In this document: in pieces, positions 1 through 64,000 of the stretch
Layout: each line of letters starts with the position of its first letter
How positions within the stretch are numbered: the stretch's first letter is position 1
Assembly: GCF_021533835.1 (NCBI RefSeq)
Contig: NZ_JAKFYQ010000001.1
Location: 1,770,079-1,834,078 of the forward strand
DNA: 64,000 nucleotides
Direction of reading: 5' to 3'
DNA from: Synechococcus sp. Nb3U1
GTDB taxonomy: Bacteria; Cyanobacteriota; Cyanobacteriia; Thermostichales; Thermostichaceae
The notes under the pieces: model-generated
What the model saw: the letters and a program-made list of their open reading frames with translations, nothing else
What the model was told of the DNA's origin: nothing
Databases searched by the model: none
Translations under genes and position numbers: made by a program

Positions 1-618
1 GGTGAGAGGAGTCACAATGTTGGCGGGGGCAGCCACCAGTTCCCGCGCCAAGATGGTGCCCGCCGCCAGTTCTGTAGCCCGGTGCAGAGCAGCTTCGTAA
101 TCGGGGCGAGATTGTTCTAACCCCGGCACCAGCAGCGTCACCTCCTGTACTGAAAAGCCGGTTTCTCCTTCCGTTTTGGCCTGGGATTTGAAACGGTTAT
201 CCTGGTGCGCCACCAACAAAGCGGCTTCAGCTACCGCCTGCACCACCCGCACCCGATCCAAACCGGTTTCCGGCAAAGACAGCATCACCTGCTTAGCTTT
301 AAGGCTATGGGCCTGGCGCAATCCATGGGCGGTAGCTCGTCTCAGGGCTTCCAAGGTGAGGGCGGCGGGATCCCCCAACCCCACCAACACCAACTTGCGG
401 AGTTCTCCCGTCAGGTGCAGCGCGACGCTGCTATTGGGCTTCCCCTGAAACCCCTGCTCCCGCACCACCTCGGCCACCAGCCCCGACCACACCTTTTCGT
501 CCCAGGGGGCGATTTCACCGGGCAGAGAGAAGCTACTATTCCCCTCCGAGGGGGCAAAGCAGTAAACCAGGGCACATTCCCCTTGGGTGAGTGGTGGATT
601 GCTGAGATGGAGCTGCAT
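1..618 (-). CDS. pepA: Leucyl aminopeptidase (M17), N-terminal part, cut by window edge
   Basis: This partial gene encodes the first 206 residues of a cytosolic M17 leucyl aminopeptidase; the metal-binding catalytic domain lies beyond the left edge. It starts at the ATG at 616-618 (MQLHLSNPPLTQ) and stays open to base 1. Residues about 1-150 match the N-terminal M17 regulatory domain in layout (LRKLVLVGLGDP, then EALRRATAHGLRQA). The last visible stretch, ARELVAAPANIVTP, is the linker motif that opens the catalytic domain in this family. It probably takes part in protein turnover. The short 110-base gap to the next minus-strand gene suggests possible co-transcription. Confidence 0.88.
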   Translation of the reverse strand, partial: MQLHLSNPPLTQGECALVYCFAPSEGNSSFSLPGEIAPWDEKVWSGLVAEVVREQGFQGKPNSSVALHLTGELRKLVLVGLGDPAALTLEALRRATAHGLRQAHSLKAKQVMLSLPETGLDRVRVVQAVAEAALLVAHQDNRFKSQAKTEGETGFSVQEVTLLVPGLEQSRPDYEAALHRATELAAGTILARELVAAPANIVTPLT

Positions 619-728
619 GAGAACCCTTTGGCCAAGCTGTCAAGACAAGATTCTCAGTCTATCCAATTCCACCGGCTCGTTGCGCAGGTTAACCGCTTGT
701 TTGCTGTCGTGCGGCTAGGCTTTTGGGG

Positions 729-1655
729 TTAGCTCAAGGCTGGGATCCCGGCCTCATCCAAAATGCGGGGGATCAAATGCTCAGCTTTGACTGCCATCAA
801 ATGTACCCCCTGACAAATCTGCCGGGCTTGCTTCACCTGCTCGGCAGCGATGCGGATCCCCTCCTCCAGCGGATGGTCGGCTTCAGCAAGGCGTTGGATG
901 ATTGCTTCTGGGATCTGGACCCCCGGCAGGTTGCGGTTGATGAATTGGGCATTTTTGGCCGATTTGAGCAGAAAGATCCCCGCCAGAATCGGCTTACCCC
1001 CGGGACGGCCCAGCTTGTCCATGAACCGCTCCAGTTGCTCAAAATCGGTTACCATCTGGCTTTGGAAAAATTCCGCCCCATTCTCCAGCTTGCGGTTAAA
1101 ACGCCGTTCCAACCCGGAAAAGCTACCACATTGAGGCTCTACAGCCGCCCCCGCCAACCAATGGGTACCCCCATCCGGCAGGGGTTTGCCATTGCAGTCC
1201 AGTCCATTGTTCAGCCGTTGAATGAGCTGCAACAACCGTACCGATTCCAGGTCAAAGACGGCGCGGGCATCGGCACAATCCCCCACTTTGATCGGATCCC
1301 CGGTTAAAGCCAGCACATTGCGAAGGCCGAGAGCTGCCCCCCCCAGCAAGTCTCCCTGGAGAGCCAGACGGTTGCGATCCCGACAGGCCAGCTGAAAAAT
1401 CGGCTCTATCCCCGCTTGATGCAACAGCACAGAAGCCGCCAATGGGCTCATGCGGGCCATGGCTCGATTGGAGTCTGTCAGGTTGATGGCATGAACCCGA
1501 CCCTTCAGCTGTTGGGCCAGTGCTAGCATCGCGCTGGTGTCGGATCCCTTGGGTGGGGTGATCTCTGCAGTGAGCAAAAAGTCCCCCTGCTGAATCGCCT
1601 GGCCAAACCGGGAAGAGGACAGTGATCTGGGTAGGGTCACAATTTGGAAGAACAA
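729..1655 (-). CDS. metF: Methylenetetrahydrofolate reductase family protein
   Basis: The product (about 308 residues) has the TIM-barrel pattern of MetF-type methylenetetrahydrofolate reductases: an early AEITPPKG strand with the catalytic-type Glu, then RVHAINLTDSN, NVLALTGDP (a flavin/folate-site motif of the family) and FFQSQMV. It would reduce 5,10-methylene-THF to 5-methyl-THF for methionine synthesis. No ATG lies near the N-terminus; a TTG at 1655 and a GTG at 1640 are the candidate starts and neither has a clear ribosome-binding site, so the first few residues are uncertain. It lies between pepA and a lipoprotein gene on the same strand. It could be a paralogue with altered specificity, since cyanobacteria often have divergent MetF-like proteins. 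Confidence 0.8.
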   Translation of the reverse strand: MFFQIVTLPRSLSSSRFGQAIQQGDFLLTAEITPPKGSDTSAMLALAQQLKGRVHAINLTDSNRAMARMSPLAASVLLHQAGIEPIFQLACRDRNRLALQGDLLGGAALGLRNVLALTGDPIKVGDCADARAVFDLESVRLLQLIQRLNNGLDCNGKPLPDGGTHWLAGAAVEPQCGSFSGLERRFNRKLENGAEFFQSQMVTDFEQLERFMDKLGRPGGKPILAGIFLLKSAKNAQFINRNLPGVQIPEAIIQRLAEADHPLEEGIRIAAEQVKQARQICQGVHLMAVKAEHLIPRILDEAGIPALS

Positions 1656-1736
1656 AGTAAAACAGGCTGGCCCATTATCGACTTTTCCTAGGGGTTTTTC
1701 CAGCCAAGGGTGTTGGCTCCTTGTGGGATCCTTACC

Positions 1737-3275
1737 TCAGGGGGTGGGCGATGCGGTAGGACTTGGAGAAGAAGGAGAGGGCTGAGAGGGCTGCACGCGA
1801 ACTTCTCCCAGCCAAACCTGAGGGTCAGGCTGTTGCAGATGCTGGCGCCAGTCTTGTGCCGCTTGGGATGGGATCCCTTCTGAGTTCAAAGACCAGCTCC
1901 AGCCGATCACCTGTGGCCACTGCTGGGTTTCTAGCCCCTCCAGCCAGGCTTCCGATTCTTCTGCGCTGGGATCCAGTCCCCCGACCAGCACAGGTACCTG
2001 GGAGTTCAAGGCGGTTAGGCGGCGATAGACCTCCTCAAACCCAGAGGGATCCCCCGACAGTTGCATCCTCAACCAGTCCATCTCCCTAAACTTGGCCCAG
2101 GTAGACACCGCTTCAGCCTTCTCCCCATCCAGTTCCAAAACCCAGAGCAAGTTGCTGTCTGAGCGCAAGGTTTGCATCAGGTGTTGGTAGGCCCGTTGTT
2201 GTATCTGCGGATCCCCATCCTCAACGGCTACTGCCAACATGACCGGGGTAGCAAAGCGTTCGATCCCCTGGGCCCAGGAACGCAGGGTCTCATCCTGTTC
2301 CCCGGCTGCTATAGAGGAGGACTGGGCTGGATCCAGCCGCAAGCGTAGGTACGGCACCGAGCCACTTTCCCGAATACGATTGGCCAGCTGCTGTGGAAAG
2401 TCCTGACGCGGATCCCAGAGGTGCTCCACTTCCACCCAGGCAGGGGTCTGACCGATGGCTTGCCGATAGGCGTAGAGCTGATCCCGAGTCGGGGATCCCG
2501 GCCATGTGGTGGCGTGGTACAGCTTGCCCAGCGGTGGTGGCAGGGGTTTGCCCCGTTGGAAAGGCGCGGAATCCGGTGGAATCGGGGAAGTGAGCAGCAG
2601 ATCCAGCTGCAGCGGCGGTACTGGAACCGTGGAGGTAGAATCCGGCAGGACAAAAGGCAGTGTCCAGGTGCGTTCTTGGAGTTGGCCCCGGGTGATCTGG
2701 CTGGAGCTGAAGTCTTGAGGTGGGGGCAGAGGCTCTAGCGCTGTTTCGCCCAGGAAGGCCCGCTGTACCGTTAGGCGCACTCCTTCGCCAGGATGAATCA
2801 GGGAGGTCATGGTATCCAGCTGCAAAGTCCCGCTGAGGCGGGTGGAAGTCGCGTTGGGCTGAATCTGGAGAGAGAACGTGAGCTGGTTCGGACGGTAGGT
2901 GCCGAGGGCACGGGAAGGGGGCATTGGGGTCGGGGAGCCCGGTTGCCAGTGAAGGCTGTCGCAGTCGGTGCAGGGGAGGATGGCCTGTGGGGTTAGGGAA
3001 ACCGGGGCTGAACGGGCTGTCTGCAATTGTTCAGGCGTGAGGACAAAACTGGCCCAGAGGTGCTTCAGACGGGGATCCTGACCCGGTTGAATATCGGAAA
3101 AGGTTTGGCCCTCGGGGGTTGCCGTGCGGGTGCCCACAGCGGTGCCATCCAAAGGAACCGTAGAAACCGGATCGTCCGAACAGCCGCTCAGGAGCCTGAC
3201 CGAAAGGAGTAGCGGCAGCACCCATCGGCTCGAGGGGTTGAACTTGGATCGCTGGCTTAGGGCTCCCTGCATCAT
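1737..3275 (-). CDS. Lipoprotein with a possible GH26-like barrel, function unknown
   Basis: This 512-residue protein starts with a hydrophobic signal and a lipobox (LLSGC, Cys near residue 32), so it is probably a lipoprotein. The segment after the lipobox is Pro/Ser/Thr-rich with a beta-rich region (LSGTLQLDTMTSLIHPGE). The C-terminal half has alternating strand and helix segments (AWVEVEHLWDPRQ, SGSVPYLRLRL, PVMLAVAVEDGD, PQVIGWSWSLN) that recall the GH26 mannanase-type TIM barrel often found in bacterial surface proteins. I could not place both catalytic glutamates, so activity is unproven. The tail is low-complexity Ser/Pro (SQPSPSSPSPTASPTP). Start ATG at 3275; a second Met follows directly. 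Confidence 0.6.
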   Translation of the reverse strand: MMQGALSQRSKFNPSSRWVLPLLLSVRLLSGCSDDPVSTVPLDGTAVGTRTATPEGQTFSDIQPGQDPRLKHLWASFVLTPEQLQTARSAPVSLTPQAILPCTDCDSLHWQPGSPTPMPPSRALGTYRPNQLTFSLQIQPNATSTRLSGTLQLDTMTSLIHPGEGVRLTVQRAFLGETALEPLPPPQDFSSSQITRGQLQERTWTLPFVLPDSTSTVPVPPLQLDLLLTSPIPPDSAPFQRGKPLPPPLGKLYHATTWPGSPTRDQLYAYRQAIGQTPAWVEVEHLWDPRQDFPQQLANRIRESGSVPYLRLRLDPAQSSSIAAGEQDETLRSWAQGIERFATPVMLAVAVEDGDPQIQQRAYQHLMQTLRSDSNLLWVLELDGEKAEAVSTWAKFREMDWLRMQLSGDPSGFEEVYRRLTALNSQVPVLVGGLDPSAEESEAWLEGLETQQWPQVIGWSWSLNSEGIPSQAAQDWRQHLQQPDPQVWLGEVRVQPSQPSPSSPSPTASPTP

Positions 3276-3471
3276 TTCACCTCAGTCACCTCAGTCACAT
3301 CACCACTCAGGCCCCATTGGCCCGCAAAACTTCCTCCCTCTAACCAGAGGGATCCTGATCCTCCTCCTTATCAGCCCTTTTATGCCTTGCCTAGCGCAGT
3401 TTGGAATTGATCTCGATCACATCCCTGCCATTCTCTGCCTCGCTGGTGAGCCTGACCGAGGGGATCCCGAC

Positions 3472-4290
3472 CTATCCTTGCGGCACCGCTACCGCTTCCG
3501 GGTAAATGGTCAACATCCCTTCGTAGAGAATTTGGCCGGCCTGCAATTCCAAGCGATCGATGCGCACGCCCGCATCTAACTGAATTGGGAAATTTGCCAA
3601 ACCCGGCACTGGGATCTCCTGACCCTCACTTACCCATACCGGGTTCACCAACAGCAGCTGGTTTTGGTTCTGGGCCTGCAACCCGGTTAGCACTGCGACT
3701 GGGACTGCTGTCCCTTCTGGGGTGATTAGATTAGCCTGGATGCGCACTCGTCCTTGTTCCAAAGTGACTTTGGGCTGGTTGATCAAAAAGGGTACCGACT
3801 GCTCCCCAAAAGGCAACTGAACTTGAGCTTCTGCCAGTTGAGACTGGATCAAGGGCGCTTGCAGGGTGCGGTTCAGGTCATCCTCGGTGAGGCGCAAACT
3901 CACCTGTACAGGTACGGGAGCCAAAAGCCGCAAGGGGCTACGTCCTTGTACAGCTTCGTTCACATTGAGGCGAATGTCCTGGCCGCGAAGTTGCAATTGG
4001 CTCACTTGAAATCCCTGATAGCTGAGGTTATTCCCCGCCACCTGGGCTTGGGGGATCTGCCCATTCAAAATTTGCGAGTCAGAACCGGTGATCTGCACTT
4101 GCAGATTATCCACACTCTGCACCTCGGAGCGAATCCAAGCCGCCACCAAAGGGTTGAGCAGGGATCCGGCAATTTGAGCAAATCCAGGCCAGGTCAAAAA
4201 CATCGTGGATAGGCTAATCAGCAGGGCAAACCGCAGCCGACAAGAAGAGGGTGGGAACTGCAGTGGCAAGTGGGAGGAGGAATGCAGCAC
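3472..4290 (-). CDS. DUF2993/LmeA-like phospholipid-binding protein
   Basis: The 272-residue product has an N-terminal hydrophobic segment (about residues 18-38, ending WPGFAQ) typical of export. It is followed by a DUF2993 (LmeA) domain: LLNPLVAAWIRSEVQSVDNLQVQITG, then repeated amphipathic strands (ISYQGF-type NNLSYQGFQVSQLQL, IRLNVNEAVQG, LTEDDLNRTL). Proteins of this family bind phospholipids at the cell envelope, and LmeA of Mycobacterium acts in lipomannan elongation; the cyanobacterial role is unknown. It is separated by 196 bases from the downstream lipoprotein gene on the same strand, in which I see no gene. The start codon is an ATG. Confidence 0.75.
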   Translation of the reverse strand: MLHSSSHLPLQFPPSSCRLRFALLISLSTMFLTWPGFAQIAGSLLNPLVAAWIRSEVQSVDNLQVQITGSDSQILNGQIPQAQVAGNNLSYQGFQVSQLQLRGQDIRLNVNEAVQGRSPLRLLAPVPVQVSLRLTEDDLNRTLQAPLIQSQLAEAQVQLPFGEQSVPFLINQPKVTLEQGRVRIQANLITPEGTAVPVAVLTGLQAQNQNQLLLVNPVWVSEGQEIPVPGLANFPIQLDAGVRIDRLELQAGQILYEGMLTIYPEAVAVPQG

Positions 4291-4409
4291 TTTAGCACCT
4301 CAGGATATAAGGAAAAGCAACCTGACTTGCTGATATTGGCGATCTGAATCTGTTCCCTAGGGTACGCTAAGCACTTGCCTGGCAACAGTGGGATCCCCCG
4401 CATACCTTG

Positions 4410-5795
4410 CTATCCCTCCGTCCATTGCGCCCAAAGGTAACCCAGCCGCAGATACTGCAGGCGCAGCTGTGGCCAAGGAAAAGGGCGCAAGGGCCGCCGA
4501 AACAGGGCACTGATCTGGGGTTGTAGGCCTGCCAGATCCTGAGCCAGAACCTTGCCCGCCCACACTGCCGTGGCAACGCCGCTCCCGTGATAGGCCAACC
4601 CAACCCACAGGCTGGGATCCGCACCGGAGCGACCGATGTGGGGGTGCATCTGGCGGGAAAGACAGGCTAACCCATTCCAGAAATGCTCAATTTCTACCGC
4701 TTTCCAGGCGGGAAACAAGCGGCGCATCTGCTGGTTCATGTAACTTTGCAAGTGCCGCCGTTCTTCTGGGGTATCCCGCGTTCCCCCCCGACCGCCAAAT
4801 AGCAGACGCCCGTCCGGCAGCAGCCGGTAGTAAAACAGCAATCGCCGCGTGTCGTAGAGGGGGGTGGGATCCCACCATCCCTGGGCTTCTTTTTCCGCTT
4901 CAGTCAGGGGGCGGGTCACCAGAATGTTGGAGAGCACCGGCAACAGGGATCCCTTCAAACTCGAGTGCAAGGCTTCTGGAGTGTAGCCATTGCTGGCCAC
5001 GATCACCTGTCTGGCCCGTACTGTTCCTCCCGGCGTTTGCCAATGATGCCAGGATCCGATCTTTTCCCAGGCCACTAACGGACTACAACTGTACAGTTGA
5101 GCCCCCCGTTGACGAGCTGATTGGGCCAACCCTTGGGTGAGCTTGAGGGGGTTGAGGCCAAACCCAACCCCAATGTTCAGAGCCCCGTAGTTCTCCTGGC
5201 TGTTGAAGCCTTGTTCCCGCAGTTCCTCCGCCGTGAGCAGCTGGGCCGGATACCCCGCCACCTGGGTGTAGATAAGGTGATCCGCTTCCAGTTCCCGCCA
5301 GTATCGCGGACGATGGGCCACCACATAGCAGCCCTGCCCCTGGGGATCCACCGAGAAACCCTCCACCTCTGCCAGCTCCAGTACCCCCTCTACCGCTTGC
5401 CGTTGATCCTGGTAATAGCGCACCGTTTCCGCTTGGCCCACCCGTTTCACCATCCAGGCATAAGGCAGATTGCTGGCCCCGACGCTACAAAAGCCGCCGT
5501 TGCGCCCAGAGGCGCCCCAACCCAAGGCTCCTGCCTCCAAAACATGAGCCTGAATCTGGTGATCGCGGGCCAGATGCAAAGCTGCTGATAACCCCGTTAA
5601 TCCTCCCCCCAAAATGGCCACATCACAGCTCACTTCCTGTTGCAAAGGAGCGGGATCCCGCCAACTCAGATCCGTGAGGGTGGTGTCCCAGTAGCTGCCC
5701 ACTGGACAGGCCGGATCATAGGTACTGGGAGGATAAAGCGCCCCCCTAGAAGAAACCTGCAGCGGCTTGACAACCTTTTCTCTCATCATCTCCAC
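4410..5795 (-). CDS. FAD-dependent oxidoreductase, DAO family
   Basis: The 461-residue protein belongs to the D-amino-acid oxidase/glycine oxidase fold family. The dinucleotide-binding motif CDVAILGGGLTGLSAALHLA lies at about residues 58-77, followed by LEAGALGWGASGRNGGF, the usual DAO-family second motif. VIVASNGYTPEAL and a late HPHIGRSGADPSLWVGLAYHGSGVA segment fit the C-terminal FAD contacts. It would oxidise an amine or amino acid with FAD in the cytosol; related proteins include PuuB-type gamma-glutamylputrescine oxidases, but the substrate cannot be read from the sequence. Two close ATGs (M-E-M-M) begin the ORF. It precedes a LmeA-like gene on the same strand. Confidence 0.82.
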   Translation of the reverse strand: MEMMREKVVKPLQVSSRGALYPPSTYDPACPVGSYWDTTLTDLSWRDPAPLQQEVSCDVAILGGGLTGLSAALHLARDHQIQAHVLEAGALGWGASGRNGGFCSVGASNLPYAWMVKRVGQAETVRYYQDQRQAVEGVLELAEVEGFSVDPQGQGCYVVAHRPRYWRELEADHLIYTQVAGYPAQLLTAEELREQGFNSQENYGALNIGVGFGLNPLKLTQGLAQSARQRGAQLYSCSPLVAWEKIGSWHHWQTPGGTVRARQVIVASNGYTPEALHSSLKGSLLPVLSNILVTRPLTEAEKEAQGWWDPTPLYDTRRLLFYYRLLPDGRLLFGGRGGTRDTPEERRHLQSYMNQQMRRLFPAWKAVEIEHFWNGLACLSRQMHPHIGRSGADPSLWVGLAYHGSGVATAVWAGKVLAQDLAGLQPQISALFRRPLRPFPWPQLRLQYLRLGYLWAQWTEG

Positions 5796-5837
5796 TCAGG
5801 GTTCTGCACCCTCGCAAGCCTGAAGATCATAGCTTGG

Positions 5838-6446
5838 TCAATGGGCGGGATCCCGTTCCGTAGCACCGGCCTCCCAATCGGCAGAGGTATTGTAGTCCAG
5901 AAAGATATCCGCAGTGTAAAGTTCCACCTCTTGTACCCGTTTGTCCAAGTCTTGCAACAACTGCCGCAAGCCCAAGGTTTCTTCTTTGAGGTGTAAAAGT
6001 TCCTCCCGCAACCGTGCATCGATCAGGGTGGGATGGCCGCGTCGCCCGCGATGCACCGGTACTGTAGCCCAGGCCCGATGGCGCAGATGGTACTCCAACA
6101 AGCTGTGGTAAATCCAAGCCGGACGAGGTTGATCCACCGCCGAAATCCCCAACACCCGAAAGTCCGCTGGGATCCCTTCCACCCCAACGCGAATGGAATG
6201 GGTTTTGCCCGCCTCGAGATCCGGGTTAATCAACACCTCAGCCCCGTGCAAATGGGGTTCGGCAGCCGCCAAATTATGGGATCCCAGCACTACCCACGGC
6301 TGAAACCCCGCCTGTCGCCATTGAGCAATTTGATAGGACAGAAGTGTCTGGCCCTCTTTCCAGGGCAACAGAGCCTTGGGCTCCCCCATGCGAGTAGAGA
6401 ACCCAGCCGACAGGATCAGAGCGTGCAGATTGAGTTCATTTACCAA
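5838..6446 (-). CDS. MobA/MocA-like nucleotidyltransferase
   Basis: The 202-residue protein has the NTP-transferase P-loop-like motif [18 protein letters not shown] near its start and the metal-site region GISAVDQPR (VDQP is the MocA/MobA family's second motif). The best match in pattern is MocA-type CTP:molybdopterin cytidylyltransferase, which prepares the cofactor for xanthine-dehydrogenase-type enzymes; no such enzyme lies in this window, so another NTP-transfer reaction is possible. The C-terminal part is longer and helical ([16 protein letters not shown]). The ORF overlaps the end of tatC by 11 bases on the same strand, which suggests co-transcription and translational coupling. Confidence 0.78.
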
Positions 6447-7224
6447 GTAGCTTCACCAGAACGATGCCGAACAAGTAGAGAAAAGTGACTGCTCCCGCCA
6501 AAAGACTCTGGGTGAGGGGATCCGTGGAGGGGGTAAGAATGGCTCCCGCCACCACCGAACCCAGAACCACATATCGCCAACCTTTGAACATTTGCTCCGC
6601 ACTAACCAAGCCCAGCCCCCCCAGCAAAGCCTGCAAAATCGGCACTTGGAAGGCCAACCCTGTGCTAAACAGCAGCAGCAACACAAACTCAAAATAGCGG
6701 TCGATTGACCAAGCTTGATCCACAACTCCTTCGCCGTACCGAATGAAGAAATTCAAGGCCGCTGGAATCAGTAGGTAGTAGGCAAAGACTAACCCAACCA
6801 CAAACAGGATGCTTGAGCCAAACACCACCGGCCCCAGCAGTCTTCGCTCCTTAACACTCAGTCCCGGCAGGACGAAACGGGCAATTTGATACAGCAAAAA
6901 TGGAGTGGCCAACACCAAGCCGGAATAGGCCGCCACCTTCATGGATACGAAGAAATACTCTCCGGGGGCCAGTTGCAAGAAGGTCACCCCCTGGGCGGGC
7001 ACTTCTAGCAGGGCAACGATGCGGTTCACCACCACAAAGCAGGCGATGATGCACACCACCACCGCGATCACACTGGCAAACAAGCGGCTACGCAGCTCGT
7101 CTAGATGTTCCATCAAGGTCATCTCGACCTCGTAAGGAAACTCAGGATCCGTCTCTGGCGTAGGCTCAGGGGCGGCTGTTTTGGAGGCTTGCTCCAGGGA
7201 CTCCGTCTCAGAGGCGAGGGTCAT
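6436..7224 (-). CDS. tatC: Sec-independent protein translocase TatC
   Basis: TatC is the multi-spanning core of the twin-arginine translocase, which exports folded proteins across the plasma or thylakoid membrane. The protein shows the TatC signature [14 protein letters not shown] near residue 35, then six hydrophobic spans, the [23 protein letters not shown] region and the conserved [13 protein letters not shown] segment. I place the start at the ATG at 7222-7224 (MTLASETES), giving 262 residues, the usual size. The reading frame stays open upstream but there it runs through tandem repeats and is not protein-like. TatA/B-type partners are not in the window. Confidence 0.95.
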
Positions 7225-7260
7225 GGCCAAGAAGTGACAAAATGTTCTCCGATATCTTAG

Positions 7261-7331
7261 CGCTGCCGCGCCGCAAGAGCGAAAGCGCTGCCGCGCCGCA
7301 AGAGCGAAAGCGCTGCCGCGCCGCAAGAGCG
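7261..7331. repeat. 25-bp tandem repeat, about 2.8 copies
   Basis: Three direct copies with a 25-bp period begin at 7261, 7286 and 7311; each opens with CGCTGCCGCGCCGCAAGAGC and closes with GAAAG, and the last copy is incomplete. The junction on the minus strand can form AGCG-CTTT-CGCT hairpins, and GCCC-GTA-GGGC follows at about 7345. The array lies 37 bases upstream of the tatC start, in the 380-base gap between tatC and the NTF2-like gene. I see no gene in that gap. It may belong to the tatC leader RNA or be a genome-specific repeat family. Confidence 0.9.
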
Positions 7332-7605
7332 TTGACCTTCCAGGTCGCCCGTAGGGCAGAAGCACTACCAAACCAGAAGCAAGCGATTCGGATTCGATGC
7401 CCACCAACAGGGATCCAACCCCCCAAAGCCAATCTGGCAGGCTCCCGCAGCTGGAAAGGGGCGCCAACCGATTGAATAAATGTACTAACTAGTACGATTT
7501 TGATCTAAACTGTAAGAGGCCAGTCAGGATATTGCCTGTCAGAATCAGGGATCCCGTCTGAGCCGCTTTTTTGTGTTCCCTAACACTGCTTTTGAGGACA
7601 TGGCC

Positions 7606-7962
7606 ATGAGTGCAGATTTGAAAGCCCTCTTCCAGGACATCCACGAGAAAGTCTTGCAGGGCAAGGCAATGGATGTATTTGAGCAATACTACGCGGACGA
7701 TGTGGTGATGCAGGAGAACGAAGCTCCTCCTACAGTGGGTAAAGAGGTCAATCGTGCCCGCGAGCTGGACTTTTTCTCGAAGGTAACCGAGTTTCGTAGC
7801 CTTGAGCTGAAAAACGTAGCCTTTGGAGAAGACACCATTTTTGCGGAGTGGTTTGCTGACTACACCCATGCCGAATGGGGCAAACGCACCTACCATCAGG
7901 TTTCTGTGTCCAAGTGGCGAGATGGCAAAATCGTCCACGAGCGGTTCTACTACGGCAGCTAG
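7606..7962 (+). CDS. NTF2-like/SnoaL-like domain protein
   Basis: The product (118 residues from the chosen start) has the compact cone-shaped NTF2/SnoaL pattern: a helical start (LKALFQDIHEKVLQGKAMDVFEQYYADDVVMQEN), then a curved sheet ending in the strands GKRTYHQVSVSKWRDGKIVHERFYYG. Such proteins can be small enzymes or binding proteins; I cannot assign a ligand. I chose the ATG at 7606 because GAGG lies 8 bases upstream; the in-frame ATG at 7600 and GTG at 7573 are less well placed. The methyltransferase gene downstream starts about 110 bases later on the same strand. Confidence 0.75.
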   Translation: MSADLKALFQDIHEKVLQGKAMDVFEQYYADDVVMQENEAPPTVGKEVNRARELDFFSKVTEFRSLELKNVAFGEDTIFAEWFADYTHAEWGKRTYHQVSVSKWRDGKIVHERFYYGS

Positions 7963-8070
7963 GTAGCTCTAGAGATTGACCATGTTTTTAACGGATAGGT
8001 GATTGGGCTGGCCTCAGGGATCCCTGGGGTCAATTTTTTTGTTTCGGAAAGGACGGATAAGCCTCCTAAG

Positions 8071-9027
8071 ATGGTTCTAGAGATTGCCCGGCGTTTTCTT
8101 TTGGTGCCCATGATCGCTTCTAATGTTGCTACTCCCACCCTGACCAGTCGTTTGGTGAATGGCCTGCTGTCGATCAAGCCCCTGTTTAACTGGGCCAAAG
8201 GGCAGGCGCGCACTTTGATGATCAAAAGGGCTGCTGACATTGGTGTGGATTGGTTTGGTCGGGTTCAAGCCTTGATGGCCCAAGATTTGGCAACAGAGTT
8301 AGCAGCAATCGAAAATCCCGAGCTGGTTTACCCGGACTATTACCTGCGCCCCTTTCATGCTTATGATGCCGGGAACCTGAGTTGGGAAGCAGCGACTGAA
8401 GTGGAAGTGGCAGCCTATGCCGTCCATGCCCGCATTTGGCCGGATGCCGGCCCACAAGGGGATCCCCGTCTACGTCAGAGCTACCATCAGGTGTTGCAGG
8501 CGCGGATCCCGACCCCACCGCAACGTATTTTGGATTTGGGCTGTAGCGTCGGCATGAGCACCTTTGCCCTACAAGACCTCTACCCGGAAGCCGAAGTGCT
8601 CGGGTTGGATCTTTCTCCCTATTTTTTGGCGATAGGCAACATTCGGGCCAAGGAGCAGCAGCGGCAGGTGCAGTGGATCCATGCCCCGGCAGAGTCCAGT
8701 GGCTTGCCGACAGCTAGCCTCGATTTGGTATCCGCCTGCCTGCTGTTTCACGAGTTGCCCCAATCGGCAGCCCGACAGATTTTGACGGAAGCCCGGCGCT
8801 TGCTCAAGCCCGGTGGCTATTTTGCCCTCATGGATATGAACCCGGCTTCTCCTGTCTATGCCCAGATGTCCCCGGCGATTCTCACCCTCCTGAAAAGCAC
8901 GGAACCTTACCTAGATCAGTACTTCAGCCTCGATATGGCCGAAACTTTAGAGCAAGCGGGGTTCGAGAACATCACCCTTCAACCCAACACGCCTCGCCAT
9001 CGAGTCGTCGTTGCCCAAGCATGCTGA
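8071..9027 (+). CDS. Class I SAM-dependent methyltransferase
   Basis: The protein (318 residues from the ATG at 8071) has a helical N-terminal region of about 130 residues and a C-terminal Rossmann methyltransferase domain. Motif I is RILDLGCSVGMSTFALQDLY, followed by the acidic end of strand 2 (VLGLDLSP), motif post-I/II ASLDLVSACLLFHELP and motif III RRLLKPGGYFALMDMNP. It resembles the ubiquinone/menaquinone-biosynthesis methyltransferase family, but the substrate is unknown. An earlier in-frame GTG at 7999 would add 24 residues that look like translated intergenic DNA, including a GGGATCCC copy, so I prefer the ATG. Confidence 0.8.
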   Translation: MVLEIARRFLLVPMIASNVATPTLTSRLVNGLLSIKPLFNWAKGQARTLMIKRAADIGVDWFGRVQALMAQDLATELAAIENPELVYPDYYLRPFHAYDAGNLSWEAATEVEVAAYAVHARIWPDAGPQGDPRLRQSYHQVLQARIPTPPQRILDLGCSVGMSTFALQDLYPEAEVLGLDLSPYFLAIGNIRAKEQQRQVQWIHAPAESSGLPTASLDLVSACLLFHELPQSAARQILTEARRLLKPGGYFALMDMNPASPVYAQMSPAILTLLKSTEPYLDQYFSLDMAETLEQAGFENITLQPNTPRHRVVVAQAC

Positions 9028-9105
9028 TCTGCTGGTGGAGTCGGAGCCCGTTCTTGCCTATAGAGCTTGATCACCATTGATCAACCAGATGATCAACCAG
9101 AGAGC

Positions 9106-10311
9106 TTATCGTTTACCCAAACCAAGCGCCTTTTCCACTTGCTTGGCAGCATAGGCCATGGCAAAACAGCAGATGAAGTAGACCACCCCAATGAAGAACA
9201 GCACCTCTTTTTGGGTGCCCAGCCAGTTGGGATTGGTGAACACCACCCGCCCTGCCTGCAGTAAATCGATCATCCCGATAATGAACACCAGCGAGGTGTC
9301 TTTGAACAGGGTGAGAAACTCGTTCACCAACGCCGGCACCGAGGCTCGCAACGCCTGGGGCAGGACAACCAAGGCTGTGATCTGAAACGGGTTAAGACCC
9401 ACGGCCCGTGCCGCTTCCACCTGACCCCGCGATACCGCCTGCAAACCACCGCGTACATCCTCTGCCACATACACCGCTGTAAAGAGGATGAAGGCTACCT
9501 CGGCCCGGATGATCAGGTTGACGGTGATCCCTCCCAAGAAGAAAGGCACCAACAGCCAAGCGGCGAACAAAATGGTGGTTAAGGGAACACCCCGAATGAT
9601 TTCGATCAACAGGGTGCAGAAAATCCGAACCACCGGCAGCGCGTGATTGGCACGTCCCAAAGCCAGCAGTACCCCGATCGGAAAGGCGATGATCAAAGCT
9701 GCCGCTGCCAACATTAAAGTCAGCAATAAACCGGAAAGTTGTTCGGCCCGTACCCCTGGCAAATTGGGGGTAAAGCTGCCCAGCAGCAACTCCAAGCAAA
9801 TCGGCAGCACCAAGGCCCAGACCAATATGGAAGCCAACCGCCAAGATGCTCGGCCCCGACTGATGGCAATAGCAGCAAACGTCACCCCAGCACAACCCGC
9901 CAACCACCACTGGGACTGTTCTCCCAAGGGCAATAGGGCGGCCAACCCCATGCAGGCCCCTAAACCAATCAGGTACTGCAAAAGCACTCCGCCCCAGGCT
10001 CCGGCCGCTACACCCAAAGTAGCCAGCACAATCCCCAACACCACCCACACCCGCCACAGTTGAGAGCTGGGATAGGTGCCACTGGCAAAAATTTTTAGAT
10101 TGGCGGGGATCACCGCCCAATTGGCTTGGGTAAAGGCCCAGTTCCAGAAGATAGAGAGCGCCCAGGCCAGTACCAAGGCGGAGACCAGGGTCAGTACGGT
10201 GCTGAACCAAGAGTCGAACAGGTTACGGCGTACCCAAGCAGCAGGACTGAGTTTCTCCTGGGGGGGCAACCTATGCTCTTCGGAAATGGGAGTAGATACG
10301 CTGCTGGCCAT
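9106..10311 (-). CDS. natH: Polar amino acid ABC transporter permease (NatH/AapM type)
   Basis: This 401-residue inner-membrane permease is of the large HisM-type found in AapQM/BztBC and cyanobacterial NatGH transporters. It has a long hydrophobic N-terminal extension with several spans, then the amino-acid permease core (PIGVLLALGRA, IEIIRGVPLTTILF) and the ABC-contact EAA loop EAARAVGLNPFQITALVVLPQAL. It pairs with NatG, whose stop codon lies 3 bases upstream, so the two are surely one operon. The transporter would import acidic and neutral polar amino acids, by analogy with Anabaena N-II. Confidence 0.88.
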   Translation of the reverse strand: MASSVSTPISEEHRLPPQEKLSPAAWVRRNLFDSWFSTVLTLVSALVLAWALSIFWNWAFTQANWAVIPANLKIFASGTYPSSQLWRVWVVLGIVLATLGVAAGAWGGVLLQYLIGLGACMGLAALLPLGEQSQWWLAGCAGVTFAAIAISRGRASWRLASILVWALVLPICLELLLGSFTPNLPGVRAEQLSGLLLTLMLAAAALIIAFPIGVLLALGRANHALPVVRIFCTLLIEIIRGVPLTTILFAAWLLVPFFLGGITVNLIIRAEVAFILFTAVYVAEDVRGGLQAVSRGQVEAARAVGLNPFQITALVVLPQALRASVPALVNEFLTLFKDTSLVFIIGMIDLLQAGRVVFTNPNWLGTQKEVLFFIGVVYFICCFAMAYAAKQVEKALGLGKR

Positions 10312-10314
10312 AGG

Positions 10315-11484
10315 TTATCGCTCCACCAATTTGACGCGATCATTGATCCAGTTCATGCCGTAAGAGACCACCAGGTTCATGGAGAGATAGGTGGCCATGA
10401 TAATCCCGAACATTTCTACAGAGCGCCCCGATTGGTTGATAATGGTGCTGCTGATATTAAATAGGTCAGAAAACCCGACGGCGATGGCCAAACTGGAGTT
10501 TTTGATCAGGGTGAGGTACTGGGTGTTCAAAGAAGGGATCATAATCCGCAACGCCTGCGGCACGATCACCAGCTGAAAGGTACCCAATTCCGTCAGACCA
10601 ATCGCCCGAGAGGCCTCCCACTGACCCCGCTGCACTGCCAGGAAGGATCCCCGTACCACCTCGGCAATGTAGCAGCCAGTGTAGGTAACCAAACCCAGCA
10701 TCATGGCGGTAAACTCTGCTGAAAGCTGGGTGCCACCGCGAAAGTTAAAGCGATCCAGCACCGGAATATCAATCCGCAACGGTGACTCGGGGAAAAGAAT
10801 CCAACAGGCGACCGCCAGCAGTAGCACCCCTAACACCACCAGACTATTGCGCTGGATTGATCCCACATCGGGTCGGTGAGCTAAGAGCAGTTTACGGATC
10901 CCCCAAGCGGCTCCGGCCAAGATGACGACAGTCGGGATTAGCCACCAACTGGGATCCAAACTGGGCAGGTTAATGCCCCGCTGGCTGATGAAGAAGAAGC
11001 CGCCAATGGAATAGCTATTGCGTACCGCTGGCAAGGTGAGGATCACCCCTTGGTACCAGAAGATGACGATCAACAGCACCGGGACATTGCGAAAGATCTC
11101 TGTGATGATTGTGGCCAATTGACGGGCCAACCAGTTGCTGGAGAGGCGAGCCACCCCCAAAATCATCCCCATCACTGTCGCCAACACAATACTGATGGAG
11201 GATAGCCAGATGGTATTCAACACCCCGACCACAAAAGCCTTCAAGTAGCTCTCCGAGGGGTCATAAGGGATCCCTTCAGTGATGCCAAAGTTGGCGGAAT
11301 TGCCCAAAAATCGAAACCCAAAGGTTATCCCCAAGCGGCGCAGGCTACTGGTCAGGTTCTGGGTGAGGATCCCGAAGACCACCAATACTGCAATGACAAA
11401 GGCCACTTGCAGGACAATCTTGAGGATGCGTTCGTCCCGCCACCAGGGGGGCTGAATATGGGGTTGGCTGGAAAGAGAAGTCAT
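10315..11484 (-). CDS. natG: Polar amino acid ABC transporter permease (NatG/AapQ type)
   Basis: The 389-residue permease (ATG at 11482-11484, MTSLSSQPHIQ) partners NatH. It has an N-terminal span (VLQVAFVIAVLVVFGILTQ), a long insertion typical of AapQ/BztB/NatG, and the permease core with ITEIFRNVPVLLIVIFWYQ and the EAA loop EASRAIGLTELGTFQLVIVPQAL. The frame extends upstream to 11535, but those 17 residues (with CSVWTAQS) look unlike a family N-terminus. It lies between the binding-protein gene natF and natH, all on the minus strand. Confidence 0.87.
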   Translation of the reverse strand: MTSLSSQPHIQPPWWRDERILKIVLQVAFVIAVLVVFGILTQNLTSSLRRLGITFGFRFLGNSANFGITEGIPYDPSESYLKAFVVGVLNTIWLSSISIVLATVMGMILGVARLSSNWLARQLATIITEIFRNVPVLLIVIFWYQGVILTLPAVRNSYSIGGFFFISQRGINLPSLDPSWWLIPTVVILAGAAWGIRKLLLAHRPDVGSIQRNSLVVLGVLLLAVACWILFPESPLRIDIPVLDRFNFRGGTQLSAEFTAMMLGLVTYTGCYIAEVVRGSFLAVQRGQWEASRAIGLTELGTFQLVIVPQALRIMIPSLNTQYLTLIKNSSLAIAVGFSDLFNISSTIINQSGRSVEMFGIIMATYLSMNLVVSYGMNWINDRVKLVER

Positions 11485-11620
11485 GGGGCTCTGAGCAGTC
11501 CAAACAGAACAGGAAAGAAAAAGCTCTGGATCCAACCCCAGGGATCCTCATCCGGTCGACACCGAATGGGATCCCTGTTTTGAAGGGGTCAGATCAGCAG
11601 CCAGTGAGCTGGGTTCCCAA

Positions 11621-12658
11621 TTAGCGGAAGGGCGGTGCGTACTGGATCCCACCCTGGGTATAGGGCTGGTTCAAGCCACGGGCCACTCCCAATGGGGTCA
11701 GATGGCGATCGAAGATCTCGCCGTAGTTGCCCACCGCTTTGATTACATTCACCGTCCAATCCGGTTCCAACCCAAGCACTTCCCCTAGGTTGCCGTCTTG
11801 GCCCAAGAACCGCAGAATATCAGGATCTTCAGAATTGAGGAACTCCTCCACATTGGCGCTGGTAATCCCCCTTTCTTCCGCGTAGAAGAGGGCGTAGACT
11901 GTCCAATTCATGATGTCAGAGAAGCTCTCATCCCCTTGCGACACCAACGGCCCCAGGGGTTCTTTAGAAATCACATCCCCCAAGATGACGTGATCATCAG
12001 GGTTTTGCAGGGTTGCCCGGCGGGAGATCAGAGCACTTTGGTCGGAGGTGATGGCATCGCAGCGCCCTTCATCGTAGGCATTGTAGGAGGAATCGTCCCC
12101 GTCGAAGGTCACCGGCGTAAAGGCAATGCCGCGAGCCCGGAAGGTGTCCGCCAGGTTCAGCTCCGTGGTGGTACCGGCGATCACGCAGATGGTGGCCCCA
12201 TCCAAATCCTCCAGCTCTTCAACTCCCAGCTCCTTTTTCACCATGAACCCTTGGCCATCGTAGTAGGTGGTGGGGCCGAAGGTAACCGCCCATTCCCGGT
12301 CACGGGTCAAGGTCCAGGTGGTGTTGCGGCTCATGATGTCCACTTCGCCAGACTGCATTGCCGATTGACGGTTGGCAGCCGTGAGATAGACGTATTGGAT
12401 TTTGTCCGGATCCCCGAAAAGGGCAGCAGCGACAGCCCGACAAATGTCGATATCGAAGCCGACGTAGTTGCCATTTTCATCAATGTTGCCAAACCCTGGT
12501 AGCTGGTTGTTCACACCACAGATCAGCTCGCCCCGAGCCTTGACCCGATCGGTAATCGGCCCCGTTTGAGCTTGGGCAGGGATCGACTGCACACCAATAG
12601 ATACAGCCAGTGCTCCGGCCAAGGGGGCCAACCAGTTCAATTGCTTCATCAATTTCAT
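11621..12658 (-). CDS. natF: Polar amino acid ABC transporter substrate-binding protein
   Basis: This periplasmic binding protein (345 residues) delivers amino acids to NatGH. From the ATG at 12656-12658 it has a clear Sec signal peptide (MKLMKQLNWLAPLAGALAVSIGVQSIPAQA), then the family's AapJ/BztA-like motifs GELICGVNNQLPGFGN, GFDIDICRAVAAALFGD and SRNTTWTLTRDREW. GAGGTCATT just upstream gives a ribosome-binding site. A longer frame to 12739 exists but would put residues before the signal peptide. The ATPase gene diverges from it 163 bases away, so both can share one control region. Confidence 0.9.
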   Translation of the reverse strand: MKLMKQLNWLAPLAGALAVSIGVQSIPAQAQTGPITDRVKARGELICGVNNQLPGFGNIDENGNYVGFDIDICRAVAAALFGDPDKIQYVYLTAANRQSAMQSGEVDIMSRNTTWTLTRDREWAVTFGPTTYYDGQGFMVKKELGVEELEDLDGATICVIAGTTTELNLADTFRARGIAFTPVTFDGDDSSYNAYDEGRCDAITSDQSALISRRATLQNPDDHVILGDVISKEPLGPLVSQGDESFSDIMNWTVYALFYAEERGITSANVEEFLNSEDPDILRFLGQDGNLGEVLGLEPDWTVNVIKAVGNYGEIFDRHLTPLGVARGLNQPYTQGGIQYAPPFR

Positions 12659-12731
12659 AGAATGACCTCGTGCAGAATTACGCAAGACTACAAAAACCTG
12701 TCGTTTGCTCAAAGCCTCACACGTCAGGGTG

Positions 12732-12746
12732 TGTAGCAATGTTACA
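12732..12746. promoter_or_regulatory. TGTA-N7-TACA inverted repeat, near-NtcA site
   Basis: Between the divergent natF and ATPase genes lies TGTAGCAATGTTACA, an inverted repeat of TGTA and TACA spaced by 7 bases. NtcA, the cyanobacterial nitrogen regulator, prefers GTA-N8-TAC, so this is one base short of the usual spacing. Its position 74 bases before natF fits a control site for an amino acid transporter. Assignment to NtcA is inference only. Confidence 0.35.
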
Positions 12747-12821
12747 AAGACTACGGTTATTGCTCAGTTAGTTCTGCAATGGTACCAATGCTTGCTTTCA
12801 TGAAGGAGAGCTCACCCGCCC

Positions 12822-13610
12822 ATGGAACGATCCTCGCGCGTTATGTCTTCCACCTTTCCAGAGGCTGCATCCAGCACCGATATCATCCAATGTGAAGATG
12901 TTCATAAATGGTACGGTGAGTTTCACGTCCTCAAGGGCATTACCACCAGCATCCGGCGGGGGGAAGTGGTGGTGGTCTGCGGCCCCTCTGGGTCGGGGAA
13001 ATCTACCTTCATTCGCACCATCAACCGTTTGGAGGAACACCAGCAGGGCCGCATCATCGTTGATGGCATTGAGCTGACCAGCGACCTGCGCAATATCGAT
13101 GCCATCCGCCGGGAAGTGGGGATGGTGTTTCAACAGTTCAACCTGTTTCCCCATTTAACAGTTTTACAAAACGTAACACTTGGCCCGATTCATGTGAAGA
13201 AAATGAAAAAGATCGAGGCGACCGAACGGGCGATGGAATTGCTCAACCGGGTGGGAATCGCTGAGCAAGCCGAGAAATATCCTGGGCAACTGTCAGGGGG
13301 ACAGCAGCAACGGGTAGCCATCGCGCGGGCTTTGGCCATGAGTCCGGCGGTGATGCTTTTCGATGAGCCCACTTCCGCCTTGGATCCGGAGATGATCAAA
13401 GAGGTGCTAGATGTGATGCGGGAGCTGGCCCAATCGGGGATGACGATGGTGTGTGTCACCCATGAGATGGGGTTTGCTCGCGAAGTGGCGGATCGGATTA
13501 TCTTTTTCGACCGGGGCAAAATTGTTGAAGAAAATACCCCGCAGGAATTTTTCAACAACCCGAAAGAGGAGCGCTCTCGCCTGTTTTTGTCTCAGATTCT
13601 CTCCCATTGA
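12822..13610 (+). CDS. Amino acid ABC transporter ATP-binding protein (GlnQ/AapP type)
   Basis: The 262-residue ATPase has all ABC motifs: Walker [12 protein letters not shown]-loop [19 protein letters not shown], signature [16 protein letters not shown], Walker [16 protein letters not shown] and the H-loop [14 protein letters not shown]. It belongs to the polar amino acid subfamily (AapP, BztD, GlnQ, BgtA). It is transcribed away from natF-natG-natH, which encode the matching binding protein and permeases and lack an ATPase of their own, so it most likely powers that transporter and perhaps others, as BgtA does in Anabaena. The start may be the ATG at 12822 or the internal ATG of VMSSTFPE. 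Confidence 0.9.
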
Positions 13611-13626
13611 GGAGCTGCAACTTTGT

Positions 13627-14391
13627 TCAGATGGGGGTGAGTCGGGCCAGAAAAGCCCCTGCTGGATCTTGGTAAATGATTTGCCCTTGCCAACCGGTAG
13701 CTTGGGCATGCTGTAGAAGCGCTTCCGGCTCCACGAACAACCAGGAAAAGGGATCCCCCCTGTAGCCGTTGTATTCGGCAACAAACTGCACTACCCCTTC
13801 TTCAGGATCGGCAGGCGTACTTCTGGGGTTCTCTGAGTTCTCTGTCTCGTCATCCTCCTTCTGGGCATCGCGTAGGTCGGTGGAGTCCAGGAGCATCTGC
13901 CCGGTTGGCTCTAGCCAATCCCGAGCCAGCCTCAAAAAGTGATCCAACCCCGCCAGGGATCCCACCAAGCCAATGCCATTCATCAACAGCAGCAGCGTGT
14001 CGAAACGAACTTCTGGCCCCGTCCAGTCAAAAATATCCGCCTGAATGCGGTGGCGGATCCCGCGCTCTGCCATGATTCGGAGGGCGACAGGGGAGCGATC
14101 CAAGGCCCAAACGGGCAAACCTTGTTCTTGCAACAACAGGGTGTGGCGGCCGGTACCCGCTCCAATATCCAAGACTCGTCCGCGACACAGATCCAGAGCC
14201 AAGGCTTCGGTTTCCGGCAATTCCTGGGTAAAAAATACCTCCGCCGAGATCATCTGAACCTCTTCTATCGGGATCCCGGCTGGGGAGTGGGCGTGCATCC
14301 GAATATCACCCTTGGGCTGCCCCTGATGCCAATCCCACAGTGCCTGCTCCAAGGGATCCCAGCCGTGATTTTTTCCGGTAGCCTCTATCAT
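13627..14391 (-). CDS. Class I SAM-dependent methyltransferase
   Basis: The 254-residue protein carries the SAM-binding motif RVLDIGAGTGRHTLLLQEQGLP with the acidic residue ALDRSP, and later strands FDTLLLLMNGIGLVGSLAGLDHFL and TGQMLLDSTDLRD. The N-terminal 60 residues (WHQGQPKGDIRMHAHSPAGIP) are family-specific and the C-terminal part has WLFVEPEALLQHAQATGW. The substrate is not recognisable. It converges on the ABC ATPase gene (16-base gap) and diverges from the small membrane-protein gene at 14419. Confidence 0.78.
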   Translation of the reverse strand: MIEATGKNHGWDPLEQALWDWHQGQPKGDIRMHAHSPAGIPIEEVQMISAEVFFTQELPETEALALDLCRGRVLDIGAGTGRHTLLLQEQGLPVWALDRSPVALRIMAERGIRHRIQADIFDWTGPEVRFDTLLLLMNGIGLVGSLAGLDHFLRLARDWLEPTGQMLLDSTDLRDAQKEDDETENSENPRSTPADPEEGVVQFVAEYNGYRGDPFSWLFVEPEALLQHAQATGWQGQIIYQDPAGAFLARLTPI

Positions 14392-14418
14392 GGTAGAGAA
14401 AGCTAGAATGTTGACCCG

Positions 14419-14643
14419 ATGGCGATCATCGCATTTCTCTACGCTGCTGCTATTGTGCTTTTGCTAACCGGATTGGTGGTTTGGGCCACATCCAAGGCTC
14501 AAGGAGTCGGCCTGGATGCTCTGGAATCTGCCGTACCCACCCGAACCGCACCGGAGGAAAGCTCTGAAGCCCCACCGGCTTCCATTTTGGAACAGCTAGA
14601 GCGTCAGTACCGCAACAGCCCTTCCTATAATGCCGATCCCTAA
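14419..14643 (+). CDS. Small single-span membrane protein, unknown
   Basis: A 74-residue protein begins with one strong hydrophobic segment (IIAFLYAAAIVLLLTGLVVWAT, about residues 3-24). A Pro/Glu/Ala-rich stretch follows and the C-terminus is helical and polar (SILEQLERQYRN). It resembles small thylakoid or plasma-membrane proteins of cyanobacteria, but I recognise no family. It lies 27 bases from the divergent methyltransferase start and 45 bases before the next plus-strand gene, so it is probably the first gene of a unit with the binding-protein gene. Confidence 0.6.
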   Translation: MAIIAFLYAAAIVLLLTGLVVWATSKAQGVGLDALESAVPTRTAPEESSEAPPASILEQLERQYRNSPSYNADP

Positions 14644-14688
14644 GGTTTTCGCAGGATCCCTTTGCTTGTTCCAATTCTTTTTTGAGTC

Positions 14689-16125
14689 ATGGCTGCCAAA
14701 TCCCCGCCACCCATCGTTTATATCACTTTGGGTCTATTGCTGCTGGTCGGTGGGGGGTACTACGGGGTTCGTTCCGGGTACATTCGCTGGCCTGAAAATT
14801 TTTCGTTGCCTCAAGTACAACTGCCAGGCTTGGGGGGAGGCTCGAGTTCAAGTGCAGGCTCCGGATCCCTAACCCTCAGCGGTGGCGAACGCAGCCTGTT
14901 CGCCGATAGCAGCCCCACCACTGTTGCAGCCGTGGAGTTGTTGCGACAGGGCAATACTGCCGCCGCCATTCCGGTGTTGGAGATGGCCCTGCAGAGCAAC
15001 CGCAACGACCCGGAAGCGCGCATCTTTTTGAACAATGCCCGTGCCCAGCAGCAGGGGGATCCCCTCAGCATAGCCGTGGTGGTGCCCATCTCCAGCAACC
15101 CTGACCGCGCCAAGGAAACCCTGCGGGGGGTGGCCCAAGCCCAGGAGGATTTTGCCCGCCAGGGGGGGCTAGGAGGGCGGCTGTTGCGGGTGGTGATTGC
15201 CGACGATGGGGATAATCCTGAGCAGGCCGCCGCAGTGGCCAAAGCTTTGGTGGAGCAACCCGAGATTTTAGGGGTGGTGGGCCACAACGCTAGCGATGCC
15301 ACGATTGCCGCCGCCGCTGTTTATCAAGCTGCCGGCTTAGGGATGATCTCTTCCACCTCCACCAGCACCCAAATCAGCACCCTGGGCAATGCCATTTTCC
15401 GCACGGTGCCCTCCGACCAAATTGCCGGAACCCAATTGGCCCGCTATGCTCTGAATACCTTGCGTCTACAGCGGGCGGCTATTTTTTACAATCCCAATAG
15501 CGCCTATAGCTCCAGCTTGCGCAATGCCTTTGCCACCACCCTAGCTAGCGAAGGGGGGCAGATCACCAGCGAGTTTGATCTGTCAGCAGCCGACTTTAAC
15601 CCACAAGCTAGTCTCAGGATGGCGGTTAACCAGGGAGCTGAGTTGGCTTTTTTGGCCCCAACTGCTTCAGTTGCCTCGCAAGCCTTGGCCTTAGCTCGGG
15701 AAAATGAACTCAATGAAGCCCCTCTCACCCTTTTGGGCGGCGATGTGCTCTTCAGCTTCAACACGCTGCAACAGGGGGGGGCTGCGGTGGAGGGCATGGT
15801 GGTGGCGGTGCCCTGGCATCCGGAGGTTCCCCGCAATCGTGAGTTCGCTCAGGTGGCGGCTCAGCTTTGGGGGGGACAGGTGAATTGGCGGACGGCCTTG
15901 GCCTACGATGCCACCCGTGCCTTTTTGCAAGCCTTGAGTTTCCGATCCCCCAATCGCGGCGCCGTACTGGCCAGTTTGGGCGATCCGAGCTTTCTGTTGA
16001 GTGATGGGGCTTCTGGGCAGGTGCGCTTTTTGCCCTCCGGTGACCGCGATGCCCCGAATGTGTTGGTGCGCGTTGTCCGGGGGAACCGCTCCGGCACTGG
16101 TTACGATTTTGTGCCGCTCCCCTAG
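14689..16125 (+). CDS. Membrane-anchored periplasmic binding protein with TPR-like segment
   Basis: The 478-residue protein has an N-terminal span (IVYITLGLLLLVGGGYYGVRSGY), a Gly/Ser-rich linker, and a TPR-like pair of helices (VELLRQGNTAAAIPVLEMAL, then NDPEARIFLNNARAQQ). About 330 residues of type-I periplasmic-binding fold follow (IAVVVPISSNPDRAKETLRGV, GVVGHNASDATIAAAAVY, AIFYNPNSAYSSSLRNAFA), as in branched-chain amino acid-binding proteins. With no permease nearby and an N-terminal anchor, it may act as a sensor or accessory receptor and not as a transport component; this is inference. A start ATG lies at 14689. Confidence 0.78.
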   Translation: MAAKSPPPIVYITLGLLLLVGGGYYGVRSGYIRWPENFSLPQVQLPGLGGGSSSSAGSGSLTLSGGERSLFADSSPTTVAAVELLRQGNTAAAIPVLEMALQSNRNDPEARIFLNNARAQQQGDPLSIAVVVPISSNPDRAKETLRGVAQAQEDFARQGGLGGRLLRVVIADDGDNPEQAAAVAKALVEQPEILGVVGHNASDATIAAAAVYQAAGLGMISSTSTSTQISTLGNAIFRTVPSDQIAGTQLARYALNTLRLQRAAIFYNPNSAYSSSLRNAFATTLASEGGQITSEFDLSAADFNPQASLRMAVNQGAELAFLAPTASVASQALALARENELNEAPLTLLGGDVLFSFNTLQQGGAAVEGMVVAVPWHPEVPRNREFAQVAAQLWGGQVNWRTALAYDATRAFLQALSFRSPNRGAVLASLGDPSFLLSDGASGQVRFLPSGDRDAPNVLVRVVRGNRSGTGYDFVPLP

Positions 16126-16176
16126 GGATCCCGGCAAACGCTACAGTGGGTGGTGCTCTGGACTCGACGGATCCCC

Positions 16177-16986
16177 ATGCCCAGCCCGATTACTGCCCGC
16201 TTTCAAGACCTGCGCAACCGAGGGGAAAAAGCCCTCATCCCCTACATTACTGCTGGGGATCCCGATTTATCGACCACCTTTGCGGCCCTGCAGGTTTTGG
16301 ATCAAAACGGTGCCGATCTGATCGAGTTGGGGGTGCCCTATTCAGATCCCTTGGCGGACGGCCCCGTCATTCAAGCGGCAGCCACCCGTGCCCTTGGCCG
16401 GGGGGTGACCTTGAGTGCCATCTTGCGGGGCTTGAGTCAGCTTTCTTTACAAGCTCCCCTCGTCCTGTTCACCTACTACAACCCCATCCACCAAATTGGC
16501 ATCCCAAACTTTATGCACCAACTGCGAACGGCAGGCTGTGCCGGCTTGGTGGTGCCGGATCTGCCTCTAGAAGAAGCCGAACCCCTGCGACAGGCAGCCC
16601 AGGCCGAACAGATGGATCTGATTCTGCTGGTGGCCCCCACTAGCCCTGTGGAGCGAATGCAACAGATTGCCCAGCATTCCAGCGGCTTCATCTATCTGGT
16701 CAGCACCACCGGCGTTACCGGACAACGGGCCACCCTAGCGGAGCGGATCCCGACTTTATTGCAGCAGCTCCGCCAACAAACCCCCCTGCCCATCGGGGTG
16801 GGCTTTGGCATTTCCAATCCCGAACAAGCCCGTCAAATCGCCCTTTGGGGAGCAGATGCCGCCATCGTCGGCAGCGCCTTTGTGCAGCGTCTGGCACAAG
16901 CAACCACTCCGACCCAAGGGTTACACCAGATTGGCCAGTTCTGTCGGGAGCTAAAAGCAGCCCTTCGAGATACGGCAAGAGTTTAG
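16177..16986 (+). CDS. trpA: Tryptophan synthase alpha subunit
   Basis: TrpA cleaves indole-3-glycerol phosphate to indole and glyceraldehyde 3-phosphate in the alpha-beta tryptophan synthase complex. The 269-residue protein has [10 protein letters not shown], the catalytic Glu/Asp region [45 protein letters not shown] and the phosphate-binding [13 protein letters not shown] chose the ATG at 16177 ([12 protein letters not shown]); the longer frame from 16150 adds nine non-family residues. No trpB lies nearby, which is usual in cyanobacteria, where trp genes are scattered. It sits directly upstream of the cpc control region. Confidence 0.95.
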
Positions 16987-17403
16987 ACCTGTTCATACGG
17001 ATCCCGCACTCAGCTTGCCCGAATCTCAAAACAAATGTTTACAATTCGCAAGCCCAGTGCCCTCAATATTTCCTTCTTTTTGTGGCCCAAAGCCTATGAA
17101 CCTCAAGCAGAGGGGAGATCCTGACGGGCATTTTTTGCAAATCTTCACAAAACACTCATCCATCCCACGCTATAAAATTAACCTGGATGCTCGGCTGTCT
17201 GAAAGTCGCAGAAGTTCTTGACCTGTCTAAAAATTTGGGGTTTCGGTGGGGGTAGATTTTGTTTGATCGAACCTGCTGCCACAGGATCCCTGGTTTTTGG
17301 AGGGCAAATGGGATCCCCTATCAACGTTCACTTGGGATCCGGCTTTTGAGAAGTCCAGCCAGTCGCTCATTCGGTTTTTGGAAAGACCAGAAGGAGATCA
17401 ATC
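16987..17403 (+). promoter_or_regulatory. Upstream region of the phycocyanin operon
   Basis: This 417-base stretch has no gene. A good -10-like box TATAAAAT lies at 17171-17178, with only weak -35 candidates, which would give a cpcB leader of about 220 bases; long leaders are common before cpc genes. AT-rich tracts around 17130 (TTTTTTGCAAATCTTCACAA) may add to promoter strength. AAGGAG at 17391-17396 is a strong ribosome-binding site eight bases before cpcB. Three GGATCC cores lie in the leader. Confidence 0.5.
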
Positions 17404-17922
17404 ATGCAAGACGCCTTTACCCGGGTGATTGCTCAGGCAGATACACGCGGTGCTTTTTTAAGTGATCAAGAGTTTGACCGTTTGGCGGCTTTGGTGGCTG
17501 AGGGCAATAAGCGCCTCGACACCGTGAACCGCATTACCAGCAATGCAGCTCAAATTGTTTCCAATGCAGCCCGTTCTTTGTTTGCTCAGGAGCCCGATCT
17601 GATCGCTCCTGGTGGCAATGCCTACACCAACCGTCGCATGGCCGCTTGCTTGCGCGACATGGAAATCATCCTGCGCTATATCAGCTACGCCACTTTGGCC
17701 GGTGACAGCTCTGTGCTGGAAGATCGCTGCTTGAATGGCCTGCGGGAAACCTACATTGCTCTGGGCGTGCCTGCTACCTCTGTGGCCAACGGCATTGCTG
17801 CCATGAAGAAAGAAGCCTTGGCCAAGATCATGGATCCGGCAGGGATTACCCCCGGCGACTGCTCCGCGTTGCAAAGCGAAGTGGCCAGCTACTTCGACAA
17901 GGCTGCTGCCGCCATCGTTTGA
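17404..17922 (+). CDS. cpcB: C-phycocyanin beta subunit
   Basis: CpcB is the beta subunit of phycocyanin in phycobilisome rods. The 172-residue protein has the expected length and both phycocyanobilin-binding cysteines: Cys82 in [11 protein letters not shown] and the second in TPGDCSALQ. Asn72, in [10 protein letters not shown], is the residue methylated in this family. A strong AAGGAG precedes the ATG. cpcA follows after 159 bases, so the two subunits are made from one transcript. Confidence 0.98.
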
Positions 17923-18081
17923 GTTGCGGGTTAAGGCCAGTTTGGCCATCCCTAGAGTGCTCTTTGATTCATTCTTTTTCTGGTGAGGGCAAGTGCTGAA
18001 GCGGGATTCCGTCCCTGCGCTCAGGGTTCCCCTACAGAAATTTTGTTAACAACAGAACCGATTCAATTCAGGAGTTGCAAG

Positions 18082-18570
18082 GTGAAAACCGTCATCACTG
18101 AAGCGATTGCTTCCGCTGACAACCAAGGACGCTTCCTCAATGCCAGCGAGTTGCAGTCCGTTTATGGGCGTTACCAGCGTGCTGCCGCCTCCCTCGAAGC
18201 TGCCCGCGTCTTGACCAGCAACCAGCAGACCCTGGTGCGCGAAGCCGTGCAGGAAGTGTTCAAGAAGTACCCTTATTTGACCCAGCCGGGCGAAATGGGT
18301 CATGGCGATGTCTTCCAGGCCAAGTGTGCCCGTGACATCGGCTACTATGTCCGCTTCATTACCTACTCTTTGGTTGCCGGTGGTACCGGCCCTCTCGATG
18401 ACTACTTGGTGGCTGGGCTGCGGGAAGTGAACCGCTCCTTCAACCTCTCCCCCAGCTGGTACATCGTGGCCCTCCAGTACATCAAGGGTCGTGCTTTGGG
18501 CATGCTGAGCGGCCAAGCGGCTAACGAAGCCACCATCTACTTCGATTACGCCATCAACGCTCTCAGCTAA
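18082..18570 (+). CDS. cpcA: C-phycocyanin alpha subunit
   Basis: CpcA partners CpcB in the rod hexamers. The product is 162 residues, starting at a GTG at 18082 with GGAG (18071-18074) upstream; no ATG is suitably placed. The chromophore cysteine is Cys82 in [14 protein letters not shown] (Cys84 in usual numbering). The preceding region [16 protein letters not shown] lacks the usual TTQMQGPNYAADQRGKDK-type sequence and resembles Gloeobacter-type CpcA as I remember it. A terminator-like hairpin begins at the first base after the stop codon, which should reduce expression of the downstream linker and lyase genes. Confidence 0.98.
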
Positions 18571-18597
18571 GGGATCCCAGTAGAGATCCCCGCTTTT
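18571..18597 (+). terminator. Hairpin and T-run directly after cpcA (attenuator)
   Basis: GGGATC (18571-18576) pairs with GATCCC (18585-18590) across an 8-base loop, followed by CGC and TTTTT at 18593-18597. This is a short intrinsic-terminator-like structure located right after the cpcA stop codon. It would let most transcripts end after cpcBA while some read through into cpcD-G. The stem is built from GGGATCCC-type sequence. Confidence 0.55.
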
Positions 18598-18642
18598 TGG
18601 AGTGGACGATCTCTTTCTTCGTCTTCCAATCGTGTAAACGGG

Positions 18643-18677
18643 ACAGGCGGCGGCTCAGAGCTCTCTGGGCTGCCTGT
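18643..18677 (+). other. Strong RNA hairpin in the cpcA-cpcD gap
   Basis: ACAGGC (18643-18648) pairs with GCCTGT (18672-18677), and the inner GGCTCAGA / TCTGGGCT-like arms continue the stem to about 14 pairs with a three-base bulge and a four-base loop. No T-run follows, so it is more likely a processing or stabilising element than a terminator. It lies in the 344-base gap between cpcA and cpcD, which holds no recognisable gene. Confidence 0.5.
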
Positions 18678-18914
18678 TCTCAGGTTATTCCATCGGCTTG
18701 GATCCCCGGGGTGGCTCTTCAACGGATCCCGAGCTTCAGCCGTCTGTCCGCTCTCTATAGACGTGTTCTGGGCCGCTCACTTGAGGCAGGGGATCCAGGT
18801 ACTCCAGAGAAGTCCGTTGGATTTGTCTGAGGTTAGGATCTTCACCCAGAACCACCGTTCCCAAGAGAATCAATCTTAGAATCAGTCTTGACAGAATCAA
18901 TTTTGGGGAAAGCG

Positions 18915-19184
18915 ATGTTTGGTCAAAGCACCACCAGTCCTGAAACCCTGACTGAAGCTGGCAGCCGGGTCTACAAAATTGAGTACACTGGCCTGCTCAA
19001 CCCTCTCGAAGCTCTGGCTACCTCCGACAAGGTTCGCCGCAGCACCGTCAGCGCCACTGTTCCCTATGCTCGTTTGTCGGCTGAGATGCAGCGCATCCTG
19101 CGGATGGGGGGCAAAATTGTGGGGGTGGCTGCCTTATCGGGGGCTGGCGCAGCTCCTGCTGAAAGGAACGGCGCTGCCGAATAA
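18915..19184 (+). CDS. cpcD: Phycobilisome small rod-capping linker CpcD
   Basis: This 89-residue protein contains one CpcD-type linker domain: SRVYKIEYTGL, VRRSTVSATVPYARLSAEMQRI and LRMGGKIVGV are the family's core strands and motif. CpcD caps the membrane-distal end of phycocyanin rods and limits their length. It carries an Ala/Gly-rich C-terminal extension (SGAGAAPAERNGAAE) beyond the usual end. I chose the ATG at 18915 (MFGQSTTS), which matches the family N-terminus; an in-frame upstream start at 18888 would add nine residues. It follows cpcA after a gap that lacks cpcC. Confidence 0.9.
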   Translation: MFGQSTTSPETLTEAGSRVYKIEYTGLLNPLEALATSDKVRRSTVSATVPYARLSAEMQRILRMGGKIVGVAALSGAGAAPAERNGAAE

Positions 19185-19223
19185 GAGATCCGCCTGAATC
19201 TTGAACAGGATTGACCAAGTTTC

Positions 19224-20018
19224 ATGAACGGTTCTACAACAGCCCGCATGGCCTCCAACACAGCCGTGTTGCCGCAGCAGCTCACTTGGGAGCAGGCGGT
19301 AGCGCAGTTGCAGGGTGCTGATTTGCAGGATCGTTACTATGCCGCCTGGTACCTGGGTACCGTCCGGGATCCCCGTGGGGTAGACCCTCTCCTCTTGGCT
19401 CTACAAGATGAGCTGGATCGCACCGCTTTGGGGGGCTATCCTCTGCGTCGCAATGCCGCCAAAGCACTGGGGCAGATTGGGGATGCGCGGGCCGTGCCCG
19501 GTTTGGTCGAGGCGCTCGCCTGTGCGGATCTGCACGTGCGGGAGGAGGCTGCCTATGCCCTGGCCCAGTTGCAGGATCCACGGGCTGTGGATCCCTTGCT
19601 GGCCCTTTTGCAGGCGCCGGAAGTCGAGCAGCCTTGGGAAGCCTTAATCGAGGCACTAGGTCAGCTCAACGCTCGTCAGGCGGAGGAGGCGATTCGCCCC
19701 TTCTTGAACCATTCCTCCGAGCGGGTACGGTCAGCCGCCGCCTGGGTGCTCTATCGGTTTACCCAATCCGAAGAGCTCACCCAAATTTTGGCAGTCCTGC
19801 TGGCTCACTCCAATTCCAGTCTGCGACAAGCAGCTTTGTTCGATTTGGCGGAATCCGGTTGGGTGGCAGGAGCCCCGCTATTGGCGACAGCCGATGTTGC
19901 TCTCAATCTGCGCATCAATGCCCTCAAGCGGCTGTTCGATGTGGCCATTCAGTTGGGGCAAGTGCCGCTGCCTCGAGTGGCTGAGTCGATCATCCCGCAA
20001 CTGGATCATCTCCTCTAG
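19224..20018 (+). CDS. cpcE: Phycocyanobilin lyase subunit CpcE
   Basis: CpcE forms a heterodimer with CpcF that attaches phycocyanobilin to the alpha-subunit cysteine (alpha-84) of phycocyanin. The 264-residue protein is made of HEAT-like repeats, for example DRYYAAWYLGTVRDPRGVDPLLLAL, YPLRRNAAKALGQIGDARAVPGLVEAL, HVREEAAYALAQLQDPRAVDPLLALL and ERVRSAAAWVLYRF. The start ATG lies 39 bases after cpcD. cpcF follows 43 bases after its stop. Confidence 0.95.
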   Translation: MNGSTTARMASNTAVLPQQLTWEQAVAQLQGADLQDRYYAAWYLGTVRDPRGVDPLLLALQDELDRTALGGYPLRRNAAKALGQIGDARAVPGLVEALACADLHVREEAAYALAQLQDPRAVDPLLALLQAPEVEQPWEALIEALGQLNARQAEEAIRPFLNHSSERVRSAAAWVLYRFTQSEELTQILAVLLAHSNSSLRQAALFDLAESGWVAGAPLLATADVALNLRINALKRLFDVAIQLGQVPLPRVAESIIPQLDHLL

Positions 20019-20061
20019 TCTCTCCGCTTCCGTACACTTTTTTTTGAACTTCATTTTGCCT

Positions 20062-20703
20062 ATGTCCGCTTCGCCCACTGCTCAAGTGCCTTCCACCGCT
20101 GTTGCTCAACTGGCGGCAGAGTTGGAGCAAGCCACTTCTCCCGAAGCCTTGCTGCGGGTGGTGAGAGCGCTGGGGGCGTTGGGGCAAGTGGAAGGGATCC
20201 CCTATTTAATCCGCGCCTTTGGCTTTAACCGTCCTGCCGTTGGGGAAGCCGCCCTAGAGGAGGTGCTGCGCTTCGGGGAATTGGCAGTCAAGCCGCTCCT
20301 AGAGCAGATCGATGGCTTCGACTACGGAGCGCGGGCCTATTCCGTGCGGGCTCTGGCTCGCATTGGCCATGGAGATGCCTACCCCTTTTTGGTGGAGGCA
20401 ATTGTGGCGGACTTTGCCCCCAGTGTGCGGCGTGCGGCGGTACGAGGTCTGGGACGAGTGGTAGCCCGACGGCCTGTACCCGACCAAGAGCGGGCTTTGG
20501 TGCTACTACAACAGTGCTTAAGCGACTCCGATTGGGGGGTACGCTATGCCGCCGTCGGATCCCTGACGGATTTGGCCCGTTCCGGTGAGCCTCTGTTGCG
20601 TCCCCAAGCCCGGGCTGGCATCCAAACGGCCCTAGACGATGCGGATCCCTTGATCCCCCTCCGCGCCCAGATGAGCCAGCAGGAGTTGGCTGCCGATCCA
20701 TAG
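20062..20703 (+). CDS. cpcF: Phycocyanobilin lyase subunit CpcF
   Basis: CpcF is the second subunit of the CpcE/CpcF alpha-84 phycocyanobilin lyase. The 213-residue protein has HEAT-type repeats (LLRVVRALGALGQVEGIPYLIRAF, AVGEAALEEVLRFGELAVKPLLE, ARAYSVRALARIGHGDAYPFL, PSVRRAAVRGLGRVV). The chosen ATG at 20062 (MSASPTAQVP) gives the usual size; the frame is open further upstream but there it overlaps cpcE. Its order after cpcE is the standard one. Confidence 0.95.
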   Translation: MSASPTAQVPSTAVAQLAAELEQATSPEALLRVVRALGALGQVEGIPYLIRAFGFNRPAVGEAALEEVLRFGELAVKPLLEQIDGFDYGARAYSVRALARIGHGDAYPFLVEAIVADFAPSVRRAAVRGLGRVVARRPVPDQERALVLLQQCLSDSDWGVRYAAVGSLTDLARSGEPLLRPQARAGIQTALDDADPLIPLRAQMSQQELAADP

Positions 20704-20759
20704 AGATCTGCAGAGATCTGCCCCACTTTGTTTTTCTCGTATCTTCAGGAGCACAACCC

Positions 20760-21485
20760 ATGTCTCTTCCTTTGCTTGCCGATCGCCCCACCACTCAAAA
20801 CGAGCGAGTTACCCGCTATTTCGTAGCCAGTGACGAAACCCCGCCCGCCTACCGTCCTGATGACCCAACAGGTGTGGACAATATCATCCGCGCCGCCTAC
20901 CGCCAGATCTTCAGTGAGCACCTGATGTTGGCTAGCTTTCAACAGAAGGCTCTGGAATCGCAACTGCGCAACGGGGCGATCTCGGTAAAAGAGTTTGTGC
21001 GGGGCTTGGGCAAGTCGGAGGTGTATCGGGATTTGGTCATGACCCCGAACGACAACTACCGCTTCATCGAGGTCACCTTCCAGCGCTTCTTGGGCCGTGC
21101 CACCTATAACCAACAAGAGCGCATCAAGTACTCCATCATCATCGCCACCAAGGGGCTAGATGGCTTTATTGATGCTGTGGTGGACAGCGAAGAATACAAC
21201 ACTGCCTTTGGAGACGATGTGGTGCCTTACCAGCGCCGTCGCCTTTCTGAAACCCCTGCCAACTTGGTTACCCCCCGCTATGGAGCCCGTTGGCGCGACA
21301 TCTCGGGTGTGAAACGATCCACTCGGGAAGTGGTGCGCACCTATCGCCTCACCCGTCCTCCCAAAGCAGGAGAACCAGAAAACTTCCTCAACATGGCGCG
21401 CATGCTCAACCCCACCCCGGCAGTGCGACAAAACATCAGCGTCTTTGACTTGAAGATTCCCGATATGACCACCAGCCGCCGTTAA
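20760..21485 (+). CDS. cpcG: Phycobilisome rod-core linker CpcG
   Basis: CpcG links the phycocyanin rods to the allophycocyanin core. The 241-residue protein has a PBS-linker domain: NIIRAAYRQIFSEHLML, the signature NGAISVKEFVRGLGKSEVYR, and RFIEVTFQRFLGRATYNQQE followed by DGFIDAVVDSEEYNTAFGDDVVPYQR. The length and the lack of a C-terminal CpcD domain fit the CpcG1 type. It ends the cpc cluster; AGGAGCACAACCC lies just before the ATG and gives a ribosome-binding site. No terminator with a T-run was clear after it. Confidence 0.94.
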   Translation: MSLPLLADRPTTQNERVTRYFVASDETPPAYRPDDPTGVDNIIRAAYRQIFSEHLMLASFQQKALESQLRNGAISVKEFVRGLGKSEVYRDLVMTPNDNYRFIEVTFQRFLGRATYNQQERIKYSIIIATKGLDGFIDAVVDSEEYNTAFGDDVVPYQRRRLSETPANLVTPRYGARWRDISGVKRSTREVVRTYRLTRPPKAGEPENFLNMARMLNPTPAVRQNISVFDLKIPDMTTSRR

Positions 21486-21671
21486 GAAGGGATCTAGCCC
21501 TGCTTGGCAAGTTCCCGACTTGATGCTCCCCCTTCTCGGGATCCCTAGGCCGATCGATCCGATGATTTTCGGGTAGGTCGGCTTAGCCTTATGGTTTATA
21601 GCTGCCGGATCCCGGTCACTCGGGCAAGATTCGTTATAATCCTGGTGACGCTTCTTAACGCTTTAGGTCGC

Positions 21672-21983
21672 ATGAGTAATCCGGTGGTTCGGGCTTTTTT
21701 TGTCGGCAAAGCTGTGGCGGAGGTTCTGCGGGAGCGTTGGGAGAGCACCCTCACCGATCTTGCCGGAGAAGTGGGCAAAGTGTGGGCCGAGCTGCAAGAG
21801 GGCTGGCAGACGTTTGCCGAGGATGTCATAGCCCGAGCTGATACAGAGGCTATGGTGACTGCCCGTGAGATCACCCCACCCCCCTTCAAGACAGAAGATC
21901 TACAGGCGACCTTAGACGATTTGCGGGCCGAGGTAGCACAGTTGCGCTCCGAATTGCAGAAATATCGGAGTCAAAACGCTTGA
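21672..21983 (+). CDS. DUF6825-like conserved cyanobacterial protein
   Basis: The 103-residue product starts MSNPVVRAFFVGKAVAEVL, a motif I know from small conserved proteins of cyanobacteria and plastids (DUF6825 type), and ends in a coiled coil (LDDLRAEVAQLRSELQKYR). Its function is unknown. I chose the ATG at 21672 over an open frame back to 21591. A good -10 box, TATAAT at 21635-21640, lies upstream. Its stop codon overlaps the start of the ABC1 kinase gene (TTGA), implying translational coupling. Confidence 0.72.
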   Translation: MSNPVVRAFFVGKAVAEVLRERWESTLTDLAGEVGKVWAELQEGWQTFAEDVIARADTEAMVTAREITPPPFKTEDLQATLDDLRAEVAQLRSELQKYRSQNA

Positions 21984-23716
21984 GTGCTAGCACCCTGGCC
22001 TCCCGGTCATCTTTGGGAGCAAACCCCGTCAAGTCCTACACGGCCTACCGTTGGGCGCGGGAAAACTACACTCGCCAGGGTCGTATGTTGGACATCTGGC
22101 GCTTTGTTCTCACTTGGCTAGCCTATCTGTGGCTAGATCAGCAGGCTTGGAGCTATGGCGGACAACCGACACCGGAGCGTAAGGCCAAACGCCGACGGGC
22201 CAGAGCCATTTGGATCCGCGAAACCTTGCTCAACCTAGGCCCAACCTTTATTAAGGTGGGGCAGTTTTTCTCCACCCGTGCCGATCTGTTCCCTTCTGAA
22301 TATGTAGAGGAGCTAGCCAAGCTCCAGGATCGGGTACCTTCTTTTGGCTACGAACAGGTGGCTGCCATCGTGCAGCAGGAGTTGGGTAAACCGATTGCCA
22401 AGATCTACACTTACTTCGACCCGACTCCGTTGGCTGCCGCCAGTTTGGGACAAGTTCACCGTGCCAAGCTAAAAACCGGCGAAGAGGTAGTGGTGAAGGT
22501 GCAGCGACCGGGGCTGACCCGTCTGTTCACCATTGATTTGCAAATTTGTCGAGGCATTGCCGAGTTTTTTCAATATCGCACCCGCTGGGGGGGAGCCGGA
22601 CGAGATTGGATTGGTATCTACGAAGAGTGTCGGCGCACCCTCTGGGAAGAGGTGGACTACCTGAATGAGGGCCGCAATGCCGATGCGTTTCGCCGGAACT
22701 TTCGGGATATGCCACAAATTGCTGTGCCGAGGGTATATTGGCGCTACACGTCCCATCGTCTGCTAACGCTGGAATACTTGCCTGGGATCAAAATCAGCGA
22801 TTACGAGGCCTTGAGTGCGGCGGGGTTGGATCGCAAAGTGTTGGCCCGTTTGGGGGCAGAATCTTACCTGCGGCAGTTACTCAAGGATGGCTTTTTCCAC
22901 GCCGATCCTCACCCCGGCAATATCGCCGTCAAGCCGGATGGCACCTTAATTTTCTACGACTTCGGTATGATGGGCCGGATTCGCCCCGGCATCAAAGAAA
23001 AGCTGATGGGCACGCTGGCGGGTGTGGTTTCCAAGAATGCCGAACTGGTGGTGGGATCCCTAGTGGATCTGGGGGTGTTGGTGCCGACTGCCGACATGGC
23101 TCCGGTGCGCCGCTCGGTGCAATATATGCTGGACAACTTCATGGATAAGCCCTTTTCCAGCAGCTCTGAAGAAATCTCTGTGATGGCGATTAGTGAAGAT
23201 CTCTACGAATTGGTTTACGATCAGCCGTTTCGGTTTCCGGCCACCTTCACCTTCGTGATGCGGGCTCTGACTACGCTGGAGGGATTGGGCAAGGGGTTGG
23301 ATCCCGAGTTTGACTTTATGGAAGTGGCCAAACCCTTTATGGAGGAGTTGATGAGTTTGAACGGAGCCGAAACCGAAACCCTTTTGGCCCAAGTCAGCCG
23401 TCAGGCCGCCGAGTTTACCAGTAGCAGCCTCAGCTTGCCCCGCCGCATCGAATCGACGCTGAGCAAGTTGGAACAGGGGGATCTGCGCCTACGGGTACGC
23501 TCGAGCGAGGCAGAGCGCCTGATGCGCAAGTTAAGCAGCTTAGGCATGGGAACCATCTACGCTGTCTTATTTGCAACTTTTTTCCTGAGTGGAACTCAGC
23601 TATTTTTGGCTGGACATGCTACTTTAACGGTTATCACCTTGGTTTTGGCCGCTCTCGCCGCTCTTGCTTTAACCAGGGTACTCTTAAGACTAAATCGGTC
23701 AGAGCGATTGATGTGA
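21980..23716 (+). CDS. ABC1/AarF/UbiB family atypical protein kinase
   Basis: The 578-residue protein is an ABC1-type kinase-like protein. It has the KxGQ-type motif LGPTFIKVGQFFSTRADLFP, the Ala-rich loop PLAAASLGQVHRAKL, the ATP-site Lys VVVKVQRPG, the catalytic FHADPHPGN and the metal-binding FYDFGMMGR. Hydrophobic segments near the C-terminus (IYAVLFATFFLSGTQLFLAG, LVLAALAALALTRVLL) suggest membrane attachment. Relatives act in plastoquinone and tocopherol metabolism in plastids. The start is a TTG that overlaps the upstream stop codon; the next plus-strand gene overlaps its end. Confidence 0.9.
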   Translation: MSASTLASRSSLGANPVKSYTAYRWARENYTRQGRMLDIWRFVLTWLAYLWLDQQAWSYGGQPTPERKAKRRRARAIWIRETLLNLGPTFIKVGQFFSTRADLFPSEYVEELAKLQDRVPSFGYEQVAAIVQQELGKPIAKIYTYFDPTPLAAASLGQVHRAKLKTGEEVVVKVQRPGLTRLFTIDLQICRGIAEFFQYRTRWGGAGRDWIGIYEECRRTLWEEVDYLNEGRNADAFRRNFRDMPQIAVPRVYWRYTSHRLLTLEYLPGIKISDYEALSAAGLDRKVLARLGAESYLRQLLKDGFFHADPHPGNIAVKPDGTLIFYDFGMMGRIRPGIKEKLMGTLAGVVSKNAELVVGSLVDLGVLVPTADMAPVRRSVQYMLDNFMDKPFSSSSEEISVMAISEDLYELVYDQPFRFPATFTFVMRALTTLEGLGKGLDPEFDFMEVAKPFMEELMSLNGAETETLLAQVSRQAAEFTSSSLSLPRRIESTLSKLEQGDLRLRVRSSEAERLMRKLSSLGMGTIYAVLFATFFLSGTQLFLAGHATLTVITLVLAALAALALTRVLLRLNRSERLM

Positions 23717-24435
23717 TGCGACGACATGCCAGTGCTACGGATCCGGGTAAGATTCGCAGTAGTAACCAGGATGCCTATCATTGCGATCCTGAGGGACGTT
23801 TCTTTATCGTCGCCGATGGCATGGGAGGACATGCCGCCGGGGCTACGGCTAGCCTGTTGGCAGTAGAGGCCATTCGCGAGCGGTTGGATCGCGGCTGGAA
23901 AACGGTGCCGGCCCCCAGGTTGCTGAGCGAAGCGGTGGAAGCAGCCAACGACGCCATTCTCAAAGATCAGCGAGAAAATCCGGAACGAGCGGATATGGGC
24001 ACCACCGTGGTGGTGATTTTGGTGGATCCCAACAACAACTGTTGGAGTGCTCACATCGGGGACTCCCGCCTCTATCGCCTGCGGGGATCCGAGATGCAGC
24101 AGATGACCGAGGATCACACCCTGGTGGCCCGCTCGATCCGGCAGGGGGAACTGACCCACGAGCAGGCGCGGGCCCATCCTTGGCGACATATTCTAGAGCG
24201 CTGCTTGGGCCGACCCGATTCAGGGGCACCCTCGGTGCAGCCGATCACCGTTCGTCCAGGGGATCGCCTGTTGCTCTGTAGCGATGGTCTGACAGAAGAG
24301 CTGGATGACGACTTGATCGTCGAGTATTGTCTCAAGGTGGCGAATCTAGAGGAGCTCCCCAGCCAGCTGATCGAAGCTGCCAAAGAACGGGGCGGACGGG
24401 ACAACATCACGGTGGTGATTGCCGAATACGATTAG
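23716..24435 (+). CDS. PP2C-family Ser/Thr protein phosphatase
   Basis: This 239-residue protein has all PP2C metal-site motifs: SSNQDAY, VADGMGGHAAGATAS, GTTVVVILVD, AHIGDSRLYRLR, LCSDGLTEELDDD and GRDNITVVIAEYD. It would remove phosphate from Ser/Thr residues using Mn/Mg. The ATG at 23716 overlaps the TGA of the ABC1 kinase gene (TGATG), and a GTG one codon earlier is also possible. Coupling to a kinase-like protein and nearness to a classic Ser/Thr kinase (25501) suggest a local phosphorylation module. Confidence 0.93.
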   Translation: MRRHASATDPGKIRSSNQDAYHCDPEGRFFIVADGMGGHAAGATASLLAVEAIRERLDRGWKTVPAPRLLSEAVEAANDAILKDQRENPERADMGTTVVVILVDPNNNCWSAHIGDSRLYRLRGSEMQQMTEDHTLVARSIRQGELTHEQARAHPWRHILERCLGRPDSGAPSVQPITVRPGDRLLLCSDGLTEELDDDLIVEYCLKVANLEELPSQLIEAAKERGGRDNITVVIAEYD

Positions 24436-24452
24436 GATCTTAGGATCTCAGC

Positions 24453-25373
24453 TTACAAGCGATACTGTCGATACACTTCACTGGCGGCCCGGTGCAGGAG
24501 AGAATGGCGATAAACTAGGCTGCTCAGCTCTTTGCTATACCCCCCCCCAATCACGCAGGCCACGGGGTAGCCCTGTTTCAGGCAGGTATCCAGTACTTGC
24601 ATTTCCCGCCGAAATAGCCCCTGATCGCTGAGGGCCAACTTACCCAGCAGATCTTCTCGATGGGGATCCACGCCAGCATCGTAAAGCACCAGATCCGGTC
24701 GCACTTGGGTCAACAGATCCGGTAGATGGGCCGCCAACGTTTGCAGATAGGCTTCATCCTCCAGGCCCACCGGCAGGGATATATCCAAATCGCTTACCTG
24801 CTTGGTGCCAGGGAAATTGGCCTCACAGTGCATGGAAAAAGTAGATACCCGCGCATCGGAACGAAAGATCCAGGCGGTGCCATCTCCCTGGTGTACATCC
24901 AAGTCCACAATTAACAGCCGCTCTACCAACCCTTGCCCCAACAAGACTTGGGCGGCAATCGCTAGATCATTAAAAATGCAAAACCCAGAGCCATAGCTGG
25001 GAAAAGCATGGTGAGTGCCTCCGGCGGTGTTGCAAGCGAGCCCGTAGCGCAAAGCAAGCTGTGCCGTCAGCACCGTGCCCCCGACGGCCCGGCAGGTGCG
25101 CCGTACCAATTCTGGACTCCAGGGTAAGCCAATGCGCCGTTGGACTTTGGGTTCTAGGGATCCCTCACAGTAGGCGCTGACGTACTCAGGGGTGTGGACG
25201 GCTTCGATCCAGGTAGTGGGAGGCAGCTCCGGTTGATGCAGTTGCTCGGGGCGAATTACCCGTTCCCGCAGCAGTAGCTCCTGTAGCAGGCGAAACTTTT
25301 GCATGGGAAACCGATGCCCCTCCGGCAGGGCTGTCGTGTAGTCGGGGTGATAGACAACAGGCAGAGACATCAA
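24453..25373 (-). CDS. Histone deacetylase/acetoin-utilisation family hydrolase
   Basis: The 306-residue protein belongs to the class II HDAC-like zinc amidohydrolases. The paired histidines occur in AGGTHHAFPSYGSGFCIFND, the zinc-binding Asp/His in LLIVDLDVHQGDGTAWIF, and VLYDAGVDPHREDLLG carries the second conserved aspartate. Bacterial members deacetylate small acetylated amines or proteins; the substrate here is unknown. It lies antisense between the PP2C gene (18-base gap) and the Ser/Thr kinase gene. The start may be the ATG of MMSLPVVYHPDY at 25373 or the next Met. Confidence 0.87.
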   Translation of the reverse strand: MMSLPVVYHPDYTTALPEGHRFPMQKFRLLQELLLRERVIRPEQLHQPELPPTTWIEAVHTPEYVSAYCEGSLEPKVQRRIGLPWSPELVRRTCRAVGGTVLTAQLALRYGLACNTAGGTHHAFPSYGSGFCIFNDLAIAAQVLLGQGLVERLLIVDLDVHQGDGTAWIFRSDARVSTFSMHCEANFPGTKQVSDLDISLPVGLEDEAYLQTLAAHLPDLLTQVRPDLVLYDAGVDPHREDLLGKLALSDQGLFRREMQVLDTCLKQGYPVACVIGGGYSKELSSLVYRHSLLHRAASEVYRQYRL

Positions 25374-25500
25374 GGGCAGCCGGATTGACGCGCATGAGCA
25401 TGGCCTATTACGGCTCCAGTGCTTATGTTAGAGGTAGTGTACTCTGGCTGGATCCGCTCGGGATCCTTATCTTTTGTTCTCCGTACCGCCGCGATCCCCT

Positions 25501-27423
25501 ATGTTTACCTCGTCGGATCCCTTTCTGGATCGCCTCTTGGCTCAGCGTTATCGGCTGACCAATCTGCTGGGTCAGGGGGGCATGGGACGGGTGTATTTGG
25601 CGCAAGATTTACTCTTTGGTGGGGTTGAAGTGGCGGTCAAGTTGCTCTCCCACCCGGTGATGGACGAGCACACCCGCTTGCGCTTTGAACGGGAAGCGAA
25701 ATCCTGCGCCGCTTTGGGCCAAAAAAGCCTGCACATCGTCAAGGTGAACGACTACGGCATCACCCCCGATGAGGTGCCCTTTTATGTGATGGAATATCTG
25801 AACGGGCAAACCCTGAAGGAGATTTTGGCGGCGGGTGCCCTGCCCTTGGAGCGCTTCTTTCGGCTGGCTCGCCAGATTGGCTTGGGGCTGAAGGCCGCCC
25901 ACGAAGGGATCCAAATGGAAGGGCAATTGGTGCAGGTGATTCACCGCGACTTGAAACCGGCCAATGTAATTGTGGTGGCCAACGATAGCCTTGGGGAACT
26001 GGCCAAGCTGGTGGATTTCGGCATTGCCAAGCTCCTGAACACCGGCAGCTCCCTGAGCCTGACCCATGCTTATTTGGGCACCTTGGCCTACTCCTCGCCG
26101 GAGCAACTGGAGGGATCCCCTTTGGATGCCCGTTCCGATATTTATAGCTTCGGGATCATGCTCTACCAGATGGTATCCGGGGAAATGCCCCTCAAACCCA
26201 CTACCGATTCTTTCCCCGGCTGGTACCAAGCCCACCACAAGCGCCGTCCCATTCCCCTAGAAGATCTGGGGGTGAACCTGGACTTGCCCGCCGGTCTGTC
26301 GGAGTTGATCCTCAGCTGTCTGGCTAAAGATCCGGCTACCCGTCCGCAATCGGTCACCAATGTATTAGCGGAACTGGAGCACATTCAAGCCAGAGCTGAA
26401 GGGCTGGGGGTTGCTCCGGTGGCTGGGAATGCTGCGGGGGTTAAGGCCTCCCAAACTCTTTTCCCCGCCACTGGCCCGATCCAGCCTTCGGTAGAACCTT
26501 TATTAACCACAGCGGGTACGCTGCGACTGAGCCCCTTGGCCCGTTCTGCTGCCGTTGAGGGTAGGGGATCCCTGCTTTGGCTGCGGGTGATCCCTCTGTT
26601 GGTGGGTGGGCTGCTGGGTTTGGTTCTGATGAGCTGGATCTTGAGTTTTCTGGGTGGTCGATTCAGTCCTTCCCAACAGCGCCCCTTGGCTCCCATCTTC
26701 TCAGGATCTAACCCGACGGTGGAGGAGTTACCCGGCGAGTCTGACTCCTCTGATGCTTCGCCTGAGCGACCTGACACAAGCGACAGCCCCCTTGTCTTGG
26801 ATATCGAAGATATTGAACGGGATCCCTCGCCGGAACTGGAACCCTACAACAGCTCATCTGGATCCCTCGGACAGATCTTTCGCACCTTTCCCCTCGATAC
26901 CTTGCGGGAGACCGTGCGCTCTAGTTTGGGATCCCCGAGTGAGAATGGGCGCGGCTATTGGCCCAACACCGTGTATGACCTGTATCGCTTGGGTAGCGTG
27001 GATTTGGGCTTGATCTACGATGAATCCAGCCTGGTGCTGCGACAAACAGAAGCCAGCGTCGATGACAGCCTGCCCACTCCGCAGGCGGAGGGGTTACTGG
27101 AGGATATGTTGCAAGCCCCCTTGCCTCCCGAACTGCAGCAAGCATTGCAAGCGGTGCGAGAACGACGCTCCGAGCGGGTACAATTTCGCGTTGGCCCCCT
27201 AGCTGGCCTGATCGAACGCAACGCCCAAGGTCGTGTCTATATGGCCCTCTGGGATCCCGAGCTGCACAGCAGCGCTTCACCTGCCACCCCTATCCCTGCT
27301 ACTCCAACACCCGCCCTCCAACAACCCCGCCCACCCCAAAGCCCCAACCCCGGGGGCAACGCTCGCCCTGGCCAAACCCTGCGGGATCAGCTGCGCCGCG
27401 CACGCGATTTGCGGGGGGACTAG
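25501..27423 (+). CDS. Membrane Ser/Thr protein kinase
   Basis: From the ATG at 25501 the product is 640 residues. The Hanks-type kinase domain spans about residues 16-290: LLGQGGMGRVYLAQDL, VAVKLL, VMEYLNGQTLKEIL, IHRDLKPANVIVV, VDFGIAKLL, YSSPEQLEG and DARSDIYSFGIMLYQMV. A transmembrane segment (VIPLLVGGLLGLVLMSWILSF) follows at about 365-385. The outer part is Ser/Pro-rich with a folded segment (TVYDLYRLGSVDLGLIYD). Only three bases separate it from the FHA-PBP gene downstream, so the kinase and its likely phosphopeptide-binding partner are made together. Confidence 0.93.
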   Translation: MFTSSDPFLDRLLAQRYRLTNLLGQGGMGRVYLAQDLLFGGVEVAVKLLSHPVMDEHTRLRFEREAKSCAALGQKSLHIVKVNDYGITPDEVPFYVMEYLNGQTLKEILAAGALPLERFFRLARQIGLGLKAAHEGIQMEGQLVQVIHRDLKPANVIVVANDSLGELAKLVDFGIAKLLNTGSSLSLTHAYLGTLAYSSPEQLEGSPLDARSDIYSFGIMLYQMVSGEMPLKPTTDSFPGWYQAHHKRRPIPLEDLGVNLDLPAGLSELILSCLAKDPATRPQSVTNVLAELEHIQARAEGLGVAPVAGNAAGVKASQTLFPATGPIQPSVEPLLTTAGTLRLSPLARSAAVEGRGSLLWLRVIPLLVGGLLGLVLMSWILSFLGGRFSPSQQRPLAPIFSGSNPTVEELPGESDSSDASPERPDTSDSPLVLDIEDIERDPSPELEPYNSSSGSLGQIFRTFPLDTLRETVRSSLGSPSENGRGYWPNTVYDLYRLGSVDLGLIYDESSLVLRQTEASVDDSLPTPQAEGLLEDMLQAPLPPELQQALQAVRERRSERVQFRVGPLAGLIERNAQGRVYMALWDPELHSSASPATPIPATPTPALQQPRPPQSPNPGGNARPGQTLRDQLRRARDLRGD

Positions 27424-27426
27424 GCC

Positions 27427-29769
27427 ATGTCTGCTTCAGATGACAAAAAGCCCCTGCTGGGCACCGTCACCCGCTTCTTCAAAACCCTGTCGATCTGGCG
27501 CCCTTCCCCTGCTGGAGCCACCGCTTTGCTGAAACCTGCCGAACCAGCAGCACCCAAACGTCCAGTACATCTTCGCATTACGTGTCCGGGAGAAAAACCA
27601 CAGGTGTTCGTCTTGAAGGGATCCGACATTCTCGGTCGCAGCCAGACGGTCTCCACCATTCGCATTCCGGCAGCCTCGGTTAGCCACCTGCACGCCCGTA
27701 TTCGCCCTCGTCCTGATTGGCGCATTCCTCAATTGGGTTGGCGCATCCCGTTGCCGCCGATATTCTACTGGCTGGGTTGGAATGCTGGGCGCTACCAACT
27801 AGAAGATCAAGACTCCACCAATGGGGTTTTTCGTCTGAAGCGATTGGGCAGAGCAGAGCGGGTGCGCCGGGTGATTTTGCAGCATCGCTGCCAGCTCAGC
27901 TTTGGGCCACCCCAGGATCCTGAGAGCGTGTTGATTCAGGTGCTGGATCCGCCACCGCCGCAGGTGTATTGGGTGCGCAGTTGTCTGGCGTTGTTGCTGG
28001 CATCGGGTTTTGGGTTGTGGATCTGGATTGGCCATGAGTGGAGCAAGTTCTCGGTAGAGCCGCCCCTCTCGGCAGAACGCAGCCCCCTAGTAGTATTGGC
28101 GGGCGATCAACAAACCCAGTTGCGCCGCACCCAAGCAGATCACTACCGGGATTTGGAGAATCTGGAAGCCTTTGGCCCGATTTTGCCCAGGGTGGTGGTG
28201 GCGGCAGAAGACCATCGGTTTTATTCTCACTTCGGGGTGGATCTGCTGGGCATTGGGCGGGCCTTTTGGGTGAACCTGCGCTCAGGAGAATTGCAACAGG
28301 GGGGCAGCTCCATCAGCCAACAACTGGCCCGGACGATCCTACGAGACTACACGGGAGCCGGCAACACGTTTGGGCGCAAACTGCGGGAGGCGGTGGCGGC
28401 CCTGAAGCTGGAAAAGCGCTACAACAAAAAGCAGATCCTCACCCTGTACTTGAACAATGTCTATCTGGGCAATGGCATCTACGGCTTTGAAACCGCCGCC
28501 CAGTTTTATTTCGGGATCCCGAGTAGCCAGCTCAGCCTCTCAGAAGCCGCCACCTTGGCCGCCATTTTGCCGGCCCCCAACGCCTTTAACCCCGTCACCA
28601 ATTACGATGCAGCGGTGCGGGGTCGGGATCGGGTGTTGGATCGCCTGAGTGAGCTGCAAACCTTCCCAGAAGAAGAAATTCGGCGTGCCCGTCGCAGTCG
28701 CCTCACCCTCAACCCCAATTTGCGCTCGGAAACTTCCACCGTCGCCCCCTATTTTTACAGCGCTGTTTTCGAGGAAATGCAGCAGCTTCTCGGCCAAGAT
28801 CTCTCGGCGGAGGGCAATTTCATCATCGAGACCACAGTGCATTTGCCCTACCAGCGTATTGCCGAGCAAGCCCTGGCGCAAACGGTACGCGAGTCAGGAT
28901 CGACATTTGGGTTTCGCCAGGGATCCCTGGTCAGCCTCGACAGCCGCAATGGAGAAGTGCTGGCCCTAGTGGGAGGGATTGACTACAGCAGCAGCCAATT
29001 TAACCGGGCGACCCAAGCCCAACGACAACCGGGATCCACCTTTAAGGTGTTTACCTATGCTGCTGCCCTCACTCAAGGCATTTCCCCATCACTGGTGCTC
29101 TCCTGTGAGCCCCTCACCTGGGGCAACCTCACCTTCAACGGCTGCCGCTCCGGATCCGCTCCAATGGATTTAGCACGCGGGCTGATCCTCTCAGAAAATG
29201 TGATTTCTCTGCGCTTGGCACAACAAGTGGGGCTAGACCGAGTGGTCAGTATAGCCCGTCAACTGGGGATCCAATCGCCACTGCAAGCCTATCCCTCGAT
29301 GGTAATCGGCACGATGGAGGTGAACCTGCTGGAGTTGACGGCAGCCTTTGCCCCTTTTGCCAACCAAGGGGTTTGGTCGAAACCCCACACGATTCGGCGC
29401 ATTCTGGATAGCAGCGATTGTGTCAGCCGCAGCGATTTTCGCACCTGCCGCGAGATTTATCCGGGCCGAGAGGATCCCCGCCGTCAGAATCCCGAAGCAT
29501 TACAGCCTCAAGTGGCGCAACAGATGACCGCACTCTTGCAAGCTGTCATCAGCTCCGGCACCGGCACCGCGGCTCGGCTCGGCATCGGGGAAGCGGGCAA
29601 AACTGGCACCACCACTGCCAATAAAGATCTGCTCTTTGTCGGCTACACTCCCAATCCCACGTTGGTGACCGGCATTTGGCTAGGCAATGACGACTCTAGC
29701 CCAACCCGCGGGAGCAGCAGCATTGCTGCGCAAACCTGGGGAAACTATATGCGCCAAGTAATCCGCTAA
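27427..29769 (+). CDS. FHA-domain bifunctional penicillin-binding protein (class A)
   Basis: The 780-residue enzyme would polymerise and cross-link peptidoglycan outside the plasma membrane. Residues about 45-170 form a cytosolic FHA domain ([26 protein letters not shown]), which binds phosphothreonine. A span follows ([17 protein letters not shown]). The GT51 glycosyltransferase domain has [16 protein letters not shown] and [14 protein letters not shown]. The transpeptidase domain has the nucleophile Ser537 (PGSTFK), SEN (LSENVISL) and KTG at Lys725. It is cotranscribed with the Ser/Thr kinase, which suggests phosphorylation-dependent control of cell-wall synthesis. Confidence 0.94.
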
Positions 29770-31097
29770 ACAGAAGGCACTGGGAGCCATGCTTTCCCTG
29801 TTAGAGAAAAAGCGCGGGTAGCAATAATCTGCACCGGCACCAGGGATCCCTTCAGTTGTGTGGGATCCCCCTCGAAGAATACCAACCGATTGCCACGGGT
29901 TCGTCCCATCACTTGGCCGGGCTGCTTGGGGTTTGGCCCCTCCACCAACACCTCTTGCACTTGGCCCAAAAAGCGGGCGTTGCGGACAGCCGCCACCTCT
30001 GTAACCAGGCGGTTCAACCGTTGTAGACGATCGCTTTTTTCTGCTTCTGAAACTTGGTCAGGCCAATCGGCGGCAGGCGTGCCGGGACGGGGAGAATAAG
30101 CAGCCGTATTCAGCAGGTCAAAGCCGATCTCTTGTACCAGTTGCAGCGTTTCTTGAAATTGAGCTTCCGTCTCCCCAGGAAAACCGACAATGGCATCGGC
30201 GCTGATTGCTGCTTCCGGCATGTATTGGCGGATCAAGTCGATGATCTGGCGGTAACGCTCGTGGGTATAGCCGCGCCGCATCCGTTTCAGGACTTCATTG
30301 TTGCCTGCTTGGAAAGGAATGTGGAAGTGTTCACACACCTTGGGCAACTCAGCACAGGTGGCGATCAGATCCTCGGTAAAGTAGCGGGGGTGGCTGGTGG
30401 CAAAGCGGATCCGTTCAATGCCCTCAACCGGATGGATGAAGCGCAACAAACTGGCCAGGTTGATCTTGGGATCCAGGTCACGCCCATAGGCATCGATGTT
30501 TTGCCCCAACAAGGTCACCTCACGGTAGCCCGCTTTGGCGATCTCTTCGATCTCAGCGCGGATCGCCTGGGGGTGGCGGGATTGCTCCAGACCCCGCACA
30601 CTGGGCACAATGCAGTAGGTACAGCGCTCGTTGCAGCCGTAGATCACATTCACCCAGGCGGTCACCTGACTATCCCGACGGGGCTTGGTAATGTCTTCCG
30701 GGATCTCGATCGGATCGGTGGCCACCACCTGTTGTCCGGCTTCCACCTGGGCCAGCAGATCCCCCAGCCGATTCACGTATTGCGGCCCCATCACCAAATC
30801 CAGTTCCGGTACGCGCCGCAGCAGTTTTTCCCCTTCCTGCTGAGCGACACAACCCGCTACAATCAGCTTCAGGGCCGGATTCTGCCGTTTGCGCTGCGCT
30901 TGAATGCCCAGGTAGGAGTACACCTTCTGTTCGGCGTTATCCCGAATGGTGCAGGTGTTGTAGAGAACCAAGTCCGCTTGCAGCTCATCGTCAGTGGCCA
31001 CATAACCCAAAGATTCCAGGATCCCGGCCATCCGTTCGCTATCAGCTCGGTTCATCTGACAGCCGAAGGTAATCGTGTGGTAAGTAGGAGCAGACAT
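29766..31097 (-). CDS. miaB: tRNA-2-methylthio-N6-dimethylallyladenosine synthase MiaB
   Basis: MiaB is a radical-SAM methylthiotransferase that modifies A37 of tRNAs after isopentenylation by MiaA (encoded at 51491). The 443-residue protein has the N-terminal UPF0004 domain with its cluster cysteines ([29 protein letters not shown]), the radical-SAM CxxxCxxC in [13 protein letters not shown] and a C-terminal TRAM domain. The stop codon overlaps the end of the convergent FHA-PBP gene by four bases. Length and motif order are normal for the family. Confidence 0.96.
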
Positions 31098-31207
31098 GCA
31101 GGGAGGAGGTGGGAATCGCCATTCTTGAGCTTAACTTATCCCTCTCGCCTCAGGAGTTCCAAGGGTTGACGGGTTATTCTAGGAGGGATCCCTTTTGGCA
31201 AAGATGC

Positions 31208-31639
31208 ATGTTGCCGAAGCATCGACCCAAACAGCTTTCACTAGGCCCCCTAGAATCGGAAATACTCGACATTTTGTGGGAGCTGGGCAGCGCCAGCACC
31301 CGTCAGATCCACGAGCAGATCTTGGTAGATCCGGATCGAGAGCTGGCCTATGCCTCCGTGACCACGGTTTTGCAGCGCCTCAGCCAGAAAGGTTGGGTCA
31401 GTTGCGAGCGTCGTGTTGACGGGGATGGGCGCAATTTGCCGATGGTATGGCGGCCTCGTCTGTCGCGACAGGAAGCCACTAGTTTGCGGGCCTTTACCCA
31501 GTTGCAACAGTTTTTGGCGGTCGGGGATCCCGATACGGTGGCCGCTTTTGCCGATAGCTTGGATCAAGCCAGTGTATCTCAGTTGCAGGCGATTGCCGAA
31601 CGGTTGCGGGCAGCCCGTCGAGCCAGGAGGGAGCCCTGA
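31208..31639 (+). CDS. BlaI/CopY-family repressor (PetR-like)
   Basis: The 143-residue protein is a BlaI/MecI/CopY winged-helix repressor: LGPLESEILDILWELGSASTRQIHEQI, then AYASVTTVLQRLSQKGWVSCER. It lacks the Cys-rich copper-binding tail of CopY. Its stop overlaps the start of the M56 peptidase gene (TGATG), the arrangement of cyanobacterial petR-petP, where PetR represses petE/petJ-type copper-responsive genes and is degraded by PetP. No beta-lactamase or electron-carrier gene lies nearby, so its targets must be elsewhere or be the operon itself. I chose the ATG at 31208 (MLPKHRPKQLSLG). Confidence 0.85.
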   Translation: MLPKHRPKQLSLGPLESEILDILWELGSASTRQIHEQILVDPDRELAYASVTTVLQRLSQKGWVSCERRVDGDGRNLPMVWRPRLSRQEATSLRAFTQLQQFLAVGDPDTVAAFADSLDQASVSQLQAIAERLRAARRARREP

Positions 31640-32526
31640 TGATCCATTTGGGTATGTTGCTGTTGGGATTGGGCCTCAGTTGGCTGTGGCGGGCATCGGT
31701 GCGCATCGATGCCCAAGGCACTTGGTCACAGCGTTGGCAGTGGGCTTGGATCCATTTTGTGCTGCCCCCTTCGTTTCTGGTAACGACCGCTCTGGCCTTG
31801 GCATGGATGGGGCCGTGGGGGCAAATGGCTGGTAGGGGCGGCTGGTTTTGCTATGGCTGTGCTCTGGTGTTGCTGGTGTTGGTGGCGGGCGTAGCTCTAC
31901 ATTGGGTTTGGGAGTACGAGCGTTCCTGTCGGCGAACCCGCTTACAAGCCCTAACCGAACTAGACTTACAGGGATCCGAGGGATCCACAGCCTCCAGAGC
32001 CTATGTATTGGATCTGGAGGCTCCTTTTGCCGCTCAGGTGGGGGTATGGCACTCTCGACTGGTGGTCAGTCGTGGCCTATTGCAGCACTTGGATAGGGAA
32101 CACCTGCAGGCGGTGCTAGCTCATGAAGAAGCTCATCGTTATTACCGCGATACCCTTTGGATGTTCGGGTTGGGCTGGCTGCGGCGGCTCACCTGTTGGC
32201 TGCCCAACACAGAGGCCCTCTGGCAGGAATTGCTGACCCTGCGGGAGTTGCGGGCGGATCGCTGGGCGGCTCAACGGGTGGATCCCTTGGTGTTGGGGGA
32301 AGCGCTGCTGCAGGTGGTGGGCTATGGCGTAGTCGAACCCTCGACCGCCGCGTGGGTCGGTTTTGCCCTGGAAATGCAACCCGACCTCGGACAACGGCTA
32401 CAGGAACGCATCAATGTCCTGTTGCAGGAGACTCCAGAAGAGCCGTTACCCAGCTTCCCGATGCAGGGATGGGCCTGGTTGGGGTTGGCGCTGCTACCCC
32501 TGTTGGCAGTCCCTTTTCATGCCTAG
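31639..32526 (+). CDS. M56/BlaR1-type membrane metallopeptidase (PetP-like)
   Basis: The 295-residue membrane protease has several spans and the zinc motif HEEAH in VLAHEEAHRYYRDTLWMFGLGWL, with a third ligand likely in LRELRADRWAAQ. Unlike BlaR1 or MecR1 it has no extracellular penicillin-binding sensor domain; the C-terminus after about residue 240 has only a short hydrophobic segment (WAWLGLALLPLLAVPF). In this family the peptidase inactivates the co-encoded BlaI-type repressor, and PetP does so in response to copper. It overlaps the upstream repressor gene by one base. Confidence 0.85.
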   Translation: MIHLGMLLLGLGLSWLWRASVRIDAQGTWSQRWQWAWIHFVLPPSFLVTTALALAWMGPWGQMAGRGGWFCYGCALVLLVLVAGVALHWVWEYERSCRRTRLQALTELDLQGSEGSTASRAYVLDLEAPFAAQVGVWHSRLVVSRGLLQHLDREHLQAVLAHEEAHRYYRDTLWMFGLGWLRRLTCWLPNTEALWQELLTLRELRADRWAAQRVDPLVLGEALLQVVGYGVVEPSTAAWVGFALEMQPDLGQRLQERINVLLQETPEEPLPSFPMQGWAWLGLALLPLLAVPFHA

Positions 32527-32643
32527 TTGACAACTCCCCATGGCCGGAAGCCGGCTTAGGTCAGGACTGTGCCTTGTAATCTTGAGCTAACAACACCCCC
32601 AAAAGCCAGTTTGCAGCCGTGGCGCGGCGAGTTTTTTGTGGGG

Positions 32644-32934
32644 TTAATTCGTTATTTTGTAGCCCTGAAAGCCCAACACTTCCTTGAGCAGCTGCTTGTT
32701 TTCTGAGGCGATGGAGCGGGTCAGTTTGACGCTGTCGGAACGGTTCTCGATCACATGCGGGATCCCTGCTTCCCCTTGCCAGGCGGGATCGGCTCCTGAG
32801 GGATCCCAGGTTTGGCAGGTTTCGTCGTATCGAAAGCCAAGGGATTGCAACACTAAGGCATTCACAGTGTTGTCAGGCAGCTCGCCACTGAGAATGGCAT
32901 GAATCGTTGCTGTGTTCAGAGGGGGGATGTTCAT
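32644..32934 (-). CDS. Small conserved-looking protein, unknown
   Basis: The 96-residue product (ATG at 32932-32934, MNIPPLNTATIHAILS) has an N-terminal helical segment, LQSLGFRYDETCQTWDP, and a helical C-terminus (IASENKQLLKEVLGFQGYKITN). I recognise no family and cannot name a function. It has its own start and normal codon use and lies between the M56 gene (convergent) and RidA (same strand). A TTG start five codons earlier is possible. Confidence 0.5.
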   Translation of the reverse strand: MNIPPLNTATIHAILSGELPDNTVNALVLQSLGFRYDETCQTWDPSGADPAWQGEAGIPHVIENRSDSVKLTRSIASENKQLLKEVLGFQGYKITN

Positions 32935-33006
32935 CCGGTGGATTCTCAAACGAAAACATTACCCCAAAATTTCCATGGGTTGCGATTTGGCCCCGCAGCT
33001 TCTGGA

Positions 33007-33390
33007 TCAATCCCCACAATAAACAATCAGATCGATCTCCACGTTTCCTTGCCCAGCTAAGCCCAGGACTCCAACGGTCGTTCGCCCCGGCAGACGACCG
33101 GGCTGAAAGTAAGAGGCGTAAATGGAATTCACCACCTCGTAGTCGCGAAAGTCAGTCAGGAAAATACGCGCCATCACCACCTGATCAAATCCTGTGCCCA
33201 CATAGGTTAGAACCCGCCGCAGATTTTCCATCACCTGGCGGGTCTGCTCAGCAATTGGCCCTAGCACCACTGCCCCCGTCTCTGGATCTTCAGAAAGCTG
33301 ACCCGTCACGAAGAGGAAATCCCCCGCTCTCACCGCATGAGAATAGGGAGCGACGGGGGGCAAGTCCGGTAGAGTAATGTACTCCAGCAC
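33007..33390 (-). CDS. RidA/YjgF family enamine deaminase
   Basis: The 127-residue protein has the RidA pattern: PYSHAVRAGDFLFVTGQLSEDPETG, TRQVMENLRRVLTYVGTGFDQVVMARIFLTDF, and LPGRTTVGVLGLAGQGNVEIDLIVY. The conserved Arg in PGRTTV is the one that contacts carboxylate substrates, so it probably hydrolyses reactive enamine or imine intermediates made by PLP enzymes. The glutamate of the usual VEIE C-terminus is replaced (VEIDLI). It lies between rpsD, 8 bases upstream, and the small unknown gene, all on the minus strand. Confidence 0.9.
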   Translation of the reverse strand: MLEYITLPDLPPVAPYSHAVRAGDFLFVTGQLSEDPETGAVVLGPIAEQTRQVMENLRRVLTYVGTGFDQVVMARIFLTDFRDYEVVNSIYASYFQPGRLPGRTTVGVLGLAGQGNVEIDLIVYCGD

Positions 33391-33398
33391 ACGGATCC

Positions 33399-34010
33399 CT
33401 ACAGTTTGCGGGAGTAAAACTCCACCACCAAGAGTTCATTCACAGGGGCAGAAATTTGCTCGCGGGGCGGCAACTCTTTAATGCGACCGCGTAACTTCTC
33501 TTTGTCAAATTCCAGGTAATCGGGCAAGAACAAACCGGGATACTCGGCGTAGGCAGCTACCAGCTTGCGAGAGGCTTCCTTATTCTTCACCGTCAGCACA
33601 TCCCCCACTTTGCATCCGTAGCTGGGGATCGTCACCTTGCGACCGTTCACCTCGATGTGGCCGTGGTTCACCACCTGCCGCGCTGCCGCAATGGTTGGGG
33701 CCATCCCGAGGCGAAACACGATGCAATCCAGGCGCATTTCCAGCATTTGCAACAGCGCTAGCCCTGTTGACCCTTTGGAGCGTCGGGCCTTGCGCATGTA
33801 CCGGATCATCTGCCGCTCGCTCACGCCGTAGTTGAAGCGTACCTTTTGCTTCTCTTCTAGACGAATGGCGTATTCCGATTTCTTTTTGCGATCAGCTCCG
33901 TGTGGCCCCGGTGGGTTGGTGTTTTTGGGGCGCTTGCGGGTCAGACCGGGCAGATCAAGTCCCCCGAAACGACGCACAATTTTTAAGCGGGGGCCTGTGT
34001 AGCGGGACAT
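33399..34010 (-). CDS. rpsD: 30S ribosomal protein S4
   Basis: RpsD binds 16S rRNA early in small-subunit assembly and helps set decoding accuracy. The 203-residue protein starts [16 protein letters not shown] at the ATG at 34008-34010; the open frame further upstream does not look like S4. It has the S4 RNA-binding domain ([34 protein letters not shown]) and no zinc-binding cysteines. It is the upstream gene of a unit with RidA, whose coding sequence begins 8 bases after the rpsD stop. Confidence 0.98.
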
Positions 34011-34175
34011 GCGGGCGGTTCTCCAAAAGCAGCAGTGGGTGCTCAGCAAGAGGGCACGAATACAAGATGCCAAAAGAATTGGCGATCTACTATATTAAGC
34101 GCTTATCCCCTCCTTTGTGCAAGCAGGGCAAAGCTGTTTTTGAGGCTTAATCAGGGATCCCGTGCCATCAGTCGT

Positions 34176-35312
34176 TCAGTCGTAGTGAACCCCAAGTTGG
34201 GTGCGGATAAAGGCGCGATCTTCGCTGAGCAAGCCGTTTAGAGTACGCCGTTCCCCGAGGATGGGGTCGGGATCCAGCCCCATTGCCTCTAGATCCGCCA
34301 AAACCATCAGCTCCACCAATTCCGGGAAACTCACCTTCGGCTCCCATCCCAAGACTTGTTTGGCCTTAGAGGGATCCCCCAAAAGCAGATCCACCTCCGT
34401 TGGTCGGTAGTAGCGGGAGTCGATTTCGATGAGCACCCGATCTTTGAACAGCCCTTGTTCCGTTTCAGCAGATCCCTTCCAAGTGATGGGCAATCCCACG
34501 AGCCTGAAAGCCCGTTCCACAAACTCTCGTACAGTGTGGGTTTCCCCCGTCGCCAAGACAAAATCATCCGCCTCCGGCTGTTGCAACATCCTCCACATAC
34601 CTTCCACGTAATCTTTGGCGTAGCCCCAATCTCGTTTGGCATTCAGGTTGCCCAGGTAGAGCTTGCTCTGTTTGCCAGCTACGATACGGCTGACAGCACG
34701 GGTGATCTTGCGGGTAACGAAGGTTTCTCCTCGCCGTGGGCTTTCGTGGTTGAAAAGGATGCCATTGCAAGCAAAGAGGTTGTAGGCTTCACGGTAGTTC
34801 ACAGTTTGCCAATAGCTGTACACCTTGGCGCAGGCATAGGGGCTGCGGGGATAAAAGGGAGTGGTTTCTTTTTGGGGTACCTCTTGCACCAACCCAAACA
34901 TTTCCGAGGATCCCGCCTGGTAGAATTTCACCCGGATCCCTGTCCGTTGCTGATAGTCCCGAATGGCTTCTAGCAGGCGCAGCGTGCCCATGCCCACCGA
35001 ATCAACCGTGTATTCCGGCGCATCAAAGCTCACCCGCACATGGGATTGTGCCCCCAGGTTGTAAACCTCGGTGGGCTGTACCTGTTCCAGGATCTTGCGC
35101 AGGGTGGTGCCATCGGTGAGATCCCCGTAGTGCAGAAAGAGCTTAGCTCGCGGGTCGTGGGAATCGATGTAGATGTGATCGATGCGGTCGGTGTTGAAGG
35201 TGCTAGCGCGGCGGATGATGCCGTGAACCTCGTAGCCTTTTTCCATCAACAATTCGGCCAGGTAAGAGCCATCCTGTCCGGTGATGCCGCTAATCAAGGC
35301 ACGTTGGGGCAT
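34176..35312 (-). CDS. gmd: GDP-mannose 4,6-dehydratase
   Basis: Gmd converts GDP-mannose to GDP-4-dehydro-6-deoxymannose, the first step toward GDP-fucose or GDP-rhamnose for surface glycans. The 378-residue SDR enzyme has the NAD(P) motif [20 protein letters not shown], the RRAS segment specific to Gmd, the catalytic Y-x3-K in [15 protein letters not shown], and [21 protein letters not shown] chose the ATG at 35310-35312 (MPQRALISG); an upstream TTG adds five residues. No fucose synthase follows in the window. A related nucleotidyltransferase is encoded at 40837. Confidence 0.95.
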
Positions 35313-35374
35313 AAAGTTAGGGGTCAAAGACTAAAGTTGGGTAGCAAAGCTCAAACATTATAGTTCAGCCCCAT

Positions 35375-36784
35375 TCAAGAGCTGATAACAGGATTCACCC
35401 CGGCAGTAACGTCAGCAACAGAATACTCCTGCCGTAAGGTTTGATCTTTCACCTGTTGTAAAGCCTCGGTCAGGGTCATCGGCCAGGGATCCGGCTGACG
35501 CAATTGTCTGACCCTGTCTGGAAGCCGGATCACCGAGGCTCGGCTGGTGTGGGCGATAGTCTCCAGATCCGGTAAGGGATCCAGGAGCACGCCTGAGGCC
35601 ATGATTTTGCGCAATAGGGGCTCAAAGCCAAGGGGCGGGGTTTCCTCCGCTTGACCGAGCCAATCGGAGCTGGGGCCGCGGAAGATCTGCTTGCGCCCTG
35701 GAAGGGTGGCCTTGGCAAAGGAGGCTTTGGCCACCGGGATCCCGTTAATTTCCACCAACTTGTAGACCCCATTCACCCCTTCCCCACTGACTAGGCGGGT
35801 GCCGACCCCGTAGCCGTTGATCGGGGCCTGAGAGCGATGCAGCCGTTCGATCTCGTATTCATCCAGATCGCCGCTCACAAAAACCGGGGATCCCTGGGGC
35901 AAAATTTGCTTCACCTGGCGAGAGAGATCCTCCAAATCTCCCGAGTCGATGCGCACTCCGCCAAATTCCCCCCGTGAGTCCAGTTGTTCGGGGTTCTCTG
36001 CTGCAAACAGGCGGGCTGCCGTACGCGCCCCTTGAATCGGATCGTAGGTATCGATCAAAAGGGCCGACTGGGGAAAATAGCGCTGGAAGGAACGAAACGC
36101 GCTGGTCTCATCTCCCGAAAGTGCTGCAATCGCCATCACCAGAGAATGGGCCATTGTCCCCGCCGGTTTCCGCCCCAATTTCAGGGCCGCCAACACGTTG
36201 GAGGTGGCGTTGAACCCCGCCGCTAGAGCGGCCCGGGCTGCCCACAACCCCGCCTGAGGGCCAAAGGCTCGCCGCGTCCCAAACTCCAGCAAGATTGACT
36301 CATCTCCTGCCGCATCCCGCATACGTGCCGCTTTAGTGGCGATCAGGGTTTGGTAATTAAAAGTAGACAACAGATAGGTCTCCACCAGTTGGGCTTGCCA
36401 CAAAGGCGCTTCGATGCGCACCAGGGGCTGGTTGGCAAAGATTGCGGATCCCTCCGGCACCGCCCAGACATCCCCCTGAAAACGGCAATTTTCCAAGAGG
36501 CCCCAAAACCGTTGCGGCGCGTCGACAAAAATGCCCGTGTCCCGCAACGCCTGCAAAGATTCCGGCGTGAAGTGCAGTTGCTGCAGGTATTCCACCGCTT
36601 GGGTGAGGCCCATGGCGATCAAATAGCCATAGTCGGGGGGCAGCCGACGCACAAACAGCTCAAAGGCAGCAGGTTGGGCCTCCAGACCCTCTCCCACATA
36701 GCAGGCAGCCATCGTGAACTGGTAGAAGTCCGTCAGCAGGCCATAGTCTTGGGGCTGCAGCGACGAAAAATTAGGGGCCAACAT
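35375..36784 (-). CDS. pncB: Nicotinate phosphoribosyltransferase
   Basis: PncB converts nicotinate and PRPP to nicotinate mononucleotide, the entry step of the NAD salvage pathway. The 469-residue protein has LTDFYQFTMAACYV at the N-terminus, the central STFNYQTLIATKAARM, GFNATSNVLAALKLGRKPAGTMAHSLVMA (with the family's catalytic His region), and the phosphate-binding GGVRIDSGDLEDLSRQVK. A palindromic operator-like site centred 40 bases before the ATG (36811-36837) matches sites before the divergent gene at 37031 and before the SSF symporter operon. Confidence 0.95.
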   Translation of the reverse strand: MLAPNFSSLQPQDYGLLTDFYQFTMAACYVGEGLEAQPAAFELFVRRLPPDYGYLIAMGLTQAVEYLQQLHFTPESLQALRDTGIFVDAPQRFWGLLENCRFQGDVWAVPEGSAIFANQPLVRIEAPLWQAQLVETYLLSTFNYQTLIATKAARMRDAAGDESILLEFGTRRAFGPQAGLWAARAALAAGFNATSNVLAALKLGRKPAGTMAHSLVMAIAALSGDETSAFRSFQRYFPQSALLIDTYDPIQGARTAARLFAAENPEQLDSRGEFGGVRIDSGDLEDLSRQVKQILPQGSPVFVSGDLDEYEIERLHRSQAPINGYGVGTRLVSGEGVNGVYKLVEINGIPVAKASFAKATLPGRKQIFRGPSSDWLGQAEETPPLGFEPLLRKIMASGVLLDPLPDLETIAHTSRASVIRLPDRVRQLRQPDPWPMTLTEALQQVKDQTLRQEYSVADVTAGVNPVISS

Positions 36785-36810
36785 GAAGCAACCTCAGGGG
36801 AGAAGGCGAT

Positions 36811-36837
36811 TTATTTTAGTAAAACCTACCATAATAA
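36811..36837. promoter_or_regulatory. Operator-like palindrome A (pncB side)
   Basis: TTATTTTAGT and ACCATAATAA flank seven bases (AAAACCT); the arms match at 8 of 10 positions as an inverted repeat. The core TTAGT-N7-ACCAT spans 36816-36832. It lies 27 bases before the pncB start and so probably overlaps its promoter or leader. It shares its design with sites B (36957-36981), C (45137-45157) and D (45162-45184). Confidence 0.65.
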
Positions 36838-36956
36838 AGCGTAGCTGTCAGGGGATCCCTACCTCAGCTCAATCCTTGCGCGGAAAGGCTTTAACCTTTT
36901 CTACTTGAATCTCTTTCGGAGGTGACCCCCATTGACTGGACAACTCCAATCCTCTC

Positions 36957-36981
36957 ATTTATAGTGAAAACAACCATAAAT
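36957..36981. promoter_or_regulatory. Operator-like palindrome B (hydrolase side)
   Basis: ATTTATAGT and ACCATAAAT flank the seven bases GAAAACA; the arms match at 8 of 9 positions. The site ends 49 bases before the ATG of the isochorismatase-like gene at 37031. Its 21-base core is identical at 20 positions to the reverse complement of site C, 8 kb away. The regulator is not identified in the window. Confidence 0.7.
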
Positions 36982-37030
36982 ACTTGCACTCCAACCTTTC
37001 ACCCAACAGACACCACTGCGAACAAACACC

Positions 37031-38140
37031 ATGATCACCACTCTACAGGGGTTAACCGCCGATGCCCCTTCTACTGGGATCCTGCCCTTACCCCCCCACT
37101 TTCAGGTTGAGCGGGTGGGAGAAGTGTGGCGTGTGCCCTACTCACAACGGGCTGCAGAAGCCGAGATCTGGGCCAAACAGCACGGGATCCCTGCAGCGGC
37201 TGCGGATCGGGTACGGGTGGGCTTGCTGCTGATCGATGTGCAGAATACCTTTTGCATTCCGGGGTTTGAATTGTTTGTCGCCGGCGGCTCCGGATTGGGG
37301 GCGGTAGAGGATAATCAGCGCCTGTGCCAGTTCATTTACCGGAACCTGGCCCAGATCACCCAGATCATTCCCACCCTCGACACCCATACGGCCATGCAGA
37401 TCTTCCACCCGATCTTTTGGATGGATGCGCAGGGATCCCATCCGGAGCCGGCGACCTCGATCTCTGTGGCCGATATTCGCTCCGGTCGCTGGCAGGTCAA
37501 CCCCGCCGTGGCTGCTAGCCTAGTCCAGGGGGATCTGCCCACATTACAAGCCCATGTTCTCCACTATGCTGAGCAACTGGAGCAGGGCGGGAAATATCCC
37601 CTGATCGTCTGGCCCTACCACTCCATGTTGGGGGGCATTGGCCATGCCTTGGTGCCGGCGGTGGAGGAGGCCATTTTCTTCCACAGCATCGCCCGCTTCA
37701 GCCAGGCCAGTCTGGAACTGAAAGGGGCCAACCCCCTCACTGAAAACTATTCGGTGCTCAGTCCTGAAGTCTTGACTGGGCCAACCGGGGATCCGATCGA
37801 CGAAAAAAACAATCCATTGATTCGCTATTTGCTGGGGTTTGATGCCTTGATTGTGGCGGGCCAAGCCAAAAGTCATTGTCTGGCCTGGACGGTGAGCGAC
37901 CTCCTGCAGGAAATTCAGGCCCAGGATCCGAAACTGGCCCGGAAGATCTATCTTTTGGAAGATTGCACCTCGGCGGTGGTGATCCCAGGGGTGGTGGATT
38001 TTAGTGAGCAGGCGGAAGCCGCCTTTGCCAGGTTTGCGGCAGCAGGCATGCACCGGGTGCGCTCCACAGACTCGATGTGGGATTGGCCTGATTTCCCCCG
38101 GGATCCTGAGGGAGCTTCACCGACCCAACATCCGGTATGA
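37031..38140 (+). CDS. Large isochorismatase-fold cysteine hydrolase, nicotinamidase-like
   Basis: The 369-residue protein carries the isochorismatase fold: the Asp strand [38 protein letters not shown], a conserved [16 protein letters not shown] segment like the PncA metal/active-site region, and the nucleophile Cys in [19 protein letters not shown]. It is far longer than a normal nicotinamidase (about 200 residues), with insertions of its own. Divergent from pncB and preceded by operator site B, it is likely a nicotinamidase-type or related amidase in NAD salvage. The start is the ATG at 37031; no clear ribosome-binding site is visible. Confidence 0.82.
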
Positions 38141-38170
38141 TGCGGCAGGAAACCGTGCCAGAGCTTAACC

Positions 38171-39424
38171 GTGTACGATGCAGATTCCCGTCTAGCTGTG
38201 GGATCCCTCACCAGCCCCAGCAGTTTGCGGCCACCCACCGGAGCTCGGGATCTCCTGCCCCGCGAGGTACAGCGGCGGGAACGGTTGGAGTCTCAACTGA
38301 GCCAGGTGTTTCAACGCTACGGCTATCAGCGCATTATTACCCCCACGCTGGAGCGGCTAGAAACCCTGCTGGCCGGGGGATCCATCCAGGCAGAGTCCGT
38401 ACTGCAACTGCGGGATAGCGAAGGGACGATGCTGGGGTTGCGCCCAGAACTGACGGCCTCGATCGTGCGGGCAGCGGCGACTCGTCTCTCTTCTGGGCCC
38501 TTGCCTTTGCGGCTCTACTACCATGGCAGTGTTTTTCGCAACAGCCCGCGGGAGGAGGGATCCACCAGTGGACAGGAATTTTTCCAGTCGGGGGTGGAGC
38601 TGATCGGGGCCGGGGGTTGGCTAGCGGATGCCGAGATTCTGACGCTGCTGGCTGATTGTATTCGTTGCCTGGGCCAAGGTACCACGGGTGCCAACGGGAT
38701 CCCTGATTGGACATTGCTATTGGGGGATGTGAGTCTCACCGAAAGTTTGCTCAGCCCTATTGCCCCTACCGCCCAAGCGGCGGTTCGACGAGCGATTGCC
38801 CAATTGGATTATGTCTATCTGGAATCAGCACCTCTACCGGAAGCAGCCCGGCAGATTGGATCCCAGATCCTAGCGCTACGGGGCCAACCCAGCCGCGTTT
38901 TGCCACAGTTGGCGCAGTTGCCCGTGCCAGCTGAACGGTTGCGGGATTTGCAACAGCTTTGCCAGGTCTTGCAGGAGCAACAGGTGCAAGTGGTGCTGGA
39001 TCTGAGCTTGGTTCAAACCCTGGCCTACTATACGGGCATTGTTTTTCAGGCGGTGGTGGGTGGCGAAGTAGTTGGCTTGGGAGGCCGCTACAATCGGCTG
39101 CACGCTCTCTACAGCCCTCATCAAACGGAACAGGCTGGGATTGGCTTTACGCTGCTACCCGATACCCTGCTCCGGCTCTTGCCCCCGACCCATCAACTGG
39201 GGGAGACCGGTTGCCGACGGTTGGTGGTTCCTTTGGTACCCGCAGGGATCCCGCAGGCGTTGGCTTTAGCGGCCCAGTGGAGACAGTCTGAGCCCGTGGA
39301 AATGGAATTGCTGGATCGCTCTCCAGAAGAGGTGGAAGCCTATGCCCGCCAATGCCGGATCCCGGAGATCGCTTGGGTACAAGCGGATGGCAGCTATCAC
39401 GTCACGACTTTGAATTTCTTGTGA
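38171..39424 (+). CDS. hisZ: ATP phosphoribosyltransferase regulatory subunit HisZ
   Basis: HisZ is the histidyl-tRNA synthetase-like subunit that activates the short-form HisG in histidine biosynthesis. The 417-residue protein has the class-II synthetase-like segments PTGARDLLPREVQRRERLES, MLGLRPELTASIVRAAATR, RLYYHGSVFRNSPREEGSTSGQEFFQSGVELIG and GEVVGLGGRYNRL. It lacks a tRNA anticodon-binding domain, which separates it from HisS. The start is a GTG at 38171. It follows the isochorismatase-like gene by 30 bases and may be cotranscribed with it. Confidence 0.9.
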   Translation: MYDADSRLAVGSLTSPSSLRPPTGARDLLPREVQRRERLESQLSQVFQRYGYQRIITPTLERLETLLAGGSIQAESVLQLRDSEGTMLGLRPELTASIVRAAATRLSSGPLPLRLYYHGSVFRNSPREEGSTSGQEFFQSGVELIGAGGWLADAEILTLLADCIRCLGQGTTGANGIPDWTLLLGDVSLTESLLSPIAPTAQAAVRRAIAQLDYVYLESAPLPEAARQIGSQILALRGQPSRVLPQLAQLPVPAERLRDLQQLCQVLQEQQVQVVLDLSLVQTLAYYTGIVFQAVVGGEVVGLGGRYNRLHALYSPHQTEQAGIGFTLLPDTLLRLLPPTHQLGETGCRRLVVPLVPAGIPQALALAAQWRQSEPVEMELLDRSPEEVEAYARQCRIPEIAWVQADGSYHVTTLNFL

Positions 39425-39427
39425 TGC

Positions 39428-39970
39428 TCAATCGGTGGGATCCTGACCAGACAGTCGCCAGCGATTCAGCCGGGCCAGGGTTTCCGCATCCAAGTAAGAA
39501 TCAATGCCCCGTTTGCTTGGTGAGCGTTTGGGCTTAATGCGCCGGATCTGTTGCTGGGCCTGCTGTACTTCCTCCCACAATTGCTCTGCCGAAACCCATT
39601 CAGCGTCGTAGCCGCCGATCACCAACTGCTGTACCCGATCCGAGGTAGCCACCCGCACCCGGCACTCATCCCACTGCAGTTGGGCACAAAGTCGTTCGAT
39701 GCACGTATCGGCGGTTTCACCATAGGGGGTATACAGGATCCCAATGCCGGAAGGGGAGCGCTCCTGCTGGGCTGGGGTAGGCTGGGCGTAAGAATCGTAC
39801 ACCACGGTTGCCTGGTAACCCCGAAAAGCCACATAGCTGGCCAGAGACTCTACCAAGCGCAGACGCGCCAACTCCATCAGAGACCGGCGCGCCAACTGGT
39901 TCAGGGACGGCCATGCTCCAATAACGTTGTAGCCATCGACCAGCAGGAGGGTGGAAGAGGAGGCGTGCAT
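39428..39970 (-). CDS. NYN (YacP/Rae1-like) ribonuclease domain protein
   Basis: The 180-residue protein is a YacP/Rae1-type NYN domain with the PIN-like acidic motif LLLVDGYNVIGAWPSL, later ATVVYDSYAQ and ADTCIERLCAQLQWDECRVRVATSDRVQQLVIGG. Rae1 of Bacillus cleaves mRNA in the ribosome A site; the cyanobacterial homologues are little known. I chose the ATG at 39968-39970 (MHASSSTLLLV), since the upstream TTG-start frame adds eight residues around a GGGATCCC-type site. It converges on hisZ (3-base gap). Confidence 0.87.
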   Translation of the reverse strand: MHASSSTLLLVDGYNVIGAWPSLNQLARRSLMELARLRLVESLASYVAFRGYQATVVYDSYAQPTPAQQERSPSGIGILYTPYGETADTCIERLCAQLQWDECRVRVATSDRVQQLVIGGYDAEWVSAEQLWEEVQQAQQQIRRIKPKRSPSKRGIDSYLDAETLARLNRWRLSGQDPTD

Positions 39971-40116
39971 GGGCGGCAGTGGATCCCCTGCCAAGGATTA
40001 CACTTCTTAATAAATTCATTATCCCGAATGGTCGGCATTTCTGCCACATTTCTGCCAGTTGTGGAGAGGGATCTTTGGCGCATCTCCCCGATGGGATCCA
40101 TGAAATCCTCAGAGTC

Positions 40117-40827
40117 CTACCGCTTGCGTTGGATCCAATAGGTGGTAAACAGCTCCCCATGAGCCTGTTTCTGAATTTTGCCCCCCAGCTCAGCGATGCG
40201 CCGCTCCCACTCCGATAAAGAGGTAAAAATGGGTTCTGTGCCCTTGAACAGCTCGATCAACCCCCACTGTTCCGCCCACACCGATTCCGGGTTGACCACC
40301 TCGATGAGGATAGGCGCAGACGGTCGCAGCACCCGCATCAGCTCTGCCCAAACCAGCTCAAAGTAATCGAGCGGGTAGTAGTACAAAAAACCAGTGGCAA
40401 TGGCCAAATCAAACTGTTCCGGCTCGTAGGTTTCCAGGTGATGGGCGGATCCCTGCTGCATCGATTTGAACAGCTTCGAGTTCAGTTGGGGTGCCCGCGA
40501 GCGGATGAAGCGCACGATCCCGCCGCTTAGGTCATGGCCATAAAAGTTGGCTTGCCAGTCGTTCCAGGGATAGGTGAGAAAACCCACCCCACAGCCCAGA
40601 TCCAGACAGGCTTCCCGTTTTTGGGGGGCGCACAGCTTAAAATACGGGATCCCGAGGCGCTCCTGCAGATGATCCCGCTGGCAGGCCTGCCAAAAGGGCA
40701 ATTGTTCCAAATCGGGGGGAAGTTGCCAGCCAGGCTGGCCCAGTTGGATCTCCAGCTCCCGGTTATAGCGAGCAGCTACGGAAGAAAGATAGGGATCCCA
40801 GCGTTCCCCAGTTTGCGGTAACTCCAT
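40117..40827 (-). CDS. SAM-dependent methyltransferase, photosynthesis-independent family unknown
   Basis: The 236-residue protein has a class I methyltransferase core: CLDLGCGVGFLTYPWNDWQANFYGHDLSGGIV, the motif QFDLAIATGFLYYYPLDYFELVWAELMRVLRPSAPILIEVV. The N-terminal 80 residues (VAARYNRELEIQLGQPGWQLPPDLEQLPFWQA) and the C-terminal segment (IIELFKG-type LIELFKGTEPIFTSLSEWERR) are not recognisable. The substrate is unknown. It begins 9 bases after the stop of the nucleotidyltransferase gene on the same strand, so the two are probably cotranscribed. Confidence 0.76.
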   Translation of the reverse strand: MELPQTGERWDPYLSSVAARYNRELEIQLGQPGWQLPPDLEQLPFWQACQRDHLQERLGIPYFKLCAPQKREACLDLGCGVGFLTYPWNDWQANFYGHDLSGGIVRFIRSRAPQLNSKLFKSMQQGSAHHLETYEPEQFDLAIATGFLYYYPLDYFELVWAELMRVLRPSAPILIEVVNPESVWAEQWGLIELFKGTEPIFTSLSEWERRIAELGGKIQKQAHGELFTTYWIQRKR

Positions 40828-40836
40828 TTTTTCAAT

Positions 40837-41784
40837 CTACACCACCAGGACTCCTGGTCCGTACACTCCCGGTTGCAGGGATCCATCCACCCAACTGTGG
40901 CCGCCGAGGATGGTGCCCGCCGGGATCCGGGCTTGGGCTCCCAGCCGGGTATGGGCGCCAATGTAGCAGGGGGATCCCAGTTGCGCGCTCGGTTCAACGT
41001 GGGCAGTGTTATGGATCCATACGCCGGGGCTCTGTTCCTGTACATTCTCCAGAGGAAAATCCGTCATTCGCCCGCTGAGGATATCCAGTTGGCCGTGGTA
41101 GTAACTGGCCGGGTTGCCCAAATCTCGCCAGTAACCCTCGTGCAGGTAGGCTTGCATCCGCTGCCCTTGGCTGAGCAAGTCCGGAAAAACCCGGCGTTCA
41201 AAACTGAGGGGATCCCCACTCGGGTAGCGCTGAAAAATGGCCGGATCCAAGACATAAGTGCCGGCGTTGATCGTGTCGGTGGTGAGGGCAAGAGCTTCGG
41301 CAGCCGTGGGTTTTTCACGAAAGGACTGGATCTGCCCCTCTTCCCCTACTTCCACCAATCCGTAGGCAGTGATATCCTCGACGCGAGTCAGGGTGAGGGT
41401 GGCGGCGGCTTTGCTCTGCACATGGCAGTGCATCAGCGCCTGCAAATCCAGATCCGTCAGAATATCGGCATTGAACACCACCAGAGGATCCCCGCTGAAG
41501 TAGGGCTGGGCCAGCACCAAGGCTCCCGCCGTATCCAGAGGGGTTTCTTCGGGAATGTAGCGGATCTTCACCCCCAAAGCACCGCCATCTCCCAGGGCCG
41601 CTTCAATTTGCCTGCCCAAATAGCCCACACTAAGCAAAATATCCGTCAGACCCACCCGCCGACAGCGCCCAATCATCCATTCTAAGAAGGGCACCTCCAG
41701 CAGGGGCATCAAGGGCTTGGGCTGCAAGAGGGTAAAAGGTCGTAAGCGAGTGCCTTTTCCCCCTGCCAAAATCACTGCCTGCAT
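40837..41784 (-). CDS. Sugar nucleotidyltransferase with beta-helix tail
   Basis: The 315-residue protein matches mannose-1-phosphate guanylyltransferase/glucose-1-phosphate nucleotidyltransferase families: LAGGKGTRLRPFTLLQPKPLMPLLE, FNADILTDLDLQAL, VEVGEEGQIQSFREKP, NAGTYVLDP and GYWRDLGNP. Past residue 240 there are hexapeptide-repeat-like strands (IHNTAHVEPSAQLGSPCYIGAHTRLGAQARIPAGTILGG) that form a left-handed helix. It would activate a sugar-1-phosphate; with Gmd encoded 5.5 kb away it may make GDP-mannose, but specificity is inferred. I chose the ATG at 41782-41784 over a frame extending to 41814. Confidence 0.86.
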   Translation of the reverse strand: MQAVILAGGKGTRLRPFTLLQPKPLMPLLEVPFLEWMIGRCRRVGLTDILLSVGYLGRQIEAALGDGGALGVKIRYIPEETPLDTAGALVLAQPYFSGDPLVVFNADILTDLDLQALMHCHVQSKAAATLTLTRVEDITAYGLVEVGEEGQIQSFREKPTAAEALALTTDTINAGTYVLDPAIFQRYPSGDPLSFERRVFPDLLSQGQRMQAYLHEGYWRDLGNPASYYHGQLDILSGRMTDFPLENVQEQSPGVWIHNTAHVEPSAQLGSPCYIGAHTRLGAQARIPAGTILGGHSWVDGSLQPGVYGPGVLVV

Positions 41785-41877
41785 AGCCACCTCAAACCCT
41801 GATCTCACCCGCATGGTAGAGAAAAATGCCCTTCCCGACCAGAGAGGTGTCTAGGCTCCCCAACCAGCTCCTATGGC

Positions 41878-42342
41878 TCAGGCACAAATCCGCGGCAGAG
41901 GGGCAGGAGCAGAGGTCACCTGTAGCAATCGGGGAATGCGGCTGCTGTCGTAGATGCGAAACTCGCGTTCCAGGGTGGCTTTTTGGGCGCGCACCGCCTG
42001 GTTCAAAACGACGGATCCCTCAGGATCAGAGACGGAACGATGAAAGGTTCCAGGGGGGATGCGCAAAATGGCTCGATTGGCTTCTAGGCGCACAATATGA
42101 AAGGGATCCCGCCAGCTAAAATTCACCAAATAAAACGTCCGCCCCCCCGACAAAGCCAGCAAATTGTCCTCTTGGTGCGGGTGCAAATAAAATTGCCAGT
42201 AGCCTTGAGGATTGTTGGGTGGGCTGATAGCTGGCCCCTCATGACAAACCAAATCGCGAGCATTCGACCGAGAAACTGTGATATCGAAAAAGCGAACGCT
42301 AGGGGTATCTCGGAATTTCCGAAAAGGCAACAGAGCAAACAT
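41878..42342 (-). CDS. Cupin-like protein, unknown
   Basis: The 154-residue protein has a cupin-type double-strand pattern: GYWQFYLHPHQEDNLLALSGGRTFYLV and AILRIPPGTFHRSVSDPEGSVVLNQAV. HPHQEDN and PPGTFH look like the two metal-binding cupin motifs. The N-terminus (FALLPFRKFRDTPSVRFFD) shows no signal. I place the start at the ATG at 42340-42342; an open frame to 42408 has a poor N-terminus. It diverges from the LysR regulator gene by 163 bases, so it is a candidate target of that regulator. Confidence 0.68.
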   Translation of the reverse strand: MFALLPFRKFRDTPSVRFFDITVSRSNARDLVCHEGPAISPPNNPQGYWQFYLHPHQEDNLLALSGGRTFYLVNFSWRDPFHIVRLEANRAILRIPPGTFHRSVSDPEGSVVLNQAVRAQKATLEREFRIYDSSRIPRLLQVTSAPAPLPRICA

Positions 42343-42505
42343 GGATCTCCACCTGAATACACTTGATTTGACGACAGTAAGAAACAGTAAAACTACTTGT
42401 TTTCTCACTGTGAAGCAGGATTAAGTTGTAGTCTAATCAGCTCCAGCAGAGGGTTCAAACCTGAGATAGCATCACATCTATGCGCAGATCGAATAGATAG
42501 GCTCC

Positions 42506-43363
42506 ATGAACATCTCGCAACTGCAAACCCTGGTGGCGGTGGTGGAGCAGGGCAACTTCAGCGATGCTGCTCTGCAATTGCACATTTCTCAGTCGGCGGT
42601 GAGTCGGGCCATTGCCAGCCTTGAAGAGGAATTGGGGGTGAGGCTGCTGGTGCGCGGTCGGTTTGGGGCACACCTAACCCCGGTGGGGGAGCGCCTACTG
42701 CGCCATGTGCGCAAAATGCTGCAACTGCGCGAACAAATGGATTATGAGGCCAACCTGGAAAAAGGCCTGCGGGGAGGAAGTGTGCGGGTGGCCGCTTTTC
42801 GCAGTGCCGCCACTCATCTACTGCCGCCGGTGATCGCCCGCTTTCGTCAACAATTTCCGCAAATCACCCTCGCCCTCACCGAAGAGGATCCGGCCACGGT
42901 AGAACAGCTGCTGCGCTCCGGTCAGGTGGATATTGGCCTATTGCCGCTGCCCCGTAATGCAGACGATCTGGAAACTTGGGAGATTGCCCGCGATGAATTT
43001 ATTCTGTTAATCCCTCACAGTTTTGGATCCCTGCCGGAAACCCTCACTTGGGCCGATCTCTCCCAATTTTCCTATATTCTCTACAACTACGCCGAATGCA
43101 CCACAGCGGTGCGGAACCACTGGGAAGCTGCCCAACAGACCCTCAAGGTAGCCTACCTGGTGAAAGAAGACTCCACGATTGTGAACATGGTCGCCCAGGG
43201 CCTGGGAGCTGCCATTTTGCCACGGCTGGCCGCCATCCCCATTCCAGACGGGATCCAGATCCGCCGCTTACCGATCCCCTTGGAGCGAGTGATCGGTGCT
43301 GCGATTCTGGCCTCTGCCCTGCATCCACCTGCGGTATTTGCCTTCCTGGAGGCTTTGCGGTAG
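42506..43363 (+). CDS. LysR-family transcriptional regulator
   Basis: The 285-residue protein has a LysR winged helix-turn-helix at residues about 1-60 (LQTLVAVVEQGNFSDAALQLHISQSAVSRAIASLEEELGVRLLVR) and an effector-binding domain of two alpha/beta lobes (VRVAAFRSAATHLLPPVIARF, YLVKEDSTIVNMVAQGLGAAILPRLA). It resembles CynR/CbbR-like regulators in general layout, but the inducer is unknown. The adjacent divergent cupin gene and the convergent SSF gene (16-base gap) are candidate targets. Imperfect dyads lie at about 42378-42412. Confidence 0.88.
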   Translation: MNISQLQTLVAVVEQGNFSDAALQLHISQSAVSRAIASLEEELGVRLLVRGRFGAHLTPVGERLLRHVRKMLQLREQMDYEANLEKGLRGGSVRVAAFRSAATHLLPPVIARFRQQFPQITLALTEEDPATVEQLLRSGQVDIGLLPLPRNADDLETWEIARDEFILLIPHSFGSLPETLTWADLSQFSYILYNYAECTTAVRNHWEAAQQTLKVAYLVKEDSTIVNMVAQGLGAAILPRLAAIPIPDGIQIRRLPIPLERVIGAAILASALHPPAVFAFLEALR

Positions 43364-43378
43364 CAACCATCCCATTGG

Positions 43379-44869
43379 CTAGGAAGGGTGCCCTTGGGAT
43401 CCCGATTGATCCTGGGTTGGTTCTGCCCAAGGGCCTTGATAGTATTCCGCCACCCGTTCCGCTGGGGGCTGGGTGAGCAGGCTAACCCCGATCAACACTC
43501 CACTCCCCACCAGCACCGCCGGGATCACCGGTAGCCAACCCAGTCTCCACTCCTGCGGCAACACCCCAGCCAGCCAGCCCAAGGTGAGTACGCTCGACAC
43601 GATTCCGCCGGCCACTGCCCCCGCCCGACTGGTGCGCTTCCAGTACAAACCGGCGATCAAGACCGGAAACAGCATGGCGCTGCCCTGAAAGCTCCAGGTG
43701 GCAATTTCTACGATCACCCCCGGTGGATTGAGGGCAATAACAAAGGAAACCAAGGCAATCAGCAACACCACGATCCGCCCCAACCGTCCCTCCTGCAGAG
43801 GGGATAGACGTCGGTTGAAGTAGGTAAAGACCCAATCTCGTGTGACCAAAGAGCTGGTGGTGAGCAATTGCGAGTCAGCGGTGGACATCAAGGCCGCCAA
43901 GGCGGCTGAAATCACTAGAGCCGCCAGCCCGGCGGGCAGGGTTTGCAGCATCAGGGGCATAATCTGATCCGCCTGCTCCAAGCTGGGAAAAACCAAGCGT
44001 CCCCAAACCCCGATTAGAGCTGCCGGAAAGAAAATCAGCAAAATCAAAAGCGGCCAAACCACCATCATTGTTTTGAACACCTGCTCACTTTTGGCCATAT
44101 AAAAGCGTTGGAAAATTTGCGGAAACAGAGGAACCGCCATGAAAATCAACAGTTGATAGCTGATTAATCCCTGCCAACTCCAGCGACCGGTTGGCCCCGG
44201 CAACCTCAGCCAGGGATCCAACTCTGCCCCGGCCTCAGTCCCCAAGGAACTGGCAATCATCACGAAGGCAGTCCCCATGCCCAGAAGCATGATCAGCCCC
44301 TGTAGGGTATCCGTCCATACCACCGCCTGGGATCCCCCCAGCAGCACATAGGCCAAGATCACCACCGCCATTAGCACCGCCAAGGGCCAGTAGGGGATCC
44401 CGTCCCCCAGCACCGCCGAGAGAGTACGCGCCCCGGCGATGATCTGAATGCTGATGTAGGGGGCGGTAAACAGCAGAGCACTGAGGGAGTAGAGCGAAGC
44501 CAGCACTGGGCTTCCGAAACGATGGCCGAAAAACTCCGATGGGGTAATGAATTGGAAGTGTTTGGCCGCCAGCCAAAGCCGATAGCCCAAGAGAAAAAAC
44601 AACACCGAAATGAGGGCATCTGTCACCCCCACTCCCAAAAAGATCCCCAACCCGTGGGTGTAGCCATCCGCCGGGACGCCGATAAAGGTAAAGGCACTCA
44701 GCAGGGTCGCCAACATCGTCAGCGTCAATACCAGGGATCCCAAACCCCGCCCCGCCAAAAAATAGCTGACCGGATCCTGCCCCGTATGGCGGTAACTCCA
44801 AAAGCCAATCCCCGCCAACACCAGCAGATAGGCCCCCACGATCCCAACGCTCAAAACCGTATCAGTCAT
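43379..44869 (-). CDS. Sodium:solute symporter (SSF family)
   Basis: The 496-residue permease has about 13 hydrophobic spans and SSF signatures such as LAGRGLGSLVLTLTMLATLLSAFTFIGVPADGYTHGLG near the N-terminus, AYVLLGGSQAVVWTDTLQGLIMLLG, and ALAALMSTADSQLLTTSSLVTRDW. SSF proteins import solutes such as proline, pantothenate, acetate or sugars with Na+. The substrate cannot be read from the sequence. It overlaps the DUF3311 gene upstream by eight bases, and that operon is preceded by operator sites C and D, which also occur before NAD-salvage genes. Confidence 0.9.
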   Translation of the reverse strand: MTDTVLSVGIVGAYLLVLAGIGFWSYRHTGQDPVSYFLAGRGLGSLVLTLTMLATLLSAFTFIGVPADGYTHGLGIFLGVGVTDALISVLFFLLGYRLWLAAKHFQFITPSEFFGHRFGSPVLASLYSLSALLFTAPYISIQIIAGARTLSAVLGDGIPYWPLAVLMAVVILAYVLLGGSQAVVWTDTLQGLIMLLGMGTAFVMIASSLGTEAGAELDPWLRLPGPTGRWSWQGLISYQLLIFMAVPLFPQIFQRFYMAKSEQVFKTMMVVWPLLILLIFFPAALIGVWGRLVFPSLEQADQIMPLMLQTLPAGLAALVISAALAALMSTADSQLLTTSSLVTRDWVFTYFNRRLSPLQEGRLGRIVVLLIALVSFVIALNPPGVIVEIATWSFQGSAMLFPVLIAGLYWKRTSRAGAVAGGIVSSVLTLGWLAGVLPQEWRLGWLPVIPAVLVGSGVLIGVSLLTQPPAERVAEYYQGPWAEPTQDQSGSQGHPS

Positions 44870-45119
44870 TGCCCATCCTCGGCCAACAGGCCCACACCAC
44901 GTACAGATTCAAAGGCACCAACAATAGGATGATCAGCCCCGCCCCCAGATACCAAACCGGGATCCCGAAGATCCGCGGTTCTGAGGAGCGAGTGCCCCAG
45001 AATGTCAGCAGCCACAGCAGCGGATAGAACCCCAGGACCCAAGCCCGCCGCACCCGCCCAAACCCTGAGTTGGCGGATCCGTTGACACCATCCAACGAAG
45101 AGGGATCCATGCCAGACAA
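44862..45119 (-). CDS. DUF3311-like small membrane protein, SSF partner
   Basis: The product (85 residues from a TTG at 45117-45119) has two hydrophobic spans (VLGFYPLLWLLTFWGTR and VWYLGAGLIILLLVPLNLYVVWACW), the DUF3311 layout. Such small proteins are often encoded next to SSF permeases and may assist them. I chose the TTG because AAGGAGG (45127-45133) lies seven bases upstream; the ATG at 45108-45110 is an alternative. A GTG at 45152 would start inside operator site C. The stop overlaps the SSF start by eight bases. Confidence 0.75.
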   Translation of the reverse strand: MSGMDPSSLDGVNGSANSGFGRVRRAWVLGFYPLLWLLTFWGTRSSEPRIFGIPVWYLGAGLIILLLVPLNLYVVWACWPRMGND

Positions 45120-45136
45120 CGCTCTGCCTCCTTGAA

Positions 45137-45157
45137 TTATGGTAGTTTTCACTATAA
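45137..45157. promoter_or_regulatory. Operator-like palindrome C (SSF operon)
   Basis: TTATGGT and ACTATAA flank the seven bases AGTTTTC. The arms match at 6 of 7 positions as an inverted repeat. Its reverse complement equals the site B core at 20 of 21 positions. It lies three bases upstream of the SD of the DUF3311 gene, so a bound regulator would block transcription through this point. Confidence 0.7.
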
Positions 45158-45161
45158 CAGG

Positions 45162-45184
45162 ATTATGGTGTTTTTCACCAAAAA
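45162..45184. promoter_or_regulatory. Operator-like palindrome D (SSF operon)
   Basis: ATTATGGT and ACCAAAAA flank GTTTTTC. The ATGGT-N7-ACC core (45165-45181) matches the same design as site C, with weaker outer arms (5 of 8). Its centre is 26 bases from the centre of site C, so two dimers could bind side by side on nearly the same face of the helix. Confidence 0.5.
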
Positions 45185-45437
45185 CTCTGGTTTCTTGCTG
45201 TCCCCTGCGGGGCCGGATTGGGTTGGATCAGCGGTCGATATCAGGAGAGTTTGGCAACCGAAGCGGGGCGGTTATCCAGCCAACAACTGAGCTTGCAACC
45301 GGGGATCCCTGAGTGCGCTGGTTCGCGGCAGAGGGAGAGTTGATCCCGTTGCTGGAAGAGCGGGCCGAGCCAGAGCGTTGCTAGAACCACTTCCGCAGGA
45401 ACTGGGGTGGCTCAAGGACTGGCCCCGACTCTGTTGG

Positions 45438-46865
45438 CTAACCGGCCAAGATTGCCTGGGCAGCCAGGTGTCCGGAGAGCGTCGCCCCTTCCATGCTGTC
45501 GATGTAGTCTTGGGCGGTGTAGCTGCCGGCAAAGAAGAAATTGGGCACCGGGGTTTTTTGCTGCGGGCGGTAGGGATCCATGCCCGGCGCTTCTCGATAC
45601 AAGGATTGTGCCAATTTCACGACGCTGTACCAGGTCATGTTCAGTTCCCGCGATGAAGGGAAAAGGGCGTGGACTTGGTGCAACACATGCTGGGCGATCT
45701 TTTCGTTGGGCATGGGAATGAACGGATCCCCCGGGGTAAGCACACATTGCAATAGGGATCCCTGGCCGGGTTTGTAATAGTCGGCGGGGCTGCTGAGGGC
45801 CAAGTCGGCAAAACAGGAAAAATCTGCATCAGCCGTGTAGAGGAGATTATCAATGCCCGCCGCTTGCGGGTGATCCACAGCTCGTTTGACCTGGCCCTGG
45901 GGGTTCAGCTCGGTGACCCAGCCATCAAAGCGCAACTGCACCGTCGCCACCGGCACCGATTCCAGCTGGTAGAGGTTATCGAACTGGGGCCATTGCCGCC
46001 ATACCTCTGGGATGAGCCGCTTTGCCCCATCCACTGCTGCTGCACACACGTACACATCTGCTTCGATTCGCTCACCATCCGCCAACAGCAAGCCTGTCAC
46101 TGGGTAGGGATCCGACTCGCTCACTTGGATTTGACTCACCCCTTTGCGGGTGTGGATCCGGCCCCCATGGGCCTGGATGTAGTTAACGATCGGCTGAGTG
46201 AGGTATCGGTCGGGGGATCCCTTGAGAAGATTCAGTTTAGAAGCCTCGGTTTTGCTAGCAAACATCTGAAAAATGGTCAGCATACAGCGGGCCGAGATCG
46301 CTTCGGTATCGATGAAACCTAGGGCGTAGGCAATCGGGTTCCACATTCGCTTCAGGCTGCCCTCAGATCCGCCGTGGCCCCGGAACCAATCGGCAAAGCT
46401 GATCCGATCCAAGGCCCGGATCTGCCGCATCGCCCCTTCATAATCCAGCAAGCCGCGGATCAAAGGGCTGGTGCCCAGAGCCAAGCCATTGCGCAGTTTA
46501 TCCAGCCAAGACAGTTGCCCGGTGGTGAAGAAGGCTTTGAGACCGTTGAAGGGTGCCCCTATCGGAAAGCGAAAATCAAGGGCTGCCACCGCCCCGCCCC
46601 GGTTGACAAAGGTGTGGGTGTGTTGCTTGGGCAGCAAGTTCTCAAAGGTTCCCACCTTTTTCATCAGGGCAAACAGGTTGCTGTAGTTACAAAAAAAAAC
46701 ATGCAAACCCATCTCGATGTGGTTGCCATCGGCATCCTGCCAGGAGCCCACCTTACCGCCCACAAACGGACGTGACTCGTAAAGCTGCACCTCATGCCCC
46801 GCTTCCACCAGATCCACCGCCGTTACCAACCCGGCCAAGCCTGCCCCGATGATTGCCACCCGCAT
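45438..46865 (-). CDS. crtQ: Zeta-carotene desaturase (plant type)
   Basis: CrtQ desaturates 9,9'-di-cis-zeta-carotene to pro-lycopene in carotenoid synthesis at the membrane. The 475-residue FAD protein has the dinucleotide-binding [26 protein letters not shown] at its start, [30 protein letters not shown], and a C-terminal [28 protein letters not shown], which is characteristic of CrtQ/ZDS against CrtP/PDS. I chose the ATG at 46863-46865; the longer frame has no family N-terminus. Its 5' gap is described under the HHL1-like gene. Confidence 0.95.
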
Positions 46866-47095
46866 ACCACTGCCCTCAAATGAGTCTCGTCTGGGATCCC
46901 GATTTGGAGCTTCATGACCCCGCCCAGACAATGTTGCTCCCAATGTTGCTCCGCAACGCTGACGCGACTGCAAAGAAAAATAAACTTCTCTCATTTTGGA
47001 ACAAAATCCGCCGGGGATCCCGAAATCAGCTACAGAGTTACATCAGGAAGCCAGGTCAAGATCGGGCGGAATGAACCCTGAGTAGACAGGCGGAG

Positions 47096-47109
47096 AGTGG
47101 CGCGCCACT
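47096..47109. promoter_or_regulatory. Perfect 14-bp palindrome before the HHL1-like gene
   Basis: AGTGGCGCGCCACT is a perfect inverted repeat 43 bases before the ATG at 47153. It lies in the 287-base divergent gap between crtQ and the HHL1-like gene, which also holds a tandem CAATGTTGCTCC direct repeat (46929-46952) near the crtQ start and no gene. It may be an operator; no regulator is suggested. Confidence 0.35.
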
Positions 47110-47152
47110 TGTGCGCTAAGCTGCAAAAATCCACCTTCCCAACTGCTGTGGT

Positions 47153-47608
47153 ATGAGCCAGCCCAAGGGTTTCAGCAAATCCAAGCCCGAAAAGACCCCC
47201 CCCAACCCCAATGCCGCCAAACGCAAACAAGCGGCCAAACGCTATGACGAGCTGCAAGCAAAGGGGATGCCGGAATTCAACATTTTTGCCCGCTCTGCCA
47301 AGGCGGCTGCCGGGAAACCCAATCCTTGGTTACCGGTGGGATCCCTGGCGGTAGGACGTTCTAGCGCCATTCACCAGGCTATTTTCCAGAACGAAGAGGA
47401 ACTCAAAAAAGCCGCTCTGCGCTTGTTCCCCCGTCTGAGCAAGGTCAAAGAGGAGCTGGAGTTTGGTTTCCGCCTCAAGGACAAAGACTATCAAGATGAG
47501 CCGATTCAACTGGCGATCCGGCCCCAGCCTTCGCCACTTCAGGTTTGGATGGAAAAGATCCGGGGCTGGCTGGGCCTATCGGCCGAAGGGACTTCCAAAA
47601 AGGCTTGA
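47153..47608 (+). CDS. HHL1-like protein
   Basis: The 151-residue protein has a Lys/Pro-rich start (KGFSKSKPEKTPPNPNAAKRKQAAKRYDELQAKGMPEFNIFAR), then WLPVGSLAVGRSSAIHQAIFQNEEELKKAALRLFPRL and LEFGFRLKDKDYQDEPIQLAIRP. This fits my memory of cyanobacterial homologues of plant HHL1, which associates with photosystem II and helps protect it in strong light. It has no signal or span. It diverges from crtQ, which also serves photoprotection through carotenoids, but a shared control is only inferred. Confidence 0.75.
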   Translation: MSQPKGFSKSKPEKTPPNPNAAKRKQAAKRYDELQAKGMPEFNIFARSAKAAAGKPNPWLPVGSLAVGRSSAIHQAIFQNEEELKKAALRLFPRLSKVKEELEFGFRLKDKDYQDEPIQLAIRPQPSPLQVWMEKIRGWLGLSAEGTSKKA

Positions 47609-47618
47609 GAAGAGCACA

Positions 47619-48530
47619 TCAAACGACTGCAAAGGCTTTGGGTAACCAGTCCAAAATCAAAGGATTGATCACCTCTGGGCGTTCATCATGAGGGCAATGG
47701 CCGGTGTCGGGGATGGGCAGAAATTGGTAGTCGATCCCGTTGATATGGTTTTGAAAGCCTCGACCCCGTTGAATCGGTGTCCAGGGATCCGCTTCTCCCC
47801 AGAGCACCAACAGCGGACAACGCACTTGCGGCAACAGTGCCTCGGGGAGCGGGCCAGCCGGAGCGGTGAGAATTGAGGCAAACACCTGCTGAGCACCCAC
47901 ATCGCAGGAGGGGGCGTAGAGGATCTCCACCAGTTCATCGGTAATGGCAGCAGGGTTGCGGTACACCTGTTTCAAGGTTTCGCGGATGCGCTGGCGTTGA
48001 CGCACCCGATCAAATAAAAATGGACCCGTAACGGGGGAGGCCACCAAAGCTGTAAAGGTGCCCATGACCAACCGGAAAATCGGGTTGAGTTCATGGGAAC
48101 GATGATTCAAGCCGCCGGCACAGTTGAGTAATACAGCCCCTGCCGTCAAATCCGGATGTTGCGCGGCCATGATCAGGCTGAGCAAAGCACCGATGGAATT
48201 GCCAATGAACACTGCTGGCCGTTGAATGTGTGCCTGCCAAAAATCCACCAGCAGCTCCACCCACAAATCCAAACTGTAGGGCAGAGCAGGTTTTGCAGAG
48301 CCACCAAACCCAAGCAAATCCAGAGCATAAACTTGATATCCTGCCGCCGCCAGAACGGGGATATTGTGCCGCCAATGGCCAATTGAAGCCCCAAACCCAT
48401 GCACCAACACCAAAGGGGATCCGGATCCCTGCACCACATAGCGAATGGAATGTCCACGCCAGTTCCAGATTTGAGGAGCAAAAGGAGCGATGGCATCAGC
48501 CGCAAAACTGGCCGGAGAAGCAGTCAACAC
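47619..48530 (-). CDS. Alpha/beta hydrolase
   Basis: The protein is an alpha/beta hydrolase like those annotated as haloalkane dehalogenase-type or chlorophyll-related hydrolases of cyanobacteria: IWNWRGHSIRYVVQGSGSPLVLVHGFGASIGHWRHNIPVLA, nucleophile elbow FIGNSIGALLSLIMAAQHP (Ser-centred G-N-S-I-G), LLVLWGEADPWTP, and the His in IPDTGHCPHDE. No ATG fits; a GTG at 48530 avoids overlapping the divergent gene at 48591, while a GTG at 48608 would overlap it by 18 bases, so the N-terminus is uncertain. Substrate unknown. Confidence 0.82.
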   Translation of the reverse strand: MLTASPASFAADAIAPFAPQIWNWRGHSIRYVVQGSGSPLVLVHGFGASIGHWRHNIPVLAAAGYQVYALDLLGFGGSAKPALPYSLDLWVELLVDFWQAHIQRPAVFIGNSIGALLSLIMAAQHPDLTAGAVLLNCAGGLNHRSHELNPIFRLVMGTFTALVASPVTGPFLFDRVRQRQRIRETLKQVYRNPAAITDELVEILYAPSCDVGAQQVFASILTAPAGPLPEALLPQVRCPLLVLWGEADPWTPIQRGRGFQNHINGIDYQFLPIPDTGHCPHDERPEVINPLILDWLPKAFAVV

Positions 48531-48590
48531 AGTGAAAAAGATGTAGAAATATTGCAGGGTTACTGATATCCATCTTACTGCTTCTCTCGA

Positions 48591-49199
48591 ATGCTCTGGC
48601 TGCCCCACCTCTGCTGTCCCCCTTGTGCTGTGGCTCTGCTGGTCGGTTGTCTCATGTCTGGGTGTTTCCCCTGGACTGCCTCGGCAGAATCCGTATCCGC
48701 TTGCCCAGATAGCCTTGGCTCTTTAGCTCTGTCGATTCGGCCCGAAAGCATTAACGGGGATCCCCTAGATTTGGCGGAGTTCCCGGACGGGCTACAGGCG
48801 GTGATTTTGACCAATCGCGCCACGGCTCAACAATCGGTGGACATGTCGCGGCGCATCGATCTGGAGTTTGGTCAATACAAAGGGTTTCGCCAGGTAATTT
48901 TGATCGATGGCACGGGGATGGCAGCCTTTCGAGACTTGGTGCTGCGCATTCTGCGGCGGGACTACCCGGTTCCTGAACAGGGATCCCCCTATTTGGCGGT
49001 AGATTTTTCTGGCGAATCCGTGACTCCCCTTAAGGACTTAGTCCGGCAAGTGCTGCCCAGCACAGATCCCCGACGGCAGGCAGTACTGTTTTTGGCGGAT
49101 GGTCGGGGGGATTTGCTCGGGGCCTACACTCTGCAGGAACCGAGTCTCTTGGCTCAGCAATGTTTGCGGCATTTGGTACGCCAACGGCAAATTCGCTAA
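48591..49199 (+). CDS. Exported lipoprotein-like protein, unknown
   Basis: The 202-residue protein begins with a hydrophobic signal with a lipobox-like LMSGC (about residue 24) and a Cys-rich start. The mature part has an alpha/beta pattern (LQAVILTNRATAQQSVDMSRRIDLEFGQYKGFRQVILIDGTGM, RQAVLFLADGRGDLLGAYTLQEP) that loosely resembles a thioredoxin-like fold, but no CxxC is present. I recognise no family. It diverges from the alpha/beta hydrolase, 60 bases from its probable start. Confidence 0.55.
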   Translation: MLWLPHLCCPPCAVALLVGCLMSGCFPWTASAESVSACPDSLGSLALSIRPESINGDPLDLAEFPDGLQAVILTNRATAQQSVDMSRRIDLEFGQYKGFRQVILIDGTGMAAFRDLVLRILRRDYPVPEQGSPYLAVDFSGESVTPLKDLVRQVLPSTDPRRQAVLFLADGRGDLLGAYTLQEPSLLAQQCLRHLVRQRQIR

Positions 49200-49271
49200 G
49201 TTGGAGCTAGACAAGCTTTGCTGCTGCGCTGGCAACGGCTGTACTTTTTGTTCTCCCGCATGAGTTGACCT

Positions 49272-49532
49272 ATGGGATCCCGTACCAAGTTTTTCGGCAC
49301 AGTCCTAGCGATGCTGGCGGTGAATAGCATCTACATGCAGCTACAGCAGCTTTCTATGACGTTGCAACGGGATCCCGCTCCCTCTGAGCAATCTTCTCCA
49401 GAGCCCAATAGCACCTCTGAACGATTCGACCCTCTGCGGCGTATCACCCAAGTTTTGCAGGTGTTGCGGTTTGCCGATGTGAGCTTTGTCGGGATCCTAC
49501 CGCGGGAATCCACATCTCCCTTAGAACCCTGA
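49272..49532 (+). CDS. Small protein, doubtful
   Basis: The 86-residue ORF starts ATGGGATCCC, so its first codons contain a GGGATCCC copy. It has one short hydrophobic segment ([18 protein letters not shown]) and a Pro/Ser/Glu-rich middle. I recognise no family. It lies on the same strand between the lipoprotein-like gene and rpe. It may be real or a chance ORF; no ribosome-binding site is clear. Confidence 0.35.
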
Positions 49533-49638
49533 GCGCCAGACTGAGAAGGACTGTGACGCTTTGCAAAGGGGATCAAAGCCCGTACCATGGAGGAGCGGAT
49601 CCCGTTGTTCTTCTATTTACACAACCCGGACATTCATC

Positions 49639-50349
49639 ATGATCAAGCCGTCAGCGACCTCTGGGCAAAAGCCGATTGTGATCGCCCCCTCTATTCTTTC
49701 GGCGGACTTTAGCCGTTTGGGGGATGAGGTGCGGGCAGTGGATGAAGCGGGGGCGGACTGGATCCATGTGGATGTGATGGATGGCCGCTTTGTGCCAAAT
49801 ATTACTATTGGCCCACTGGTGGTGGAAGCACTGCGCCCAGTCACGACCAAGCCCCTGGATGTGCACCTGATGATCGTGCAACCGGAGAATTATGTGGCGG
49901 ACTTTGCCAAGGCAGGGGCCGACATCATTTCTGTGCATGCGGAGTCTAGCTCTACCATTCACCTGCACCGTACCCTCAGCCAGATCAAGGATTTGGGCAA
50001 GCAGGCGGGCGTAGTGCTCAATCCCGCCAGTTCTTTGGATTTGATCCAGTACGTGCTGGAGTTGGTGGACTTGGTGCTGATCATGAGCGTCAACCCCGGC
50101 TTTGGGGGGCAAAGCTTTATTCCGGCGGTGGTGCCCAAAATTCGTCAGTTGCGTGCCCTCTGTGATGAACGCGGCTTGGATCCCTGGATCGAGGTGGATG
50201 GTGGCCTCAAAGGGAGCAATGCCTGGCAGGTGATTGAAGCGGGGGCCAATGCGATTGTGGCAGGCTCAGCGGTGTTCAAGGCCAAGGATTACGGAGAAGC
50301 GATTCGCGGCATTCGTAACAGCCGTCGTCCAGAGCTGGTCACGGTTTGA
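49639..50349 (+). CDS. rpe: Ribulose-phosphate 3-epimerase
   Basis: Rpe interconverts ribulose 5-phosphate and xylulose 5-phosphate in the Calvin and pentose phosphate cycles. The 236-residue TIM-barrel has [20 protein letters not shown], the metal-site [55 protein letters not shown] and WIEVDGGL. I chose the ATG at 49639 (MIKPSATSG); upstream frame to 49561 lacks family similarity. The 247-base stretch after its stop holds no gene that I recognise. Confidence 0.96.
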
Positions 50350-50596
50350 GGTGGGCTCAAGGCAATCGCTAGGATATTGAGCAATTGATGGGTGCAGGTG
50401 GACTCGACTCTAGGGTTAGCCATATCACCCGATATCCCCAAACCTGATACCACCTAAAGTATTGCTCCAGGCAAGCAGACAAGCTCTCTCAGCTAACAAT
50501 TGGAGGTATGACGGAAGGAAAACTCTCCTACCTTACTGGCTATTTCTGGCTATTTGATGAAGTTGGGATCCTCTAAGCTCCAGTGGGATCCAGCAA

Positions 50597-51448
50597 TCAA
50601 CGCACCAGAGGGGATCCCTCACCAAGGGCTGTTGCCCCGTTTACTTCCGCTTGTACGTGGGCAGCATCGGTCATGCGCAGACAGTGGGGGGGCGGATCGA
50701 TCAAGGGGGGCGTAATCGGCTGCGGCGAAGTTGGCGTCAAAAAGGTTTGACAAAAGGGCACGCGGTTGAGCTGAATATCGGCAATAAAGGCAGAGGGAAT
50801 GTTGCCTAAATAAGCTCCCAGCACCTGCTGATGCGGATCTTCCGGTAACACTTGGTAGTGCAACATCAGGCGATTGTCAGGAAACCAAGCGCGGATGAGC
50901 TTTTGTAGTTCTTTTAAGTTGAAGCCCGGCTCTTCTGGGTTTTGGATCAGGTGCATTCCCACCAATCGTCCGGCGACAAAATAGGCTTGCACATAAAATC
51001 CACGGGCATAGATCGGGGGCTGCAAGGGATCCTGAAGCAAGAACGGATCTGCCAAGTAAAGCGCTTCGCCACCGGGGCGCAACTGCCAACGGGTCCAACG
51101 GGGATCCTCGCGGTTACTCGAGATCGTCTCCCAGTTGTTGGCGCGGGCATAGTTCAAAAACCGCTCCTCAAACATGCCCAAATAGAGCATTTCCAGAGGT
51201 TGTAGGGGCAGTCGAGCCCGGGTTTGCAAGAGGGGTAAGGCTCGCAATTCTCCTTGTTTGAGCACCAAGGCTTCTGCAAATGCAGGGCGACGATCCCACA
51301 GCAACAACGCCCCCAGGATCCCTAGCCAAACAGCTCCACAGAGACTTTTCAGCAGTAGCTTGCTCAGCCCCGGCCGTGGCCAACGATAGATGAAACAAGG
51401 CAAGGTGGGCACGTAGGATGAGATCACTGGAAAACGTAGGAATAACAA
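50597..51448 (-). CDS. Exported protein, unknown
   Basis: The 283-residue ORF begins with a hydrophobic segment (LLLKSLCGAVWLGILGALLLW, about residues 31-51). The mature part has beta-rich and helical segments (LQPLEMLYLGMFEERFLNYARANNWETISSNREDPRWTRW, AFIADIQLNRVPFCQTFL). I recognise no family, though similar proteins occur in cyanobacteria. The true start may be the GTG/ATG near the hydrophobic segment and not the first Met. It diverges from miaA by 42 bases. Confidence 0.6.
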   Translation of the reverse strand: MLFLRFPVISSYVPTLPCFIYRWPRPGLSKLLLKSLCGAVWLGILGALLLWDRRPAFAEALVLKQGELRALPLLQTRARLPLQPLEMLYLGMFEERFLNYARANNWETISSNREDPRWTRWQLRPGGEALYLADPFLLQDPLQPPIYARGFYVQAYFVAGRLVGMHLIQNPEEPGFNLKELQKLIRAWFPDNRLMLHYQVLPEDPHQQVLGAYLGNIPSAFIADIQLNRVPFCQTFLTPTSPQPITPPLIDPPPHCLRMTDAAHVQAEVNGATALGEGSPLVR

Positions 51449-51490
51449 GGCCGAAGATGCCCTATTTTACCCACAGAGCCAAAACCCGTA

Positions 51491-52606
51491 GTGAAATTTA
51501 ATCACCTCCTTAATGTGAACGTATTTGCAGTATCTGAAAGTACCGAAACGGGCTTTATCCCGGAAAACGGGATCCTAGCTCCTATCTCTACGGCGGAGCA
51601 AAGCTCTACAACTCCTACTCAACCAGGCTTAATTGTCATCGGCGGCCCCACCGCAACCGGGAAATCTCGGCAAGCGCTGCTGTTGGCCCAACGGCTGGGA
51701 TCCCCTTTGTTGAATGCCGATTCCCGACAGGTCTACCGTCAGTTCGACATTGGCACTGCCAAACCCACCCCCGCCGAGCAGGCCCTCTGGCCCCACGAGT
51801 TGATCGATCTGGCGGATCCCAGGGATACCTTCACCGTCGCGGAGTTTCAACAAGCGGCCCAAGCTCGCATCGCGCAAGCCCATCAACAGGGACAAACCCC
51901 CATTCTGGTGGGTGGCACCGGCCTCTACATCCAATCCATTACCGCTGGCCTGGGGATCCCGGCTGTGCCCCCGCAGCCGCAACTAAGAGCACAACTGGAA
52001 ACTTGGCCCCCCGAGATCCGCTACGCCTGGCTGCAACAGTTGGATCCGATTGCTGCTAAGCACATTCACCCTCACGATGCGGTGCGCACCCTCCGCGCCC
52101 TGGAAATTGTCTACACTACGGGGAAAACGGCCTCTAGCCTACGCCAAGCCCAGCCGCCTCGATACCCCATTTTGACCCTCGGCTTGCAGTGCCCCATGCC
52201 CCGTTTGCAGGCCCGCATTACCCAGCGCACCGCGGCAATGATTCAATCGGGGTGGATCGAAGAGGTGAAAGGCTTGCGAGAGCGCTACGGGCCGGATCTG
52301 CCGCTGCTGAACACCTTGGGCTATGCGGAAATTTCTGCCTACCTGGAGGGGCGGATCTCGGAGGCTGAGTTGCAACCGCTAATCGTGCAGCACACCCGCC
52401 AGTTTGCCAAACGGCAGATGACATGGTTTCGGGCCATGCCAGGAATCCAATGGTTGGACTGTGAAGTTGAGGATCTGCCCGTCCAGATTTGGCAACGGGT
52501 TAGGGATTGGAAGAGAACTCCGCCAGCTGCTGAAACAGATCCCGACGCAACTGAGCATCTGACCGCCGATCCGAAAGGATCTCCAGCACCCGCACCCCCT
52601 GGCTAG
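51491..52606 (+). CDS. miaA: tRNA dimethylallyltransferase MiaA
   Basis: MiaA adds the isopentenyl group to A37 of UNN-reading tRNAs, the substrate of MiaB (29766). The 371-residue protein has the P-loop [53 protein letters not shown] and the C-terminal [17 protein letters not shown]. The start is a GTG at 51491 or 51515; no ATG fits and no ribosome-binding site is clear. The last 35 or so residues (to APAPPG) lie past the family's usual end and are encoded antisense to the 3' end of menD. Confidence 0.92.
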
Positions 52607-54290
52607 GCAAGGGATCCAACACCTGAGTGAACTGCTCCCAGCTTTGTACTTGCTGATGGGGAATGCCGTGGGCTTGGCAGAGGAGGGCAAAATTCACTGC
52701 TTGGGGAGTGGCAAAATAGGGCTCAAACGGGGGATCCACCCCCTGCCGACCCACCTCAGCAATCGGTAAAAACTCAAAAATCCCGCCCCCCTGATTGTTG
52801 ATCAAGAGAATGGTCAGGGAGCCCTGCAATCGTTGGTTGAGCAGTAATCCGTTGCTATCGTGCAGAAAAGCCAAATCCCCCGTCAGCAAAACAGTAGGGC
52901 GGTTGTGATGGGCCACCCCAAAAGCCGTCGAGAGAATGCCATCGATGCCGTTGGCCCCGCGATTGAAATAGGGCCGAATACGGCGAGCATTGGGGGGCCA
53001 AAACCACTCTACATCCCGCACGGGGGTACTGTTGGAAACAAAAAGGGGGGTATCGGCGGGCAAGTATTGAGCCAAACTCCAAGCGATTTTTCCCTCAAAC
53101 CACCCCGGCAAGGAGGTCAAGATCTGATCCAGGGCTTTGCGAATGGAGTCTTCTGCCTGCAGCCATGCCTGTAGAAACGGGGAAGGATCCCGCCAAACCA
53201 ACTCTTGCTCCGGGATCCCCTGGGTTAAGTCTTCTACGGAAATCCGCAAATGGGTGGTGGGGTTGTGCAGCGGATCCCCATTGTCGGGGCGGGGGTCGAG
53301 ATGCCAAGTGGGCGGGCCTATTTGGGCTAGGATTTGCCGCAACTCCTTGCTAGTGGGCAGGGATCCCAGTTGAATCACCTGTTCGGGCCAGAGCTGCGGG
53401 CGATCCCGCCTGAGGATAAGATCGTAGGTGCTAATTAGGTGAGGGTTCAGGTGGGCGTGGTTGCGCAAGGGGGAGAGTCCCTCCGCTAAGACTGGCCAAC
53501 CCAAAGTCATCGCCAAACGGGCTACAGCCTGTGAATAGGCATGAGGATCCCGAGGTTGTGCCGGCCCTGCCAAGATCACCCCCCGTTCACAGTGGCGCCA
53601 AGCCTGCCAAAAAGACTTATCCTCCAGGTTGACAGAAGCTACCGGGAGCATTGATCTAAAGGCTACCTCCCGAAAAAAGTGCTCTTCAAACCCCGGCTCA
53701 TCCCGCAGTCCCGCTAGCGGTTCGGTGCTGCCATCCGCCAGCGGAGCCAAGGGATCCCGAAAGGGCACATTCAAATGCACAGGGCCAGGGGACGGGTGGA
53801 GCGCCCGTTCCCAAGCGTGGATCAGGGTCTGGCGCAGATAAGCCAGCAAAGTCAGATCCGGAGCAGGTAAAGCCAATTCCGCCTGCCAGTTGGGGTAGTG
53901 GCCGTAAAGCTTCACCTGATCGATGGTTTGGCCGGAACGACAGTGACGCAGCTCCGGCGGGCGATCGGCGGTCAAGATCAGCAGTGGAATGTCACTTTCT
54001 CGGGCTTCGATGACGGCGGGCAAAAAATGGGCTGCTGCACTACCGGAGGTGCAGACCAAGGGAACGGGCTGTTGGGTTTGCTGGGCCAACCCCAGGGCAA
54101 AAAAGGCTGCCGAACGCTCATCCAAAACTGGGATGGCCTCGATGTCGGGATGTTGGGCCAACGCATAGGTGAGCGGGGCCGACCGGGATCCCGGACAGAC
54201 CACCGCCAAGCGACAGCCCAAGCGGCTCAAGGTTTCTGCCAACAGGGATCCCCACAGGGCATTGGTATTGCGCCAATCTAGACAGGTCAC
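52500..54290 (-). CDS. menD: SEPHCHC synthase MenD
   Basis: MenD joins 2-oxoglutarate-derived succinyl semialdehyde-ThDP to isochorismate, an early step of phylloquinone synthesis for photosystem I. The 596-residue ThDP enzyme has the N-terminal [13 protein letters not shown] and [17 protein letters not shown] with its catalytic Glu, [35 protein letters not shown], and the ThDP-binding [13 protein letters not shown] followed by [12 protein letters not shown]. The start is a GTG at 54290 that overlaps the cphB stop (GTGA). Its last 107 bases overlap miaA in antiparallel fashion. Confidence 0.95.
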
Positions 54291-55195
54291 AAAGGAGACA
54301 GGGTATGGAGATTAAATCGGGATCCGGGAGGCAAAAAGTGAATGCGGGCATCGTGCAGCCGGAAATACTGATCTGCTTCAGTTTCCTGAACGGTGGAGTG
54401 CAGTTGCGTCCCATCCACGATCGTCACCGTACCCAAGCCGATCACCTCCAGCACATCGTTAGCCTGGATCACCACCGCTGTATTCTCGTCGATGCCGATG
54501 CCCAAGCACTGGGGATAATGGGCCACTGCCGTCACCAGACGCACCAGCCGATTGCGTTGATGAAAATGTTGATCGATGATCACGCGGGGCAAAAGGCCCA
54601 AGCCCGTCTTCACCGTCACGATGGCGGGGGTAGGCGGTTCGCCACTGTAGCCCCGAGAAATCATCTGTTGTCCCAAAGCAGAAGCCCCGGCACTGGTTCC
54701 GGCTACCACCGTTTGTCCCCGTTGCCACTGCTGCCGAATTGCCTCGATCAAATCGCTGTGGGCCAGCACCTCTGCCAAGCGCTCCTGATCCCCACCCGTG
54801 AAGTAAATACCGGTAGAGTAGCGAATTTTTTGGATGGCATCGGGATCCCGAGCTTCCAGCGGGTTACGAATATCTAAAACCTGAAGGCTGGCCGCCCCCA
54901 TCTGCTGAAAAATGTTGGTGTACACCTCCCCCAGCACCGCTGGGATCCCGGAGGCCGCAGGCACGATCGTGATGTGGGCAGATTCTCCTCCCGAACGGCG
55001 AAAGAACTCCCAAAGGATGTGGCGCTCATTTTCCTTGTCCTCCGCTCCCCCAACCGCAATGATGTCGGAACGGGTGGTGATGGGATCCTCCACAGCAGGA
55101 TAGGTGAGGGGGTAGACATCGTTTGTGTCAGTGGGACGAACTACGTTCCACTCCAGCTCACGGTGGGCAGCAGAGACATCAGACAGGTTGGGCAT
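54287..55195 (-). CDS. cphB: Cyanophycinase
   Basis: CphB is an S51 serine peptidase that degrades the nitrogen store cyanophycin to Asp-Arg dipeptides. The 302-residue protein has [28 protein letters not shown], the nucleophile [18 protein letters not shown] and the C-terminal [18 protein letters not shown] chose the ATG at 55193-55195; a TTG three codons earlier is possible. It overlaps menD by four bases. No cphA (cyanophycin synthetase), its usual neighbour, lies in the window. Confidence 0.94.
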
Positions 55196-55382
55196 GGAGC
55201 GCAAAGGATACCGAAATGGGCATATTTCACTTTCACTATGCTACGGCCTGTGATCCGGTTTGGCGCGGCCCAGCTCAGATTTCATAGATTGGTCAAGGTT
55301 CTCAGATGTGGGAATAATAAGTTCTAGATTCTCCCAGATTCTCTCTAGTCCCACCCCTTGTCTTCATCCATCAGGAGCAACC

Positions 55383-55625
55383 ATGGCCAGAAAACCCGAC
55401 GAATATCTGATCCACATCATGCTAGAGGGTGGCCAAACCATGCAGGTACGGGTCAGAGAGGCCCGAGAATACACCGAGTTGATCAACAACCTCATGGTCG
55501 GTGGCGAAGACTTTATTACCTTGCCCAAACAAATGGATAACGAGTACATGATCGTGCGTCCCCAACGGGTAGCCGGGGTAGCGGTCGAGGCGATCTATGC
55601 CTCCAGTGTCGGCATTGACCTTTAA
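55383..55625 (+). CDS. Conserved small cyanobacterial protein, unknown
   Basis: The 80-residue protein (MARKPDEYLIHIMLEGGQTMQV, ending VAVEAIYASSVGIDL) has a compact beta-rich, soluble pattern with a central TELINNLMVGGEDFITLP. It looks like a well-conserved cyanobacterial protein that I cannot name with confidence. The ATG at 55383 has CAGGAG eight bases upstream; an open frame to 55260 is not needed. It converges on the fasciclin gene, and several hairpins lie between them. Confidence 0.75.
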   Translation: MARKPDEYLIHIMLEGGQTMQVRVREAREYTELINNLMVGGEDFITLPKQMDNEYMIVRPQRVAGVAVEAIYASSVGIDL

Positions 55626-55738
55626 GCCCCAGGGATCCTCCCTTCCTGAAGTAGGAGGTTGAACCGAAAGAACTTCGGATTCATAGCAACACAAAACCCC
55701 CACCACCCAAGGCAGGGGCTGCACAAGTTTTGAAACTC

Positions 55739-55770
55739 CTACAGGTTGACCAGAGGCCTAAAACCTGTAG
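55739..55770. terminator. Inverted repeat in the convergent gap
   Basis: CTACAGGTT (55739-55747) pairs with AACCTGTAG (55762-55770) across a 14-base loop, a perfect 9-bp stem between two convergent genes. The same gap (55626-55798) has CCGAA-AGAAC-TTCGG at about 55664-55678 and AGTTT-TG-AAACT near 55726-55737. No long T-run follows the main stem, so it may be a bidirectional terminator or an RNA 3'-end element. Confidence 0.45.
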
Positions 55771-55798
55771 AACCTAAGAGCCTTAGAGGCGATTCAGT

Positions 55799-56335
55799 TC
55801 ACTCCTGAGGAGGCAGGATCACCTTGTCGATCACATGGATGACACCGTTGGAAGCTTCAATGTCTGCTGTCACCACCTTGGCATCGTTCACCATCACGCC
55901 ATCAGCCAAGGAAATTTCCACAGGGGATCCCTCGACGGTGGTCACTTCCCCAGCTTCCAGAGAAGTGGAAAGGGCTTCGCCAGGTACCACGTGGTAGGTG
56001 AGAATCTGGATCAGTTGCTCACGGTTTTCCGGCAACAGCAGCTCTTCCAGAGTACCTTCCGGTAGGGCCGCAAAGGCTTCATCGGTGGGGGCAAAAACAG
56101 TGAAGGGGCCTTCCCCAGACAAGATCTCTACCAAGCCAGCGGCTTCCAAAGCTTGGGTCAGGGTGGTGAAGGAGCCCGCTTCAACAGCAACATCCACAAT
56201 GGTGCCCGCAGGAGCAGCCGCTTCGGTGGTGGTTTCAGCAGTAGCACCAGGGGTGCTGGCATTGACCATAGGAACCACAGCCAGAGTGGTGGCAGAGGCA
56301 ACGGCCAAGGACAGAGCAAAGAGATTGCGAATCAT
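55799..56335 (-). CDS. Fasciclin-domain secreted protein
   Basis: The 178-residue protein has a signal peptide ([26 protein letters not shown]) and one FAS1 domain: [58 protein letters not shown], and [19 protein letters not shown]1 proteins mediate adhesion or protein-protein contact at the cell surface. The start is an ATG at 56333-56335 and the upstream gap holds a large inverted-repeat element (56488-56606). Confidence 0.93.
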
Positions 56336-56487
56336 AAAATTGTAACCCTTCGTGAAGATTAGGTTTACATTCCTTTATGACGCAGGGGATCCCATTTAAG
56401 TTCCCAAAAATCGAAAAAAACCTAAAATAAAGATATTTCCGATTGTCCAGGTTTCTTTCCAAATAGGCATTCTGAGGTTGTGATCGC

Positions 56488-56606
56488 GTGTTGTCAAGGT
56501 CACAAAAATGATCGCCAGATAGTTTTAGCCGCCAAAGGCTGCCTGAGAGGGATCCTCTCCAAGCTGAGAAAGTCGTTACATTTGTGACAGGCTGCCTTGA
56601 CAACAC
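56488..56606. repeat. 119-bp inverted-repeat element
   Basis: GTGTTGTCAAGG (56488-56499) and CCTTGACAACAC (56595-56606) are perfect inverted arms. Inside them, TCACAAA (56500-56506) pairs with TTTGTGA (56581-56587), leaving a seven-base CAGGCTG bulge, and GAGAGGGATCCTCTC forms an inner palindrome near 56546. It lies in the 336-base gap between DUF3134 and the fasciclin gene, which holds no gene. It could be a structured RNA, a control site or a decayed small element; no target duplication is seen. Confidence 0.6.
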
Positions 56607-56671
56607 ATTGACAACAAAAGAGAGCCCAATCGCCCTGTTGGATCGAATGGGCTGGCCAGCAGTCGTCGCAC

Positions 56672-56890
56672 TTACTCGTCGTCGCTATCGAAGTCGTCGG
56701 CGTAGTCGTCTCCGATCAGATCGTCGATATCATCGATGTCTTCTTCCAAAACCACCCCAGGCACTTCGATGGGATGCTCGATCAGCCGACCTTCCTGGCG
56801 CAACCAATCGATAATCGAGAGGCTACTGGGGGAGGGCACCACTGTGGGCGGTTGATCGCGGGGTTCTTCGCGCAGAGACGGGTTGTACAT
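56672..56890 (-). CDS. DUF3134 family protein
   Basis: The 72-residue protein begins MYNPSLREEPRDQPPTV, the hallmark of DUF3134, a small family found in cyanobacteria, and ends in an acidic tail (DDIDDLIGDDYADDFDSDDE). Residues SIIDWLRQEGRLIEHP form the conserved middle. Its function is unknown. The ATG lies at 56888-56890. It lies downstream of murF on the same strand, 79 bases from its stop. Confidence 0.83.
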   Translation of the reverse strand: MYNPSLREEPRDQPPTVVPSPSSLSIIDWLRQEGRLIEHPIEVPGVVLEEDIDDIDDLIGDDYADDFDSDDE

Positions 56891-56969
56891 GAGGGCGGAG
56901 CTATAGCCAAAGGTTCAGGTTTTAGGCAATGGAGGGACTTTCTTCAAAAGGATCCCGATCAGCCGTTCT

Positions 56970-58319
56970 TTAGCTTAGCTCACCCCCTAGCCATGCTTGC
57001 AAAAACAGGTTGAGCACCTTCTCCAGTTCGACGGCACGGGCCGCCTTAAAAAGGAGTCGATCCCCCGCTTGCACCTGCTGCTGCAGCACCTCGAGCAGGG
57101 CGGACATATCCCCGAAGCGTTCTGTGTGGGCAGCGGGCTGTTGGTCGAGTAGCGATTGCATTTCCCCTTCCGGATCCAAGAGTAAGACCCGATCCAACCC
57201 CAAGGGGGCAGCAGCCCGACCCACTTCTGCGTAGAGTTGAGGGGCGTGGTCTCCCAGTTCCCGCATCGGGCCTAAAATCGCCCAGCGTCTTCTTCCTGGG
57301 GTCTGGGCCAACAGGTGCAGGGCGGCGATCATTGCTTCTGGAGAGGCATTGTAGGTCTCATCCAAAATTTCCACATCGCCGGGCAACTTCAGGTGTTGGT
57401 TGCGCCCCTCCAGTCCGGCAGGCAGTTCTAGGGGCTCTTGTAGCCGCTCCAGATCTAGCCCCAAGCTGAGCAGGGTGGCCAAAACTCCCATCCAATTCAG
57501 GGCGTGGTGCCGACCGGGTAAGGGCACGGGCAGAGTCAATCCCTTCAGGGTTACGGTTTGGGCAAGCGGATCCCATTCTCCCCGGAAATCTGCCCGATCC
57601 AGGCCGTAGGTGAGGGTTTGCCCCAACCACACCCTTGCGGCGGTGGCCAATAAGAGGGGATCCTCTCCATTCAAAAGCGCGACTCCCTGGCCCAGCTCCT
57701 GCAACAGCTCACACTTAGCAGCGGCGATGGCGGCACGGGATCCCAGTCTGCCGATGTGGGCGGTGCCGATATGGGTGATCAGGGCATGGGTAGGTTGAGC
57801 CATCTGGGCCAGTCGGCGAATTTCGCCAGGGCCGCGCATGGCCATTTCCAAGACGACGAACTGGTGCTCGGGTCGCATCTGGAGTAGCGTTTGGGCAACA
57901 CCGATGTCGTTGTTGTGGTTGGCATGGCTTTTGAGAACGGTGCCATATCGAGATAAAGCTGCCGCCAACATCTCTTTGCTGCTGGTTTTGCCAGCCGAAC
58001 CGGTAATGGCTATAACAGGAGGAGAAAACTGCTGCCGCCACCCTTTGGCAATCTGTTGATAGGCAGCCAAGGTATCGGCTACACGAAAATGGGATCCGGC
58101 CACCGGCTGGTCGCTGATCACAGCTATGGCCCCCCGAGCCAGCGCCTGCGGAATAAACTCATGCCCATCAAAGCGTTCCCCTCGCAAAGCGACAAACACA
58201 TCCCCCGCTTGTAACTGGCGGCTATCGGTGCAGAGGGTTTGCATCGGAAGGTGCAGCAGGCTGGGATCCCCCTCTAGGGGGGTGTGGAGCAGGTCGGCCA
58301 GCATTTGCAGTGTTGGCAT
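56970..58319 (-). CDS. murF: UDP-MurNAc-tripeptide D-alanyl-D-alanine ligase MurF
   Basis: MurF adds D-Ala-D-Ala to the peptidoglycan precursor in the cytosol. The 449-residue Mur ligase has the N-terminal substrate domain (TLCTDSRQLQAGDVFVALRGERFDGHEF), the ATP loop AITGSAGKTSSKEMLAA, SHANHNNDIGVAQTLLQ, EMAMRGPGEIRRLAQMA and DETYNASPEAM of the C-terminal domain. Length and motif order are normal. The start is an ATG at 58317-58319. It diverges from the GatB/YqeY gene by 69 bases. Confidence 0.95.
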   Translation of the reverse strand: MPTLQMLADLLHTPLEGDPSLLHLPMQTLCTDSRQLQAGDVFVALRGERFDGHEFIPQALARGAIAVISDQPVAGSHFRVADTLAAYQQIAKGWRQQFSPPVIAITGSAGKTSSKEMLAAALSRYGTVLKSHANHNNDIGVAQTLLQMRPEHQFVVLEMAMRGPGEIRRLAQMAQPTHALITHIGTAHIGRLGSRAAIAAAKCELLQELGQGVALLNGEDPLLLATAARVWLGQTLTYGLDRADFRGEWDPLAQTVTLKGLTLPVPLPGRHHALNWMGVLATLLSLGLDLERLQEPLELPAGLEGRNQHLKLPGDVEILDETYNASPEAMIAALHLLAQTPGRRRWAILGPMRELGDHAPQLYAEVGRAAAPLGLDRVLLLDPEGEMQSLLDQQPAAHTERFGDMSALLEVLQQQVQAGDRLLFKAARAVELEKVLNLFLQAWLGGELS

Positions 58320-58388
58320 GGGGCAGCAGGATAAACTGGATCCAGAGTAAAACCCGCCAGGGCATAGAGAATCACTTCGAGGGATCCC

Positions 58389-58847
58389 GTGAGCTTGCGA
58401 GAGCGCATCGACACCGACATCAAGATCGCCATGAAGGCGAAAGACAAAACCCGCCTAGAGACGATCCGCAGCATTAAAAAACTGATCCTGGAAAAAGAAT
58501 CCAGTGTGCGAGCCAGCGGCCAAGAGTCTCTTACCCCTGAGCAGGAGTTAGAGCTGCTCTCGCAACTGGCCAAGCAACGGCGGGACTCAATCCAGCAGTA
58601 TCAGCAGGCCAACCGCACGGATTTAGCAGATCAGGAAAGTCAAGAGCTGGCCATCCTGGAGGAATACCTGCCCCGACAACTAACCGACGCCGAATTGGAT
58701 GCAGTATTGGATCAGCTAATCACTGACTTGGGGGCCAAAACCCGCAAAGATATGGGCAAAGTCATGAGCGCCGCCATGCAACACCTGAAAGGCCAAGCGG
58801 ATGGCAAACGGGTGCAGGAGCGGGTTAAGACCAAGCTGAGTCCCTGA
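58389..58847 (+). CDS. GatB/YqeY domain protein
   Basis: The 152-residue protein belongs to the YqeY family related to the C-terminal domain of GatB: LRERIDTDIKIAMKAKDKTRLETIRSIKKLILEKE, RRDSIQQYQQANRTDLADQESQELAILEEYLPRQLTDAEL, and DMGKVMSAAMQHLKGQADGKRV. YqeY proteins may bind tRNA, but their role is not settled. The start is a GTG at 58389, directly after a GGGATCCC copy. It lies alone between the divergent murF and the convergent copper amine oxidase. Confidence 0.9.
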   Translation: MSLRERIDTDIKIAMKAKDKTRLETIRSIKKLILEKESSVRASGQESLTPEQELELLSQLAKQRRDSIQQYQQANRTDLADQESQELAILEEYLPRQLTDAELDAVLDQLITDLGAKTRKDMGKVMSAAMQHLKGQADGKRVQERVKTKLSP

Positions 58848-58946
58848 GCCGGGATCCGCTCCACAAGCAATCTACTCCCCTTAAAGATCGCACCCTTGAA
58901 GATCGCGGATGTGCGTGCGAAGGGATCCCTATTGTCTAACCCCTGC

Positions 58947-60944
58947 TTAGTTCAAGGACGAACCACAACAGTCTTTGGCTTTTGGGGGGGAAGGGGGCAC
59001 ATCCAAAGCGGGGTTGTGGTCGAAAAAGCCGACCGGCTTGAGCATAAAGCCGATGTAGCTGACGGGCATAACCGGCCAATCTTCCGGGCGTGGCAAGTGG
59101 TTACAACCAAAGCTATACCAAAGCACCAACTCCGTATTCTCGATCGAACGATTTGCCTGCGTCCAATTCACCAAGCCCTCGCCACCGGGGTGCTGGTTGG
59201 GGTAGTCGCCTGCCGGAAATTTCTCCTCAGGGTGATAGGGTGTTGCCCAGAGGTGGTGGGTCAAGTATCCCGCCCGTCGATACAGCCAGGAGTCAGGCTG
59301 GGCAAGAAGCTGCACATTCTCCCCCGGCAAGAGTTTGTAGCCCACCGCTTGGCCCAAGCGATTCCGGCTTTGGGGATTGACGATCTTCCAGTAGCGCCCC
59401 TGCAAGGGATCCACCGATTGGACCGCCTGCTGTTCGGTTTTCAAGAGGGTGGCCTGAGCGCGGAAAGCATTGCCGTGCGGATTTTCGGGGCCAAGGGGGA
59501 GCGCCTGCGAATGCACTTCGTAAAGGGAGTTGTGGTCTCCATCCACTGCCATATCCAGCCGCACCGTGAAAAAGTGCTGATGGTTCAACCCCGCCAGTTG
59601 GGGAGCCACCAGGGTGCCAAACTCGGGATCCTCTCCGGGCAAGGTGGCACAGGTGTTGATAATGCCCGTCAGCTTGGCCTCAAATTCCAGGGTGCCATCC
59701 TGGTAAAAGTACCAAAAGAAGCCGTAGTCGTAGTTACCCACCGTCGTGAAGAAAGAAATCACCAGCCGCCGCGAGCGCCGTACCTGGGCCCGTTCGGTGC
59801 GCCAATCGCTATGCTTCCACAGAATGCCAAAGTCCTCTTCGTGCATACAAACTGCATTTTTCAACAGCATCGGCTCACCGCTGTTGGTGTGCAGGTGGGC
59901 ATCAAAATAGTAAATTTCCCCGAGGCAGTCGCACCCCAGTTGCAGGGAATTGGCCTGCATACCGATGGCATATTCCCCCACATCGAAGGCATTTTTGCGA
60001 AAATGAGGATCGCGGGGATCCCCATAGGGCACCACCATCTCGGCCACTGAGGCCCGGTAGAGAATTGGACGAATCCGGCTTTGCTCGCCGCAGTCTGGCG
60101 AGCTTTGATCTTCATAACCTACTTGATGCAACACCAAACCCTCGCGGGGGTTGAAGCTGATGCGTAGATCCCACTTTTGCCAGCGAATGTGATGGCCCTC
60201 CACCTGAAAGCTCACCCCTTGCGGTTGTATGATCTCCAGCGGTTTCAAATCGGCGCGAAAATCTTTGAAAAACAGCTCGTCGAAATTGCTAGATTCTGGC
60301 GGCAACGGCCATAGGCCCCGATCCTCGATCTTGACCACTTGCATGCGGTTGAGGTCAATCCAAGGACTCAACCCCTCAATCGGTCGGGCATAGCCGTTAT
60401 CGCAGGGTTCTGAGCGCAAAAAGCACAGGCCCCGCACCAGCCGTTGCCCCTGTTCTGCCGGGATCCCAAAATAGCCAATCGTCCAATAATCCACCATCAC
60501 TAGGCTGACATCTTGGATCCCCCGCCGAGCCAGAGCTGCCAAAAAAGCAGCATCCTCTTTGAGGAGGCGATCGCACTCGTACACTTCATCGTCCAACAGG
60601 GCCGGTTGCACGCCTGGAATAAGCCGCCAGGAGCGCACCTGTTGTGCAGAAAGAGAAACCACTGCCTCGTAGGTGCTGCCGCTAGAGCGATCCAGAAGCA
60701 CCACAAAAGCTTGTCGATCCCAATCCATGCCGGGTTTCCATGTGGACATCCAGCGTCGATCCGGCTCTTGGAGTTGGATCGTGGCAAATCGCCATTCTGG
60801 GGTGATGGGCTTCTGTTGCCGCAAAATCGCAACGGCCCTCTGAATTTCTTCGGGAGTGAGGGGATCCAACGGGTGCTGTTGGGGAGAGATCGGTTGTCGA
60901 GACGTTTCTGATTGAGCTGGCAGTCTCGGCAAGCTGGTTTTCAC
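58947..60944 (-). CDS. Copper-containing primary amine oxidase
   Basis: The enzyme would oxidise primary amines to aldehydes with release of ammonia and hydrogen peroxide. It has the topaquinone site NYDYGFFWYF (the first Tyr is the cofactor precursor), copper-site histidines in HQHFFTVRLDMAVDGDHN and a late HLWATPYHPEEKFPAGDYPNQHPGGEGL. About 665 residues result from a GTG at 60944 (VKTSLPRL); a longer frame to 61115 adds 57 residues that read like intergenic DNA, so I prefer the shorter form. No signal peptide is seen. It converges on the YqeY gene. Confidence 0.85.
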   Translation of the reverse strand: MKTSLPRLPAQSETSRQPISPQQHPLDPLTPEEIQRAVAILRQQKPITPEWRFATIQLQEPDRRWMSTWKPGMDWDRQAFVVLLDRSSGSTYEAVVSLSAQQVRSWRLIPGVQPALLDDEVYECDRLLKEDAAFLAALARRGIQDVSLVMVDYWTIGYFGIPAEQGQRLVRGLCFLRSEPCDNGYARPIEGLSPWIDLNRMQVVKIEDRGLWPLPPESSNFDELFFKDFRADLKPLEIIQPQGVSFQVEGHHIRWQKWDLRISFNPREGLVLHQVGYEDQSSPDCGEQSRIRPILYRASVAEMVVPYGDPRDPHFRKNAFDVGEYAIGMQANSLQLGCDCLGEIYYFDAHLHTNSGEPMLLKNAVCMHEEDFGILWKHSDWRTERAQVRRSRRLVISFFTTVGNYDYGFFWYFYQDGTLEFEAKLTGIINTCATLPGEDPEFGTLVAPQLAGLNHQHFFTVRLDMAVDGDHNSLYEVHSQALPLGPENPHGNAFRAQATLLKTEQQAVQSVDPLQGRYWKIVNPQSRNRLGQAVGYKLLPGENVQLLAQPDSWLYRRAGYLTHHLWATPYHPEEKFPAGDYPNQHPGGEGLVNWTQANRSIENTELVLWYSFGCNHLPRPEDWPVMPVSYIGFMLKPVGFFDHNPALDVPPSPPKAKDCCGSSLN

Positions 60945-61115
60945 TTGCGCATCACGGCTGCGAGAAAGTTCACAAACCACAGAAAGTACCTTGAATGCTC
61001 TGGGAATAGAAATGAGAACCTCAGGGATCCCGGTGACAGGGTACGGCCAAACGAAACCAACCCAGGGATCCCGCAAATTAGGAAGGGAGAAGAGCTTAGA
61101 GGCTGAGGGAGTCAA

Positions 61116-61712
61116 AGAACAAGCTCAAAAGCCCAAACCAAAACCAGGGGCAAGTTTTTCGCCCCAATTCGCAACAGTAAGCCCCCCTAACCAAAAGAAG
61201 AGGGAAGCGGTACTTTCAAAAGGATACGGATCAGTCGAGTCCAGCATGGGGCAGGCTTCGCTGGGAACAGCCCCAAAGTCAGTGGCAGTAGAAGTTTCAG
61301 GCTTAACGTCACATAGGACAGCATAAAAAAAGAAAAACGCTTCATGCAGGCTGAGGGCGACACTACAGGTCAAGAAGCTCAACGCTGAGATGAACCCTTT
61401 CCGATGCACAAGAATCTTGATGCACCGTACCCTAACCCCACCTGCTGGGGGGATCCCGAAATCTAGGATCCGAAACGTGGCTGCCCATCACTATAGCAAA
61501 GGGATTGCTCCTCTGCGCTGGCTTTTGGAGATGGAAAACGTTTCTAACCGGTTGAAAATTTTTTCAACTACGAGTTGAAAGTCACACCTATAAAGTTAAA
61601 GCTCCCTGACAAAGAGATCTCCACAGTTCCCATCAAAATCGTCCATAATGAGCAATGACCACAATGAGCAATGAGATACCGTCTGTAAAGGATTTTACCG
61701 TTGTTGGGAGAG
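61116..61712. other. Noncoding stretch before the histidine kinase
   Basis: I see no gene in these roughly 600 bases. They hold an 18-bp perfect palindrome, GTTGAAAATTTTTTCAAC (61551-61568), followed by another GTTGAAA at 61574, and a 12-base direct repeat AATGAGCAATGA at 61647 and 61663 just before the kinase start. Small ORFs here (61125-61409 minus; 61390-61578 plus) have no family character. Confidence 0.55.
61551..61568. promoter_or_regulatory. 18-bp AT-rich palindrome before the histidine kinase
   Basis: GTTGAAAATTTTTTCAAC is a perfect inverted repeat with its centre 153 bases before the kinase start at 61713. A further half-site-like GTTGAAAG follows at 61574. It could be a regulator-binding site or a hairpin; the base count is short for an intrinsic terminator. 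Confidence 0.4.
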
Positions 61713-64000
61713 ATGTCTTCATCCCCAAACCGTTTGGTGCCGGTGCAACCGGGAGACAATCGCTTCTACCTAGAGTATCTGCATCTGGCTCTGGAGGCGA
61801 CACAGCTGGGCTATTGGCAAGTGGATTTGCGCAGTGGGCAACTGAGCACCTCACCCCAATGCAAAGCCAAATATGGATGGGAGCCTGACCAGGAGTTCAC
61901 CCTGGAGATGTTTTTTGATTGCATCCACCCCGAAGACCGCCAGAAAGTGATCCAGGCTTTTCAGGATATCAGCAGCACAGATCCCAACTTTTCGGTGGAG
62001 TATCGCTGCTACTGGGCGGATCGGCAACTGCGCTGGAACCTCTCGGTGGGTATTGTCCTAGCGGATCGACAGGGCAAGCCTCAGCAAATTGTTGGTGTTA
62101 CCCTCGATATTTCTGAACGCAAACAACTGGAAGCAGCCGTAGCCAAGCAGGAACGACACTATCGCCAAATCCTAGAGACGATCCCGGATATGCTGTTTCA
62201 TCTGGATCGCCAAGGGAGGTGTCTAGAATTTAAGCCCCCCAGCTATTTCCCTACCCTACATCCACCGGATTTCTATCTGGGCAAAACGCCTCAGGAGCTA
62301 TTTCCGGCTCCCTATGCCGAGGCGATCCTGCGGCATCTGGAACTGGCTTTTGTGACGAAACATGTTCAAGAGATGGAATACCCGTGGGCAGGGCCATCTC
62401 CACATCCTCAATACCGACAGGCTCGTTTTGTCCCCTTTGGGGAAGATGAGATGCTGGTGATTGTGCGGGATATCACCTCTCGTAAGCAAACAGAGTTAAG
62501 GCTACAGCAGCGAATTGAACGGGAAAAGCTGCTCAACCAACTGGTGCAGGCAATCAATACTGCTTTGGATTTACCTACTCTTTTCGAAGTGGTAGTCCGT
62601 TCGGTGCGTCAGGTTTTAGGGGCGGCTCGGATCACCCTTTATCAACATTTGCCCGCTGAGGCGGTGTGGGTGGGCATTGCGAGCGCCAGGGATCCTGACC
62701 ATTTGCCCAGCACTTTGAACTTGCGGGTGCCCGATACCAATGAGTTTGTGGTTATCGACCATTTGAAGCGGCTGCAAATTTTTTGTGTGCAAGACCCGGA
62801 GCAGGTTTCGGATCCCTCCCCTACCTTTCAAAGAGTCCTGGAAGAAAAACAGAACCATCAGCTTGGCCCGTGGCTTGTAGTACCGGTTGCTCACCATGGT
62901 CAACTGTGGGGGGGGCTATCTCTACGGCGGTTGACTCTAGATCCCGGTTGGCAACCGGATGAGATCGAGCTAGTATCAGCGATCAGCGATCATTTGGCGG
63001 TGGCGATTCAGCAGGCAGAACTTTATCAAAGGCTGCAACAAACCAATGCAGAATTGGATTATCAGGTACAGGTTCGCAATGTGGAAATCCAGCAAGCCTA
63101 CGACTACGAAGCCCTGCTGCAGGTGATCACTGAAGAAATTCGCGCCAGTTTGGATGAACAACAGATTTTGGAGACAGTAGCCCAAGAATTGGCCATGAGT
63201 CTGAACCTCTCCAATTGCGCAATTGCCCTGCACAATCCAGAACGACAAGTCAGTATTTTGGTAGTGGATTACTTGGCGGTCGAAGGGATCCGGCGCTTTC
63301 CTTTAGAGATCCCATTTGTGGATTTTGCCGAGGTGATCAACCAGCTCCAGCAGGGGCAAATTTGTCATTTCAGCAATTTCCACCATCCCTGCTGGCCCGA
63401 CCATGACCGCTATACCCTGCTGATTGTGCCCATTGACGATGACGGGGATCCAACCCGACCCAATAGGAGGGTGCTGGGGGATATTTGTGGATCCCGTCCG
63501 CCGGGCCAGGTGTTTACGGAGCAGGAACAACGTCTGATCCGCCGAGTTGCCAGCCAGTGTGCCATTGCTATTCGCCAAGCCCGCTTTTACCAAACCATTC
63601 AGCAGCAGGTGCAACAGCTGCAGGCTCTGAATCAGCTCAAGGACGAATTCCTACACATGGTCTCCCACGAGATGCGCACACCCCTCACTAACATGAAGCT
63701 GGCCATCGGGTTCCTTTCAAAGGCCAATTTGACCGAACGGGAAAGGCGCTATTTGCACATTTTGGAGATGGAGACCAACCGTGAAATTGATTTGATTAAC
63801 GATCTGTTGGAGTTGCAGGCCATCGAGTCGGGAAACAAAGCCCTGAAGCTCTCTTGTCTCTTTCCCCAAGAGTGGATCAAAGAGATCTCAGCTCCCTTTT
63901 TGCTGCGGGCCACCGAACAACGTCAACACTTTCACGTCCATCTAGATGCAAACCTTCTGCCCCTTTATACCGATGAAAATCTATTATCACGGGTGGTGAA
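61713..64000 (+). CDS. PAS/GAF sensor histidine kinase, cut by window edge
   Basis: The ORF starts at the ATG at 61713 (MSSSPNRLVPVQPG, with GGGAG two bases upstream) and stays open to the right edge, 762 codons. Domains in order: a PAS domain (LEATQLGYWQVDLRSGQLSTSPQ), a second PAS (ILETIPDMLFHLDRQGRC), a GAF domain (FEVVVRSVRQVLGAARITLYQ), another GAF, then the HisKA dimerisation region with His652 in DEFLHMVSHEMRTPLTNMKL. The N-box NLLSRVV begins at the edge; the rest of the ATPase domain lies outside. It is a soluble sensor kinase with no spans visible. Confidence 0.9.
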   Translation, partial: MSSSPNRLVPVQPGDNRFYLEYLHLALEATQLGYWQVDLRSGQLSTSPQCKAKYGWEPDQEFTLEMFFDCIHPEDRQKVIQAFQDISSTDPNFSVEYRCYWADRQLRWNLSVGIVLADRQGKPQQIVGVTLDISERKQLEAAVAKQERHYRQILETIPDMLFHLDRQGRCLEFKPPSYFPTLHPPDFYLGKTPQELFPAPYAEAILRHLELAFVTKHVQEMEYPWAGPSPHPQYRQARFVPFGEDEMLVIVRDITSRKQTELRLQQRIEREKLLNQLVQAINTALDLPTLFEVVVRSVRQVLGAARITLYQHLPAEAVWVGIASARDPDHLPSTLNLRVPDTNEFVVIDHLKRLQIFCVQDPEQVSDPSPTFQRVLEEKQNHQLGPWLVVPVAHHGQLWGGLSLRRLTLDPGWQPDEIELVSAISDHLAVAIQQAELYQRLQQTNAELDYQVQVRNVEIQQAYDYEALLQVITEEIRASLDEQQILETVAQELAMSLNLSNCAIALHNPERQVSILVVDYLAVEGIRRFPLEIPFVDFAEVINQLQQGQICHFSNFHHPCWPDHDRYTLLIVPIDDDGDPTRPNRRVLGDICGSRPPGQVFTEQEQRLIRRVASQCAIAIRQARFYQTIQQQVQQLQALNQLKDEFLHMVSHEMRTPLTNMKLAIGFLSKANLTERERRYLHILEMETNREIDLINDLLELQAIESGNKALKLSCLFPQEWIKEISAPFLLRATEQRQHFHVHLDANLLPLYTDENLLSRVV

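Follow-up and report, generated by a model that had tools for sequence, protein, structure and literature searches.

Palindromic sites ahead of NAD salvage genes in Synechococcus sp. Nb3U1 most likely belong to an NrtR regulon with two new candidate members

A 64,000-nt stretch of the Synechococcus sp. Nb3U1 genome (hereafter, the window) was found to carry four palindromic sites, located ahead of pncB, its divergent neighbour encoding a candidate nicotinamidase, and a sodium:solute symporter operon, and a further site was recovered elsewhere in the genome ahead of nadE. These palindromes are very probably operators of NrtR, a repressor of NAD metabolism that is related to Nudix proteins, responds to ADP-ribose and has its gene elsewhere in the genome. 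The system is most likely an NrtR regulon of the kind already described in cyanobacteria, where NrtR sites were reportedly defined by Rodionov et al. 2008 (Nucleic Acids Res 36:2047), with the symporter operon and the nicotinamidase-like gene as two new candidate members. Since both the regulator and its logic are already known, the switch itself is unsurprising; the value lies in the functional assignment of the transporter and the hydrolase, with the loss of the operators in an NrtR-less genus mate serving as a clean natural control.

Sites were scored against the pattern TTATRGT-N7-ACYATAA (i.e. two 7-base arms around seven bases). Operator A (TTTTAGTAAAACCTACCATAA; 36814..36834, minus strand) has one mismatch and ends 29 nt ahead of the pncB ATG. 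Operator B (TTATAGTGAAAACAACCATAA; 36959..36979, plus strand) has no mismatches and lies 51 nt ahead of the ATG of the nicotinamidase-like (isochorismatase-like) gene. The symporter operon is associated with operator C (TTATGGTAGTTTTCACTATAA; 45137..45157, minus strand), again without mismatches, and with operator D (TTATGGTGTTTTTCACCAAAA; 45163..45183, minus strand), which has one mismatch and stands in tandem with C. All four sites claimed by the original prediction exist, but only B and C fit the pattern exactly. Direct reading of the sequence reproduced its figures of 20 shared letters out of 21 between B and the reverse complement of C, and of 26 bases from the start of one of C and D to that of the other. 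It had also placed every site close before a start codon. Operator C overlaps an in-frame GTG at 45152, and the likely ATG of the small gene that heads the operon is at 45110. Within the 64-kb window, matches with at most one mismatch numbered four against 0.013 expected, and those with up to three mismatches numbered five against two expected. As there was no excess at three mismatches, weight was given to the near-perfect matches only.

A blind scan of the whole genome (3.49 Mb) returned six places with at most one mismatch, compared with 0.7 expected from base composition, and five of the six precede pncB, the nicotinamidase-like gene, nadE or the symporter operon (i.e. operators A–D and the nadE site). 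The nadE site (C1:650310; TTATGGTGAAATCTACCATAT) lies approximately 60 nt ahead of the gene for glutamine-dependent NAD synthetase, identified by NCBIfam NF010588 at 592 bits, and its recovery by the blind scan adds the last enzyme of the same pathway to the regulon. The neighbours of the remaining place (C2:653551, one mismatch) include HNH-endonuclease and kinase-like genes and no NAD gene, and it was judged to be a chance match. Eight places with two mismatches were also read and lie in or near mostly unrelated genes, none of them convincingly ahead of an NAD gene. A candidate at C1:87237, located 3' of an NAD-kinase-like gene and with one GT core gone, was likewise attributed to chance. 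No convincing non-NAD target of the palindrome was seen in this genome.

Conservation was surveyed upstream of pncB, which occupies 35375..36784 of the window (minus strand) and is certain in its identity as the gene for nicotinate phosphoribosyltransferase (NCBIfam NF006696, 580.7 bits, over the cut-off). The survey drew on 30 loci and 60 fetched regions, of which six were left out where the start was not located, giving 84 cyanobacterial genomes. The palindrome was present ahead of pncB with at most two mismatches in 81 of these genomes (none in 29, one in 45 and two in seven), compared with 0.6% of shuffled regions, and the GT and AC around the seven central bases were kept almost without exception. 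NrtR-positive genomes without a good pncB site were G167, which has a divergent pncB, and G163, where the site has three mismatches. It is position ahead of pncB, and not the number of matches, that separates genomes; pattern counts per genome were uninformative, with a reversed control pattern equally frequent in many of them. Operators A–D are real, conserved sites. The original prediction of a real regulon for NAD-precursor salvage had named its own refutation, namely many unrelated copies in the genome or a lack of conservation ahead of pncB; it survived both parts of this test, and the addition of nadE extended it.

Gene order across cyanobacteria links the palindrome to nrtR. Where the palindrome precedes pncB, this gene is often the first of a run that includes nrtR and nadE. 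In most cyanobacteria nadE directly follows nrtR, and pncB is found a short way upstream of nrtR. In at least two loci the palindrome was also found close to nadA, ahead of the gene. NrtR orthologues were detected in most of 194 cyanobacterial genomes (E below 1e-40 in 155), and pncB was present in 139 of the 155 NrtR-positive genomes versus one of the 39 others (Fisher p 2e-26, a value that ignores phylogeny). As side observations, pncB was almost confined to cyanobacteria with NrtR, and NrtR was missing in all members listed of one family with small genomes (f3, picocyanobacteria-like).

Five Nudix proteins are encoded in the Nb3U1 genome, one of which has a C-terminal winged helix. The gene for this NrtR-family protein (C3:232450-233214; 255 aa) is on a contig other than that of the sites, and its product contains NUDIX, NrtR_WHD and AraR_C domains according to Pfam (PF00293 at 54.6 bits and PF21906 at 65.6 bits, both over the cut-off). 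The best PDB matches, both full-length, were AraR 5bs6 (E 3e-36) and Shewanella NrtR 3gz5/3gz6 (E 2e-32), and the top NCBIfam match was an ADPR-responsive repressor model at E 1e-36, below the cut-off of that model. The Nudix signature GX5EX7REUXEEXGU is absent from the protein, in which RILAEKIRV replaces REUXEEXGU, and an intact box is found in three other Nudix proteins of the same genome. In a check of five NrtR orthologues, none had an intact box. A broken signature is a feature of characterised NrtR proteins as well (PMC4666351). No site was found within ∼1.5 kb of nrtR in this genome or at 29 other loci, giving no sign of autoregulation. The gene is here unlinked to its proposed targets, which counts against the NrtR reading. 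While it is literally true that no candidate regulator adjoins the sites, as originally stated, another contig carries an NrtR-family gene, and the presence and absence of this gene track those of the sites; the accompanying doubt that the motif is an NrtR site was not borne out.

NrtR is missing from only one genus mate, G068, whose genome (100% complete) is a single contig and which is also the sole pncB-positive genome without NrtR; it provides a clean natural control. No palindrome match within one mismatch was found in the whole G068 genome. The intergenic region between pncB and the nicotinamidase-like gene has lost sites A and B, and no site lies ahead of nadE or the symporter gene, yet all four genes are retained. 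Sites A and B are kept without mismatches in all four NrtR-positive genus mates (G057, G079, G029 and G004), and the nadE site departs from the pattern at one position in three of them (G057, G029 and G004); G079 has only a degenerate version. Regulator and sites co-occur and are lost together; as the co-loss is a single event, it amounts to a strong hint and not to a statistical test. A repeat of ∼300 bp was noticed beside nrtR in G004 (L018 1204-1500), and the nrtR-less G068 holds ten near-full-length copies of it (at least 91% identity) along with many shorter ones. This repeat might have helped the loss or rearrangement of nrtR.

The sole promoter-like sequence found in the intergenic region between pncB and the nicotinamidase-like gene is of the sigma-70 type (TGGACA-17-TATAGT; 36937..36965, plus strand) and overlaps operator B, the left arm of which, TATAGT, is its -10 hexamer. 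A -35/-10 pair at B with a spacing of 17–18 nt was found in all five NrtR-positive members of the genus and is absent in G068. A weaker promoter-like pair lies between D and C, and its end is the TATAGT arm of C. Because operator B includes the -10 box, repression at this site is likely to act by blocking RNA polymerase. We propose that, when NAD is plentiful, an NrtR dimer would occupy both TTATRGT half-sites, covering the -10 box at operator B and keeping RNA polymerase out. Consumption of NAD would free ADP-ribose, which would bind the enzymatically dead Nudix domain and cause NrtR to leave the DNA. Expression of pncB, the divergent nicotinamidase-like gene and nadE would then rise, and in a sub-lineage the small-protein/SSF-symporter operon would rise with them, supporting import of niacin or a related NAD precursor. 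What we show directly is the sites and the regulator gene, that they are conserved and lost together, that operator and promoter overlap, and that the hydrolase has residues and a fold of the nicotinamidase type. Binding and repression, as well as release by ADP-ribose, would carry over to this organism from characterised NrtR proteins, among them those of Synechocystis and Shewanella, which ADP-ribose releases from DNA (PMC4666351).

Other explanations of the palindromes were weighed against NrtR. The sole DNA-binding regulator identified near the sites is of the LysR type; its gene (42506-43363) lies a short way downstream of the symporter gene and is convergent with it. This gene adjoins the symporter gene in none of the five genus mates, even the two that keep C and D, and it was rejected as the binder for this want of synteny. 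Sites of LysR proteins usually have a T-N11-A core, which the palindrome lacks, and across cyanobacteria the motif follows nrtR-pncB-nadE gene runs and not this gene, making binding by this regulator extremely unlikely. NrtR motifs differ strongly from lineage to lineage (PMC4666351), which means that the regulator cannot be told from the motif by itself, and the sites could belong to another repressor of NAD metabolism (NiaR-, NadR- or NadQ-like, or new), with NrtR serving other targets. We consider this very unlikely, given that nrtR adjoins nadE and lies near a palindrome-preceded pncB in many genomes and that its loss in G068 coincides with the loss of every site. NiaR was rejected specifically, as its 3H domain (PF02829) had no match in this genome and was detected in two control genomes. 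Lastly, the lack of excess in the window at three mismatches would suit a chance origin as AT-rich palindromes; however, the four matches within one mismatch against the 0.013 expected, together with the pncB sites in 81 of 84 genomes, refute this reading and reduce its probability to a negligible level.

A different division of the sites would leave A, B and the nadE site to NrtR and assign C and D to another regulator, or give the symporter a cargo unrelated to NAD. The symporter gene (43379..44869, minus strand) encodes a member of the SSF/SLC5 family (Pfam SSF, 162.3 bits, against a gathering cut-off of 22.8) and is a candidate niacin-type transporter. Its nearest curated family is the pantothenate family PanF (TIGR02119), where its 194 bits are under the 328-bit cut-off and do not make it a PanF member. 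Its remote PDB relatives include SMCT1 and the sodium-dependent multivitamin transporter; SMCT1 carries nicotinate. The first gene of the operon (44862..45110, minus strand) encodes a conserved, membrane-protein-like product of 96 aa that reached no Pfam family (best DUF997, at E 1.8), and the label DUF3311 given to it earlier found no support. Its pairing with the symporter is reminiscent of yhdT-panF of E. coli. The C/D pair is kept only in this genome (G000), G057 and G079, i.e. three of the six genus members, with a spacing of 25–26 nt. Two NrtR-positive genus mates, G004 and G029, have the symporter and lack C and D, so symporter control does not extend to the whole genus. Beyond the genus, no close orthologue of the symporter was detected; a contig search returned two loci, both from very close relatives. 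This restricted distribution and the proximity to PanF favour such a division or cargo, but the agreement of B with the reverse complement of C, the tandem spacing kept in G057 and G079, and the lack of a convincing non-NAD target in this genome make either unlikely. With NrtR acting at C and D, the symporter is probably a sub-lineage-restricted, niacin-related member of the regulon, its regulon membership being the sole guide to its substrate.

The gene divergent from pncB (37031..38140, plus strand) encodes an isochorismatase-fold hydrolase of 369 aa. Searches of NCBIfam and Pfam, the curated PncA model included, gave no match over the cut-off, and for this reason we describe the protein as nicotinamidase-like and do not file it as a PncA member. 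The catalytic residues D69, K231 and C283 are invariant across 13 orthologues, as are the metal-type residues D117, H119, H126 and H197, which were assigned by motif. In an alignment with Mycobacterium tuberculosis PncA (3pl1), D69 falls on catalytic D8 and C283 on catalytic C138; K231 was assigned by motif. For the AlphaFold model of the protein (mean pLDDT 74.7), the nicotinamidase 2wta ranked first in Foldseek (E 1.6e-6), and the first 14 rows in VIA-align were all nicotinamidases (Z 15.7 to 12.7), with other isochorismatase-fold enzymes appearing from 12.5. A PDB sequence-profile search with an alignment of the nicotinamidase-like proteins found nothing. The genome has five other isochorismatase paralogues, which look like biuret hydrolase or RutB and all stay below the cut-off of the PncA model. 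One of these paralogues matches the biuret amidohydrolase model NF050097 in full (426 bits), and its gene lies beside an ABC transporter gene. Based on its nicotinamidase-type residues, the fold of its model and the different affinities of its paralogues, the 37031-38140 protein was called a candidate nicotinamidase. It has the same catalytic D/K/C and metal D/H/H/H residues as PncA (2wta, 3v8e, 1ilw and 3pl1); however, at 369 aa it is longer than those enzymes (∼190–215 aa), with an extra N-terminal stretch and insertions. Enzymes of this long type are widespread in cyanobacteria. Palindrome control of the gene was seen only in this cyanobacterial family: among eleven loci with nicotinamidase-like orthologues, from other families or incomplete relatives, no palindrome was found except in G091.

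The cyanobacterial NrtR regulon (PMC4666351, PMC3840689) has in common with the present system a Nudix and winged-helix regulator with a broken Nudix box, a palindromic operator, and NAD-pathway targets (here pncB and nadE; nadA in other cyanobacteria). The present system differs in that nrtR lies outside the pncB/nadE gene run, and that the nicotinamidase-like gene and, in part of the genus, the small-protein/SSF operon are candidate additional targets. MsNrtR of Mycobacterium smegmatis (PMC6800001) is of the same family and also controls NAD synthesis; its operator likewise consists of two arms around seven bases, and its binding is disrupted by ADP-ribose. The MsNrtR arm, however, is GTTTTCGA as compared with TTATRGT here, and its targets are the de novo nadA/B/C operon and itself. 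The closest solved structure by sequence, Bacteroides AraR (PMC4666351; 5bs6), has the same two-domain build but answers L-arabinose and controls sugar genes, whereas the targets here are NAD genes.

These assignments place a transporter of unassigned substrate, and a widespread hydrolase that curated models do not name, under an NAD-responsive repressor, and niacin uptake and nicotinamide deamidation in cyanobacteria thereby become directly testable. We tentatively suggest, with somewhat less than even confidence, that the small-protein/SSF pair may carry out Na-coupled uptake of nicotinate or nicotinamide and that the long isochorismatase-fold enzyme may be an unrecognised nicotinamidase of cyanobacteria. 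If both were true, import and salvage of niacin in these cyanobacteria, from uptake through PncA and PncB to NadE, would form a complete route switched by NrtR. A separate palindrome, GGGATCCC, was present in 96 copies in the window (1-64000), 62-fold over the expectation from base composition, and its behaviour is that of a variant of HIP1, the iterated palindrome of cyanobacteria.
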